A DNA stretch of 51,655 bases. Source: an uncultured Pelagibacteraceae bacterium (GTDB lineage: Bacteria > Pseudomonadota > Alphaproteobacteria > Pelagibacterales > Pelagibacteraceae). The notes under the pieces are model-generated. The model worked only from the letters and a program-made list of their open reading frames with translations, made no database searches and had not been told where the DNA came from. The position numbers and the translations under genes were made by a program. The stretch is from NCBI GenBank assembly GCA_902588255.1, contig CACIOK010000004.1, forward strand, positions 7,501-59,155. The letters are read 5' to 3'. Positions 1 to 51,655 of the stretch are shown here, one piece after another (the stretch's first letter is position 1; every line of letters starts with the position of its first letter).

Positions 1-675
<675 letters not shown>

Positions 676-827
676 TATGCACAGAAAAAAATTCTGTGTT
701 GAATCAAATTTTGTTGGAATGTTCATCTTTTCGAACATTCATTGATTGTTCATCTATTCGAACAATCGGATATAGATATTGATAATAATTATTTTTATTT
801 ACAGTTTAAACAACTAAGTGCTTCTTT
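676..827 (-). other. tRNA-Ala/23S spacer with three small hairpins
   Basis: The 150-base spacer holds no gene. A hairpin with arms CACAGAA/TTCTGTG lies at 680-698, directly before the 23S 5' end. Two near-identical 18-base units, TGTTCATCT(T/A)TTCGAACA, lie at 720-737 and 747-764; each has arms TGTTC/GAACA. They are probably precursor-rRNA processing structures, but that role is inferred. Confidence 0.55.
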
Positions 828-903
828 TGGTGGAGGATAGCGGGATCGAACCGCTGACCTCCTGAATGCAAATCAGGCGCTCTCCCAGCTGAGCTAATCC
901 CCC
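828..903 (-). tRNA. tRNA-Ala (TGC)
   Basis: A complete 76-base cloverleaf on the minus strand with encoded CCA. The acceptor is GGGGGAT/ATCCTCC, the D-loop has the normal GG pair, the anticodon loop carries TGC, and the T-loop is the normal TTCGATC. It lies between tRNA-Ile and 23S in the standard bacterial rRNA spacer position. It is a useful internal control for the abnormal T-loops of the tRNA-His and tRNA-Phe genes elsewhere in the window. Confidence 0.97.
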
Positions 904-912
904 CATTAAATT

Positions 913-989
913 TGGTGGGCCGAGAAAGACTCGAACTTTCGACCCCACCCTTATCAAGGGTGTGCTCTAACCAACTGAGCTACCGGCCC
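913..989 (-). tRNA. tRNA-Ile (GAT)
   Basis: A complete 77-base cloverleaf on the minus strand with encoded CCA. The acceptor is GGGCCGG/TCGGCCC with a terminal G-T wobble next to the D-arm, the D-loop is AGTTGGTTA, the anticodon is GAT, and the T-loop is the normal TTCGAGT. It is co-transcribed with 16S upstream and tRNA-Ala downstream. Confidence 0.97.
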
Positions 990-1014
990 CCATTCAGAAG
1001 AGAAACACTACTTT

Positions 1015-1038
1015 AAGAAGAGAAATGCGGGCGGTCAA
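1015..1038 (-). other. 3' arm of the 16S precursor processing stem
   Basis: This segment is complementary, with G-U pairs, to the segment at 2651-2674 on the other side of 16S: GAAGAGAAGTGTGGGCGGTT pairs with GACCGCCCGCATTTCTCTTC. Such long stems around 16S are the usual RNase III target. The motif AGAAGAGAAA is repeated just downstream at about 997-1006. Confidence 0.75.
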
Positions 1039-1090
1039 CATTAGCCTGTTAATTATTTTAGAATGAAATTTTCATTTCACTCATCCTTAG

Positions 1091-2564
<1,474 letters not shown>

Positions 2565-2650
2565 TAAAAACGGCGCACACTAGCTTCTATATAAATTCTA
2601 AGAATAAAATTTATATAATGTTGAAGTGTGTACGACAAATTTTGGTAACC

Positions 2651-2674
2651 TTAACCGCCCACACTTCTCTTCTT
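2651..2674 (-). other. 5' arm of the 16S precursor processing stem
   Basis: This is the partner of the segment at 1015-1038. The two form a stem of about 22 pairs enclosing 16S, as expected for RNase III release of pre-16S. Upstream in the leader is a perfect 8-bp hairpin, ATTAGGAT-AAAA-ATCCTAAT, at 2698-2717. Confidence 0.75.
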
Positions 2675-2750
2675 AAATTTCACTTATAAAATAGCTAATT
2701 AGGATAAAAATCCTAATAATTCACAATAATTTTATTGAGAAAGTGTGACG

Positions 2751-2778
2751 CTTATAGTCTAAAATAAAGGTAAATCAA
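2751..2778 (-). promoter_or_regulatory. candidate rRNA operon promoter
   Basis: Read on the minus strand, TTGATT (2773-2778) and TATAAG (2751-2756) are separated by 16 bases. They lie about 190 bases upstream of the 16S 5' end and before the leader hairpin. They fit sigma-70 type -35 and -10 boxes, but AT richness makes chance matches common. Confidence 0.5.
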
Positions 2779-2872
2779 GCGGTTAACTAATAAAAAAAAG
2801 CCTTAAAATTGTTGAAATAAAGGGGTTTTTTTTGATTTTTGTTAGTTACTAAATTAATAATTGTTAAATTAT

Positions 2873-4177
2873 ATGAAATTTTATTTAGTCAAAATTCAAA
2901 AAATAATTCTCAAAAATATCGAATTTTTTTTACTTTTCACCCTATTAATTTTTGCGGTCACCAGTACTCAAATTTACAATTTAAACAAGGAAAAAACTAT
3001 AAGAAATTTCATTGCTTTAACAGACAATATTTATTTTCAAAAAAACTTAGGACATTTTATAGATAATCTAAAGCCTAAATATCAGGAAATAAAACATCGA
3101 GTCTTAAAAGGTGAGAGCTTTAATAGTATATTAAAAAACTATCAAATATCTGAACAAGAGATTAAAAAAATTAATTCTACATTATTAAAAATACAAAAAT
3201 CAAATAAACTTAGAATAAATCAAGTAATTAAATTTACTATAGATCAATCTGAAGATAAAAAAATTATTCACTTAGTATATCCTATATCAAAAACAAAAAA
3301 GGTAGAGATAACAAGAAATTTGCTAGATAATAATTTTGTAAAACGAGAAATCGTTACAAACTTAATTAAAAGAATAGTTGTTAAAGAAGGAAAAATTACA
3401 CATAGTTTGTACAAAACTGCCGATAACTTAAAAATTCCAATAAACCTAATTGTAGAATTTGCTAGAATTTATGGTTTTCAAGTAGACTTTCAAAGAGACA
3501 TAAGAAAAAATGACTCTTTTCAAATAATGTATGAAATTTTTGAAGATGAAAACAAAAAAATATTTGAGACTGGAAATATTATTTTTGCAGACTTAATTTT
3601 AAGAGATCAAACAAATGCTTTATATTATTTTGATCAAAAAAAAAATGAAGGACATTATGATGTTAATGGAAAAAGCATAAAAAAAGCTTTAATGAAAACT
3701 CCTATTAATGGAGCAAGACTTTCTTCAAGTTTTGGTATGAGGAAACATCCAATAGATGGATTTAATAAAATGCATAGAGGTACAGACTTTGCCGCGCCCA
3801 TGGGAACGCCTATTATGGCATCGGGTGATGGTGTAATAATTAGAGCGAAATGGTGTGGCGGTGGGGGAAATTGTATAAAAATAAAACATAACTCAACTTA
3901 CCAAACAGTTTATGCTCACATGAGTAAATTTGCAAATGGAATGAGAGTTGGTCGAAGAGTTAAACAAGGTCAGGTAATTGGTTATGTGGGTTCTACTGGA
4001 AAATCAACTGGTCCACATCTTCACTACGAGGTTATTGAAAATGGAAAAAAAATAAATTCCCAAACATTAAAATTGCCTTCGGGTAAAATTTTAAAAGGTA
4101 AAAGTAGAGAGTTATTCGAAGTAAAAAGAATCAAGACCGATGTTTTAAAGTCTGAACTTATATTAGGCTTAAAGTAA
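2873..4177 (+). CDS. M23 family metallopeptidase (LytM-type cell wall endopeptidase)
   Basis: A 434-aa envelope protein with one N-terminal membrane segment (about residues 18-35) and a C-terminal M23/LytM domain. The zinc ligand signatures are visible: H301 and D305 in HRGTD, and H382/H384 in PHLHYE. The middle part looks like the linker found in LysM/OapA-like murein endopeptidases. It probably cleaves peptidoglycan cross-bridges in the periplasm. I prefer the ATG at 2873 over a TTG at 2861, which would add only four residues. It faces away from the rRNA operon and ends two bases from the DUF4167 gene on the other strand. Confidence 0.88.
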   Translation: MKFYLVKIQKIILKNIEFFLLFTLLIFAVTSTQIYNLNKEKTIRNFIALTDNIYFQKNLGHFIDNLKPKYQEIKHRVLKGESFNSILKNYQISEQEIKKINSTLLKIQKSNKLRINQVIKFTIDQSEDKKIIHLVYPISKTKKVEITRNLLDNNFVKREIVTNLIKRIVVKEGKITHSLYKTADNLKIPINLIVEFARIYGFQVDFQRDIRKNDSFQIMYEIFEDENKKIFETGNIIFADLILRDQTNALYYFDQKKNEGHYDVNGKSIKKALMKTPINGARLSSSFGMRKHPIDGFNKMHRGTDFAAPMGTPIMASGDGVIIRAKWCGGGGNCIKIKHNSTYQTVYAHMSKFANGMRVGRRVKQGQVIGYVGSTGKSTGPHLHYEVIENGKKINSQTLKLPSGKILKGKSRELFEVKRIKTDVLKSELILGLK

Positions 4178-4178
4178 T

Positions 4179-4559
4179 CTAACTATTAATAATTTGTTTT
4201 TCGTTTTCTTGCTTTTCTTCTAAATTATTTTCTTTAATTTCGCTTGTTTCAGATTTTTCTAAATTTTTTATATTTTTTTTTCTATCTTGTTCTTCAATTA
4301 CTCTCGTAAAATGATCTGCATGTTGAAAATAGTTCTCTGATAATATTTTATCACCACTTGCAAGTGCTTCTGTAGCTAAATCGTTATATTTTTCTATCAA
4401 CTTAGACGCATTATGATTATTTCTTCCTGGTGCCTTTCTTTGAAAATTTGTATTTGATGAAAAATCAGACTTATACTTATTAGAGCCGCCATTATTTCTT
4501 TTAAAATTACGATCTCCACCTCTAAATCTTCCTCTTCTATTATTTCTAAATGTTACCAT
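4179..4559 (-). CDS. DUF4167 family RNA-binding-like protein
   Basis: A 126-aa protein with a basic, glycine/asparagine-rich N-terminus (RNNRRGRFRGG) followed by the DUF4167 core, in which 'LIEKYNDLATEALASGDKI' and 'YFQHADHFTRV' are recognisable. The C-terminal 35 residues are acidic and low-complexity. DUF4167 proteins are common in Alphaproteobacteria and are typically found just downstream of prfA-prmC, as here. The function is not established; RNA binding is a guess from the Arg/Gly-rich head. Confidence 0.85.
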   Translation of the reverse strand: MVTFRNNRRGRFRGGDRNFKRNNGGSNKYKSDFSSNTNFQRKAPGRNNHNASKLIEKYNDLATEALASGDKILSENYFQHADHFTRVIEEQDRKKNIKNLEKSETSEIKENNLEEKQENEKQIINS

Positions 4560-4573
4560 TTAATTAGTTTGTG

Positions 4574-5416
4574 TTAAATTTTTGTGCTAATAATACAACG
4601 ATCGTTTTTTCCGTAATCTTTTATTATTTTATTAATATAAAATTTTTTGTTTTTTAATTTTTTCACAATTTCGTTTTTTTGATCACAGCCCATCTCTAAT
4701 ATTAACTTACCATTTTTTTTTATCAAATATGATGCTTTATTAATTACTTTAGTAATTTTCGAAAGACCATCGTAGCCACCCTCTAAAGCAACTTTTGGCT
4801 CATAAGCAGCTATATCTTTATCCAAATATTTTAAATCAAAGTTTTTAATATAAGGTGGATTAGATAAAATAACATCATATTTACCTATAAAAAATTTGTC
4901 AATATCAGAATTATAAAATTTAACCCTATTATCTAAGTGTTGTAATTTTGCATTAAAACGAGCTACATTTAAAGCTTTTTTGGAAATATCTACGCCAATT
5001 CCTAAAAATTTTTTTCTTTCTTTTAAAATTGACAAGAGCAAACAACCCGAGCCAGTTCCAATATCTAGTATATTTAACTTTTTATCATTATTGTAGATTG
5101 TTAAAACTTCTTCTATCAAAACTTCAGTATCTGGTCTTGGAATCAAAACGTCTTTATTAACAAAAAATTTTTCCTTCCAAAATTCCTTATAGTTTATTAA
5201 ATAGGCGACTGGTTCACCTTTTTTTCTTCTGCAAATTAAATTGTTGAATTGAAATAAATGTTCTTTGCTTAGCGTTTCCTTTGAATTTAAAAGCAAATAC
5301 TTCCTGTCTTTATGTAAAACTTTTAAAAGTAGCAACTCACTATCAAGGTAGGGTGTTTTTATATCATTATTCTTTAGTGTAATTGTAGCTTTATTAATTG
5401 TTTCTTGAATATTCAT
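4574..5416 (-). CDS. prmC: release factor glutamine methyltransferase PrmC
   Basis: A 280-aa SAM-dependent methyltransferase that modifies the glutamine of the GGQ motif in peptide release factors. The SAM-binding motif DIGTGSG is at residues 118-124 and the glutamine-binding NPPY at 186-189. It follows prfA with no spacer (prfA stop TAA, then this ATG), so enzyme and substrate are translated from one message. Confidence 0.95.
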   Translation of the reverse strand: MNIQETINKATITLKNNDIKTPYLDSELLLLKVLHKDRKYLLLNSKETLSKEHLFQFNNLICRRKKGEPVAYLINYKEFWKEKFFVNKDVLIPRPDTEVLIEEVLTIYNNDKKLNILDIGTGSGCLLLSILKERKKFLGIGVDISKKALNVARFNAKLQHLDNRVKFYNSDIDKFFIGKYDVILSNPPYIKNFDLKYLDKDIAAYEPKVALEGGYDGLSKITKVINKASYLIKKNGKLILEMGCDQKNEIVKKLKNKKFYINKIIKDYGKNDRCIISTKI

Positions 5417-6490
5417 TTAATTTAAAGAACTTAATTTTTCTTCTTGAGCCTGCAGATTTAAATTTTCTACCATTTCGTCAAATATTTCTCCCTCTAAAAA
5501 ATCTTCTAGTTTATGTAATGTTAAATTTATTCTATGATCGGTAACTCTTCCTTGGGGAAAATTATATGTTCTAATTCTTTCAGAGCGATCTCCTGTTCCA
5601 ATTTTGCTTTTTCTATCTTTAGACCTTTCATCTTCTCTTTTTTGTCTTTCAAAATCATAAATTCTAGATCTTAATATTTTTAAACCTTTTTCTTTATTTC
5701 TAATTTGTGATTTTTCATCTTGTTGGCTAACTACAATTCCAGTTGGAATATGAGTTATTCTTACGGCAGAGTCGGTAGTGTTGACGCTTTGGCCTCCTGG
5801 CCCACTACTTCTAAAAACATCTATTCTTAAATCTTTTTCCTCAATTTTAATATCAACTTCTTCAGCCTCGGGAAGAACAGCAACTGTTGCAGCTGAAGTA
5901 TGAACTCTTCCTTGTGTTTCTGTATCGGGAACTCTTTGAACTCTATGTACTCCACTTTCATATTTTAGAGTTGAATATATATTTTTTCCTTTAATTGATG
6001 CAATTACCTCTTTCAATCCTCCAGCCTCACTTTTAGAAATACTAATTAAATCTATAGTCCATTTTTTTTTATGACTAACTTTTTCGTACATTTTAAAAAG
6101 ATCTGAAGCAAAAAGACTTGCTTCCAAACCTCCAGTGCCTGCCCTTATTTCAATTATAGCATTTTTTTTATCAGCATCATCTTTTGGAAGTAAAAATAAC
6201 TTAATCTTTTTTTCATTTTTTTCATTTTTTTTTATTAATTCCTCTAATTCATTGTTGGCCAATTCTTTAATATCTTTATCACTATTCTTATCATCTATAA
6301 TTTTTTCTAAATCTTTTTTATCTTTATCGAAAGTATAATATTCTTTAATTTCTCTAATAATTTCATTTAAATCTGAATAATCTTTTGACTTTTCTGCAAA
6401 CTTCTTTTTATCAATCTCACCAGATGCCAACTCTCTTTCAAGTAAAGAATGTCTAGATATTAAATCACTAACTTTTTTTATAGGAATCAT
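5417..6490 (-). CDS. prfA: peptide chain release factor 1
   Basis: A 357-aa class I release factor that terminates translation at UAA and UAG. The catalytic GGQ lies at residues 232-234, and the stop-codon recognition tripeptide reads P188-D-T190 (PxT, family usually PAT or PVT). The start ATG overlaps the ispG stop by one base (TAATG), indicating coupling. The upstream region is lysine-rich and helical as usual. This is relevant to the stop codons (TAA, TAG) seen inside trx and infA, since RF1 reads both. Confidence 0.96.
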
Positions 6491-7590
6491 TAATTTTTAT
6501 TTTCTATTTCTTTCACTTTTTTCTCTACCTGATCTACTACCTTAGATATTATATCGTCTGTCAAAACTTTTTCAGATTGAATACCAGAAAGATAAAGCAT
6601 ATTGCTTCCCTTCCCACCTCCTGTAATTCCTATGTCTGTCAGTGCTGCTTCGCCGGGTCCATTAACTACACAGCCAATTATAGATAATGTTATGGGTGTT
6701 TTTATATGAGAAAGTTTATCCTCTAATACTTTAACTGTATTTATTACTGGAAATGCCTGTCTTGCGCAAGAAGGGCAAGATATAATTTTAACACCTCTAT
6801 TTCTTAAGTTTAATGATTTTAAAATTTCATTCCCAATTTTTGCCTCTTTGGATGGTTCATCCGATAAAGATACCCTTATTGTATCACCAATACCGTCCAT
6901 TAAAAGAGAGCCTAGTCCTATAGATGATTTTATACTTCCAGAAATAAAACTGCCTGCTTCGGTAATTCCTAAGTGTAATGGATAATCGCATACTTTGGAA
7001 AGTTGTCTATAAGCTGCTATAGATAAGAAAACATCAGAAGATTTAACGCTTACTTTAAAATTAAAAAAATCTTGGTTCTCTAAAATTTCGATATTTCTTA
7101 ATGCACTTTCAACTAGTGCTTCGGGGCATGGTTCTTTATATTTCTCTAATATATCTTTTTCTAGTGAGCCTGCGTTTACACCTATTCTAATTGAACAGTC
7201 ATTATTTTTTGCAGAAGAAACAACTTCCTTTATTTTTTTTTCATCTCCTATATTTCCAGGATTAATTCTTAAACACTTTGCTCCATTTTCTGCTGCCTCT
7301 ATAGCTCTCTTAAAATGGAAATGAATATCTGCAATAATAGGAACAGATACATGCTTAACAATTTCTTTTAAAGCAGTTGTTGATTCTTGATCTGGGCAAG
7401 AAACTCTCACAATGTCAGCTCCTTCAGCCGATATATTATTAATTTGATTTATTGTAGATTTTATATCGGTTGTTAAAGTATTTGTCATTGATTGAACTGA
7501 AATAGGGTTGTCTCCACCTATTTTAATATCTCCAACTTTGATTACTTTAGTTTTTCTTCTTTTTATATCTCTAAATGGTCTTAAACTCAT
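6490..7590 (-). CDS. ispG: 4-hydroxy-3-methylbut-2-en-1-yl diphosphate synthase IspG
   Basis: A 366-aa [4Fe-4S] enzyme of the MEP isoprenoid pathway that converts MEcPP to HMBPP. The cluster cysteines are visible in CPSCARQ and [10 protein letters not shown], and the N-terminal TIM-barrel half is intact. It lies two bases downstream of lysC and overlaps prfA by one base, in the run lysC-ispG-prfA-prmC-DUF4167. Confidence 0.96.
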
Positions 7591-7592
7591 TT

Positions 7593-8807
7593 TTATTTAT
7601 CAAGTTTGAATTCTTTATGTAGTGCTAAAATTGCTTTTGATATATTTTTTTTATTTACTAAAACAGATATTTTTATTTCTGAAGTAGATATAACTAAAAT
7701 ATTAATATTTTTTTTTGCTAAAGCATGAAACATCCTATATGAAACTCCAGGTGTAGCTATCATACCAACTCCAATGATTGATACTTTTGAAACATTTTTA
7801 TCAACAATTAATTCTCTAAAGATAATTTTTTTATTTTTTTTAATAAGTCTTTGTGTTTTAATTAAATCATCAGACTTTATAGTAAAAGTTAAATCGGTTT
7901 CTTTGCCGTTGGCCGATATATTTTGAACAACCATATCAACATTTATTGCATTATTAGATAACGGTTTAAATACTGCTGCAGCAATCCCTGGTTTATCTTT
8001 TACTCCAATAAGTGTAACTTTAGCATCATTCTTAGTAAAAGATATGCCTCTTATTATTTTGTTGCTTATTAAATTTTTCCTTTTGGTAATTTTGGTTCCG
8101 CCTTTTTTTACAAATGAAGATTTCACTTCAATATCAATCCTATTTAATCTCGCATCTTGTATCGAAGTGGGCTGCATAACTTTTGCACCTAATGAAGCCA
8201 TTTCTAACATTTCCTCATAAGAAATAACTTTTATTTTTTTTGCATTTCTCAAAGTATTTGGGTCAGTGGTGTAAACTCCTTCGACATCAGTATAAATTAT
8301 ACATTTTTGTGCATTAAAAAATTTAGCACACATAATTGCGGACGCATCAGACCCTCCTCTGCCTAATGTTGTTATTCTGTTGTTACTATTTACGCCTTGA
8401 AAGCCTGCAATAATAGGTATCTCGCCTGATCTTAAACTGTCTATAATTTTTTTTTTATAAATTTTAATTATTCTTGAATATTTGTACATGCCCTCAGTCA
8501 ATATCGGAATTTGCCAGCCCATCCATGATTGTGATTTATAACCTAAATGATTTAATCTACCTGCTATTAAGGAACATGAAATTTGTTCACCAGCAGAAAC
8601 AAGCACGTCGTATTCCGCAGAATTAAAATTGTTGCTTATTGCTGCAGATTTTTTTATTAAATCATTTGTAGTCCCACTCATTGCAGATGAGATTACAATC
8701 GGTTTATATCCCTTTTTTCTATAACTAACTACTATATTAGCTATTTTTTTAATTCTCTCTACAGTTCCTACTGAACTTCCACCAAACTTTAACACTATGA
8801 TTTTCAT
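7593..8807 (-). CDS. lysC: aspartate kinase
   Basis: A 404-aa enzyme for the first step of lysine/threonine/methionine synthesis. It has the N-terminal kinase signature KFGGSSVG (residues 7-14), the nucleotide-binding [10 protein letters not shown], and two C-terminal ACT domains (about residues 265-400) that normally mediate feedback inhibition. It is the first gene of a five-gene minus-strand run. The start ATG at 8807 is supported by the immediate KFGG motif. Confidence 0.96.
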
Positions 8808-8875
8808 TGATAATTATTTTTATAAAAAATTAAATATATTGATAAAATACATCTTAATTGTAATGTCAACTAACA

Positions 8876-9604
8876 ATGAAAAGTAGCACAATAAATAAAG
8901 AAGAAATAGAAAAATTTTCAAAAATGGCTTCACAGTGGTGGGATCCGAATGGAAAATTTAAACCATTACACAAGTTTAATCCTATTAGAATAGGATATAT
9001 TAAAAATAATATAATAAAACACTTTAAAATGAAACCCTCAACAAGACCTCTTAAAAAAATTAATATTTTAGATATTGGTTGTGGTGGAGGTCTTCTCTCT
9101 GAGCCAATGTGTAAGCTCGGAGCAAATGTTGTCGGAATAGATGCGTCCAAAAAAAATATTGAAATTGCAAAATTTCACGCAAAAAAAAATAATCTCAAAA
9201 TTAATTATATATGCTCATCCCCAGAAAAAATTAAAATCAAAAAAAAATTTGATGTTGTTTTAAACATGGAAATAGTAGAACACGTGGATGATATAAATTT
9301 TTTTATTAAAAAAAGTTCGGAATTATTAAAAAAAAATGGGTTAATGTTTATAGCTACTCTAAACAAAACTCTAAAATCATATGCGTTTGCAATTGTTGGT
9401 GCTGAATACATTTTACGGTGGCTACCAATTGGAACTCACGACTGGGAAAAATTTGTCAAACCTAAAGAATTAATAAAAATTTCAGAGGAAAATAATTTAA
9501 AAATTAAAAACCTTGATGGTTTAAAGTATGATATTTTAAAAGATAAATGGGAATTAAGTAATGACGACTCAGTAAATTATATAGCTAGGTTTAAAAAAAA
9601 CTAA
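8876..9604 (+). CDS. ubiG: ubiquinone biosynthesis O-methyltransferase
   Basis: A 242-aa SAM methyltransferase catalysing both O-methylations of ubiquinone synthesis. The family N-terminus 'FSKMASQWWDPNGKFKPLH' and the motif I DIGCGGGLLSEP are clear, and NMEIVEHV and a late 'GTHDWEKF' segment follow, as in other UbiG. It diverges from lysC, and its 3' end overlaps the DUF1178 gene by four bases tail to tail. Confidence 0.95.
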   Translation: MKSSTINKEEIEKFSKMASQWWDPNGKFKPLHKFNPIRIGYIKNNIIKHFKMKPSTRPLKKINILDIGCGGGLLSEPMCKLGANVVGIDASKKNIEIAKFHAKKNNLKINYICSSPEKIKIKKKFDVVLNMEIVEHVDDINFFIKKSSELLKKNGLMFIATLNKTLKSYAFAIVGAEYILRWLPIGTHDWEKFVKPKELIKISEENNLKIKNLDGLKYDILKDKWELSNDDSVNYIARFKKN

Positions 9605-10032
9605 TTTTCTTTTTCGTTAATCCACGGAACAATCTCAGTCTCAATCCCTTCTTCGTTCAACTCTTTTAGTTGTTCTAATGAAGCATTTCCGTAAATACCT
9701 TCTTTTGTTTTCTTTTTATTTTTATAATGAATTGATCTTGCCTCATAAGCAAAATTTTCTCCTACATACTTAAAGTTATTTTTAATAAATTTTTGATAAT
9801 CTTTTAAAGTTTTTTTAACTTCTTCGAATTTTTTATTTTTTATTTTTTCTAATTTTTTATTCTTATGATTTAAAACATTTGGTGACATTAAGTTTTTATC
9901 AACTTCTAAAGAATTACAATTGTAACAATTAATGTGTTTTAATTTTTTTAATTTATCGTACTCTTTGGATGATAAAAACCAACTATCAAAAGATTTATTA
10001 CATTCTTTACAAACTAAATTATATTTTATCAT
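9601..10032 (-). CDS. DUF1178 family zinc-ribbon protein
   Basis: A 143-aa protein starting with a zinc-ribbon pattern: CKEC (residues 8-11) and CYNC (about 36-39). The rest is charged and ends with 'EQLKELNEEGIETEIVPW', typical of DUF1178. The family is widespread in Alphaproteobacteria with no assigned function. It sits between convergent ubiG and downstream of argJ. Confidence 0.85.
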   Translation of the reverse strand: MIKYNLVCKECNKSFDSWFLSSKEYDKLKKLKHINCYNCNSLEVDKNLMSPNVLNHKNKKLEKIKNKKFEEVKKTLKDYQKFIKNNFKYVGENFAYEARSIHYKNKKKTKEGIYGNASLEQLKELNEEGIETEIVPWINEKEN

Positions 10033-10078
10033 AAGTATTATTTAGTTATTAGTTTTTATAATTCAATACTCAATTGTA

Positions 10079-11380
10079 TTATGTTCGATAGTCTGCGTTA
10101 ATTTCAATATATTTTTTTGTTAAATCCATTGTATATGCTTTAAAATTTTTTTTTCCTGTACCAATGTCCACATTTATATCAATTTTTTCGTTTCTCATAT
10201 ATTCCTTAGCTTCAATCTCATTATAAAAATTAGATATTTGACCTTTTTCAATAATTTTTATATCTCCAAACTTTAGTGTTAATTTGTTTAAATTAATATT
10301 AACATCAGATTTTCCCACTGCCATTATAACTCTACCAAAATTACAGTCTTCTCCTGCAATGGCAGTTTTAACTAAAGGAGAATTTGCAATTGAAAAGGCA
10401 ACTTTCTTTGCATCTTCTTGGTTTTTGGCATTATTGACGGAAACAGTTATAAACTTAGATGCTCCTTCGCCATCAGCTGCAACTCTTTTTGCAAGATTTA
10501 ACAGTACGGAATGCAAAGCAATATCAAAATCTTTTATTTTTGGATCGTTTATAGTTTTAATTTTAGAGTTTTTTGCCATTGCTGTAGAAAAAATTGAAAC
10601 CATATCATTAGTACTTGTATCTCCATCACAACTTATTGCATTGAATGTTGTTTCAATATTTTTTCTTAATAATTTCTGTAATATATTTGACGAAAGATTT
10701 GCATCAGTAAAAATAAAAGCTAATGTTGTAGCCATATTAGGGAAAATCATACCAGATCCTTTTGCAACTCCATAAACTTTAATGTTGGAGTTGCCAATTT
10801 TACACTCTTCCATTGCAAGCTTTGGGACTATATCGGTAGTCATAATTCCTAGCGCAGCCTTCGTCCATATATATTTGTTTTGTGTGTATTTAATTTTTTC
10901 AACAAGTTCTGGAATATTTTTTTTAATTTTTTCAGTAGGAAACTTCTCTCCGATCGTTCCTGTACAAGCAAAAATTATTTTATTTGATTTAATTTTTTCT
11001 GGTTTCTCTTCGTCTTTTTTTTGTTTTTCAGAAAGATTATTTGATAGCTCTTCTGCTATTTCCTTTAAACCTTGGTGCCCACGTTTTCCTGTGAAAGCAT
11101 TTGCATTTCTCGTGTTCACCAATAGTGCGTTAATTTTTTTATTTTTTAAATTTATATTCCATTTGATATTTTCTGAAATAATTTTAGACTGAGTATAAAC
11201 TGATGCATATTCAGCACCTTTTCTAAAGTAAAACATAACAAGGTCATCTCTTTTATTATTGTATAAGTTTGCTGAAGTCGTAGAAATTGAAACCCCATCA
11301 AGATGATTCAAATCTTGAAAGTCGCCCAATTTTGAGTTCTTGCTTGATGAATTGAATAAATTACTAAAGTTTATTGCCAT
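10079..11380 (-). CDS. argJ: bifunctional glutamate N-acetyltransferase/amino-acid N-acetyltransferase
   Basis: A 433-aa ArgJ that transfers acetyl from N-acetylornithine to glutamate, the cyclic route of arginine synthesis. The self-cleavage site is recognisable as ALGIMTTD near residues 176-183, where the Thr becomes the new N-terminus of the beta chain. GEDCNFGR and the C-terminal 'INADYRT' ending are also typical. Other arginine genes (argF, argD) lie about 11 kb away in this window. Confidence 0.95.
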   Translation of the reverse strand: MAINFSNLFNSSSKNSKLGDFQDLNHLDGVSISTTSANLYNNKRDDLVMFYFRKGAEYASVYTQSKIISENIKWNINLKNKKINALLVNTRNANAFTGKRGHQGLKEIAEELSNNLSEKQKKDEEKPEKIKSNKIIFACTGTIGEKFPTEKIKKNIPELVEKIKYTQNKYIWTKAALGIMTTDIVPKLAMEECKIGNSNIKVYGVAKGSGMIFPNMATTLAFIFTDANLSSNILQKLLRKNIETTFNAISCDGDTSTNDMVSIFSTAMAKNSKIKTINDPKIKDFDIALHSVLLNLAKRVAADGEGASKFITVSVNNAKNQEDAKKVAFSIANSPLVKTAIAGEDCNFGRVIMAVGKSDVNINLNKLTLKFGDIKIIEKGQISNFYNEIEAKEYMRNEKIDINVDIGTGKKNFKAYTMDLTKKYIEINADYRT

Positions 11381-11447
11381 ACTATTTAAATAAGTTATTT
11401 AATACCTATATATTTAATATATTAAAACTATATATCAAAAAAATAAG

Positions 11448-13994
11448 ATGATAAATCCTGTAAAATTTATATCTAAATTTTTCAAATCAAATAATCAAAA
11501 AGAACTTGATAGAATTCATAAAATTGTTGAAAAAGTGAATAAATGGGAAGATGAAATAAGTAAGCTTAAAGATGAGGATTTTCCAGTAAGAACTAAGAAA
11601 TTTAAAGAAAGAATAAAAAAAGGAGATAGCTTAGAGACAATTTTACCCGAAGCTTTTGCTTTGGTGAGAGAAGCATCAAAAAGAACCAGAGGGGAAAGGC
11701 ATTTTGATGTTCAAATTATTGGTGGTGTAGTCTTGCATGAAGGTAAAATTGCTGAAATGAGAACGGGTGAAGGTAAAACTTTAACCATAACTCTAGCTGC
11801 ATATTTAAATTCATTGACAGAAAAAGGTGTACACGTAGTCACAGTCAATGATTACTTAGCAAAAAGAGACTGTGAAGATATGGGTAAAATTTATAACTTC
11901 CTAGGGTTGTCATCAGGATTCATTAATAATGATCAAGATGATTTTACAAGAAAAAAAAATTATGAATGTGATATAACCTACGCTACAAATAGTGAATTAG
12001 GATTTGACTACCTAAGAGATAATATGTCAATTCATAAGGAACAAATTTCACAAAGGGAACATTATTTTTCAATTGTTGATGAAATTGACTCATGTTTAAT
12101 AGACGAGGCTAGAACTCCTCTTGTTATTTCAGGAGCAGCAGAAAATAAAACTGATAAGTATCTATCAGTTGACAAATTGGTGAGTCAATTAAATCCAAAT
12201 GATTACGAAATTGATGAAAAAGATAAGAATATTTTATTAACTAATCAAGGAATTGATAGTGTTGAAAAGAAATTTTCGAATGCAGGTGTTTTAAAAAATA
12301 ATAATTTTTATGACCCTGAAAACCTAAATTTAGTACATCATGTGAATCAAGCATTAAGAGCAAATCATTTGTTTGAAAAAGGAAGAGACTATATAGTTAA
12401 AGATGGGTCTCTCAAAATAATTGACGAACTTACGGGCAGGATTCTTGAAGGAAGAAGATATGGCGATGGTTTGCATCAGGCTCTTGAGGCTAAAGAAAGA
12501 ATAGAAATACAGGTAGAAAATCAAACTCTCGCCTCTATCACATATCAAAATTATTTTAAGCTTTACTCTAAAATATCTGGATGTACTGGAACTGCTTCCA
12601 CTGAATCCGAAGAGTTTTTTGAAATATATAATTTACATGTAGTAAGCATTCCAACAAATAAAAAAATGATCAGAAAAGATTTGAACGATATGATCTTTAG
12701 AACGTTAAAGGAAAAAGATAATGCTATAATTAGTAAAATAAAAGAATGTAATAACAGAGGTCAACCACTTTTAGTATTCACTGCTAGCATTAATAAGTCT
12801 GAACACTATTCCAATTTATTAAAAAAAAATAAAGTTGAACACATTGTGTTAAATGCAAAAAATCATGAAAAAGAGGCCGAAATAATAGCTAATGCTGGAA
12901 CAAAAAAATCGATAATAATTACAACTAGTATATCTGGAAGAGGAGTAGACATTAAGCTTGGAGGAAAAGATAATAGTAATAATGAAAAAGATGAAATTAA
13001 ATCTTTAGGGGGACTATTTGTAATAGGAACTGAAAGGATGGAGTCTAGAAGAGTAGATAACCAAGCCAGAGGTAGATCGGGACGTCAAGGAGACGAAGGA
13101 AATTCTATTTTTTATGTAAGTTTAGAAGATGATTTAATGAGAATATTTGGCTCAGATTCTATGAATAATATTTTAGAAAAACTTGGCTTAAAAGATGGAG
13201 AAAGCATTGAACATCCTTGGATAAATAAAGCTTTAGAACGTGCTCAACAAAAAGTAGAGGCAAGAAACTTTGATATTAGAAAAACACTACTAAAATTTGA
13301 CGATGTTTTAAATGATCAACGACATGTCATTTTTACACAAAGAAATGAGGTGATAAAAAGTAAAGAAATATTCAATTATTCAGATAATTTTTTAACTGAA
13401 ATCATTGAGGAATTAGTCGAATTAAAAAATAAAGAAATTGCTAGTTCTAAAAATAGTGAGTTAAATAATCATTTAAAGTCTATACTTGGTAAAAGTTTTA
13501 CAGAAATAGAAGTACAAAATTTAATTAAAGAAAAAAAGGAAGAATTTGAAAAGAAAATTAAAGAAAAGTTTAAGGAAAAAAGAGAAGAAAGAATTAAACA
13601 TCTTTTGAGAAATCAAGCTGAAGAACTAGAAAAAAGAATTTTTTTACAAACTATAGATACAAATTGGAAATCTCATATCCAGTATTTAGAACAACTAAGG
13701 CAAGTTATAGGATTAAGATCTTATGGACAAAGAGATCCATTAATAGAATATAAAAAAGAGGCCTTCAATTTATTTGAAAATTTATTACAAAAACTTAAAA
13801 TAGATTTAATTACTATTTTAATTAATTTGGCAATTGTCGAAAAAAAAAATGAACAAGACAATGTGAAAAAAAGTACTAGTATAGTTAATAATCCAAAATG
13901 TCTCTTAATATTAAACAAGGGTCAAAAAATATCTCGAAATGATATATGTGGAGCAACTGGTAAAAAATATAAGTTTTGCTGCGGTGCTTTATAA
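11448..13994 (+). CDS. secA: preprotein translocase ATPase SecA
   Basis: An 848-aa motor of Sec-dependent export. Walker A TGEGKT is at residues 106-111 and the DEAD-type box DEID at 211-214; the helicase motif RGRSGRQGD is present in the second motor domain. The C-terminal SEC-C zinc tail is degenerate: where the family has CxCxGxGKKYKxCC/H, this protein has only C834, C844 and C845, so one ligand of the first pair is gone. Its end overlaps accA by six bases, tail to tail. Confidence 0.97.
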   Translation: MINPVKFISKFFKSNNQKELDRIHKIVEKVNKWEDEISKLKDEDFPVRTKKFKERIKKGDSLETILPEAFALVREASKRTRGERHFDVQIIGGVVLHEGKIAEMRTGEGKTLTITLAAYLNSLTEKGVHVVTVNDYLAKRDCEDMGKIYNFLGLSSGFINNDQDDFTRKKNYECDITYATNSELGFDYLRDNMSIHKEQISQREHYFSIVDEIDSCLIDEARTPLVISGAAENKTDKYLSVDKLVSQLNPNDYEIDEKDKNILLTNQGIDSVEKKFSNAGVLKNNNFYDPENLNLVHHVNQALRANHLFEKGRDYIVKDGSLKIIDELTGRILEGRRYGDGLHQALEAKERIEIQVENQTLASITYQNYFKLYSKISGCTGTASTESEEFFEIYNLHVVSIPTNKKMIRKDLNDMIFRTLKEKDNAIISKIKECNNRGQPLLVFTASINKSEHYSNLLKKNKVEHIVLNAKNHEKEAEIIANAGTKKSIIITTSISGRGVDIKLGGKDNSNNEKDEIKSLGGLFVIGTERMESRRVDNQARGRSGRQGDEGNSIFYVSLEDDLMRIFGSDSMNNILEKLGLKDGESIEHPWINKALERAQQKVEARNFDIRKTLLKFDDVLNDQRHVIFTQRNEVIKSKEIFNYSDNFLTEIIEELVELKNKEIASSKNSELNNHLKSILGKSFTEIEVQNLIKEKKEEFEKKIKEKFKEKREERIKHLLRNQAEELEKRIFLQTIDTNWKSHIQYLEQLRQVIGLRSYGQRDPLIEYKKEAFNLFENLLQKLKIDLITILINLAIVEKKNEQDNVKKSTSIVNNPKCLLILNKGQKISRNDICGATGKKYKFCCGAL

Positions 13995-15095
13995 AAAATA
14001 GTATAAAATAACAAATATAAAAGCTAAAAATCCAAAAATAATTAACTCTTTTTTAAAAGTATAAATTCTTTTCTTTATATCCATAAAAAAACTTGTTTTC
14101 ATACTCAAAGAATTCTCGTCGGTTGATTGCGTTACAAATCCACCACTTCTTCCAATTGATAAAAATTTTTTTTTTCTCTGATTTATAATTTCATCTCTAC
14201 TAAGATCTTTTAGGTCGTTTAAATTTTTAAATATTGAATTTTTAATATTTTTTAAAATAAAATCTCTATCTCTATGGGCACCCCCAACTGGCTCAGTTAT
14301 AATTTCATCTATTACTCCTAAATTTAATAAATCTTTTGCTGAAAGTTTCATGGCCTTTGCAGCCTCCAAAGTTTTTGTAGGATCTCTCCAAAGAATAGTT
14401 GCACATCCTTCTGGCGAAATTACAGAATATATCGCATTTGAAAGCATAAGAACTTTGCTTGATGAAGATAGTGCCACAGCTCCACCCGAGCCACCTTCGC
14501 CAATTATTACTGATATAGTTGGAACCCCTAATTCCATACTGCACTCGATAGTTTTTGCAATCGCTTCCGCTTGACCTCTCTCCTCGGCACCAACTCCTGG
14601 ATAAGCTCCTGGAGTATCTATGAAAAATATAATTGGAATTTTAAATTTATCTGCCAATCTCATTAATCTTATAGTTTTTCTATATCCTTCAGGTCTCATC
14701 ATTCCAAAATTTCTTTTGATTCTTGAGTCTAAATCGTCACCCTTTTCTTGTCCTATAACTAAAATTGAATTACCTTCAAATTTGGCAAAACCTGATATTA
14801 CCGATTTATCTTCACCATAAAATCTATCTCCCGACAATGGGATAAATTCTTCAAATAGGTTGTCTATAAAAAACTTTGATTTTGGCCGATCCTCATGTCT
14901 TGCTACTAACGTTATTTGCCAAGGATTTAAGTCTGAATATACTTCTTTTAATTTTTCATCTATTTCTGACTGAATTTTTGAAATTTTATTAGTATCAACT
15001 TCTGAAAGTCCTTCATTGTTATAAGGATCTTTTAATTTATCTAACTCATTCTCTAAATTTTTTATTTTATCTTCAAAATTCAAATAGTTTCTCAT
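13989..15095 (-). CDS. accA: acetyl-CoA carboxylase carboxyltransferase subunit alpha, with C-terminal membrane segment
   Basis: A 368-aa subunit of the carboxyltransferase that makes malonyl-CoA with AccD. The core is canonical, with 'RPEGYRKTIRLM', 'FIDTPGAYPG' and 'GEGGSGGAVAL'. AccA usually has about 315-320 residues; here about 45 extra residues follow the normal end and finish with a hydrophobic helix near residues 349-368 (IIFGFLAFIFVILYYFL). That tail would anchor the enzyme to the membrane if it is made. accD lies about 22 kb away in this window. Confidence 0.95.
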   Translation of the reverse strand: MRNYLNFEDKIKNLENELDKLKDPYNNEGLSEVDTNKISKIQSEIDEKLKEVYSDLNPWQITLVARHEDRPKSKFFIDNLFEEFIPLSGDRFYGEDKSVISGFAKFEGNSILVIGQEKGDDLDSRIKRNFGMMRPEGYRKTIRLMRLADKFKIPIIFFIDTPGAYPGVGAEERGQAEAIAKTIECSMELGVPTISVIIGEGGSGGAVALSSSSKVLMLSNAIYSVISPEGCATILWRDPTKTLEAAKAMKLSAKDLLNLGVIDEIITEPVGGAHRDRDFILKNIKNSIFKNLNDLKDLSRDEIINQRKKKFLSIGRSGGFVTQSTDENSLSMKTSFFMDIKKRIYTFKKELIIFGFLAFIFVILYYFL

Positions 15096-15166
15096 TTTAT
15101 AACTTCACTATGTTTATAAAGCAAAAAATGGCAATAAAGTGGAAAAATTTTAATTATAATAATAAA

Positions 15167-15196
15167 TTGACTGGTTTGGGAACAAAAAGTTATATT
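15167..15196 (+). promoter_or_regulatory. candidate promoter of malate synthase
   Basis: TTGACT (15167-15172) and TATATT (15191-15196) are separated by 18 bases and lie about 20 bases before the glcB start. The gap between accA and glcB is only 122 bases. I see no glycine-aptamer core in it, although a glycine riboswitch has been described before glcB in other SAR11. Confidence 0.5.
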
Positions 15197-15217
15197 AACC
15201 AATAAAAGATACAAAAA

Positions 15218-17392
15218 ATGAAAGAAAAATACATAAAAATTAGAGACCTTTCTGTATCGGTAAAATTAGCAAATTTTATTAATGTCAAACTGTTGCCAGG
15301 AACTAAAATCAGCAAAGAACGATTTTGGAGTGGGTTTAACAAATATATTCACGAACTTTCACCTAAAAATAAAAATTTAATCGAAAAAAGAGAAAGAATT
15401 CAAAAATTAATTGATACATGGCATAAAGAAAATAAAGATAATAGATTTAATTTAAAAAAGTATACAGATTTTCTAAAAAAAATTGGATATTTAAAAAAAT
15501 CAGGTACCAATTTCAAAATCAAAACCAAAAACGTAGACAATGAAATATCAAGTATCTGTGGTCCTCAATTAGTTTGTCCTGTTTCTAACGCAAGATTTTT
15601 ATTAAATGCTGCAAATGCAAGATGGGTAAGTTTGTATGATAGTTTGTATGGAACAGATTTAATTCCTGAAACCCATGGAGCTTTAAGAGGAAAAACTTAT
15701 AACCCGATAAGAGGTAAGAAAGTAATTCTTTATGCACGTGATTTGTTAGACAAGTATATTCCTCTGGAGGGAAAAAGTTGGAAAGAAATATCAAAAATTC
15801 CAGAAGTAAAAAATAATAAGCTTAATTTAAAACTTAAATATCCCAAGCAGTTTGTTGGATATAGAAAAAAAACTAATAAATTGTGCTCACTTTTATTTAT
15901 AAATAATAATCTTCATATCGATATTTTATTTGATCAAAGTGGAGACATGGAAATTAATAACCCTGAAGGGAATCAAGATGTATTAAAAATACATGATATT
16001 ATTTTAGAATCTGCAATCTCAACTATTTGTGATCATGAGGATAGTGTTGCTGCAGTAGATGCAGAAGATAAAGTTCTTGGTTATCAAAATTGGTTGGGAT
16101 TAATGAAGTTAGAATTAAAGTCAGAATTTAAAAAAAAAGGAAAAAATATTATAAGAAAATTAAATCCTGATAGATATTATGTTTCTTCAAAGGGTAAAAA
16201 AATTAAACTACACGGTAGATCTTTAATGTTAAATAGAAACGTTGGTCATCTTATGACTAATCCTGCGATTCTTTTAAAAGATGGTTCTGAGTGTCCTGAA
16301 GGCATTCTTGATGCTTTTATTACTTCTCTAGCTTGTATTCATGACTTTAAAAGAAAAGGAAATTCAAGAACAAATTCTATTTATATTGTTAAGCCAAAGA
16401 TGCATGGACCTGAAGAATGTGCCTTTACAAATTTAATTTTTGAAAAAGTTGAAAAAGTTTTAAATTTAAAAAAATATCAGATTCTTTGTGGTATTATGGA
16501 TGAAGAAAGAAGAACATCGGTCAATCTGAAAGAATGTATTAGAGCTCTACAAAATAGAGTATTCTTTATAAATACTGGTTTTTTAGACAGAACAGGAGAT
16601 GAGATTCATACCTCAATAGAAGTAGGGCCTATGATTTTAAAAGGTGAAATGAAATCTTCAAAATGGATATCAGCTTACGAAAACAATAATGTTGATGTTG
16701 GTCTTTCATGTGGTTTTTCAGGTAAAGCACAAATAGGAAAAGGTATGTGGGCAATGCCAGATTTAATGAATGATATGATGAAACAAAAAATTACTCATCC
16801 ACTTGCAGGAGCAAATTGTGCATGGGTGCCTTCCCCTACTGCAGCAGCATTGCACGCTCTCCACTATCATGAGGTCAATGTCTTTGCTAAACAAAAAAAA
16901 TTATCAAAAAGAAAAAGTGCAAAACTTGCTGATCTTTTAACTATTCCAATTTCTACTAACCCAAATTGGTCTATGGAAGAAATTAATAGGGAATTAAAAA
17001 ACAATGCACAAGGAATTTTAGGCTATGTAGTTAGATGGGTAGATCAATCTGTAGGTTGTTCTAAAGTGCCCGATATAAATGGAGTAGGTTTGATGGAAGA
17101 CAGGGCAACATGCAGAATAAGTAGTCAGCATATTGCTAATTGGTTACATCATGGCATATGTAGTAAAAAACACGTTTTAGAAATTATGAAAAAAATGGCA
17201 AAAATTGTGGATAGCCAAAACTTAAAAGATCCCAGTATGAAAGGTCAGTCTCCTTATCAAACAATGTCTGGAAATTTCGATAAATCTATAGCATTTAAAG
17301 CTGCCTGCGAACTAGTATTCCATGGAAGATCGCAACCTTCTGGATATACTGAACCAATTCTTCACCTTAATAGGCTTCTTAAAAAAAATTAA
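15218..17392 (+). CDS. glcB: malate synthase G
   Basis: A 724-aa single-subunit malate synthase G that condenses glyoxylate with acetyl-CoA to form malate. Conserved stretches are clear: 'ANARWVSLYDSLYGTD', 'IMDEERRTSVNL', 'FINTGFLDRTGDEIHTSIE', 'HPLAGANCAWVPSPTAAALHA' and 'MEDRATCRISSQHIANWL'. The length matches the family (about 720). It is a stand-alone + strand gene, and its stop overlaps that of recR on the other strand. In SAR11 the enzyme feeds glycolate/glyoxylate carbon into the TCA cycle. Confidence 0.97.
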   Translation: MKEKYIKIRDLSVSVKLANFINVKLLPGTKISKERFWSGFNKYIHELSPKNKNLIEKRERIQKLIDTWHKENKDNRFNLKKYTDFLKKIGYLKKSGTNFKIKTKNVDNEISSICGPQLVCPVSNARFLLNAANARWVSLYDSLYGTDLIPETHGALRGKTYNPIRGKKVILYARDLLDKYIPLEGKSWKEISKIPEVKNNKLNLKLKYPKQFVGYRKKTNKLCSLLFINNNLHIDILFDQSGDMEINNPEGNQDVLKIHDIILESAISTICDHEDSVAAVDAEDKVLGYQNWLGLMKLELKSEFKKKGKNIIRKLNPDRYYVSSKGKKIKLHGRSLMLNRNVGHLMTNPAILLKDGSECPEGILDAFITSLACIHDFKRKGNSRTNSIYIVKPKMHGPEECAFTNLIFEKVEKVLNLKKYQILCGIMDEERRTSVNLKECIRALQNRVFFINTGFLDRTGDEIHTSIEVGPMILKGEMKSSKWISAYENNNVDVGLSCGFSGKAQIGKGMWAMPDLMNDMMKQKITHPLAGANCAWVPSPTAAALHALHYHEVNVFAKQKKLSKRKSAKLADLLTIPISTNPNWSMEEINRELKNNAQGILGYVVRWVDQSVGCSKVPDINGVGLMEDRATCRISSQHIANWLHHGICSKKHVLEIMKKMAKIVDSQNLKDPSMKGQSPYQTMSGNFDKSIAFKAACELVFHGRSQPSGYTEPILHLNRLLKKN

Positions 17393-18000
17393 TCTGCATT
17401 ATTTCCAACTCCATTTCGATTTTTAAATGCAGAAAATAACGTACCGTCATCTAAATTTTCAATTTCTCCACCCACAGGCAGGCCGTGAGCAAGTTTTGAA
17501 ACTTTTACATTTACACCTTTCAAACTGTCCTTAATGTAATATGCTGTTGTCATTCCTTCGACGGTTGCACTAGTTGCAATAATGACTTCTTCAATTTTAT
17601 CCCTCTTCACCCTTTCAACTAAAGAATTTATTAAGAGGTCTTCTTTCCTTTGTCCAGCAGATGAAACTGTTCCCCCTAATATATGAAAGTACCCTTTATA
17701 TATATTTGAATTTTCTATTGACCATTGATCACCTATTGTCTCAACTATACAAATTTTGTTAAATTTTTGAGTTGTGTTTTCGCAATTATTACAACCTTCT
17801 GTATTAGATTTTAATGTTCCACAAAAGTGACACCTTGATACATTTTTAAAAAGTTTTCCTAAAGCGTTTGCTGTAGGTTTTAATATTTCTTCTCTATTAC
17901 TTATTAATTTAAGAATAATTCGTTTTGCAGACTTTGGTCCCAAACCAGGCAACTTTGATATCAATTTTACTAACTCTTCTATTTCATTAATATCTTGCAT
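17389..18000 (-). CDS. recR: recombination protein RecR
   Basis: A 203-aa RecFOR-pathway protein for loading RecA at gaps. It has an N-terminal helix-hairpin-helix (LPGLGPKSAKR), a four-Cys zinc finger (CHFCGTLKS..CNNC) and a Toprim domain with the family ending 'KLAHGLPVGGEIENLDDGTL'. It is the last gene of dnaX-ybaB-recR, the classical bacterial order. Confidence 0.96.
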   Translation of the reverse strand: MQDINEIEELVKLISKLPGLGPKSAKRIILKLISNREEILKPTANALGKLFKNVSRCHFCGTLKSNTEGCNNCENTTQKFNKICIVETIGDQWSIENSNIYKGYFHILGGTVSSAGQRKEDLLINSLVERVKRDKIEEVIIATSATVEGMTTAYYIKDSLKGVNVKVSKLAHGLPVGGEIENLDDGTLFSAFKNRNGVGNNAD

Positions 18001-18004
18001 ATAT

Positions 18005-18331
18005 TTAAAAAGGAAATTTAAGCCCAGGTATACCTAGGCCCCCTGTAGCTTTTGTAATTTCCTCAGTGGTTTTAGATTTTAATTTTATTTTTGCATTATT
18101 ATGAGCAGCCATTATCAAATCTTCAATTATTGTTTTTTCTTCTTTTAAAGTTTCTGGAGAAATATTAATATTAATTATTTCACCATTTCCATTTAAAGTT
18201 ACTTTTACTGAGTTTGCACCTGAAACACCTTGTGCCGTTATATTTTTAATTTTTTCTTGGCTTTCTTTCATTTTTACTTCTAGCTCTTTTGCTTGAGACA
18301 AAATTTTTGAGAAATCATTCATTTTTTTCAC
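18005..18331 (-). CDS. YbaB/EbfC family nucleoid-associated protein
   Basis: A 108-aa small DNA-binding protein with a helical N-terminal half ('SQAKELEVKMKESQEKI') and a conserved 'VKVTLNGNGEIININI' beta segment. It lies between dnaX and recR as in most bacteria. The ATG at 18331 overlaps the dnaX end by 17 bases; an internal ATG at 18322 is also possible. Confidence 0.93.
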   Translation of the reverse strand: MKKMNDFSKILSQAKELEVKMKESQEKIKNITAQGVSGANSVKVTLNGNGEIININISPETLKEEKTIIEDLIMAAHNNAKIKLKSKTTEEITKATGGLGIPGLKFPF

Positions 18332-19988
18332 CTTTTTTTATTTTTACTTCAGTCATTTCTGCGTCAGGAAAATTTTCTAAAATTTTTTTGTAAACAACAC
18401 TTTCTTTATTTTTTTCAAAGATATTTTTCTTAACATTAATTTCCTTTTCTTTTATAGATGGGTCGCCTTTTTCTTTTGAAAGAGTTATTATCCATCTTTT
18501 ATTAGTCCAGTCATATAACTTAGATGTTAATATTTTAATGAACTCTTTATCTAAATCATCATTAAAAGAAATTTCTATTCTTTGTTTTTCAAAACTTACA
18601 AGATTCACATTTTTTTCTAACTCATATTTTAATTTAACTTCTTTTTTTTGAATACAAATTTCTATTAATTCATCAAATGAATTTATTGAAAACTCTTTTA
18701 TTTTATCTTTAATTTGGGCTTCCTCATCAAGTTTTTTTTCTTGTGCAATATTTTTCATTTGACCAATTGTTTTATTTTTTAAATCTAACAAATCATTAGT
18801 TTCCATTTTTTTTTCACTTACAAAATTAATTTCTTTTTCTAATTTATTATTAATATTTTTTTCTTTTTCTAAATCCGTTTTAATCTGTTTTAAATGAATT
18901 AATCTTATTAAAAACATCTCAATAGATAAATTTTGATTTGAAACAATATCTAGCTCATCTATTGCTTTTATTGTGAATTGCCAAAACAATATAATAGTAC
19001 TTTGTTCAATTTTATTTGATATTTTTTTGATTAAATTATATTCCTCATCATTTAAAGAAAAATTATTTCCATCGATTGTTAAGTAATTTATATTTTTAAA
19101 ATAATATAATATTTCTAAAAAATCATTTAAAAAAATTTTTGGTTCAACTCCTTGATCAAATATAGATCTGTAAATTTTTAAAACTTCATTTTCCTTCCCT
19201 TCAAATATTAGTTCAAATAAACTTATTAATTGAGACTTATCAAAATAACCAAAAATTTTTTGCGCCTTATTTAAATTAAACTCCTCACCTTCATCTAAGC
19301 TCAAAAGTGCTCTATCTAGTAACGAAAGAGCATCTCTAACAGAGCCCTCTGAAATTTTGACGATAAGTTTTAAAGCTTCATCACTTACTTTCCCTTTTTC
19401 CTTTTCTTTTATTTTTTTTATATACTCAAATAATTCTAAAGACCTTACTCTTGTTAAATCAAACCTTTGGCATCTTGATATAACTGTAACAGGAATTTTT
19501 TTAATCTCTGTTGTAGCAAAAATAAATTTTAAATATTCTGGAGGTTCTTCTAGAGTTTTAAGCAAAGCATTGAATGCTTGTTTGCTAAGCATATGAACTT
19601 CATCAATTATAAATATTTTATATTTTGCGGTGGTAGGACCGTATCTTGAAAATTCAATAAGTTCACGCACATCGTCCACTCCTGTTCGGCTAGCCGCGTC
19701 CATTTCTAAAACATCAATATGGTTTGAATTTGAAATCGCTTTACAATTTTCACAAAAATTATTTTTACAAATATTATCAAAACCATTTGAACAATTAAGA
19801 GATTTTGCAACTATTCTTGCTATTGTAGTTTTTCCAACTCCTCTTATACCTGTAAACAAATATGCATTAGGAACTTTATTAAATTTTATAGAATTTGTAA
19901 TGGTCTCTGAAATAATATTTTGACCTATTAAATCAGAAAAAATTTGTGGTCTATATTTTAATGATAAAACTTTTAAATTTTTATTCAT
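18315..19988 (-). CDS. dnaX: DNA polymerase III subunits gamma and tau
   Basis: A 557-aa clamp-loader subunit. Walker A GIRGVGKTT, a zinc module with four Cys ('CKNNFCENCKAI' plus an upstream Cys), Walker B 'IIDEVHML' and the SRC box 'VISRCQRFDL' are all present. The C-terminal third is lysine/glutamate-rich, as in tau. The SRP RNA gene lies immediately upstream, so the two may share a transcript. Confidence 0.96.
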   Translation of the reverse strand: MNKNLKVLSLKYRPQIFSDLIGQNIISETITNSIKFNKVPNAYLFTGIRGVGKTTIARIVAKSLNCSNGFDNICKNNFCENCKAISNSNHIDVLEMDAASRTGVDDVRELIEFSRYGPTTAKYKIFIIDEVHMLSKQAFNALLKTLEEPPEYLKFIFATTEIKKIPVTVISRCQRFDLTRVRSLELFEYIKKIKEKEKGKVSDEALKLIVKISEGSVRDALSLLDRALLSLDEGEEFNLNKAQKIFGYFDKSQLISLFELIFEGKENEVLKIYRSIFDQGVEPKIFLNDFLEILYYFKNINYLTIDGNNFSLNDEEYNLIKKISNKIEQSTIILFWQFTIKAIDELDIVSNQNLSIEMFLIRLIHLKQIKTDLEKEKNINNKLEKEINFVSEKKMETNDLLDLKNKTIGQMKNIAQEKKLDEEAQIKDKIKEFSINSFDELIEICIQKKEVKLKYELEKNVNLVSFEKQRIEISFNDDLDKEFIKILTSKLYDWTNKRWIITLSKEKGDPSIKEKEINVKKNIFEKNKESVVYKKILENFPDAEMTEVKIKKGEKNE

Positions 19989-19996
19989 ATTGTTTA

Positions 19997-20080
19997 GGAG
20001 ACTAGAACCTGAATAACTGTCTCTACGATTGCCTCTGTTAAGATCTAGTCGGGTTCAAGCAGCATTCACCTCTAGCCTCC
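19997..20080 (-). ncRNA. ffs: small signal recognition particle RNA (4.5S-type), compact
   Basis: On the minus strand 84 bases fold into one long hairpin. The closing stem is GGAGGCTAGAG/TTCTAGTCTCC, fully paired with G-U, and pairs well only on this strand. The tip matches SRP domain IV: CGA, internal loop CTAGA / GGCAA (family AGCA side), UCG, then stem TCT-TAAC-AGA. The apical UAAC belongs to the URRC tetraloop class, known as an alternative to GGAA. The place just upstream of dnaX is usual for this RNA. It is shorter than the E. coli RNA (114 nt). Assignment is by structure and context. Confidence 0.8.
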
Positions 20081-20136
20081 ATATGTATTATAACAGTAAT
20101 GATTTCTATTCTACAATATTAAAGTATTTAAAAAAA

Positions 20137-20964
20137 TTAATTATCTCGAAACTTATCAGCTGGAAAAACACCTAGAACGTGAAAATCCTCACAGTGTAAA
20201 TCAAGTTCTTCTAGAGATTTTTGTATTCTCGGATCATCAATGTGGCCATCTAAATCACAAAGAAAAAAATATGAAGAGAAAGAATTTGTTTCTGGAAAAC
20301 TCTGTAGTTTAGTTAAATTAACTCCATTAATTGCAAATCCTCCAAGAGATTGATAAAGTGCAGCAGGCTTACTTTTTAATTTAAACAAAAAAGAAGTTAT
20401 ATATTTACCTTTTTCCAAATCTGGCTGGGAAATAGTTTTTCCCATTATTAAAAAACGAGTAACATTCCCTTTTTCATTTTCAATATTTGATGCAACAATA
20501 TCTAATTTATAAATCTCTGCACTTAATTTTGAAGCAATAGCTCCATCATTTTTTATCTTATTTTTTGCAATAAGTGCCGCTGAACCAGCTGTATCGGCAC
20601 GCACGTTTTCATTTAAATTATTTTTTTTTATAAATTCTGAACATTGCGACAATGCTTGAGCGTGAGAATAAACATTATTAACATCTTTCAATTTTATTCC
20701 TGGAAGTGCTAACAAATTATGTTCAATTTTCTGGAAATATTCAGCATATATATTTAAACGATGTTTAAAAATTAAATATTCTATTCCAATATTTCCTGTA
20801 ATTCTATTTGACTCAGGTATAATTATTCTAAGTGTTTTATCTTCTTCTGCTTTTCTAAAACATTCATCAAAGGTTTTACAAGCTACAATTTCTGCATCAG
20901 GATAAAGTTCTTTTGCAGCCAGATGTGAGTAAGCCCCTGGAGAGCCTTGGTAAAGTATTTTCAT
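20137..20964 (-). CDS. pheA: prephenate dehydratase
   Basis: A 275-aa monofunctional prephenate dehydratase that makes phenylpyruvate for phenylalanine synthesis. Visible motifs are 'YQGSPGAYSHLAA' at the start, 'NVTRFLIMGK' (the family TRF catalytic motif), and a C-terminal ACT domain starting 'TSFLFKLKSKPAALYQSLGGF' for feedback control. No chorismate mutase domain is fused. It follows kdsB with one base between them. Confidence 0.95.
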   Translation of the reverse strand: MKILYQGSPGAYSHLAAKELYPDAEIVACKTFDECFRKAEEDKTLRIIIPESNRITGNIGIEYLIFKHRLNIYAEYFQKIEHNLLALPGIKLKDVNNVYSHAQALSQCSEFIKKNNLNENVRADTAGSAALIAKNKIKNDGAIASKLSAEIYKLDIVASNIENEKGNVTRFLIMGKTISQPDLEKGKYITSFLFKLKSKPAALYQSLGGFAINGVNLTKLQSFPETNSFSSYFFLCDLDGHIDDPRIQKSLEELDLHCEDFHVLGVFPADKFRDN

Positions 20965-20965
20965 T

Positions 20966-21706
20966 TTATGATTTATATTCCATTATTTTTTTTAAGGCTA
21001 GATAATCTTCTTCTGTATCAATACCTATTGGCGAAGAATTTGCTAGAGCTACATTGATTTTAATACCATTATCTAATGCTCTAAATTGCTCTAGTTTATA
21101 TTGTATTTCATTTTTAGTTTGATCATAATTTACAAATTTTTCTAAAGTATTTACTTTGTAAATATAAATTCCAATATGATGATAAATATTTTCATGCTTA
21201 TTTGAAAAATCTTTTCTTGCAAACTCTGCTGCGATGGGAAAATTCTCATTAGAAAGTTTTTCTTTTAAAGCAACTTTGACGATATTTTCATTATGTAACA
21301 TAGTTTCACTTTTAATTTTTGTAGCCAGAGTTCCAATATCTGCATTATTGTTGATCATAAAATTGTTTAAATTTATTATATCGTTCGCATCTATATTTGG
21401 TTCATCGCCTTGCAAATTTAGAATATAATCAACATTATCAATTCCTAATTTTTTATATCCTTCCAATATACGATCGCTACCTGATTTGTGCCTATCGCTT
21501 GTTAAAACTGCTTCTCCTCCATTTTTTTTAACTGCTTCTAAAATTTCATTATCTTCAGTACAAACTACAACTTTACCTATATTGGTTTTTTTTGCTTTGT
21601 TAAATACATGAGAAATAATGGGCAAATCATTTATTTTTAAAAGTGGTTTACCAGGTAGTCTCGAGGCTGACATTCTTGAGGGAATTAAAATTATTGTTTT
21701 TGGCAT
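20966..21706 (-). CDS. kdsB: 3-deoxy-manno-octulosonate cytidylyltransferase
   Basis: A 246-aa enzyme that activates Kdo as CMP-Kdo for lipopolysaccharide. The N-terminal nucleotide-binding motif 'IPSRMSASRLPGKPL' and 'NLQGDEPNID' are canonical. It pairs functionally with kdsD near 28 kb. It lies directly upstream of pheA on the same strand. Confidence 0.96.
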   Translation of the reverse strand: MPKTIILIPSRMSASRLPGKPLLKINDLPIISHVFNKAKKTNIGKVVVCTEDNEILEAVKKNGGEAVLTSDRHKSGSDRILEGYKKLGIDNVDYILNLQGDEPNIDANDIINLNNFMINNNADIGTLATKIKSETMLHNENIVKVALKEKLSNENFPIAAEFARKDFSNKHENIYHHIGIYIYKVNTLEKFVNYDQTKNEIQYKLEQFRALDNGIKINVALANSSPIGIDTEEDYLALKKIMEYKS

Positions 21707-21730
21707 TCAAAATTATGTTTAATTAATCTA

Positions 21731-21747
21731 TGCGTCTAACAGACGCA
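21731..21747. other. perfect hairpin in the kdsB / cytochrome c divergent gap
   Basis: TGCGTCT-AAC-AGACGCA, seven perfect pairs with a three-base loop, lies between the divergently read kdsB and cytochrome c genes. It has no T-tract suited to a terminator for either gene. It could be a 5' leader hairpin or an operator. Confidence 0.45.
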
Positions 21748-21820
21748 AATTAATAGTTTAAATTAAGTAATTTTCAAATTATTATGTTATACGTCAAAAT
21801 AATTATAATTATATAAATTT

Positions 21821-22354
21821 ATGGACAGTTTTGAGATCAATAAAATAATTACAGCAGTTTTCTTAGTAGTTTTGGTTGTATTTGGTGTTGGTAAAATATC
21901 TGATTTGATTTTTAAAGTAAAAAAACCAGATGTTGATGGATACAAAGTTGAGATTAAAGAAGGAAGTTCATCTGCAACTCTTGTGAGTTCCGAAAGTCAG
22001 GTAGATATCACTGCTTTGTTAGCTATGGGAGATATTGAACATGGCAAAAAAGTTTTTAAAAAGTGCGCTGCATGCCATAGTATTAACCAGGGTGGAGGCA
22101 ATAAAATTGGTCCTAAACTTTGGAATGTAATGTTTAGACCGGTTGGAGCAATATCAGACTACAAATACTCTAAGGCGCTATCAGGTTATAAAAAGGATTG
22201 GAGTTGGGAAGAAATGAATGGCTTTTTAATTAAACCATCATCTTGGATAAAGGGAAATAAAATGGGATTTGCAGGACTAAAAAAAGAAAAAGATAGAGCT
22301 TCAGTTATTTTATATCTAAATCAAAGTAGTGATAATCCAAAACAACTACCTTAA
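21821..22354 (+). CDS. membrane-anchored c-type cytochrome
   Basis: A 177-aa protein with one N-terminal membrane helix (about residues 10-28), a linker, and a class I cytochrome c domain. The heme-binding CAACH is at about residues 84-88 and a distal Met lies in 'GNKMGFAG'. This fits the CycM-type membrane cytochrome c that carries electrons to terminal oxidase in Alphaproteobacteria. Its end overlaps argF by nine bases, tail to tail. Confidence 0.92.
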   Translation: MDSFEINKIITAVFLVVLVVFGVGKISDLIFKVKKPDVDGYKVEIKEGSSSATLVSSESQVDITALLAMGDIEHGKKVFKKCAACHSINQGGGNKIGPKLWNVMFRPVGAISDYKYSKALSGYKKDWSWEEMNGFLIKPSSWIKGNKMGFAGLKKEKDRASVILYLNQSSDNPKQLP

Positions 22355-23275
22355 TTTCTCAAAACAATATAATAAAATACTTTTTTGAACATAAATTCTG
22401 TTAAGGGCTTGCTGAAAAACTTTGCTCTGCTTTCCTAAAAAAACATCATTTGATACTTCTGGTCCCCTAGGTAAACAGTGAAGAAAAATTGCATCTTTTT
22501 TTGCACATTTCATAACCGCCGAAGTTACTTTAAACTTTTTAAAATTTTTAATTTTTCTAAATTTATTAACTTTGTCGTTCATTGATATTACTTTATCAGT
22601 GAAAATCACATCACTTCCAATGGCTGCTTCTTTGCTATCATTAAATATTTTTATTTTGCCATTATTTTTTTTAACCCAATTAAGTAATTCTTTATTTGGC
22701 TCATAATTTTTTGGACATCCAATATTTAATTTAAATGAAAATTTTACTGAAGCTTCTATTAGACTATTAAGAACATTATTAGAGTCACCAATCCAACAAA
22801 TTTGTAATTTCGAAATTGATTTTTTTTTAATCTCTTCGATTGTAAATACGTCAGATAAAACCTGTGTCGGATGTGATTTGGGTGATAATCCATTGATCAC
22901 AGGAATGGTCATATATTTTTTTAATATATTTAATTTTTCCTCACTATCTGTTCTGAGCATAAATGCGTTTCCAAAAGAAGATATAATTTTCGCCGTGTCT
23001 AACAAACTTTCTCCTCCTTTATTTAAATGAAGCTCATCAGGTCGTAAAGTAAGTGCTCCTCCATCTAATTGTTTAATTGCTATATAAAAACTCAATCTTG
23101 TTCTTAAGCTTGATTTTTCAAACATCTGAATCAAAAGTTTACCTTTTAATGGAAAGTCTCTGTCCGAGTCTAAAGTACCAAATTTTTTTCTTTTAGATTT
23201 TCTTTTTTTTGCATCAAAAATTATTTTTTTTAATTCCTTACTAGGAATATCTCTAATATTTATAAAATGTTTCAT
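22346..23275 (-). CDS. argF: ornithine carbamoyltransferase
   Basis: A 309-aa enzyme converting ornithine and carbamoyl phosphate to citrulline. The carbamoyl-phosphate motif reads 'FEKSSLRTRLSF' (family STRTR), and 'HPTQVLSDVFTI' and 'HCLPRGPEVS' are canonical. I chose the ATG at 23275 because it overlaps the argD stop as TAATG; a longer reading from 23296 would add seven residues inside argD. Confidence 0.95.
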   Translation of the reverse strand: MKHFINIRDIPSKELKKIIFDAKKRKSKRKKFGTLDSDRDFPLKGKLLIQMFEKSSLRTRLSFYIAIKQLDGGALTLRPDELHLNKGGESLLDTAKIISSFGNAFMLRTDSEEKLNILKKYMTIPVINGLSPKSHPTQVLSDVFTIEEIKKKSISKLQICWIGDSNNVLNSLIEASVKFSFKLNIGCPKNYEPNKELLNWVKKNNGKIKIFNDSKEAAIGSDVIFTDKVISMNDKVNKFRKIKNFKKFKVTSAVMKCAKKDAIFLHCLPRGPEVSNDVFLGKQSKVFQQALNRIYVQKSILLYCFEKLR

Positions 23276-24444
23276 TATACTTCTAGTTCTTTGCAAACTT
23301 TTCTAATAATTTTTGTTGCAAGATCTACTTCCGATTTACTTACATTAAGAGGAGGGAGTATTCTGACAACATTTTCTGCAGCTTTAATAGTGAGTAACTT
23401 ATTGTTTTCTAATTTTTTAATAAATTTAATTTGATTATTAAAAAGTTTTAAACCGATTAATAGACCTATACCTCTTACTTCTTCAATTATCTTTGGATAA
23501 TCATTTTTGATTTTGTTCAACTCTTTATGAAAATATGCTGATATCTTTTTAACATTTTTAAGGAAACCTTTTTTAAATATTTGATCTAAGACAGCATTAC
23601 CAATACTCATCGCTAATGGATTTCCACCAAACGTGCTTCCATGGGTTCCTGGAACCATGCATGACGCAACTTTTTTTGTCATTAGTACGGCACCTATAGG
23701 AAATCCACCGCCAATACCTTTTGCTATTGGAACTATGTCTGGTTTTACTTTTGCGTGTTCAAATGCAAAAAATTTTCCAGATCTTCCAACTCCACACTGT
23801 ACTTCATCTAAAATTAATAAAATTTTTTTTTTATTACAAATTTTTCTTAACTCTCTTAAACACCAATCAGGTATTACTTTAATACCACCCTCTCCCATTA
23901 TTGGTTCTACCATTATAGCAGCTGTCTTATTGCTAATTTTCTTTTTTAATGATTTATGATTACCAAATTCGAAATGATCAAATCCATCAATTTTTGGACC
24001 AAAACCTTCTGTCATTTTTTTAGAACCACTGGCAAAAATTGCAGCTAGTGTTCTTCCATGAAATGAATTTTTAACGCATAAAATTCTATTTTTTTTTGGC
24101 TTGCCAATTGAATAAAAATATCTTCTGGCAACCTTTATTGCCGTCTCAGTTGCTTCTGTACCAGAATTTTGAAAAATCACATAATCAGCAAATGTTCTTT
24201 TTTTAATTTTTGATGCTAACTTTTCACCCTCAGGAATTATAAATGCATTTGAAACATGCCAAACTTTTTTGGCTTGTTTGTTCATTGCTCTTATTAAATG
24301 TGGATTAGAATGACCCAAAGAATTTACCGCTATACCCTGGATAAAATCTAGATATTTTTTTCCATCTGTAGAATATAAAAAACTACCTTTACCTCTCTTA
24401 AAAGCAATCTTTCTTCTATTATAATTTTTAGCCAAAGAAGACAT
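23275..24444 (-). CDS. argD: acetylornithine aminotransferase
   Basis: A 389-aa PLP-dependent class III aminotransferase producing N-acetylornithine. It has 'NSGTEATETAIKVAR', 'ILDEVQCGVGRSG', and the PLP lysine in 'PIAKGIGGGFPIGA'. It is translationally coupled to argF through TAATG and follows the ABC-2 permease by two bases. Confidence 0.96.
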   Translation of the reverse strand: MSSLAKNYNRRKIAFKRGKGSFLYSTDGKKYLDFIQGIAVNSLGHSNPHLIRAMNKQAKKVWHVSNAFIIPEGEKLASKIKKRTFADYVIFQNSGTEATETAIKVARRYFYSIGKPKKNRILCVKNSFHGRTLAAIFASGSKKMTEGFGPKIDGFDHFEFGNHKSLKKKISNKTAAIMVEPIMGEGGIKVIPDWCLRELRKICNKKKILLILDEVQCGVGRSGKFFAFEHAKVKPDIVPIAKGIGGGFPIGAVLMTKKVASCMVPGTHGSTFGGNPLAMSIGNAVLDQIFKKGFLKNVKKISAYFHKELNKIKNDYPKIIEEVRGIGLLIGLKLFNNQIKFIKKLENNKLLTIKAAENVVRILPPLNVSKSEVDLATKIIRKVCKELEV

Positions 24445-24446
24445 GA

Positions 24447-25259
24447 TTATGATTTAATTTTATAACCTATTCTAAAAAGATAAAAAGCTACAAACCATAA
24501 TATTACTGAAATAATGGTTAAATAGATTAATCCAAATTTAATTGATCCATCTGCTGCTCCTAAAAAGCCATATCTAAACCCATCAATCATATAAAAAAAT
24601 GGATTTACTAAACTTATATTCTTAAAAATAATTGGCAATCTATCAATCGAGTAAAAAACACCACTTAAAAATGATAAAGGGGTAATAACAAAGTTGGTAA
24701 TAGTAGCAGTATGATCAAATTTTTCTGCCCATAAACCAGTTATAAAACCTAAAGACCCAAGAATAAAAGAACTTAAAAACCCAAAAATGAATATGTAAAA
24801 TATGTTATAAAACTCTATATCAATTATTATTGAAAAAACTGCTACTGAAATTATTGCAATGACTAAGCTTCTTGTGACTGCTGCAAAAATTATAGCAAAT
24901 GATACCTCTAAAGCTGATAAAGGGGCATATAACATATCTACAATATTCCCTTGCATTTTGCTTATCATAAAAGAGCTAACAGAATGACTAAAAGATTGTC
25001 CTATGAGGCTCATAACAATTAGCCCAGGTGCCAAAAAATTAATAAAAGAATGGCCCAAAACCTCTCCTCTATCACTACCCAAAGCCAAAGTTAAAACTGA
25101 GAGAAATAATAAACTCGAAACTAATGGAGACAAAAGAGTTTGAGCCCAAACAACAAAAAATCTATTGACTTCTTTGATGTATAAATTAGTTGCACCAACC
25201 CAATTTATTAAACCAAACTTTCTTACACCTAGCTTATATTTATTTTGTAATTCAACCAT
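24447..25259 (-). CDS. ABC-2 type transporter permease
   Basis: A 270-aa integral membrane protein with about six hydrophobic helices and the ABC-2 family feature 'FLSGVFYSIDRLP' followed by 'NPFFYMIDGFRYGFLG'. It resembles the YadH-type permease of a two-component exporter. No ATPase gene is adjacent, so its partner must be elsewhere. Substrate unknown. It forms a run with argD and argF, which need not be functionally linked. Confidence 0.88.
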   Translation of the reverse strand: MVELQNKYKLGVRKFGLINWVGATNLYIKEVNRFFVVWAQTLLSPLVSSLLFLSVLTLALGSDRGEVLGHSFINFLAPGLIVMSLIGQSFSHSVSSFMISKMQGNIVDMLYAPLSALEVSFAIIFAAVTRSLVIAIISVAVFSIIIDIEFYNIFYIFIFGFLSSFILGSLGFITGLWAEKFDHTATITNFVITPLSFLSGVFYSIDRLPIIFKNISLVNPFFYMIDGFRYGFLGAADGSIKFGLIYLTIISVILWFVAFYLFRIGYKIKS

Positions 25260-25386
25260 AAGTGATAATTCATATAGTTTTTTTTTAATTTTTGTTAATA
25301 AATCAAAAAATTTACTTGTTTTTTAAGTTTATTCTGAGTTACTCTATATAGTATTTATTTAATTTTAAAACACTAAATGTTGTAAT

Positions 25387-25884
25387 ATGAGTTGGACAGA
25401 AGAAAAAGTAGCTAAGTTAAAAGAACTGTGGGGAAAAGGAAACACAGCAAGTCAAATTGCTGAAATAATTGGTGGGATTAGCAGAAATGCAGTCATTGGA
25501 AAAGCTCATAGACTTAACCTCTCTGCAAAAATAAAAACTAGAAACGCTCCAACAACAAAAAATAGTATTAAATCATTTGAAGAAGAAGAAAGCATTAAAA
25601 AAAGAGGTAGAAGAAATAAATTTAAATCACTAATCATTGAAAATGACTTTGAACCAGAAAACCCAAAGCAACTCGAAGAACTAGATGAAAGTGTATGCAA
25701 ATGGCCTATAGGACATCCCGACGAAAGTTCTTTCTACTTTTGTGGAAGAAAGTCATTAAAAGATTTTTCTTACTGTAAACTTCACTTATTGTACGCATTC
25801 CAACCAAAAGGTAAAAAAGAGGATCCTTCAGATAAAGAGGAAGAAATACCACAATTTATAGAAAAAAAAATTAAATCTGCATAA
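25387..25884 (+). CDS. gcrA: GcrA cell cycle regulator family protein
   Basis: A 165-aa regulator with the family N-terminal helix-turn-helix 'MSWTEEKVAKLKELWGKGN' and 'ISRNAVIGKAHRLNLS', a charged linker, and the C-terminal sigma-binding module 'CKWPIGHPDESSFYFCG' followed by a further Cys. In Caulobacter GcrA binds sigma-70 and acts at promoters with methylated GANTC sites. Whether the same cell-cycle role holds in SAR11 is not shown here. Confidence 0.93.
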   Translation: MSWTEEKVAKLKELWGKGNTASQIAEIIGGISRNAVIGKAHRLNLSAKIKTRNAPTTKNSIKSFEEEESIKKRGRRNKFKSLIIENDFEPENPKQLEELDESVCKWPIGHPDESSFYFCGRKSLKDFSYCKLHLLYAFQPKGKKEDPSDKEEEIPQFIEKKIKSA

Positions 25885-25893
25885 TTTAAATTA

Positions 25894-26040
25894 TTAATAT
25901 TTCTTTTTATTCATCAAATCATTGTATTTTTTTTTATTTTCGTTTTTTGCTTTAATTCCCATTCCTATAGCTTTGATTGCCAAAAAAATTACAAAAATAA
26001 TTATTAAAATTATAATAATGTAAATAAAATAAATAATCAT
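25894..26040 (-). CDS. small single-pass membrane protein (48 aa)
   Basis: An ORF of 48 codons that fills most of the gap between gcrA and the NDUFA9-like gene. It starts ATG at 26040, nine bases after the stop of the NDUFA9-like gene, and ends TAA at 25894. The product has a long hydrophobic helix (residues 3-22, mainly Ile/Phe/Leu) and a lysine-rich C-terminus. This is a plausible inner-membrane miniprotein of unknown function, perhaps read through from the gene upstream. In AT-rich DNA an Ile-rich ORF can arise by chance, so confidence is moderate. Confidence 0.5.
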   Translation of the reverse strand: MIIYFIYIIIILIIIFVIFLAIKAIGMGIKAKNENKKKYNDLMNKKKY

Positions 26041-26049
26041 AAATAATTT

Positions 26050-27006
26050 TTATTTGTCATTTTTAACAATTGAAAACTGACCTCCAGTTCTCCAGTTATA
26101 ACTATATAATTTAACAGTTTCTTCAAAAAATAACTTACTAGGACATCCAATGTCAAAATTGGTATTGCCTCCCTCTGATTTAATATTTGGGTATTTTGGA
26201 TTTAATAGACGAAGCTGATCAAGAGTTAACAGTGGATTCCTGAATAGTTGAAAAAATAATGCAGAAAATTTTGCAATAGGTAAAGGCATTGGCAATAAAA
26301 TCCTTTTTTTATTTATACATCTTAATAGTATTTGAATTATCTCTTTAAAAGTAAAAACTTCGGGACCAATAGCTTCTATTTTTTTTGAAATTATTTCATT
26401 ATTAATTACATAAAATATTAGTTCCGCTACATCAGAAACATGTATTGGTGAAAACTTTGTCCTTCCGCCATAATAAAGCGGAAAAACTGGCAACAAACTT
26501 AATAAGCTCATAAAGTGAGTAGTTAGTTGATCAGACACTGAAAAAATTATTGATGGTTTTATAATAGTTACTTTAGGAAAATTTTCTCTTACAGCTTTTT
26601 CTCCATCAATTTTTGTTTTGGCATATTTGCTATCAATTGCTTTTTCTATTCCTAGAGCGCTAACATGAATTAATTGCTCTACTTTATATTCAAAGCACAT
26701 TTTTGATAATAAATACGGAAATTTAGTATGAATATTTTCAAAAGAGTTAATTTTATTTTTTTCATAAAGAATTCCTACTAAATTGATGACAATTTGAGCT
26801 TTGCTAATTAAACCTCTTAGTTTTTTTTCATCAAATATACTTCCTTCTATAATTGATAAATATCCCTCATTAGCTGTGGTTTTTAAACGGTAAGCCTTTT
26901 GATGAGTATTACGTGTGAGGATGGTTAAAGTAAAATCCTTAGACAGACGTCTACATAAAGAAACGCCAAGTTGGCCAGTGCCCCCAAATATTAAGATATT
27001 TTTCAT
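26050..27006 (-). CDS. complex I NDUFA9 subunit-like NAD(P)-binding protein
   Basis: A 318-aa extended-SDR (atypical) protein. The N-terminal 'IFGGTGQLGVSL' matches the GxxGxxG dinucleotide-binding site, and 'NLVGILYEKNKINSFENIH', 'HVSALG' and 'TIIKPSIIF' follow the NDUFA9-like family of Alphaproteobacteria. The mitochondrial homologue is an accessory subunit of NADH dehydrogenase. A role in complex I assembly or stability is inferred from the family; no nuo genes are near. Confidence 0.88.
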   Translation of the reverse strand: MKNILIFGGTGQLGVSLCRRLSKDFTLTILTRNTHQKAYRLKTTANEGYLSIIEGSIFDEKKLRGLISKAQIVINLVGILYEKNKINSFENIHTKFPYLLSKMCFEYKVEQLIHVSALGIEKAIDSKYAKTKIDGEKAVRENFPKVTIIKPSIIFSVSDQLTTHFMSLLSLLPVFPLYYGGRTKFSPIHVSDVAELIFYVINNEIISKKIEAIGPEVFTFKEIIQILLRCINKKRILLPMPLPIAKFSALFFQLFRNPLLTLDQLRLLNPKYPNIKSEGGNTNFDIGCPSKLFFEETVKLYSYNWRTGGQFSIVKNDK

Positions 27007-27053
27007 GGTAATCTAAAAATAGACATTATTATCTTTATATATATAAATTAAAT

Positions 27054-27671
27054 ATGAATAACATCAAAATTTTCGAATCTGATTTGCCGCAAGATTTAGA
27101 TTTATCTAAAGAAAAAGTTATAGGACTAGACTGTGAAGCATTAGGATTGACCATTGGTAGAGATCCCTTAACATTAATTCAATTAGGTCTTGAATCAAAA
27201 AAATTTTATTTAATTAAATTGAACAGAAAAACATATGAGGCACCAAATTTAGTCAAAATACTTTCAAATACTTCAACCCAATTTATAATGCATTATGCTA
27301 GACAAGATCTTTTATGGTTAAAATATCATCTTAAAGTTGAACCAAAAAACATTTTCTGTACAAAGCTATGTTCAAAAATTGCAAGGACAGCCTCAAACTT
27401 ACACGGGTATAAAGATCTAGTAAAAGAACTTTGTGGAAAAGACATTTCTAAAAAAGAACAACAAAGTGATTGGGGTGATCCAAATCTTTCAGAAAAACAA
27501 ATTAACTATGCAGCGCAAGATACTCAATACCTTTTTGAAATTAAAGACAAGCTAACAAAAATGCTTATTAGAGAAAAAAGAATAGATTTGTTCGAAAAAT
27601 GTATGAAAGTTTTACCAATATTAGTAGACATGGAAATCTCAGGTTATAAAATTTCAACATTTGAGCACTAA
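27054..27671 (+). CDS. rnd: ribonuclease D (short alphaproteobacterial form)
   Basis: A 205-aa DEDDy 3'-5' exoribonuclease. The catalytic motifs are 'GLDCEALGL' (D25, E27), 'HYARQDLLWL' and 'YAAQDTQYLFEI'. The HRDC domains of the E. coli enzyme are absent, which is usual in this group. Its stop is followed after one base by the preferred ATG of kdsD. Confidence 0.93.
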   Translation: MNNIKIFESDLPQDLDLSKEKVIGLDCEALGLTIGRDPLTLIQLGLESKKFYLIKLNRKTYEAPNLVKILSNTSTQFIMHYARQDLLWLKYHLKVEPKNIFCTKLCSKIARTASNLHGYKDLVKELCGKDISKKEQQSDWGDPNLSEKQINYAAQDTQYLFEIKDKLTKMLIREKRIDLFEKCMKVLPILVDMEISGYKISTFEH

Positions 27672-27672
27672 A

Positions 27673-28644
27673 ATGAAAATAAAGAATTTAAAAAAAATTG
27701 CCAAAAACGTTATAGATCTAGAAATCCAGGCTTTAAAAAAGTTAAAATCATCAATTAACAACTCATTTGACCAAGCTGTAAATGCAATAGTGAAATGTCA
27801 ATCAAAAATTATACTATGTGGTGTTGGAAAAAGTTTTTTAATTGCTTCTAAAATTTCTGCAACTTTATCTTCCGTTGGATGTCCTTCATTTTCACTTGCC
27901 GCTTCAGACTCTGCCCATGGAGATCTTGGTAGTATTTCCAAAAAAGATATCTTGATTTTGATAAGTAATTCTGGTGAAACTCAAGAATTAAAACCTGTAA
28001 TTCAATTTGCAAATCGAAATAAAATTACTTTAATCGGAATAGTTTCAAAAAAAAATTCTACATTATATAAAGCTTCAGATATAAAGCTTCTTATTCCCGA
28101 GGTTAAAGAAGCAGGTCTAGGAATTGTACCAACAAGCTCTACTACGGAATGCTTAGCAATCGGAGATTGTTTGGCTGTAGCCGCTTTAAACAAAAAAGGA
28201 TTTAATAAAAAAAATTTTAAAACTCTTCATCCCAAAGGATCGCTCGGCAATCAATTAAAAACTGTAGAGGACTTAATGATAAGAAAAAAAGGTATTCCAT
28301 TTATAAATGAAAATTCAAACATGAAAAATGCTTTAAATATTATTGCTAAAAAAAATTTCGGAGTTTTAATTGCAATAAATAAAAAAAAATTAACTACAGG
28401 CATTATAACAGATGGACAAATTAGAAGATCAAACCAAAAAAATAATAATTTAAAAAATTTATTAGTTAAAAATATAATGACTAAAAATCCTATAAGTGTT
28501 GAAAAAGATATGCTAGCATCAAAAAGCTTATCTATAATGTCTGAAAAAAAAATAACCAGCCTATGCGTTCATAAAAATAAAAACAAAAAAAAAACTATTG
28601 GATTGCTGCACATCCATAATATACTTAGTGCAGATATTCATTAA
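27673..28644 (+). CDS. kdsD: arabinose-5-phosphate isomerase
   Basis: A 323-aa isomerase that turns ribulose-5-phosphate into arabinose-5-phosphate for Kdo synthesis. It has an N-terminal SIS domain ('CGVGKSFLIASKIS', 'HGDLG', 'SNSGETQELKP') and two C-terminal CBS domains (about residues 205-320). I prefer the ATG at 27673; a TTG at 27661 lies inside rnd. It is followed directly by lptC, so Kdo and LPS-export genes are together. Confidence 0.94.
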   Translation: MKIKNLKKIAKNVIDLEIQALKKLKSSINNSFDQAVNAIVKCQSKIILCGVGKSFLIASKISATLSSVGCPSFSLAASDSAHGDLGSISKKDILILISNSGETQELKPVIQFANRNKITLIGIVSKKNSTLYKASDIKLLIPEVKEAGLGIVPTSSTTECLAIGDCLAVAALNKKGFNKKNFKTLHPKGSLGNQLKTVEDLMIRKKGIPFINENSNMKNALNIIAKKNFGVLIAINKKKLTTGIITDGQIRRSNQKNNNLKNLLVKNIMTKNPISVEKDMLASKSLSIMSEKKITSLCVHKNKNKKKTIGLLHIHNILSADIH

Positions 28645-29229
28645 ATGGACAAAAAAACTGTAGTACAACTATTTTTATTTTCAGTTGTTATAGTAATTTT
28701 TTTAATAATTTTTTTTAAATATTTTGATCAAGAAAAATCATCTAAAAAAACAGATATTTTAGAAAAAAAAACTCCTAAAATTCTGGATGAAAAATCAAAT
28801 ATAATAAAAGGTATTGAGTATTTCTCAAAAGACGATGCTGGGAGTATTTATAGTATAAAAGCTGAAACTGGTAAAATTAATGAAGACAATCCTGATATTA
28901 TATTTTTAACAAATGTAAAAGCTAAAATAAGTACCTTGGGTACTGAGGATATTTTTATTCAATCAGATTTTGCAAAATATAATAGTAAAAATTATGATAC
29001 AAATTTTTATGAAAATATAAAAGTTGACTATGTTGAACATCAAATAGATTGTAGATACCTTGATCTTTTATTTAATAATAATCAAGCCATACTATATGAA
29101 GATATAATTTATAAAAATTTAGAGACTGTGCTTTTAGCTGATAGATTGGAAATTGACTTAATTACAAAAAACTCTAAAATTTCTATGAAAGATAAAAAAG
29201 AAAAAATTAAAATAGTTTACATGAAATAA
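28645..29229 (+). CDS. lptC: LPS export ABC transporter periplasmic protein LptC
   Basis: A 194-aa protein with one N-terminal membrane helix (about residues 7-26) and a periplasmic beta-rich LptC/OstA-like domain. It begins right after the kdsD stop and is followed by lptB after one base. LptC connects the LptBFG transporter to LptA. An lptA gene, which usually lies between lptC and lptB, is not here. Confidence 0.88.
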   Translation: MDKKTVVQLFLFSVVIVIFLIIFFKYFDQEKSSKKTDILEKKTPKILDEKSNIIKGIEYFSKDDAGSIYSIKAETGKINEDNPDIIFLTNVKAKISTLGTEDIFIQSDFAKYNSKNYDTNFYENIKVDYVEHQIDCRYLDLLFNNNQAILYEDIIYKNLETVLLADRLEIDLITKNSKISMKDKKEKIKIVYMK

Positions 29230-29230
29230 T

Positions 29231-30010
29231 ATGGCAGTTATTAAGAAATTTAGGATAAAAAGTTTTAAAAAAAGTACACCATTAATTTCATTTAACAAAA
29301 TTTCAATATCTTTTGGGAAAAGACAAATTTTGGACGATGTAAGCTTTAAAGTTAATCCTGGTGAAATTTTAGGTTTGCTTGGTCCAAATGGGGCAGGAAA
29401 AAGTACAATATTTAATATACTTACAGGACTTATAAAACCTGATCATGGAAAAATTTTTTTTGAGGCAAAGGATGCAACCGAATATCCGATTTATTTAAGA
29501 ACTAAAAAATTTAAAATTGGTTATGTTCCTCAATATGGTGGATATTTTAATGATTTAACTTTAAACGAAAATTTAAATGCTATCGCCGAAATACTAATTG
29601 AAAACAAAAATGATAGAATTAATAAAGTAAATGAGATGATTGGGAAATTTGAATTAGATAATATAAGAGAAGTAAAAGCAAAATTTTTATCAGGTGGACA
29701 ACGTAGAAAATTAGTTATTTGTATGGCTTTGCTGGGAGATCCAAAAATTTTATTATGTGATGAAATTTTTGCAGCTTTAGACGTTCTAACAATTCAAATG
29801 TTAAAAGAAATTTTAGTAAAATTACAAAACGAAAAACCTCAAATGTGTATAATAGTTTGTGAACATCAAGCTAGAGAGTTATTATCTGTTGTTGATCGTG
29901 CATTAATTTTATCAAATACAAAAATAATAGCACAAGGAACACCATCTCAATTGATTAAAAATGAAAATGCTCGAAATGCATATTTTGGTGAATTTTTTAA
30001 ATTTAACTAA
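29231..30010 (+). CDS. lptB: LPS export ABC transporter ATP-binding protein LptB
   Basis: A 259-aa ABC ATPase. Walker A is GPNGAGKST, the Q-loop lies in 'IGYVPQYGG', the signature is 'LSGGQRRK', Walker B reads 'ILLCDEIFAALD' (family DEP changed to DEI), and the switch His is in 'CEH'. Powers LPS extraction from the inner membrane with LptFG. Context with lptC and kdsD supports the assignment. Confidence 0.93.
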   Translation: MAVIKKFRIKSFKKSTPLISFNKISISFGKRQILDDVSFKVNPGEILGLLGPNGAGKSTIFNILTGLIKPDHGKIFFEAKDATEYPIYLRTKKFKIGYVPQYGGYFNDLTLNENLNAIAEILIENKNDRINKVNEMIGKFELDNIREVKAKFLSGGQRRKLVICMALLGDPKILLCDEIFAALDVLTIQMLKEILVKLQNEKPQMCIIVCEHQARELLSVVDRALILSNTKIIAQGTPSQLIKNENARNAYFGEFFKFN

Positions 30011-30019
30011 AAATATCAA

Positions 30020-31351
30020 ATGCCAAAAAATGTTACGATAAAAAAAAAAATTAAGCCATTTGATAAAGTAATTAAAGTTCCTGGTGATAAAAGCTTGTCT
30101 ATTAGATGGGCATTGTTAGCCTCGCAAGCAATAGGAAAATCCAAAGCTTTCAATTTATTAAGATCAGAGGATGTACTAAATACTTTAAAGGGCTTAAGAA
30201 AGCTGGGAGTTAAAATCAAAATTTATAAGAGCTATTGTGAAATAGATGGAGTTGGAATTAATGGTTTTAAATATAAAAAAAATTTGACAATTGATGCTGG
30301 TAATTCTGGAACTTTCGGAAGGCTCATATTAGCTCTTTTAATCAAGTCTCCATACAAAATTAAATTAATTGGTGATAAGAGTTTATCAAGAAGAGATTTT
30401 TCAAGAGTTATAGATCCGCTTAAAGAATTTGGTGCAAACTTTTATCCTAATAATAAATCAACACTTCCATTTTATATACAAGGTACTAATTTCATTAGAC
30501 CAATTAAATATTTTGAGAAAAAAGGAAGCGCTCAAATAAAAAGTTGTATAATGTTAGCATCTTTAAATTCCCCAGGAGCTACAAAAATAATTGCAAAAAA
30601 ATCAAGAAATCATACTGAAATTTTATATAAATTTTTAAAACTTCCAATTAAAGTTATTAGTAAAAAAGAACTAGATTTAATTGAGATTAATGGTGAAAAA
30701 AAAATTTACCCTTTTAATTATAATATCCCATCAGATATAAGTAGTAGTGCTTTTTTTATTGTTCTTACACTTCTTTCAAAAAATTCATATCTAGTAATTA
30801 AAGATGTAAATATAAATTCATCAAGAACAGGATGTATTGATATTTTAAATAAAATGGGAGCCAATATAATCTTTAAAAATAAAAAAAAATATAAAGGAGA
30901 AAAAACTGCAGATATTCATATAAGATCTAGAAATTCGTTTAAACCTATAAATTGTCCAACAAAATATAATACTAGTGCAATAGATGAATTTTTAATTATA
31001 TTTTTAGTGGCAGCGAAAGCAAAAGGAATATCTTATTTTAAAAATTTAGAAGAACTAAACCAAAAAGAAAGTCCTCGACTTAAATTGGGATCAAAAATTT
31101 TAAATATGATAGGAATAAAAACTAAATTAACAAATAGCTCAATTACAATCTATGGAAATCCAAATTTAAAATTAACAAAATCATTTGAGATAAAAAACTA
31201 TTTTAAAGATCATAGAGTGATGGCTTTAAGTACTATAGCAGCATTAACACTTGGTGGTAAAAGATGGAAAATTCATAATTCGGATTCAATAAATACATCT
31301 TTTCCCACATTTTTTAAAATTTTGAAAGATTTAGGAGCAAAAATAAATTGA
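30020..31351 (+). CDS. aroA: 3-phosphoshikimate 1-carboxyvinyltransferase (EPSP synthase)
   Basis: A 443-aa shikimate-pathway enzyme. 'VPGDKSLSIRWALLAS' at the start, 'AGNSGTFGRL', 'KGSAQIKSCIMLASL' and a late 'DHR' are recognisable. Some usually fixed residues differ: 'QKESPRL' where the family has KESDR, and 'DHRVMAL' for DHRIAM. Its stop overlaps the TTG start of cmk, beginning a tightly packed + strand run aroA-cmk-rpsA-ihfB. Confidence 0.93.
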   Translation: MPKNVTIKKKIKPFDKVIKVPGDKSLSIRWALLASQAIGKSKAFNLLRSEDVLNTLKGLRKLGVKIKIYKSYCEIDGVGINGFKYKKNLTIDAGNSGTFGRLILALLIKSPYKIKLIGDKSLSRRDFSRVIDPLKEFGANFYPNNKSTLPFYIQGTNFIRPIKYFEKKGSAQIKSCIMLASLNSPGATKIIAKKSRNHTEILYKFLKLPIKVISKKELDLIEINGEKKIYPFNYNIPSDISSSAFFIVLTLLSKNSYLVIKDVNINSSRTGCIDILNKMGANIIFKNKKKYKGEKTADIHIRSRNSFKPINCPTKYNTSAIDEFLIIFLVAAKAKGISYFKNLEELNQKESPRLKLGSKILNMIGIKTKLTNSSITIYGNPNLKLTKSFEIKNYFKDHRVMALSTIAALTLGGKRWKIHNSDSINTSFPTFFKILKDLGAKIN

Positions 31352-32004
31352 AAAAAAGAAAAAATATCATAACTGTAGCGATTGACTCTCCTGCTGCTGC
31401 AGGTGCAGGTACGCAAGCAAAACTAATCGCTAAACATTATAATCTACTACAACTTGATACTGGACGCATATATAGACTTATTGGTAAATTGAAATTGGAA
31501 AATCCTAAAAAATTTAGCTATTCTTTAATAAAAAGAAAAATGAATAGTTTAAAAATAAAAAATTTACAAAGTAAAAAATTGTTAACTGATAAAGTGGCAA
31601 CATCAGCATCAATCATTGCTAAAGATAAAAAAATCAGAAGTATTGTTCATAAATTCCAACAAAAATGTGCTTACTCACCCCCAATGAAATATGCTGGATC
31701 TGTACTTGACGGAAGAGACATAATTACTGTTCAGGTTAAGGATGCAATGTTTAAGTTTTTTATAACAGCAAGTCTAAAAGTGCGATCAAAAAGAAGGTTT
31801 AAGGAGTATAAAAATCTTAAAAAAAAAATCACTTTTAAAGAAGTACTAAAAAGCCTTAAAAATAGGGACAAATCTGACCGTCAAAGAAAATATGGGGCTC
31901 TAAAAAAAACAAAAGATTCGATATTGATTAATACAACCAAACTTAGTAGAAAGCGTTGCTTTGAAAAAATAAAAGTAATTATGGATAGGAAACTAAATAG
32001 TTAA
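31348..32004 (+). CDS. cmk: cytidylate kinase, Walker A lysine replaced
   Basis: A 218-aa (d)CMP kinase homologue with the family segments 'LLQLDTGRIYR', 'GSVLDGRDIITV' and 'FITASLKVRSKRRF'. The P-loop reads SPAAAGAGT at residues 14-22, where the family has GPA(A/S)(S/A)GKGT, so the phosphate-binding lysine is alanine (A20). The start is TTG overlapping the aroA stop, and its end overlaps rpsA by one base. The aroA-cmk-rpsA order is classical, so identity is secure even though catalysis is uncertain. Confidence 0.9.
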   Translation: MKKRKNIITVAIDSPAAAGAGTQAKLIAKHYNLLQLDTGRIYRLIGKLKLENPKKFSYSLIKRKMNSLKIKNLQSKKLLTDKVATSASIIAKDKKIRSIVHKFQQKCAYSPPMKYAGSVLDGRDIITVQVKDAMFKFFITASLKVRSKRRFKEYKNLKKKITFKEVLKSLKNRDKSDRQRKYGALKKTKDSILINTTKLSRKRCFEKIKVIMDRKLNS

Positions 32005-33731
32005 TGGAAATTTATAAAGATCTTAAAACACCTGCTTCAAAAGAATTCGAAAAATTACTTAACAGTCAACTTTCAAAAACTAAAAATCTAGTAGAGGGTA
32101 AAATCATCGAAGGTAAAATTACTAAGATTACTGAAAAATTTGCTTTTCTTTTTATAGAAGGTCTTAAAAGTGAACCTATGCTTGATATAAACGAGCTAAA
32201 GAGTATGGGCTTATATGATAAGGCTAAAGTTGGAGAAAAAATATCTGTATTGTTGGAAAGAATAGAAGATAGAAATGGAGAGGTGTTGGTCTCAGCATCA
32301 AAAGCACAAAAAATTAAAGGATGGGATAAATTGGTAGAAGCTTATGAAAAAAACGAATCTATAAACGGAAAAATTACTTCTAAATGCAAAGGTGGAGTTA
32401 TTGTTGAACATATAGATACTGGTTCATTAATGTTTTGCCCTGGTTCACAAATCTCAGACAAACCTTTAAAAGATATTTCTCATTTAATGAACGAACCACT
32501 TAAATTTGCTTTAATCAAACTTGATAAAATAAGAGGAAATGCTTGCGTCTCAAGAAGGCAAATTATTACTTCAAATAAAAAAGGTGATAAGGCAAAAATT
32601 GTTGAAAAGTATAAAGTAGGAGATGTAATAAAAAATGCAACTGTAAAAGGATATAGTTCTTTTGGATGTTTTTTCGATGTTAATTCAGAATTAGATGTAT
32701 TGGTACACTTGCAAGAAATTAGTTATTCAAGAGTTAACCACCCTGAAGAAGTATTTAATATTGGTGAGAAACATGACTTATTAGTTATATCTGTAGATAA
32801 AGAAAAACTTCAAGTTGGTTGTTCTATTAAACAACTTTCTCCCGATCCTTTTGAACATATATCAAATTATGAACTAAATAAAAAATACAAAGTGAAAGTT
32901 GTAAAGCTAATGGATTTTGGTGCATTTTGTGAGTTAGAACCTGGTCTAAGTACATTATTACATTCAAGCGAACTAAGTTGGACAAAAAAAAATCCTTCAG
33001 CAAAAAAAATGTTTAAAGTTGGTGATGAAATTGAATGCGTTATCACTGAAATTGATAAAGAAAAAAGAAGGGTCGCAATCTCTCGAAGATTAACTGACGA
33101 AAACCCTTATCAAGCTTTAGAAAAAAAATATCCAGTTGGAACTGAGATCGAAAGTATTGTTAACAGTTTAAATGAATATGCAATTTACGTAAAACTTAGT
33201 GATTTAGATATTGATGGATTCCTTCACTGTAATGATTTAAGTTACTCTGGCAATCCAGAAGAAGAACTAGCAAAATACAAAAAAGGTGACAAATTAAAAG
33301 TAAAAATATTGGAAATTAAAATAGATCAACAAAAAGTAAGAGTGGGTCTAAAACAAACTCAAAAAGATCCTTTAAGCTGGTTTGAAAATAAAAAAGTAAA
33401 CGACGCAATAACTGTTAAAGTAATATCCTCAGATCAAAAAGGTTTGGTTGTTAGCCCTGAAGGCTGTGAAATGAATTTTACTATCAAAAAATCTCAAATT
33501 GCTATAAATGCTGCTGATGCTAGACCAGGAAGATTTGTAGGTGGTGAAAGAATAGATGCTGCTATTGCAGAAATAGACATTAATAAAAGAAAGATAAGCT
33601 TAAGTATTAAGCTTTTAGAAGAGTTGCAAAATAAAGAGGCTGTTTCCAAATTTGGGTCTGAAGCCTCTGGAAAAAACCTTCCATTTTCTTCTCTATCAGA
33701 TAAACTTAAAAAAAATACTGAGGAAAAATAA
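32004..33731 (+). CDS. rpsA: 30S ribosomal protein S1
   Basis: A 575-aa protein with about six S1 (OB-fold) repeats. Repeat boundaries can be seen at 'EGKITKITEKFAFLFIEG', 'GYSSFGCFFDV', 'VKLMDFGAFCELEPGLSTLLH' and 'VNSLNEYAIYVKLSDLDIDG'. It helps mRNA bind the 30S subunit. It starts at the last base of cmk and is followed nine bases later by ihfB, a standard proteobacterial order. Some repeats are more divergent than usual. Confidence 0.95.
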   Translation: MEIYKDLKTPASKEFEKLLNSQLSKTKNLVEGKIIEGKITKITEKFAFLFIEGLKSEPMLDINELKSMGLYDKAKVGEKISVLLERIEDRNGEVLVSASKAQKIKGWDKLVEAYEKNESINGKITSKCKGGVIVEHIDTGSLMFCPGSQISDKPLKDISHLMNEPLKFALIKLDKIRGNACVSRRQIITSNKKGDKAKIVEKYKVGDVIKNATVKGYSSFGCFFDVNSELDVLVHLQEISYSRVNHPEEVFNIGEKHDLLVISVDKEKLQVGCSIKQLSPDPFEHISNYELNKKYKVKVVKLMDFGAFCELEPGLSTLLHSSELSWTKKNPSAKKMFKVGDEIECVITEIDKEKRRVAISRRLTDENPYQALEKKYPVGTEIESIVNSLNEYAIYVKLSDLDIDGFLHCNDLSYSGNPEEELAKYKKGDKLKVKILEIKIDQQKVRVGLKQTQKDPLSWFENKKVNDAITVKVISSDQKGLVVSPEGCEMNFTIKKSQIAINAADARPGRFVGGERIDAAIAEIDINKRKISLSIKLLEELQNKEAVSKFGSEASGKNLPFSSLSDKLKKNTEEK

Positions 33732-33740
33732 ACATAATTA

Positions 33741-34028
33741 GTGATTGTTAAATCTAAGCTTCTAAAACAAATCTCAGATAGCTACCCAAATTTTTTAAAA
33801 AAAGATCTAGAAAAATTTTTTAACATTTTTTTAAACGAAATAAAAAATTCTTTAAAAAGAGGTGAGAGAGTTGAATTAAGAGATTTTGGCATTTGGTCAA
33901 CTAATATACAAAAACCAAGAATATCACGAAACCCTAAAACTGGGGAAAAAGTTCACACAAGAAAAAAAGTTAAAATTCACTTTAAAATGGCAAAAGAATT
34001 ATTTAATAAATTAAACAATGAAAAATAA
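33741..34028 (+). CDS. ihfB: integration host factor subunit beta
   Basis: A 95-aa HU/IHF-fold DNA-bending protein. The family segment 'GERVELRDFGIWS' and the DNA-intercalating arm 'RISRNPKTGEKVHTRKK' are clear. It starts at GTG (33741), nine bases after rpsA, which is its normal neighbour. Its last 11 bases overlap the pyrF start. Confidence 0.93.
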   Translation: MIVKSKLLKQISDSYPNFLKKDLEKFFNIFLNEIKNSLKRGERVELRDFGIWSTNIQKPRISRNPKTGEKVHTRKKVKIHFKMAKELFNKLNNEK

Positions 34029-34695
34029 AAAAATTTTTATCGCATGTGATACGAAAAGTATAAAAAAAATAAAAAAAATAATTAAAAATACACAGACAAG
34101 TAAGATAAAAATTGGTTATAAATTTGGATTAGAGTTTCTAAATTCGAAAAATGGAAGAATATTTATTTCAAAATTAAAAAATAAAATTACTTTTGGGGAT
34201 TATAAGTTTTCTGATATACCTAATACTTGTTCTTCGGCCCTAAAAGCAATCAAAGATCTCAAATTTGATTATTGTACAATTCATATTAGCGCAGGATTCG
34301 ATGCTTTAAAAGCTGCAAAAAAAACATCTGGTAGAACAAAATTAGTCGGAGTAACAATATTAAGTTCATTAGACAATAAGGCGCTAAAAGAAATTGGTTT
34401 TAATAAAGAAGTTAAAAAATTAGTTCTTCATCAAGCAAAATTAGCTACTAAAGCAAAGCTTGATGCTATTGTGTGTAGTCCTCAAGAAGCAAGTATGGTT
34501 AGAAAAGTATTTAAAAAAGAAATAATTACGCCAGGTATAAGATTACTTGGGGACAAAGTTAATGACCAAAAACGTATTACGACAGCAAAAAAAGCTTTCG
34601 ATAACGGTGCAACATCTATTGTTGTTGGGCGAAGTATAACAGCCAAGGGTAATATTAAAAATAATTTGAAAAAATTAATTCAGTCTTTAAAATAA
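34018..34695 (+). CDS. pyrF: orotidine 5'-phosphate decarboxylase
   Basis: A 225-aa TIM-barrel enzyme for the last step of UMP synthesis. The catalytic Asp-Lys-Asp set is visible in 'FGDYKFSDIPNT' (DxKxxD), and 'TPGIRLLGD' and 'VVGRSITAKGN' bind phosphate. It overlaps ihfB by 11 bases and precedes trpF by four bases. Confidence 0.94.
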   Translation: MKNKKIFIACDTKSIKKIKKIIKNTQTSKIKIGYKFGLEFLNSKNGRIFISKLKNKITFGDYKFSDIPNTCSSALKAIKDLKFDYCTIHISAGFDALKAAKKTSGRTKLVGVTILSSLDNKALKEIGFNKEVKKLVLHQAKLATKAKLDAIVCSPQEASMVRKVFKKEIITPGIRLLGDKVNDQKRITTAKKAFDNGATSIVVGRSITAKGNIKNNLKKLIQSLK

Positions 34696-34699
34696 CAGA

Positions 34700-35323
34700 A
34701 TGATTATTAAGTGTTGTGGTCTAAACCCAACAAGAGACGTCCAGGTATGCCTTGATCTAAAGGTAGATTTTCTTGGATTTATTTTTTACGAAAAGTCCCC
34801 TAGAAATATAAAAATTTCTGACTTAGATATTTTGAATAATTATAATAGAAAAAGTGCATTATTTACAGCTGTCACGGTCGATGCAGATAATCAAATGATT
34901 GACCAAATCAGTTCTAAAAATATACAATGTTTGCAACTTCATGGTTCTGAAACTAATGAGCGAATTGGAGAAATAAAAAATAGATCAAAGCTTAAAATTA
35001 TAAAAACGATACAAGTTAGAAATGAAAATGACATCATAAAATACAAAAAATATATTAATGCTGATTATATATTGTTTGATACGCCTAGTATGGAAAAATC
35101 TATAGAATTTCCATCAAACCTGATACAGAAACTTCCAATTGGAAAAAACTTTGCTCTAGCAGGATCTATATCTGAACAGAATATAGAAAATATTGCAAAA
35201 TTAGGTATAAAGTGGTGTGATTTATCTTCTAAACTTGAGTCAAAATTAGGCTATAAAGATCACACAAAAATAAAAAAATTTATGAATAAAGTAAGATTAT
35301 TGAATGAAAATACCTCCTTTTAA
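34700..35323 (+). CDS. trpF: phosphoribosylanthranilate isomerase
   Basis: A 207-aa TIM-barrel enzyme of tryptophan synthesis. It has 'KCCGLNPTRDVQ' (family KICGLT, so the catalytic Cys is retained), 'DFLGFIFYEKSPRNI', 'LQLHGSE' and 'FALAGSISEQNI'. It is the first gene of trpF-trpB-trpA-accD-folC, a conserved alphaproteobacterial order. Its end overlaps trpB by 20 bases. Confidence 0.93.
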   Translation: MIIKCCGLNPTRDVQVCLDLKVDFLGFIFYEKSPRNIKISDLDILNNYNRKSALFTAVTVDADNQMIDQISSKNIQCLQLHGSETNERIGEIKNRSKLKIIKTIQVRNENDIIKYKKYINADYILFDTPSMEKSIEFPSNLIQKLPIGKNFALAGSISEQNIENIAKLGIKWCDLSSKLESKLGYKDHTKIKKFMNKVRLLNENTSF

Positions 35324-36548
35324 AGAAATAAACCCTCCAAATAAAAATGGTTATTGGGTTAATAAAAAAAATGGTCAAGTATATGGTGGCGCCTACATCA
35401 GTCCACTTCTTATTCCAAATCTTGAAAGAGTAGAAAAAGGTTTTAAAAAAGCTTTAAAAGATAAAAAATTCATAAAAGGTCTTGAAGAACAATTATTAAA
35501 TTATATTGGTGTAAATACACCTATACTATTCAGTGAAGAGTTGACCGACCTAGCAGGAGGAAAGAATAAAATTGGAAAAATATTTTTAAAGCGAACAGAT
35601 TTACACCATGATAGTAGTCATAAACCCGTAAATGCTTTTAGTAGCTGTTATTTTGCTAAACATATTCTAAAAGTAAAGCGAATTATAACTGAAACCGGCG
35701 CATCAATGAATGCAAGGGCTGTAGCAGCAGCATGTGCAAAACTTGGTTTGGAATGCGAAGTACACATCGGTGCGGTAGATGAAGAAAAAGTCAATTTAAA
35801 TCGAAACATAACAGAATTATACGGTGCCAAAATTGTTGTAGTTCATGATTCAACAAAAACATTGCTGCCTGCAATGGCGTCTGCATTAAGAAGTTGGCAA
35901 AGTTCTCCGGACTCTATGTATGTTGTTGGAAGCGTAGCAGGACCACATCCTTATCCTCAGATGGTAAGAACTTGGGCAAGTATAATTGGTAGAATTGCTA
36001 AAAAACAATTTAAACAAATTACTGGAGGTGTTCCTTCAACTTTATTTGCGGTATGCGGAGGTGGATCCAATTTAATGTCGATGGCATACCCGCTACTAAA
36101 AGAAAGAACGAAGATTTTTGCTGTAGAGTCTGGAGGAGATGGAATTAAAACAGGAAGGCACGGTGCTACTATACTTGGTGGAGGCAAAATGGGAATTTTA
36201 CTTGGCATGAAGTCTAAAGTAGTGATGCATTCGTCTCAGATAGCTGAAAGTATTACTGAAGCCTCTGGGCTTGATTTCGCAAGTTGTGGACCTGAGGTAG
36301 CATATTTACATGATATTGGAAGAATTAAATTCTTGTCCTCAACAGATCTTGAAGCAAAAAAAACTTTTTTAATGTGTTCTAAGAAACTTGGAATTTTACC
36401 TGCAATTGAAGCTTGTTATGTAATTCATTCGGCCTTAAAAGAAATAAAAAAGCGAAAAAACCCAAGAGAAAATCATTTAATCCACTTATGTGGTTCAGGG
36501 GAATCTAATGTTACAAGAATGTTAAAATTTAAGAGAGAAAATGAATAA
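35304..36548 (+). CDS. trpB: tryptophan synthase beta subunit, divergent
   Basis: A 414-aa PLP enzyme that condenses indole with serine. The PLP lysine is K107 in 'SHKPVN', the catalytic Glu is E130 in 'ITETGAS', and the phosphate-binding GGGSN is at 252-256. However, family-signature sequence around these is changed: HKINNA is HKPVNA, GAGQHG is GASMNA, and the C-terminal GRGDKD is GSGESN. 'GSVAGPHPYP' and the order trpF-trpB-trpA show it is the TrpB of this operon. It overlaps trpA by eight bases. Confidence 0.92.
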   Translation: MKIPPFKEINPPNKNGYWVNKKNGQVYGGAYISPLLIPNLERVEKGFKKALKDKKFIKGLEEQLLNYIGVNTPILFSEELTDLAGGKNKIGKIFLKRTDLHHDSSHKPVNAFSSCYFAKHILKVKRIITETGASMNARAVAAACAKLGLECEVHIGAVDEEKVNLNRNITELYGAKIVVVHDSTKTLLPAMASALRSWQSSPDSMYVVGSVAGPHPYPQMVRTWASIIGRIAKKQFKQITGGVPSTLFAVCGGGSNLMSMAYPLLKERTKIFAVESGGDGIKTGRHGATILGGGKMGILLGMKSKVVMHSSQIAESITEASGLDFASCGPEVAYLHDIGRIKFLSSTDLEAKKTFLMCSKKLGILPAIEACYVIHSALKEIKKRKNPRENHLIHLCGSGESNVTRMLKFKRENE

Positions 36549-37350
36549 CGATTTAAAAAAAATATTTGATAAAGCAAAACTAGAAAAAAGAAGCTGCTTA
36601 ATTGGTTTTGTAACTGGAATAGATCCAGACTATAAAACTTCTAAAAAAATATTAATAGAAATGTCAAAGTACTGCGATGCGATAGAAGTAGGAAATCCAT
36701 TCAATACTAGCACAAGTGACTCATCAATTATAATGGATGCTAATACTAGGGCATTAAATTCTGGAGCAAATACTGGAAAAATTTTTAAACTTATAAAAGA
36801 AGTAAAATCTGAAATAAGAAAAGATATACCTTTTATAATTATGGGATATTTAAATCCAATTTATATCTACTCAATCAAAAAATTTGCAAAGAGTTGTAAA
36901 GATTCTAAGGTAAGTGGTTGTATTGTTGTTGATAGTAATAATAATGCTCCGGAGGATAAGGAAATTTTTACCTCACTTTCAAAAGTGAATGTATCTTATA
37001 TAAAATTAATCGCTCCAACTAATGGTGTTTCTTATATAAAAAAAAGTTTACTTAGATGTAGTTCTTTTCTCTATGTAGTGAGTATCGCGGGCACAACAGG
37101 TTCAAAGCAGGTAAACTTAAAAAATGTAAAAAAATCTATACAATTAGTTAGAAAAGTTTCAAAAATACCAATTGGAGTAGGATTTGGTATTAAAACTAAA
37201 GAGGATGTTTCAAAGGTTTCAAAAGTTGCAGATGCTGTAATAGTTGGTTCGGGTATTGTTGATATTATTGGTAAAAATACTAAAAATCATAATTTAACCA
37301 AAAAGATTGGTTCTTATCTGAAAAATTTAAAAAAAGGACTTAAAAAATAA
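36541..37350 (+). CDS. trpA: tryptophan synthase alpha subunit, divergent
   Basis: A 269-aa TIM-barrel subunit that cleaves indole-3-glycerol phosphate. Both catalytic acids are at their usual places, E49 ('IEVGNPF') and D60 ('TSDSS'). The family segments GVPFSDP-ADGP and DLPPEE are replaced by 'GNPFNTSTSDSS' and 'DSNNNAPED', which is more change than usual. 'IIMGYLNPI' and 'VGFGIKTKEDV' are normal. It is translationally coupled to trpB and directly abuts accD. Confidence 0.92.
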   Translation: MNNDLKKIFDKAKLEKRSCLIGFVTGIDPDYKTSKKILIEMSKYCDAIEVGNPFNTSTSDSSIIMDANTRALNSGANTGKIFKLIKEVKSEIRKDIPFIIMGYLNPIYIYSIKKFAKSCKDSKVSGCIVVDSNNNAPEDKEIFTSLSKVNVSYIKLIAPTNGVSYIKKSLLRCSSFLYVVSIAGTTGSKQVNLKNVKKSIQLVRKVSKIPIGVGFGIKTKEDVSKVSKVADAVIVGSGIVDIIGKNTKNHNLTKKIGSYLKNLKKGLKK

Positions 37351-38292
37351 ATGAATTGGATCAGTAAAATTTTAAAAGTTGGTGAAAAAATAAAAACTAA
37401 TATTCAAAAAAAATTTCCAACTAAAAAACAACAATCTGAATCGAAATGGATTTCTTGTTGTTCAGAATATCCTAATTTAAAATCTGAAATTTTTAATGAA
37501 GAGCAACTTAATACCTGTCCTAGATGCGACAGGCATTATCCTTTCACACCTAGAGAACGGTTTAATCATTTTTTTGGCAAAAATAATTATGAAATATTAG
37601 ATACTCCACGTCCACCCGACAACCCTATTGATTGGCCTGATAAAATTTATGAAAAAAAATTAAAAAAAGCTAGAGAATTAACCGGGCATCATTGTGCTGT
37701 TATGGTTGCTCAAGGAAAAAGAGATGGGATAAAAATAACTTCATTCGCGATTGACAGCCGGTTCATTGGAGGATCTATTAATAATTCTTCCGGTGAAGCG
37801 ATTGTCAGTTGCTTTGCAAAAGCATTGGAAGATAAAACTCCTGTTTTGGGATGGAGTGAAGGTGGTGGACAGGCTATGTATCAATCAGGCATAGCATTAC
37901 AATTTATGGTAAAAACAGTTTTAGCAGCAAATACTTTCAAAAAAGAAAGTGGACAACCTTATATTAATATTTATACCAATAAAGTTTATGGAGGGATCAC
38001 AGCTTCTTTTGCGGCACCCTCTTTATCAGATATTGCTTTTTCGGAACCAAAAGGAACAATGATAGGATTTGCTGGACAAGCGATTGTGCGTAATCAAACT
38101 CGTGAAGAACTTAATTCTGATTTTCAAACCTCATCTCGAATGCTTGAGGTAGGTTTCGTTGATGCTATATTTCACAGAAAAGAAATTAATGATAAAATTA
38201 TGAATATCCTTAAGATATTGCTCCATAAAAAAAATAATGAATTTGAAGCTACAGACAATAATACAAAAATTAGAGAAAAAATTTCCGCGTAA
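37351..38292 (+). CDS. accD: acetyl-CoA carboxylase carboxyltransferase subunit beta
   Basis: A 313-aa partner of AccA. The crotonase-like core is canonical: 'ITSFAIDSRFIGGSI', 'EGGGQAMYQSG', 'GGITASFAA' and 'GFAGQAIVRNQT'. The N-terminal zinc ribbon is incomplete: the second pair C56-x-x-C59 is present, but the first reads C36-C37-S-E39, so the fourth cysteine is missing. Position between trpA and folC is standard. Confidence 0.95.
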   Translation: MNWISKILKVGEKIKTNIQKKFPTKKQQSESKWISCCSEYPNLKSEIFNEEQLNTCPRCDRHYPFTPRERFNHFFGKNNYEILDTPRPPDNPIDWPDKIYEKKLKKARELTGHHCAVMVAQGKRDGIKITSFAIDSRFIGGSINNSSGEAIVSCFAKALEDKTPVLGWSEGGGQAMYQSGIALQFMVKTVLAANTFKKESGQPYINIYTNKVYGGITASFAAPSLSDIAFSEPKGTMIGFAGQAIVRNQTREELNSDFQTSSRMLEVGFVDAIFHRKEINDKIMNILKILLHKKNNEFEATDNNTKIREKISA

Positions 38293-39511
38293 AATTGATT
38301 TAACTTTAGAACGTCAGCTTAAAATCCTTAAAAAACTTGGGAATCCACAAGATAAATTAGAACAAGTAATTTCAGTAGTCGGTACAAATTCAAAATTTAG
38401 TATTATACATACAATTTTTTCAATCTTAAAAGAATCGGATTATAAATGTAACTTATTTGTTTCTCCACATGTGCAAAGTTACTCGGAACGATTTATATTT
38501 AATAATGAGGAAATAGATGAAGAAAGTTTAGTAGATTTACTTGAAGATATAGAAAAAATTGTTGGAGAAGATAGTTGTACATTGTTTGAGGCACTTACAT
38601 GTGCTCACCTGAAATTTGCTGAAAATTATTCTAACAATATATCAATTTATGAAGCAGGAATGTTTCATTTTGCAGACTCAACTAATGTATTTAAAAAAAA
38701 CATTGCTAGTATACTGGGAACCTTTTCTTTGGATCATGTCCAATGGCTAAAAAATAAAACTATAGATGGGGTAATTTTTGAAAAAACTGCTAAATTATTA
38801 AATTCAAAAATATTCTTAAATAAACAAGAAAATAATGAAATTTTCAAAAAAGTTGAAAAAGCTTTATTAAAAAATAAGTCTGAAAAATATTTTTTTGGAA
38901 GAGATTTTAATATTTTAAAAGCAGAAAATAATTTTATTAAATATCAAGATGAGTTTGGTGAAATTATTTTGCCTAAACCTAAAAAAGTTTTAGGTGATCA
39001 TCAGCTATATAATATAAGCACCTCTATAGTGGCTTGTAGAAAGTTATTTAACATAAAAGATGAAGATATAAAAACAGCTATAAGTCAATTAAAGATTAAA
39101 GCTAGACTTGAGGAAATACATTCTGGAAAATTAAAGGACCTAGTTGGAAAAAACCGTTTAGTAATTGACTCTGGACACAATGTTGGTGCAGGTTTAGTTA
39201 TAGCGGATTGGATTAAATCTCAACAGGCAGATGTCCAAATAATATGTGGGATGATGCAAGATAAGTCTCATAGAGAATTTATAAATTTATTTAAGGATAT
39301 AGTTAAATCTATTACTTTAATTGACATCCCTAATCAAACTGGTTCGATAACTAAAGAAAATTTTAAAAATAAATTAAATGGAATAAATAAAGAAATTTAT
39401 TTATCTAATAGTATTCAAGAAAGCATCAAATCTGTTTCACAAAATGAAAACTCTATTTGTCTTATTGTTGGATCAATTTATTTAGCAGGCGAAGTTTTAA
39501 ATTTAAATTAA
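38237..39511 (+). CDS. folC: folylpolyglutamate/dihydrofolate synthase, divergent
   Basis: A 424-aa Mur-ligase-fold enzyme that joins glutamate to folates. 'LKILKKLGNPQDKLEQVI', 'SPHVQSYSERF', 'ARLEEI' and 'VIDSGHNVGAG' place it in the FolC family. The ATP loop is altered: GTNSKFS at residues 49-55 where the family has GTNGKGS, and GLGGRLDATN reads GMFHFADSTN. The call overlaps accD by 56 bases, so a later start is possible. Context (trp-accD-folC) supports the name, but activity is uncertain. Confidence 0.85.
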   Translation: MNLKLQTIIQKLEKKFPRKIDLTLERQLKILKKLGNPQDKLEQVISVVGTNSKFSIIHTIFSILKESDYKCNLFVSPHVQSYSERFIFNNEEIDEESLVDLLEDIEKIVGEDSCTLFEALTCAHLKFAENYSNNISIYEAGMFHFADSTNVFKKNIASILGTFSLDHVQWLKNKTIDGVIFEKTAKLLNSKIFLNKQENNEIFKKVEKALLKNKSEKYFFGRDFNILKAENNFIKYQDEFGEIILPKPKKVLGDHQLYNISTSIVACRKLFNIKDEDIKTAISQLKIKARLEEIHSGKLKDLVGKNRLVIDSGHNVGAGLVIADWIKSQQADVQIICGMMQDKSHREFINLFKDIVKSITLIDIPNQTGSITKENFKNKLNGINKEIYLSNSIQESIKSVSQNENSICLIVGSIYLAGEVLNLN

Positions 39512-39883
39512 GAATTGTTTGATTTAACCCAGGCAATAAAATCACTTTCAGTTGTCATGCCGATTTTAGATGAAAGAACTTTTCCAGATCGCACATAAAA
39601 ACATGATGGAATTCCACGAACCATAAATTCAGATCTTATTCCGGCATTAGGATGTTGATCTATATCTAAAACTACAAAATCAATTTTAGACATTTCTGGC
39701 ATGTCAGAAATTTTAGAAACAATTGGAGAAAGTGTTTTACATGGACCTTTTAAAAATTTCCCCCTAACAAAAGTTAGGGGGTAATTAACCACACCATTCG
39801 GCCGTAAATCTACAAATTACGTCCTTGGTATTTTTCATCACCCTTTCTTCAAAATTTTCATCAGTTATATTGTGAACTGTCAT
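39508..39883 (-). CDS. trx: thioredoxin, interrupted by a 43-nt hairpin element in the active site
   Basis: The N-terminal 32 codons run from ATG 39883 to 'AEWCG' and then meet TAA at 39785-39787. The rest resumes with 'GPCKTLSPIVSKISD' from 39747 in another frame and ends normally at 39508. The split falls inside the redox motif WCGPCK, between the two cysteines. Removing exactly 43 bases (39745-39787) joins WCG to PCK and gives a 110-aa thioredoxin of normal length. The buried Asp segment VDF is read CRF, which looks like two compensating one-base T shifts. It lies tail to tail with folC. It is either expressed by skipping the insert or a decaying gene. Confidence 0.85.
39745..39787 (-). 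repeat. hairpin insertion element 1 (in trx)
   Basis: A 43-base insert within trx. In gene sense it begins with the stop TAA, then forms a perfect 9-bp hairpin CCCCCTAAC-TTTT-GTTAGGGGG (39760-39781), then AAATTTTTAAAA, and ends with GGT. A GGT codon also sits directly before it, so the insert is bounded by matched glycine codons (39788-39790 and 39745-39747). The GGT copies may be a short target duplication or take-off/landing codons for ribosome bypass. The hairpin plus T-run also resembles an intrinsic terminator. The stem CCCCTAAC/GTTAGGGG is shared with the infA insert. Confidence 0.8.
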
Positions 39884-39968
39884 TTATGATTTTTATATTC
39901 AATAAAATTATTTAATCAATGGGGAAAATTTACACTTTTAAAATAATTCACATCTAATAATTAAATAA

Positions 39969-41162
39969 CTAATTTAAATCTTTGTTTTCTTTTGCTTCAT
40001 TTTCCTCAAACTTAAGCAATTTGTCCTCTAATTCACTAGTTTTTGGAATAGGGTTTTTTGGATTTATGCCCTGTTCTTGTAATTTTTCAATTCTTTGTTC
40101 TAAACTTCCTTGGCCCTGCCAAGTCCCTTTAATGACATTTTGTAAATTTTTACCATGTGCATTGAAACTGGTCATTGTTTTTATAAGACTTGCTTTTACA
40201 AGTGAGTACTTGTCCATAAGATTGCTAGCTGTATCAGTAATCATTTTTACACCTTTTATTTGTTTTTCTTTATCCTGAATAGTTTGAACAATAGAAATTA
40301 TAGCTAACAAATTTTTAGGTCCCACTAGTAGTATATTTTTTTTATAAGCATACTCGTAAAGATCTGGAAAATGCTCTAGGGCAGATAAATAAGACGCTTC
40401 GTGGCACATATACATAATTACTTTTTGAAAAACTTTTTTCTTTATATTTTTCATGTATTCTTTTTTGGAAAGGCTATCGATATGTTTTTTGACAGCTAAA
40501 GCATGTTTTTTAAACTGCTCATCTTTTTCTTGGTCAGTTTTAGCATAAACAAATTTTTTCCAATTATCTAATGATACTTTCGAGTCACAAACAATATGAT
40601 TATCATCGATTAAATTTATATAGATATCTGGATTACCACTTTCTACAGTATCTTCATCTAGATTATGAACTTGCTCTTCTTTTTGCTTAGTATAATCAAT
40701 TCCTTTTTTGAAACCATGAAACTGTAAAGATTGCTCTAAGAATTTTTCTCCAAAATTTCCTTGATATTTTGCATTACCTGTAAGCTTATCAATAAAGTCC
40801 TGCTGCTTTTGTATCATGTTAGATTTATCTTTCGTATCAGTAGTTACAGCGGTTTTCCAAGCCTCAACATTTTTTAATGTTGAAAGAGTTATTTTTGAAC
40901 TTTCTCTCTCAGTTTTAAGTGTATTTTGTATGTTTTGTTTTATTTCTTCCATACTTGAAATTTTTTCTTTAAGTAAATTAATTTCGTTGTCACTTTCAAG
41001 TTTTACTCGTTCAATTTCATGATCTTTATCTTTTATTTCATCTTCCTTCAATCTTAGAGCTTCGTTTTCACTAGAGCTATCTTTCTTGTAAAAAAACTTT
41101 ATATAAAATATCCACAAAACAGACGTTACTAATGCTGTGATTAAAATTGTAATAATATTCAT
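39969..41162 (-). CDS. RmuC family protein
   Basis: A 397-aa protein with an N-terminal membrane segment (residues 3-23), a coiled coil (about 35-100) and the RmuC nuclease-like domain, seen in 'NAKYQGNFGEKFLEQSLQF', 'NPDIYINLIDDNHIVCDSKVS' and 'NILLVGPKNLLAII'. RmuC-type proteins are linked to limiting DNA inversions or processing DNA structures; the biochemical activity is uncertain. The restriction-endonuclease-like fold motif (D..DSK) is visible. It starts the accessory block and is separated from trx by an 85-base gap without features. Confidence 0.85.
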   Translation of the reverse strand: MNIITILITALVTSVLWIFYIKFFYKKDSSSENEALRLKEDEIKDKDHEIERVKLESDNEINLLKEKISSMEEIKQNIQNTLKTERESSKITLSTLKNVEAWKTAVTTDTKDKSNMIQKQQDFIDKLTGNAKYQGNFGEKFLEQSLQFHGFKKGIDYTKQKEEQVHNLDEDTVESGNPDIYINLIDDNHIVCDSKVSLDNWKKFVYAKTDQEKDEQFKKHALAVKKHIDSLSKKEYMKNIKKKVFQKVIMYMCHEASYLSALEHFPDLYEYAYKKNILLVGPKNLLAIISIVQTIQDKEKQIKGVKMITDTASNLMDKYSLVKASLIKTMTSFNAHGKNLQNVIKGTWQGQGSLEQRIEKLQEQGINPKNPIPKTSELEDKLLKFEENEAKENKDLN

Positions 41163-41175
41163 TTATTGATTCCGT

Positions 41176-41559
41176 TTATTGTATAGTATGATTTTCTGCG
41201 TCAGTTTTCAACTCAGGAAAGTTTTCTTTATGATATTCAGCTAGATTTTTTATCACCTCATTTGATGAAGCATCGTTAGCTTGTTTAAATAGTCCATAAG
41301 AAACGTTAAGGATTGTTCTTTGTTTTAAATGAAACAAAAAATGATAGTATGCAAAATCAGCACTAAGCTTTGATTCAACAACAAATGTATCAATCTCATC
41401 ACAGATTTTCCTTGCAAATTCATTGGTTCTTTTTCTTTCCTGCTCTTCTACACTTAATACTGGTTCAGCAGCTTCTATAGGTTTAACGCCTCTTCTTAAC
41501 GGAACAACATTTGATGCTTTTTTATTTTTCTGCTTACCTATTTTTTTAATTTTTGGCAT
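41176..41559 (-). CDS. unrecognised 127-aa protein
   Basis: I do not recognise a family. The ATG at 41559 is chosen because AGGAG lies eight bases before it; a longer reading from 41604 would run further into the upstream gene. The N-terminal 30 residues are strongly basic (KIKKIGKQKNKK), and the rest is predicted helical with 'FARKICDEIDTFVVESKLSAD'. It lies between the RmuC-like gene and the next minus-strand ORF, so the three may form one transcript. Confidence 0.7.
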   Translation of the reverse strand: MPKIKKIGKQKNKKASNVVPLRRGVKPIEAAEPVLSVEEQERKRTNEFARKICDEIDTFVVESKLSADFAYYHFLFHLKQRTILNVSYGLFKQANDASSNEVIKNLAEYHKENFPELKTDAENHTIQ

Positions 41560-41863
41560 TATTTTTTCTCCTATTATTGATTTGTGGGTTGTTATACTTA
41601 TCAATTTCTTGTCTTATAACTTCAATCTCTTTCAAAGTTTTATTGTATTCAGAGTATTGTTTAATTTTGGACAAGAAACTCAGTGTATTACTGGGTAAAT
41701 TAATTAGTTTATAAATTAGATAAATTATTAAGTTTTTGCTAAATGTTTCTTTTTCAGCTTTTTCTCTTAATTCTCTAAATCTAAAAAATATTTCTATTTC
41801 TCTAATCCATTCTTGTCTTCGAGAAAGACAATCACTTAGAACGTAATAATATTTATCTTTCAT
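41546..41863 (-). CDS. unrecognised 105-aa protein
   Basis: No family recognised. It is charged and helical, with a central hydrophobic stretch 'NLIIYLIYKLINLPSNTLSFL' that may associate with a membrane. ATG at 41863 follows an AAGGGA ribosome-binding site. Its end overlaps the next gene by 14 bases, supporting translation. It is the first gene of the minus-strand trio transcribed away from the repressor-like gene. Confidence 0.65.
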   Translation of the reverse strand: MKDKYYYVLSDCLSRRQEWIREIEIFFRFRELREKAEKETFSKNLIIYLIYKLINLPSNTLSFLSKIKQYSEYNKTLKEIEVIRQEIDKYNNPQINNRRKNNAKN

Positions 41864-41975
41864 TTATTCCCTTTAAAATTGAAAGCCAGACCCTTACAGA
41901 AAGGAGTCAGAAAGAAAGGAAAAGAGCCTGACATTTCAATTAATATTAACATTATCATAACAATAACACATATAA

Positions 41976-41994
41976 TTACTGTTGTCAACAGTAA
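41976..41994. promoter_or_regulatory. candidate operator between divergent genes of the accessory block
   Basis: A perfect dyad TTACTGTT-GTC-AACAGTAA lies in the 190-base divergent gap. It is located 9 bases upstream of the likely -35 box of the repressor-like gene and could serve both directions. CI/LexA-like repressors commonly bind such dyads near their own gene. Binding is inferred. Confidence 0.6.
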
Positions 41995-42003
41995 AAATAT
42001 TGC

Positions 42004-42032
42004 TTTACAAATTATTTTTACTTCTTTATAAA
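42004..42032 (+). promoter_or_regulatory. candidate promoter of the repressor-like gene
   Basis: TTTACA (42004-42009) and TATAAA (42027-42032) with a 17-base spacer, about 24 bases before the ATG at 42056. Together with the dyad just upstream they form a plausible autoregulated promoter. Confidence 0.6.
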
Positions 42033-42055
42033 GTATATATAAAGAATCAATAAAA

Positions 42056-43201
42056 ATGACAATTAACAACGATTATAACCGAAAATTGCTGCTAGATTTA
42101 CTTAAACTATCTAAACTCAGCAAAAGACAATGTAGTTTTTTGCTAAATAAACATGAAAAGTCCTTAGATACTTATATTTATAAATTTGATGGTTTGGCAT
42201 TTCCTCCTAGCTTTGCTTACTTCTTTTTGAGCTCAATATGCGACACATCTCTACCGCTTTACGAAAGCCCTAATAAACCTGATTTTACTGATGGCAAAGG
42301 ATCTGTTCGAATAAAAAAATACAATTATTTTAAGAGAATTGATCATGTAGAAAAAAAAGAGTTTTTTGATCTTTTAAAAAAATGCAAAGACTTAGATATT
42401 AAAAGAAAATTGATTATACCTTGTGTTGAATATCACTGCCTTTTATTAATGAAATTATCTAACTCAGAATTTATTCATGACGAAAGTAATCTGTTGGAAG
42501 AATATATTAATCAAACCGTGCCTGAGGCCCAAGAATTTTTAAATGAATATCCTAATTTAGAGGATCCACATAATAGATCTATTGCAATTGAAAATGCACA
42601 CAGACATGTTCAGGCGCTTTCTTTAATAAGATCTATAAAAAACTTTTTTCCAGTTGTTGAAAAATTGAGAAAAAAATATATGCCAAATTTTGTTGCTCCA
42701 AATGAAACTTTTAAATTACCCGTTCTTAATTCAAGTGAAAAAATATTATTTTCGAAAGATTTTGTAAAAAGAAATTTGAATCTAAAAAAATATAATGATT
42801 TAGTTTTAATAAATGTTGGGGAAGATAATATGCAAGGTACTATAAATAAAGGTGATCTTGCATTAATAATTAAATTTGAAAAGAAAAATCGACCTATTTT
42901 TGAAAATGGAGTTTTTGCAATAAATTTAGATGGTAAAATTGTTATTCGAAGATTACAATTTTTACAATTTTCAAAAAGGACATTGGTACATATTATTTCA
43001 GATAATAAAAAATATATTGATGAACAAGTTTCATTAGAAGAATTAAAAGTATTTGGAGAGGTAGTTTGGAAATCTAGCAGCTTTCAAGATATTTACTTTC
43101 TTAAACATGAAGATGATATTCCTAATTTATTTTCTTCTGAAGAAGACATTGAGATACCAAAATTTCTAGAAGCAAAAAAAATAAAGAAAGAAATAGCTTA
43201 A
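42056..43201 (+). CDS. S24/LexA-like repressor with inactive peptidase site
   Basis: A 381-aa protein whose C-terminal part (about residues 248-340) resembles the S24 peptidase domain of LexA/CI: 'INVGEDNMQGTINKGDLALI', 'GVFAINLDGKIVIRRL' and 'ISDNKKY...FGEVVW'. The catalytic Ser of G-D-S-M is Asn (N258) and the Lys of VKRL is Arg (R298), so self-cleavage should not occur. The N-terminal 60 residues may hold a DNA-binding helix-turn-helix, but I do not recognise it. It starts the + strand series of the block next to a dyad operator and abuts the nuclease gene. Confidence 0.72.
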   Translation: MTINNDYNRKLLLDLLKLSKLSKRQCSFLLNKHEKSLDTYIYKFDGLAFPPSFAYFFLSSICDTSLPLYESPNKPDFTDGKGSVRIKKYNYFKRIDHVEKKEFFDLLKKCKDLDIKRKLIIPCVEYHCLLLMKLSNSEFIHDESNLLEEYINQTVPEAQEFLNEYPNLEDPHNRSIAIENAHRHVQALSLIRSIKNFFPVVEKLRKKYMPNFVAPNETFKLPVLNSSEKILFSKDFVKRNLNLKKYNDLVLINVGEDNMQGTINKGDLALIIKFEKKNRPIFENGVFAINLDGKIVIRRLQFLQFSKRTLVHIISDNKKYIDEQVSLEELKVFGEVVWKSSSFQDIYFLKHEDDIPNLFSSEEDIEIPKFLEAKKIKKEIA

Positions 43202-44641
43202 ATGAATTATATATTTTTTGATACTGAAACAAATTCAGGAAGATTAACAGCTGACATATTAACTTTATCTGCTTTTTTTTGTGACCAAAATTTTAACTTG
43301 ATTGAAGAGTTTAATTGTGAGGCGCGTTTAAGAACTTCAAGAATCTATGAAATAGATAGCTTTTTAGTGAATGGTTTAAATCCATACGATGTAGATAAAT
43401 TTTCAAACTCAAATTATGATCTTACAAAAAAAACCTATGATAAGTTTACTTCTTGGATTAATAAAGGCCCTGTTTTATTTGTGGCTCATAATGGCTATCT
43501 TTTTGATTATATGCTTTTCTCTCAACATTTATTTAGTAATCTTTTCACTTGGCCCTGGATATTTGGCACTGGAAATGCAAAACAAATAGATTCTCTTCCA
43601 ATTTTACAAAACTTTGATTTTTATCAACCAAATAAAATTGCAACAGAGTTAAATGATAGATCCAACAAAGTCTTCAAGCTCGGTAGTTTGTGCAAAATGA
43701 ATGGTTTTGATATTGGAAAAGACCTTCATACATCTAGAGGAGATGTGATTGGTATGAAAAATTTGATGACGCTTATCCATAATAAAAATCCTGAATTTTA
43801 TAAAAAGATTATTGGTTTTACCAACCCAAATAATGTTTTATCAAGTATGAAAGATGTAGATTATTTTTGTCATCCAGAAACATTTTATGGCAGGACTCGC
43901 CAGTTCACGTCGAGTTATATATGCGAGCATCCAATTTATAAAAGTTATCACTTGGTTGCCGATTTAAAACATGATTGGGAAAAGTTTTTATCCGAAAAAT
44001 CAGATCGTGTTCTAGATAAACTTTTAAATTCTGCTCCAAAAAAATATAGAACTATTAAAGCAAAAAAAAATCCCCTTATATTAGATAAATCTTTTTCAGC
44101 AAATCATAACGATGAATATTCAAAACTGGGTCATGAATTATTAAAAAGTAGAGCAGATTTTATTAAAAAAAATAGAAATGAACTTACGGTAAGAATTTGC
44201 AATATAATTAATGATAAATTTCAAGATAACAATGTAGATCAAACACCTTTAATCCCAGAACAAATGATATTTTCACTTAATCCTTCAACAGAAGAAAAAT
44301 CACTAATGAACAATTATGTTTTGTCGGATAATATTGATGATCATAGAAAAATTCATAAAAAATTTAAAGGTCCCATTAAACATTTGTCAGAAATGGCTCT
44401 TTTAGATAAGTATGATAAAGATGGTTTTACAGACGCTGACTATAAAAGAGTTAGAACTATTATAAGCAGAAGACTACTTTCAACAAATAAAGAAGTTTTT
44501 CCTACTATTCCTGAGGCAATGGAAAGAATAGATACTCTTAGAGAAAAAAACAAAGAAGAAAAAGAAAAAATGAAAATATTGCAAAATATTAATTCACACT
44601 TAGAAAAAGTCACTAAAGACCATGAAAAATACTTAAAATAA
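43202..44641 (+). CDS. exonuclease I-like DEDDh 3'-5' exonuclease
   Basis: A 479-aa protein beginning 'YIFFDTETNSG' (D7, E9), with 'VAHNGYLFDYMLF' (D102) and 'LHTSRGDVIGM' (H176, D181): a complete DEDDh active site. Layout and the 'NGLNPYDV' segment resemble exodeoxyribonuclease I (SbcB), which degrades single-stranded DNA 3'-5'. The C-terminal half, with charged helices, differs from typical SbcB. It starts at the base after the repressor-like stop, so the two are co-expressed. Confidence 0.8.
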   Translation: MNYIFFDTETNSGRLTADILTLSAFFCDQNFNLIEEFNCEARLRTSRIYEIDSFLVNGLNPYDVDKFSNSNYDLTKKTYDKFTSWINKGPVLFVAHNGYLFDYMLFSQHLFSNLFTWPWIFGTGNAKQIDSLPILQNFDFYQPNKIATELNDRSNKVFKLGSLCKMNGFDIGKDLHTSRGDVIGMKNLMTLIHNKNPEFYKKIIGFTNPNNVLSSMKDVDYFCHPETFYGRTRQFTSSYICEHPIYKSYHLVADLKHDWEKFLSEKSDRVLDKLLNSAPKKYRTIKAKKNPLILDKSFSANHNDEYSKLGHELLKSRADFIKKNRNELTVRICNIINDKFQDNNVDQTPLIPEQMIFSLNPSTEEKSLMNNYVLSDNIDDHRKIHKKFKGPIKHLSEMALLDKYDKDGFTDADYKRVRTIISRRLLSTNKEVFPTIPEAMERIDTLREKNKEEKEKMKILQNINSHLEKVTKDHEKYLK

Positions 44642-44642
44642 T

Positions 44643-44843
44643 ATGACAATTCAAAAAGCTGAGAAGATAGAGATCGAAGTTCAAAAACAAACTATGGATC
44701 AACCTAGCTACAAATACCTAATTTTAATTAAATCTCAGAATGGAATAAATAAATTTCTTAAGCTCTTTACAACAAATGAAAAACCTATTTTAAAATTCTC
44801 TGAAGATAATGGCAGAATTGTAATTGATAAAACTAATGTGTAA
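44643..44843 (+). CDS. unrecognised 66-aa protein
   Basis: A small protein, unrecognised, with alternating beta-like segments ('YKYLILIKSQNG', 'KPILKFSEDNGRIVID'). It starts one base after the exonuclease stop and ends three bases before the next gene, so it sits inside a tightly packed operon, the main support that it is real. Confidence 0.6.
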   Translation: MTIQKAEKIEIEVQKQTMDQPSYKYLILIKSQNGINKFLKLFTTNEKPILKFSEDNGRIVIDKTNV

Positions 44844-44846
44844 ATA

Positions 44847-45530
44847 ATGAATTGGAATATTAACAATCAATTTACTTATCCAAAATCAACTAGATCTATT
44901 TATAATGGGTCCAGGCATTATATGATTGATGGGGAAAGATTGCCTTCAGTCACAAATATCTTACAAAAAACTAAAAGTTTAGAAGATAAAGAGGCTTTGG
45001 AGAGATGGAAAAAAGAAAATAAAGATTCTGAGATTATAATGCGAGAGAGTAGTAATCGTGGAACACTTATGCACAACTACCTGTCTGAAATGATAATGGG
45101 CCGAATGAATGGTGAACTTATTGAAGAACTTAACTTACCAAAGAAAATGGCTGAAACTATAATCTCTAATGGAATAAATAATTATGTAAAAGAGGTTTAT
45201 GCCAGTGAGGAGTGTGTTTTTTTTCCCGGCAAATATGCCGGTACTATGGATGCTCTCATAAGTACAAATAACAACAAACTTCAAATTGTAGATTTTAAGC
45301 AAAAAAATTCACCAGCAAAAAGAGAGTGGAATTCAATCCGTGAGTATTTTACCCAAATCGTCTTATATGCCATGGCGCATAACGAAGTTTATGGTACAAA
45401 TATTCAATCTGGTATTATTTTAATGTGCACACCAAATTTAATTTTTCAAAAATTTGAAATAGAAGGTCAAGAATTTAAAGACATACAAGTTGAAGCCATG
45501 AAAAGAGTAGAAGATTTTCATAAATTATGA
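44847..45530 (+). CDS. PD-(D/E)XK superfamily nuclease (RecB/MGME1-like)
   Basis: A 227-aa protein with the RecB-family nuclease pattern: 'GTLMHNYLS' (H76), 'GKYAGTMDALI' (D135), 'LQIVDFKQK' (D149, K151) and 'YFTQIVLYAMA' (Q170, Y174). This set matches single-strand DNA exonucleases of the RecB/MGME1/phage type. A GC-rich hairpin CCGGCA-AATA-TGCCGG lies in its coding sequence at 45226-45241 without breaking the frame. It overlaps the next ORF by four bases. Confidence 0.8.
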   Translation: MNWNINNQFTYPKSTRSIYNGSRHYMIDGERLPSVTNILQKTKSLEDKEALERWKKENKDSEIIMRESSNRGTLMHNYLSEMIMGRMNGELIEELNLPKKMAETIISNGINNYVKEVYASEECVFFPGKYAGTMDALISTNNNKLQIVDFKQKNSPAKREWNSIREYFTQIVLYAMAHNEVYGTNIQSGIILMCTPNLIFQKFEIEGQEFKDIQVEAMKRVEDFHKL

Positions 45531-46087
45531 AAAAATATCAAAGAAGAATCGATGTAACTAATTCTGGTATAAAATATCAAGGCTACACAAAGGATGGTTT
45601 TTATTTTAAAGAAACAACTAGTATGTGGTGTTGGAAACAAGAATCAAAAGGAATAATACATGAGGCAAAGTCAATTGAGATTTTAAAAAAAATTAAAGAT
45701 AACGAATTTATAGGAAAAGGAAATTATGATCACTCCAAAACACATGATTATCAAAAATTTGAGGTAAAATCAGAATATCTTAATACTGAGGAATTTGGAG
45801 CAATTTCAAAAGTTGGTAGCAAAAACTATATAAGTATGCTTCTAAAAAGAGCAACAAGTGCAATAAATAAATATGACAAAAGATCTGAAGGTAGAAAAAA
45901 AAAAGGTCTATATTTTATTGATTGCCTAAAAAAAAGTAATATTGAATATTTACAAACGTATCCAATAAATATTTACAAAAATATTCAATTTAAAAATCAT
46001 TTAATAATGAAACAAAAAGTTTGGGTTTTTAAAAATGTAACTAATAAAAAAATCGAAAAATTTAAAAAATATTGGAATGAAAAATAA
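45527..46087 (+). CDS. unrecognised 186-aa protein
   Basis: A basic protein of no recognised family; 'SMWCWKQESKGIIHEAKSIEILKK' and 'KFKKYWNEK' are typical of its lysine-rich, aromatic-rich composition. It overlaps the nuclease before it by four bases and the gene after it by 11 bases, so it is probably part of the same operon and may act with the nucleases on nucleic acid. Function not assigned. Confidence 0.65.
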   Translation: MKKYQRRIDVTNSGIKYQGYTKDGFYFKETTSMWCWKQESKGIIHEAKSIEILKKIKDNEFIGKGNYDHSKTHDYQKFEVKSEYLNTEEFGAISKVGSKNYISMLLKRATSAINKYDKRSEGRKKKGLYFIDCLKKSNIEYLQTYPINIYKNIQFKNHLIMKQKVWVFKNVTNKKIEKFKKYWNEK

Positions 46088-46565
46088 AAAAAAAAGAAAA
46101 ATTCATAATACAATTAGAGATGCAACAGAAAATGATATAAAAAACTATAATGCACCCAAGAATACAAAATATAAAATAGTCTTTTCTAGCCCACAAGGTA
46201 AAACAAATATCCCAAAAAAATTTCAAGGCGCTCAATATTTTGCAACAAAAAAAGAAGCTGAAAATGCTTTAAATGAAAGACTTAACTTAACGCAAAAATT
46301 AAAAGAAAAAAAAAGTAAATCCATGATTAATAATAAAATAGCAGTGGGCAATTCTGGAAATGTTGAGTCTTTAATTAAAATTCAAAATGAAAGAACTAAC
46401 TTATATAATCAAAAAATAAATAAAGGTGTTAAACTACTAAATAAGGGACATACGGTAATGGAAGCCCAAAAAATAATTATAGAAGAGTTTAATTTAGATA
46501 TAAGTGAGGATTCAAGAACATTATTGCCTTGGATGTCGAAAGCTAGAGACAAAGCATTAAAATAG
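46077..46565 (+). CDS. unrecognised 162-aa basic protein
   Basis: The last + strand gene of the accessory block. The first third is very basic; the segment 'KYKIVFSSPQGKTNIPKKFQGAQYFATKKEAENALNERL' (split here by eye at about residues 30-70) recalls the small DNA-binding arm domains found before tyrosine recombinases, but no recombinase domain follows. Its stop overlaps the hisG end on the other strand by nine bases, marking the block boundary. Confidence 0.6.
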   Translation: MKNKKKRKIHNTIRDATENDIKNYNAPKNTKYKIVFSSPQGKTNIPKKFQGAQYFATKKEAENALNERLNLTQKLKEKKSKSMINNKIAVGNSGNVESLIKIQNERTNLYNQKINKGVKLLNKGHTVMEAQKIIIEEFNLDISEDSRTLLPWMSKARDKALK

Positions 46566-47252
46566 ACTTAATATTTTCTTAATACCTTTTTTTTTCAAAC
46601 TTTTTTTGGCAACCATACAAGCAGCTGAAGATTTTAATATTAAACCATCTTTTTTAAGTGGGCGTAGGTCATTAGAAAAAAGTGTTTTTCCTGAACTAAC
46701 TATCTCTCCAATTAATTGTACTTGTGAAAGTCTAGGCATAGCTTCAGTTGCTCCCTTCGACTCTACAATTTCAACATTTTTAACATTTTTTTCTATTAAA
46801 AATTTTTCAACTAACCTCTTATATTTTGTACCAATTTTCAGAGGTTGTTTTTTATATTTAATAAAATCAGATGCAATTTCTGAAACATCTAACATAGTTT
46901 GACAATCCAAAAAATGAATAGGGCAACATATATATAAATCTGCATGTCCAAAATTTAAACTTTTATGCACCTTTATTTTTTTTTGAATATTAAGATCAGA
47001 ATCTTTTAATAAATCTATTCCTGATACACAAATATCTGCTGTACCATTTGTAAGTGCTTGTATCGATTCCCGTGCGTGTAGAAAAAGTATTCGAACTGTA
47101 GTATTAATTTTTTTTAAATTAATATAACCCACAAGATCTCTTTCTCCTTTATCAGATAAAATTTTTAATTTTTTTTTTTTAAAAATATTTATAGATTTTT
47201 CTCGCAAACGGCCCTTGGATGGGAGAATTATTGTAAATTGATTATTCATCAT
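46557..47252 (-). CDS. hisG: ATP phosphoribosyltransferase, catalytic subunit (short form)
   Basis: A 231-aa enzyme for the first step of histidine synthesis. It has 'LPSKGRLREKS' at the start, 'GTADICVSGIDLL' and 'VESKGATEAMPRL' (family GSVE/DIVxTG region). It lacks the C-terminal regulatory domain of long HisG, as expected where HisZ is present; hisZ lies directly upstream and overlaps by four bases. Confidence 0.94.
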   Translation of the reverse strand: MMNNQFTIILPSKGRLREKSINIFKKKKLKILSDKGERDLVGYINLKKINTTVRILFLHARESIQALTNGTADICVSGIDLLKDSDLNIQKKIKVHKSLNFGHADLYICCPIHFLDCQTMLDVSEIASDFIKYKKQPLKIGTKYKRLVEKFLIEKNVKNVEIVESKGATEAMPRLSQVQLIGEIVSSGKTLFSNDLRPLKKDGLILKSSAACMVAKKSLKKKGIKKILSLF

Positions 47253-48268
47253 ATAAAATTTATTGCACTTCCTACTGCTTTTATTGGTCTTAAACCTAAA
47301 GAAGAACTCATTTGATCAAATCTGCCTCCATTAATAATTTTAATATATTTATTTTTTTTTAAAAAATTAATAGAAAATACTAAGCCACTATATATCTCAA
47401 CATCAGGGATTTCAGAACTACAATATTCAATATTAAAATTTTTAAATTTGTTTTTTCTAATGGGAAAATAATCATCTGCAATTTTTATATTTAATTTATT
47501 TTTATCGAAAAATTCGCTTAATATTTTTGGAGCTTCCTCTATTGAACATTTGATCCTTAAAAATTTTTTAATTATTCTGGCACTTTTTTTTCCTTCTGGT
47601 GTCCTAGGATCTTTATTAATTTTCATATCAAATCTTTTTAGAATTTCATTTACAGTTCTTCCGGCAATAATTTTATTGGGGTCAAGTTTTTGCATTTTAT
47701 AGAATATTTTTTTATCTACTTTAATCTCGCCTTCATCTAAATCTTTATTTGTCTCTAACCTACTTAAAATTTCATAAAAATATTTCTGATTCCAAATATT
47801 CTGTACTAATCTTAATTTCCACCGATCTGGTATCTCCAATTGATTAACAAGAGAAAAAAATAACTCCAAGTTTCCAATTCTTAAATATCCTTTTTTATTA
47901 GTAATTTTTTTAAATACTACAATGCTATTTTTTAGCACCTCAAAATCATCAGTTTGGTTATTGGAATTATAGATTTCCCATCCAATCTGAGAAAGAATGT
48001 GTTTATTTTTTCTATACGACTCGCCTTTATAAAAAACTTTCTTTTTTTTTTTATTTTTAGTTTTAGAAAACTGTATTAAACTCATCAAACTAAGATCAGG
48101 ACGTAATGAGAAAGATACTCCCTTATCATCATTAAATGTAAATAAATATTTTTTTAGGTTAACCCCACGAATATACTTTGTTTCTATTACAGGATTTAAT
48201 TTAATCTCCCTGAAACCTTGTTTTCTAATATATTTAATTATTTTTGGTGATAAATTTTGTAACTGCAT
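47249..48268 (-). CDS. hisZ: ATP phosphoribosyltransferase regulatory subunit HisZ
   Basis: A 339-aa histidyl-tRNA synthetase paralogue without aminoacylation function that pairs with short HisG. It keeps the class II-like 'VSFSLRPDLSL' and 'INGGRFDQMSSSLG' segments. It lies between hisS and hisG and overlaps both (35 bases with hisS, four with hisG). The overlap with hisS leaves its exact start open. Confidence 0.9.
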   Translation of the reverse strand: MQLQNLSPKIIKYIRKQGFREIKLNPVIETKYIRGVNLKKYLFTFNDDKGVSFSLRPDLSLMSLIQFSKTKNKKKKKVFYKGESYRKNKHILSQIGWEIYNSNNQTDDFEVLKNSIVVFKKITNKKGYLRIGNLELFFSLVNQLEIPDRWKLRLVQNIWNQKYFYEILSRLETNKDLDEGEIKVDKKIFYKMQKLDPNKIIAGRTVNEILKRFDMKINKDPRTPEGKKSARIIKKFLRIKCSIEEAPKILSEFFDKNKLNIKIADDYFPIRKNKFKNFNIEYCSSEIPDVEIYSGLVFSINFLKKNKYIKIINGGRFDQMSSSLGLRPIKAVGSAINFI

Positions 48269-49628
48269 CTATTAAATCCTTTTTTGAAATTGTTAACTGA
48301 TTTTCCTCACCTTTTTTTAATAAAAGTTTCTTAATTGTGATTGTATTGTCTTTAAATTCGTTTTCTCCACAAATTATGGCCAACGGTAATTCTCTTTTGT
48401 TTGCGTATGTTAATTGTTTTCCAAGATTTTTTTTACTATCTAAATAAATTTCACTGTTTATCCCATTTGATCTTAATTCTTCTAAAATTTCATAATATTT
48501 TGATAAATACTTAGTATCCATAACACAAACTAAGACTGGTTTTTTTTCGTTAACATTTAGTTGATTTATTTCTGAAAGAATCGCCGTTAATCTCGTAACT
48601 CCAAAACTTATACCTACACCGGGTGTGGATAAACCTTTAAATGAACCAATCAAGTCCCGATATTCTCCGCCGCTGCAAATAGATAAACCACTTCCAAAAT
48701 TAGGAATATTCAACTCTGTTTCAACTAACCACCCTGAGTAATAATTGATCCCCCTAACCTTTTCGATACTTAACTTAATTTGATTAGAATATTTTCCGTA
48801 ATCAAGTATTTCTAATAATTTTTCTGTTTCCATTATTCCTTCTTTTGATAAAGGATTCTTAAAAACTGAACTTATTTCTTTTAAGTCTTTTAGTTGAAGG
48901 GAATTAATTATTGTTTCAATCTGAACATTTGAAAGATCTGCACCAATTGTAACTGCGCCTGATTTATCAACTCTTTTACTTCCTAACAAATCTTTTACAC
49001 CAGATATACCAATATTTGGATTGCTTAGTTTATCAATAGCTCTAAAAACTTTAAATTTTTGTTTTTCATCTGTTATTTTAAGATCGTTTATCAGTCCTTC
49101 AATTATTTTTCGATTACTTATACATATTTTAAATTGTTCTTTTTTAAAGTTTAATTTAAAAAGTGTGTCTGCAATCAAATTGCATAATTCGGCATTGGCC
49201 TGATATTTATCTACATTGCCTATTATATCACAATCAGCTTGTGTAAATGATTTTAGACGAATTTTTTTTTGTGGCTTTTCACGCCGTGCAACATCACCAA
49301 TGCAATAGCGTTTATAAATGGGTGGAAGCTCAAGATAGTTAGCTGCATACATTCGAGCCAAGCCTGCTGTCATGTCGTATCTATATGTCAATTGCTCTTT
49401 ACCATCTTCAAAAGAATAAACGTCTGCCATAGGGTTATTAGGATCGTCAGCAAGAAAGCTTCCAATATTTTCACTTCTTTCAAAAATTGATTGCTCTAGG
49501 GCTGAAAATCCAAAATTTATAAAATTATCTTCGATAATTTTAATTATATTTTTTTTTAGCTCTAGCGTATTTCCTTTATAATCTAGAAACCCACTTGGTA
49601 AGCTTGGTATTTTTTTGTCTTTACTCAT
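48234..49628 (-). CDS. hisS: histidyl-tRNA synthetase
   Basis: A 464-aa class II synthetase. 'SGFLDYKGNTLELKKNI', 'FERSENIGSFL', 'YRYDMTAGLARMYA', 'REKPQKKIRLKSFTQADCDI' and a C-terminal anticodon-binding domain are present. It belongs to the alphaproteobacterial/eukaryote-like type that goes with A73, G-1-less tRNA-His. I place the start at ATG 49628, because a longer reading from 49673 would run into the tRNA-His gene just upstream. Confidence 0.95.
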   Translation of the reverse strand: MSKDKKIPSLPSGFLDYKGNTLELKKNIIKIIEDNFINFGFSALEQSIFERSENIGSFLADDPNNPMADVYSFEDGKEQLTYRYDMTAGLARMYAANYLELPPIYKRYCIGDVARREKPQKKIRLKSFTQADCDIIGNVDKYQANAELCNLIADTLFKLNFKKEQFKICISNRKIIEGLINDLKITDEKQKFKVFRAIDKLSNPNIGISGVKDLLGSKRVDKSGAVTIGADLSNVQIETIINSLQLKDLKEISSVFKNPLSKEGIMETEKLLEILDYGKYSNQIKLSIEKVRGINYYSGWLVETELNIPNFGSGLSICSGGEYRDLIGSFKGLSTPGVGISFGVTRLTAILSEINQLNVNEKKPVLVCVMDTKYLSKYYEILEELRSNGINSEIYLDSKKNLGKQLTYANKRELPLAIICGENEFKDNTITIKKLLLKKGEENQLTISKKDLIDAVTKFITKNN

Positions 49629-49631
49629 TTT

Positions 49632-49705
49632 TGGTACCCGATTCCTTATTCGCAAAGGACCCTTTTCTTTCACAGAGAAATATGCTTCTACTACACCAAT
49701 CGGGC
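49632..49705 (-). tRNA. tRNA-His (GTG), with A18/G55 elbow
   Basis: A complete 74-base cloverleaf with encoded CCA. The acceptor is GCCCGAT/ATCGGGT (G1-U72 wobble), the anticodon stem is TTTCT/AGAAA with loop CTGTGAA, and the T-stem is TCCTT/AAGGA. There is no encoded G-1 and the discriminator is A73, as known in a group of Alphaproteobacteria. The D-loop is AGTAGAA and the T-loop TGCGAAT: position 18 is A and 55 is G, whereas G18 and U55 are almost universal. G19 and C56 are kept. It lies three bases before hisS. Confidence 0.93.
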
Positions 49706-49936
49706 GTTCCTTTCTTTTTATACTAATTGTTATTAAATTTAAATTTTTATATGATTAATATGATAGCATGCTACCATGGAAAATATGGTGTCTTTTTGAA
49801 CTTATAGAAATTGTAACATTTTTAATCATTGAGAAGTAAATAACACTTAAATTTTAAAATGCAAGAGGTTTGAGTAGGGATAAATATACTTAATGTTAAG
49901 TGGTATGTATCCCTAGTCAATTTTAGTGTATTAAAT
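49706..49936. other. tRNA-His / cspA spacer
   Basis: A 230-base gap without a gene that I can support. It contains the long palindrome listed separately and a short perfect palindrome TAGCATGCTA near 49763-49772. No clear terminator for cspA and no clear promoter for tRNA-His were found. Confidence 0.5.
49875..49915. repeat. 41-base near-perfect palindrome
   Basis: Outer arms TAGGGA/TCCCTA, then TAAATAT/GTATGTA with one mismatch, one bulge, and an inner perfect dyad ACTTAA-TG-TTAAGT. It lies 20 bases past the cspA stop. There is no T-run after it on the minus strand, so it is not a standard terminator. It shares only the TAGGG/CCCTA edge with the trx and infA hairpins, so kinship is unproven. 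Confidence 0.6.
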
Positions 49937-50149
49937 TTAAGAAGTTTTCTTTAACTTAACTGCACTTGGGCCCTTTTCTGAATCTTCTATCTCAAACTCA
50001 AGTTCATCACCCTCATTTAAAAATCTAAGACCAGCGTCACGAACTGAACTCGCATGTACGAAACAATCCTTTTCACCGTCAGACCTTTCTATAAAGCCGT
50101 AGCCCTTTTTACCGTTGAACCACTTAACTTTTCCTTTTAATGTACTCAT
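49937..50149 (-). CDS. cspA: cold shock domain protein
   Basis: A 70-aa single cold-shock domain that binds single-stranded RNA and DNA. RNP1 'KGYGFIERS' and RNP2 'DCFVHASSV' (family usually DVFVH) are clear. A 160-base leader separates it from tRNA-Phe; I see nothing definite in the leader, although long structured leaders are common for csp genes. Confidence 0.93.
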
Positions 50150-50312
50150 ACTTATTTACTCTTTCTTCTTGTTGTTTACTTTTAGCTAATTTAACTAATA
50201 TTATTTTAGCTGGTGACTTAATAAATGATTTTGAATGTTTATGCAAGGTAAATGAATTTAGATTAATTAAAATTTTAAGCTTTATTTAAAATAGCAATTT
50301 ATTTTATAAGAA
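50150..50312. other. cspA upstream region
   Basis: A 163-base AT-rich stretch between tRNA-Phe and cspA. No gene, terminator or firm promoter could be assigned. Confidence 0.4.
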
Positions 50313-50387
50313 TGGTGGCCTTGGTTTGAATCGCACAAACGACACATACCTTTTCAGGGTACTGCTCTACTACTGAGCTACAAGGCC
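50313..50387 (-). tRNA. tRNA-Phe (GAA), with A18/G55 elbow
   Basis: A complete 75-base cloverleaf with encoded CCA: acceptor GGCCTTG/CAAGGCC, D-stem GCTC/GAGC, anticodon loop CTGAAAA, T-stem GTTTG/CAAAC. The D-loop is AGTAGTA and the T-loop TGCGATT, so positions 18 and 55 are A and G instead of G and U, exactly as in tRNA-His of this window. All stems are intact, which argues against decay. It is 12 bases downstream of infA. Confidence 0.94.
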
Positions 50388-50399
50388 AAAAACTAAAAA

Positions 50400-50669
50400 C
50401 TAAAACCTAAAAATAATTCTTCCTTTTGTCAAATCATAAGGAGTTACTTCTACAGTAACATTATCTCCAAATGTAAAAGAGTGACTAGCCCCTAACCCTA
50501 AAAGAGTTAGGGGCTAGCCCCCTTGTAAAACTCGAATTCTGTTTTTGCGCAGCTTGCCTGCTGTATGGGCTGTTACTATGTGCCCATTTTCTAATTCGAC
50601 ACGGAACATTGCATTTGGTAATAAATCAATAACCTTGCCTTTAAATTCCAATAAGTCTTGTTTTGACAG
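50400..50669 (-). CDS. infA: translation initiation factor IF-1, interrupted by a 54-nt hairpin element
   Basis: The N-terminal part reads (M)[19 protein letters not shown].. to 'KNRIRVLQ', then the frame meets TAG at 50514-50516. The C-terminal part resumes at GGA (50466-50468) as '[20 protein letters not shown]' and ends TAG at 50400. Removing exactly 54 bases gives a 71-aa IF-1 with the family sequence RVLxGD intact. The start is CTG at 50669, nine bases after AAGGAG and two bases after the hisD stop; no ATG, GTG or TTG is available at this point. IF-1 is essential and single-copy in bacteria, so an expressed product is expected unless another copy exists. Confidence 0.88.
50469..50522 (-). 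repeat. hairpin insertion element 2 (in infA)
   Basis: A 54-base insert between codons for Q49 and the conserved Gly-Asp of IF-1. In gene sense it reads GGG GGC TAG, with a 12-bp perfect stem CTAGCCCCTAAC/GTTAGGGGCTAG (50485-50496 and 50506-50517) and a nine-base loop. A 12-base palindrome GGGGCTAGCCCC overlaps its gene-sense left arm. It is flanked by GGG at its start and GGA after its end, both read by one tRNA-Gly(UCC). The central CCCCTAAC/GTTAGGGG stem is the same as in the trx insert. It is very GC-rich compared with its AT-rich surroundings. Confidence 0.82.
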
Positions 50670-50671
50670 AA

Positions 50672-51655
50672 CTATTTTCTCCTTATTCTAGATTTTATAC
50701 TTTGAGCATGACCATATAATTGTTCAAACTCGGAAAGAGTTATAGCTGGATTTCCAATTTTTTCTACCCCTAATTTACTAAGAGTAACAACTGATATTTT
50801 TTTAATAAATTCATTGATATTTAATCCAGAGCTAAATTTTGAAGATCCAGATGTGGGTAAAACATGGTTAGTGCCTACTGTATAGTCTGATACACTCATT
50901 GGTGTATATCTTCCATTACAAATACTTCCAACATTAAATATTTTTTTATCATATTTTTTATAATTTTTTACATTAATTTCTAAGTGCTCTGGAGCTATTT
51001 CATTAATTACGTTTAATATTTGTTTATCATTTTTTACAATAATTATTAATCCATTTTTTTTTAATGAAGTGGTTGCTATTTTTTTTCTTGGCAAGGTTTT
51101 CAAAATTTTAGTTATGCCTGTCTTAACCTTATTAATTATTTTTTTATCTTTTGTAATTAATATACATTGACTATCGGGGTCATGCTCTGCTTGAGAAACA
51201 ATTGAAGTTATTATTTGATTCACATCTGTTTTATTGTCAGCCAAAACACATATTTCTGAGGCGCCCGCATACATTGTTTCTGTTCCAATAATTTTTCCAG
51301 AAAGTTGTCTTTTAGCTTCAGCAACATATTTATTTCCAGGACCAATAACTTTATTTACTTTTTGAATATATGCAAAACTTGCGATTGCTTGTGCACCTCC
51401 CATTGAATAAATTTCTTTAATCCCCATTTTTTTTGCAGCATACAAAACTGCTGGATTTAATTTTCCATTAATTTTTGGTGTCGCTAAAATAATTTTTTTA
51501 ACTCCTGCTATTTTTGCAGGAATAGAATTCATAAGAAGAGTTGATGGAAGATTTCCAGGTACATAAATTCCTACAGACTCTATTGGAACGCTTCTATATT
51601 CTAATTTATTTTTAAATTTATCAAAATATACAATTTTTTCTCTTAAGCCTTTGAT
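50672..51655 (-). CDS. hisD: histidinol dehydrogenase, 5' end beyond the window
   Basis: At least 327 C-terminal residues of the NAD-dependent enzyme that makes histidine from histidinol. The frame is open to the window edge (…'[16 protein letters not shown]'), so the 51532 ATG is internal. Conserved segments are '[11 protein letters not shown]', '[14 protein letters not shown]', '[10 protein letters not shown]' (family EHGPDSQ), 'APEHLEI' and '[16 protein letters not shown]'. Its stop is two bases before the CTG start of infA, so the two are probably coupled. Confidence 0.95.

Follow-up and report, generated by a model that had tools for sequence, protein, structure and literature searches.

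The window analysed here is a 51,655-nucleotide stretch of DNA from the 0.90-Mb draft genome, 73% complete, of a SAR11 bacterium (Pelagibacteraceae). Near one end, its minus strand carries a tRNA-Phe, a cold-shock-like gene, a tRNA-His and hisS, in that order, with 3 nt separating the encoded CCA end of the tRNA-His from the hisS start codon (Table 1). Few bacteria of the ocean are more common than SAR11. The contact between G18 and U55 is the near-universal interaction that holds the bend of a tRNA together. The tRNA-His does not have it: G19-C56 is retained, and 18 and 55 are A and G instead. The first-pass annotation had drawn attention to this elbow, to identical changes at 18 and 55 in the tRNA-Phe, and to a normal tRNA-Ile and tRNA-Ala elsewhere in the window; all three observations stand, with the loop sequences given in Table 1. 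The T-loops of the tRNA-His and the tRNA-Phe both contain TGCGA, which matches the sequence pattern UGNRA.

Table 1. Features of the window bearing on the tRNA elbow (positions counted from the first letter of the window).
Feature	Position	Strand	Remarks
tRNA-His(GTG)	49632..49705	-	encoded CCA; A73, no G-1; A18/G55 elbow
tRNA-His D-loop AGTAGAA	49686..49692	-	A18 = 49689, G19 = 49688
tRNA-His T-loop TGCGAAT	49648..49654	-	T54, G55 = 49653, C56, G57, A58
hisS, histidyl-tRNA synthetase, 464 aa	48234..49628	-	ATG at 49628; directly downstream of tRNA-His
cold-shock-like gene	50149-49937	-	between tRNA-Phe and tRNA-His
tRNA-Phe(GAA)	50313..50387	-	A18/G55; D-loop AGTAGTA 50374..50368; T-loop TGCGATT 50335..50329
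tRNA-Ile(GAT)	913..989	-	G18/U55; control
tRNA-Ala(TGC)	828..903	-	G18/U55; control

When its region is scanned alone with the Rfam tRNA model (RF00005), the tRNA-His scores 45.5 bits against a gathering threshold of 29. The same gene (49632-49705) was overlooked by ARAGORN and by a filtered Rfam scan of the whole window, and SAR11 tRNA sets may thus be under-counted. Genes of this kind can escape the usual tRNA finders, so tRNA catalogues of both SAR11 and phages are probably incomplete.

Only three of the 24 tRNAs found in the draft genome (His, Phe and Val(GAC)) are A18/G55, and the remaining 21 are G18/U55; the earlier inference that the change is limited to certain tRNAs is thereby borne out, with Val(GAC) as a third case. 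The tRNA-Val(GAC) lies on a separate contig and has the D-loop AATAGTA and the T-loop AGCGTAA, with A-T in place of T-A at 54-58. The genome G267, from the same genus and complete in a single contig (1,199,990 bp), yielded 32 tRNAs for all 20 amino acids, among which the sole tRNA-Phe, the sole tRNA-His and tRNA-Val(GAC) are A18/G55 and all others G18/U55. Because the only Phe and the only His genes of this complete genome carry A18/G55, such tRNAs must work, and its gene content, without expression data, indicates that they are used in translation as the only tRNAs for their codons. The suggestion that the elbow is weakened finds no support in a genome that relies on it in this way, and the reading given here needs no link to the bypass elements. 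Elsewhere, A18/G55 occurs in the Phe and Val(GAC) tRNAs of another complete genome (G012) and, in partial tRNA catalogues, in Phe, His and Val(GAC) of G029, Val(GAC) of G004, and Thr(GGT) of G037, which belongs to a different family of the order. The tRNA-Thr(GGT) of G004 (D-loop TAATGTTA, T-loop TTAGATT) is apparently G18/U55, with U19-A56 replacing G19-C56.

A BLAST search with the tRNA-His alone returned one relative only, so hisS was taken as the anchor for fetching relatives, and tRNA-His and tRNA-Phe were read at 110 hisS loci. The cloverleaf finder left the letters of the D- and T-loops unconstrained and fixed loop lengths only. Every SAR11 A18 was accompanied by G55, and neither G18/G55 nor A18/U55 was seen in about 200 SAR11 tRNA-His and tRNA-Phe genes and several tRNA catalogues, so the compensatory-pair idea passes the survey of 18/55 covariation that the first-pass annotation had proposed as a check. 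The HisRS tree requires a minimum of 17 state changes in tRNA-His and of 11 in tRNA-Phe, positions 18 and 55 switching jointly each time; when only supported branches were used, independent pairs were concordant in 9/9 cases for each tRNA.

Not all of these changes on the tree are mutations, and independent mutations are fewer, since some switches are replacements of the whole tRNA gene. In the nearest relative, L056 (HisRS 85%), the tRNA-His is G18/U55 and quite a different gene. Four further loci (L039, L065, L083 and L092) have a clearly different tRNA-Phe of the same isotype in the same place. In-place change appears to account for the near-minimal tRNA-His pair L028 and L067, whose 8 differences comprise 4 acceptor-pair exchanges, with 18, 55 and 57 among the rest. 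The anticodon stems of A18/G55 and G18/U55 tRNA-Phe in SAR11 are identical, and close HisRS relatives go with either elbow (e.g. L026 and L056; L060 and L120). Outside SAR11, a scan of 385 Alphaproteobacteria and 399 Pseudomonadota with the A18 D-arm pattern TAGCTCARNAGNAGAG and a free T-loop found no real A18 tRNA; all non-SAR11 matches were checked, and the scan is blind to tRNAs with another D-stem or with a D-loop of any length but 7 nt.

The same elbow is found in tRNAs of many phages. A pattern modelled on the Val-like form led to at least 67 viral contigs, nearly all bearing recognisable tRNAs, of many isotypes. Among the matches listed, 1441 distinct tRNAs were read in 416 viral loci; those with an unambiguous D-loop comprised 319 A18/G55, 8 A18/U55 and 1 A18/C55, together with 936 G18/U55, 16 G18/C55 and 0 G18/G55. 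The contigs were selected with patterns and the counts cover only the matches listed, so they do not tell how frequent each form is in phages. When phage tRNAs retrieved by their own elbow pattern are left out, the matches listed contain 189 A18/G55, 6 A18/U55, 0 G18/G55 and 936 G18/U55 (Fisher p = 5e-210, a value inflated by ignoring kinship). Retrieval from one side likewise gave the partner: among the phage matches listed, A18 D-arms with a free T-loop had G55 in 63/63 cases with a 7-nt loop and 52/54 with an 8-nt loop, and G55 T-arms with a free D-loop had A18G19 in 15/16. Applied to 1.34 Mb of reversed sequence as a control, the finder called no cloverleaf, and chance can be set aside as the source of the pattern. 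Together with the SAR11 covariation, which lacks mixed forms, this supports the proposal that A18-G55 is a compensatory, tolerated elbow rather than an error.

All 20 isotypes are represented among the phage A18/G55 tRNAs, and some viral contigs are almost wholly of this type (15/15 tRNAs in L427, 16/17 in L374 and 12/13 in L679). Named phages with at least one such tRNA are Mycobacterium phage Rey, Mesorhizobium phage Cp1R7A-A1 and Pseudoalteromonas phage J2-1; phage T5 has none. In two of them an A18/G55 tRNA gene is absent from the public annotation (L802 1890-1964 in Cp1R7A-A1; L807 3185-3259 in J2-1).

Other tertiary pairs of the elbow also vary in a concerted way. Among the matches listed, phage A18/G55 tRNAs have T-A (169), G-G (82) or A-T (70) at 54-58, and position 60 is nearly always A when 54-58 is G-G or A-T, mostly a pyrimidine when it is T-A. 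Both A-T and G-G at 54-58 are present in G18/U55 tRNAs too, but more rarely. Also among the matches listed are 16 phage tRNAs (e.g. L273) in which G18A19 is found with U55U56, so that A19-U56 takes the place of G19-C56. Because these other pairs (54-58 with 60, and 19-56) covary, the alignment of loop positions is probably right, which serves as an internal check. T-loops of the forms GGCAGNA (G54/G58) and AGCRTNA (A54/T58) occur in SAR11 (L066 and L102) and in many viral contigs, nearly always with A60.

We interpret the A18/G55 tRNAs as ordinary working tRNAs in which A18-G55 is an alternative tertiary elbow pair, replacing G18-psi55 below a retained G19-C56. We put the probability of this reading at about 0.85, in the absence of structural, charging or translation data. 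The mutual dependence of 18 and 55 is established at the level of sequence; the exact geometry, the lack of dependence on psi55 and the normal function of these tRNAs are inferences. The riboswitch literature describes UGNRA lonepair triloops of the T-loop type, whose G pairs with an A from outside the loop, the result being a composite GNRA tetraloop (PMC2258182, with reference to Lee, Cannone and Gutell 2003). A tRNA elbow with A18 and G55 would take up this known arrangement, which would explain the joint change, the kept G19-C56 and the kept R57. G55 would be the second nucleotide of a UGNRA-type T-loop, and A18 of the D-loop would slip between R57 and position 58 and pair with G55, so that G55, C56, R57 and A18 form a composite GNRA-like turn. 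The data are best read as an isosteric pair between A18 and G55 of the kind seen in UGNRA T-loops, its geometry being inferred. Neither half is likely to be tolerated alone, which would be why both sides change together, and an A18-G55 pair could neither receive nor need pseudouridine 55.

The UGNRA lonepair triloop has also been described for rRNA. The UGCGA T-loops of the tRNA-His and tRNA-Phe in the window match it, but in riboswitches and rRNA it is not a contact between the D-loop and T-loop of a tRNA. Moreover, the A54/T58 and G54/G58 subtypes break its U...A frame and do not meet the UGNRA sequence pattern; judged by their letters, they misfit a plain UGNRA loop, and further adjustment would be needed. 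With the canonical elbow (G18-psi55 and G19-C56), the A18/G55 tRNAs share G19-C56, the stems, the stack position of the purine and the 7-nt T-loop, and they differ in the exchanged pair at 18-55; as there is no U at 55, they have no psi55.

Loss of TruB, the otherwise near-universal psi55 synthase, could have released U55 from constraint, so that elbows drifted to an unmodified alternative. TruB was found in 0/25 genomes of the genus of the window, single-contig ones included, and in 9/9 tested genomes of other genera. Across 147 genomes of the family, TruB_N is confined to the genera g283, g285, g5 and g289, leaving g1, g280, g281, g282, g284 and others without it; TruB is also present in family f2. 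A18/G55 in Phe and His is seen only in TruB-less genera, those for tRNA-Phe being g1, g280, g282 and g291 (in g282 and g291 the state is taken from a D-arm pattern identical to that of g280, with the T-loop unread). With 4/10 TruB-less against 0/4 TruB-bearing genera for Phe, however, there are too few genera for significance, and the association is suggestive only. Most tRNAs of TruB-less genomes also keep G18/U55. Furthermore, A18/G55 occurs beside TruB in Val(GAC) of genus g289 and in Thr(GGT) of G037, and phage hosts such as Mycobacterium should have TruB as well. These Val, Thr and phage examples make TruB loss at most permissive: as a cause in its own right it remains possible, though we would not favor it, and the loss of TruB in several SAR11 genera probably eased the switch in Phe and His without being required. 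A search for TrmFO gave only weak matches to proteins of 620-640 aa, which we take to be the MnmG paralogue.

Somewhat less likely still is that the elbows arose in phage tRNAs, reached SAR11 when tRNA genes were exchanged or replaced, and then spread between isotypes. tRNA genes are common sites of phage integration, a D-loop AATAGTA combined with a T-loop AGCGTAA or GGCAGAA is common to phage and SAR11 tRNAs, and gene replacement is visible in SAR11 at the tRNA-His and tRNA-Phe loci named above. On the other hand, the anticodon stems common to both SAR11 tRNA-Phe forms and the near-minimal tRNA-His pair point to change in place, and no SAR11-like A18/G55 tRNA-Val was found in the named phage collection. 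On our preferred account, an alternative elbow pair in working tRNAs, A18/G55 has been gained and lost many times in SAR11 (in Phe, His and Val(GAC), and in Thr(GGT) of another family of the order), through in-place change as well as replacement of whole tRNA genes.

The remaining explanations carry very little weight. Small genomes with single tRNA copies, and a G18-to-A change that matches AT bias, might suggest the decay of elbows in a reduced AT-rich genome, A18/G55 being weakened and merely tolerated; G55 in place of U55 opposes that bias, however, and the strictly joint change, the kept G19-C56 and stems, the sole reliance on such genes for Phe and His and the recurrence of A18-G55 across every isotype in phages led us to reject this as highly improbable. 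Recognition by a co-evolving HisRS or PheRS is harder yet to credit: SAR11 tRNA-His is already odd in its identity features (A73 and no G-1; PMC3937112), as we also see in the SAR11 tRNA-His examined here, but the spread of the same change over Phe, His, Val, Thr and all 20 phage isotypes rules against it, as do closely related HisRS paired with either elbow. An artefact of sequencing, assembly or annotation, conceivable for a draft genome whose tRNA-His was overlooked by tRNA finders, is refuted by the Rfam score and by independent genomes (from single cells, from metagenome assembly and in single contigs) that show the same features.

A natural precedent for the pair itself may lie in viral RNA. 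Work by de Smit and colleagues in 2002 is said to have found that the equivalent of 18-55 covaries between G.U and A.G in the tRNA-like structures of plant viruses, and reportedly only G.U and A.G work in turnip yellow mosaic virus. The pattern is the one seen here in phage tRNAs (319 A/G and 936 G/U against 8 A/U and 0 G/G among the matches listed, which also include 16 G/C). The likeness is one of pattern and not of membership: the plant-virus structures are 3' ends of viral genomic RNAs, whereas the elbow described here belongs to cellular tRNAs that have no alternative for their amino acid, and to tRNAs of every isotype in phages. Eukaryotic tRNA-Ala likewise shows natural joint changes of tertiary pairs (at 15-48 and at 54-58), position 60 being a purine, but no changes at 18-55 were reported there, and its pairs were stated to be absent from bacteria (Westhof et al. 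2020, PMC7566577). A limited search of the open-access full-text literature found no report of A18/G55 in tRNAs proper. As far as could be found, then, an A.G pair at 18-55 is reportedly known from a tRNA mimic and apparently new in working tRNAs.

Psi55 has been called universally conserved in reviews (PMC7912444; PMC4810234). A18-G55 may constitute a second stable elbow type that needs no psi55, by which phages would be free of host TruB, in some cases for almost their entire set of tRNAs, and which SAR11 would have adopted in essential tRNAs while losing TruB; we offer this only tentatively. Our data nonetheless document a natural exchange of the 18-55 pair in tRNAs indispensable to a free-living, very abundant ocean lineage, together with the loss of TruB. 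The 18-55 pair reportedly matters for translocation, according to work by Pan and colleagues in 2006. The natural exchange provides a ready-made test of the roles of the 18-55 pair and of psi55 in folding, modification, RNase P processing and translocation.
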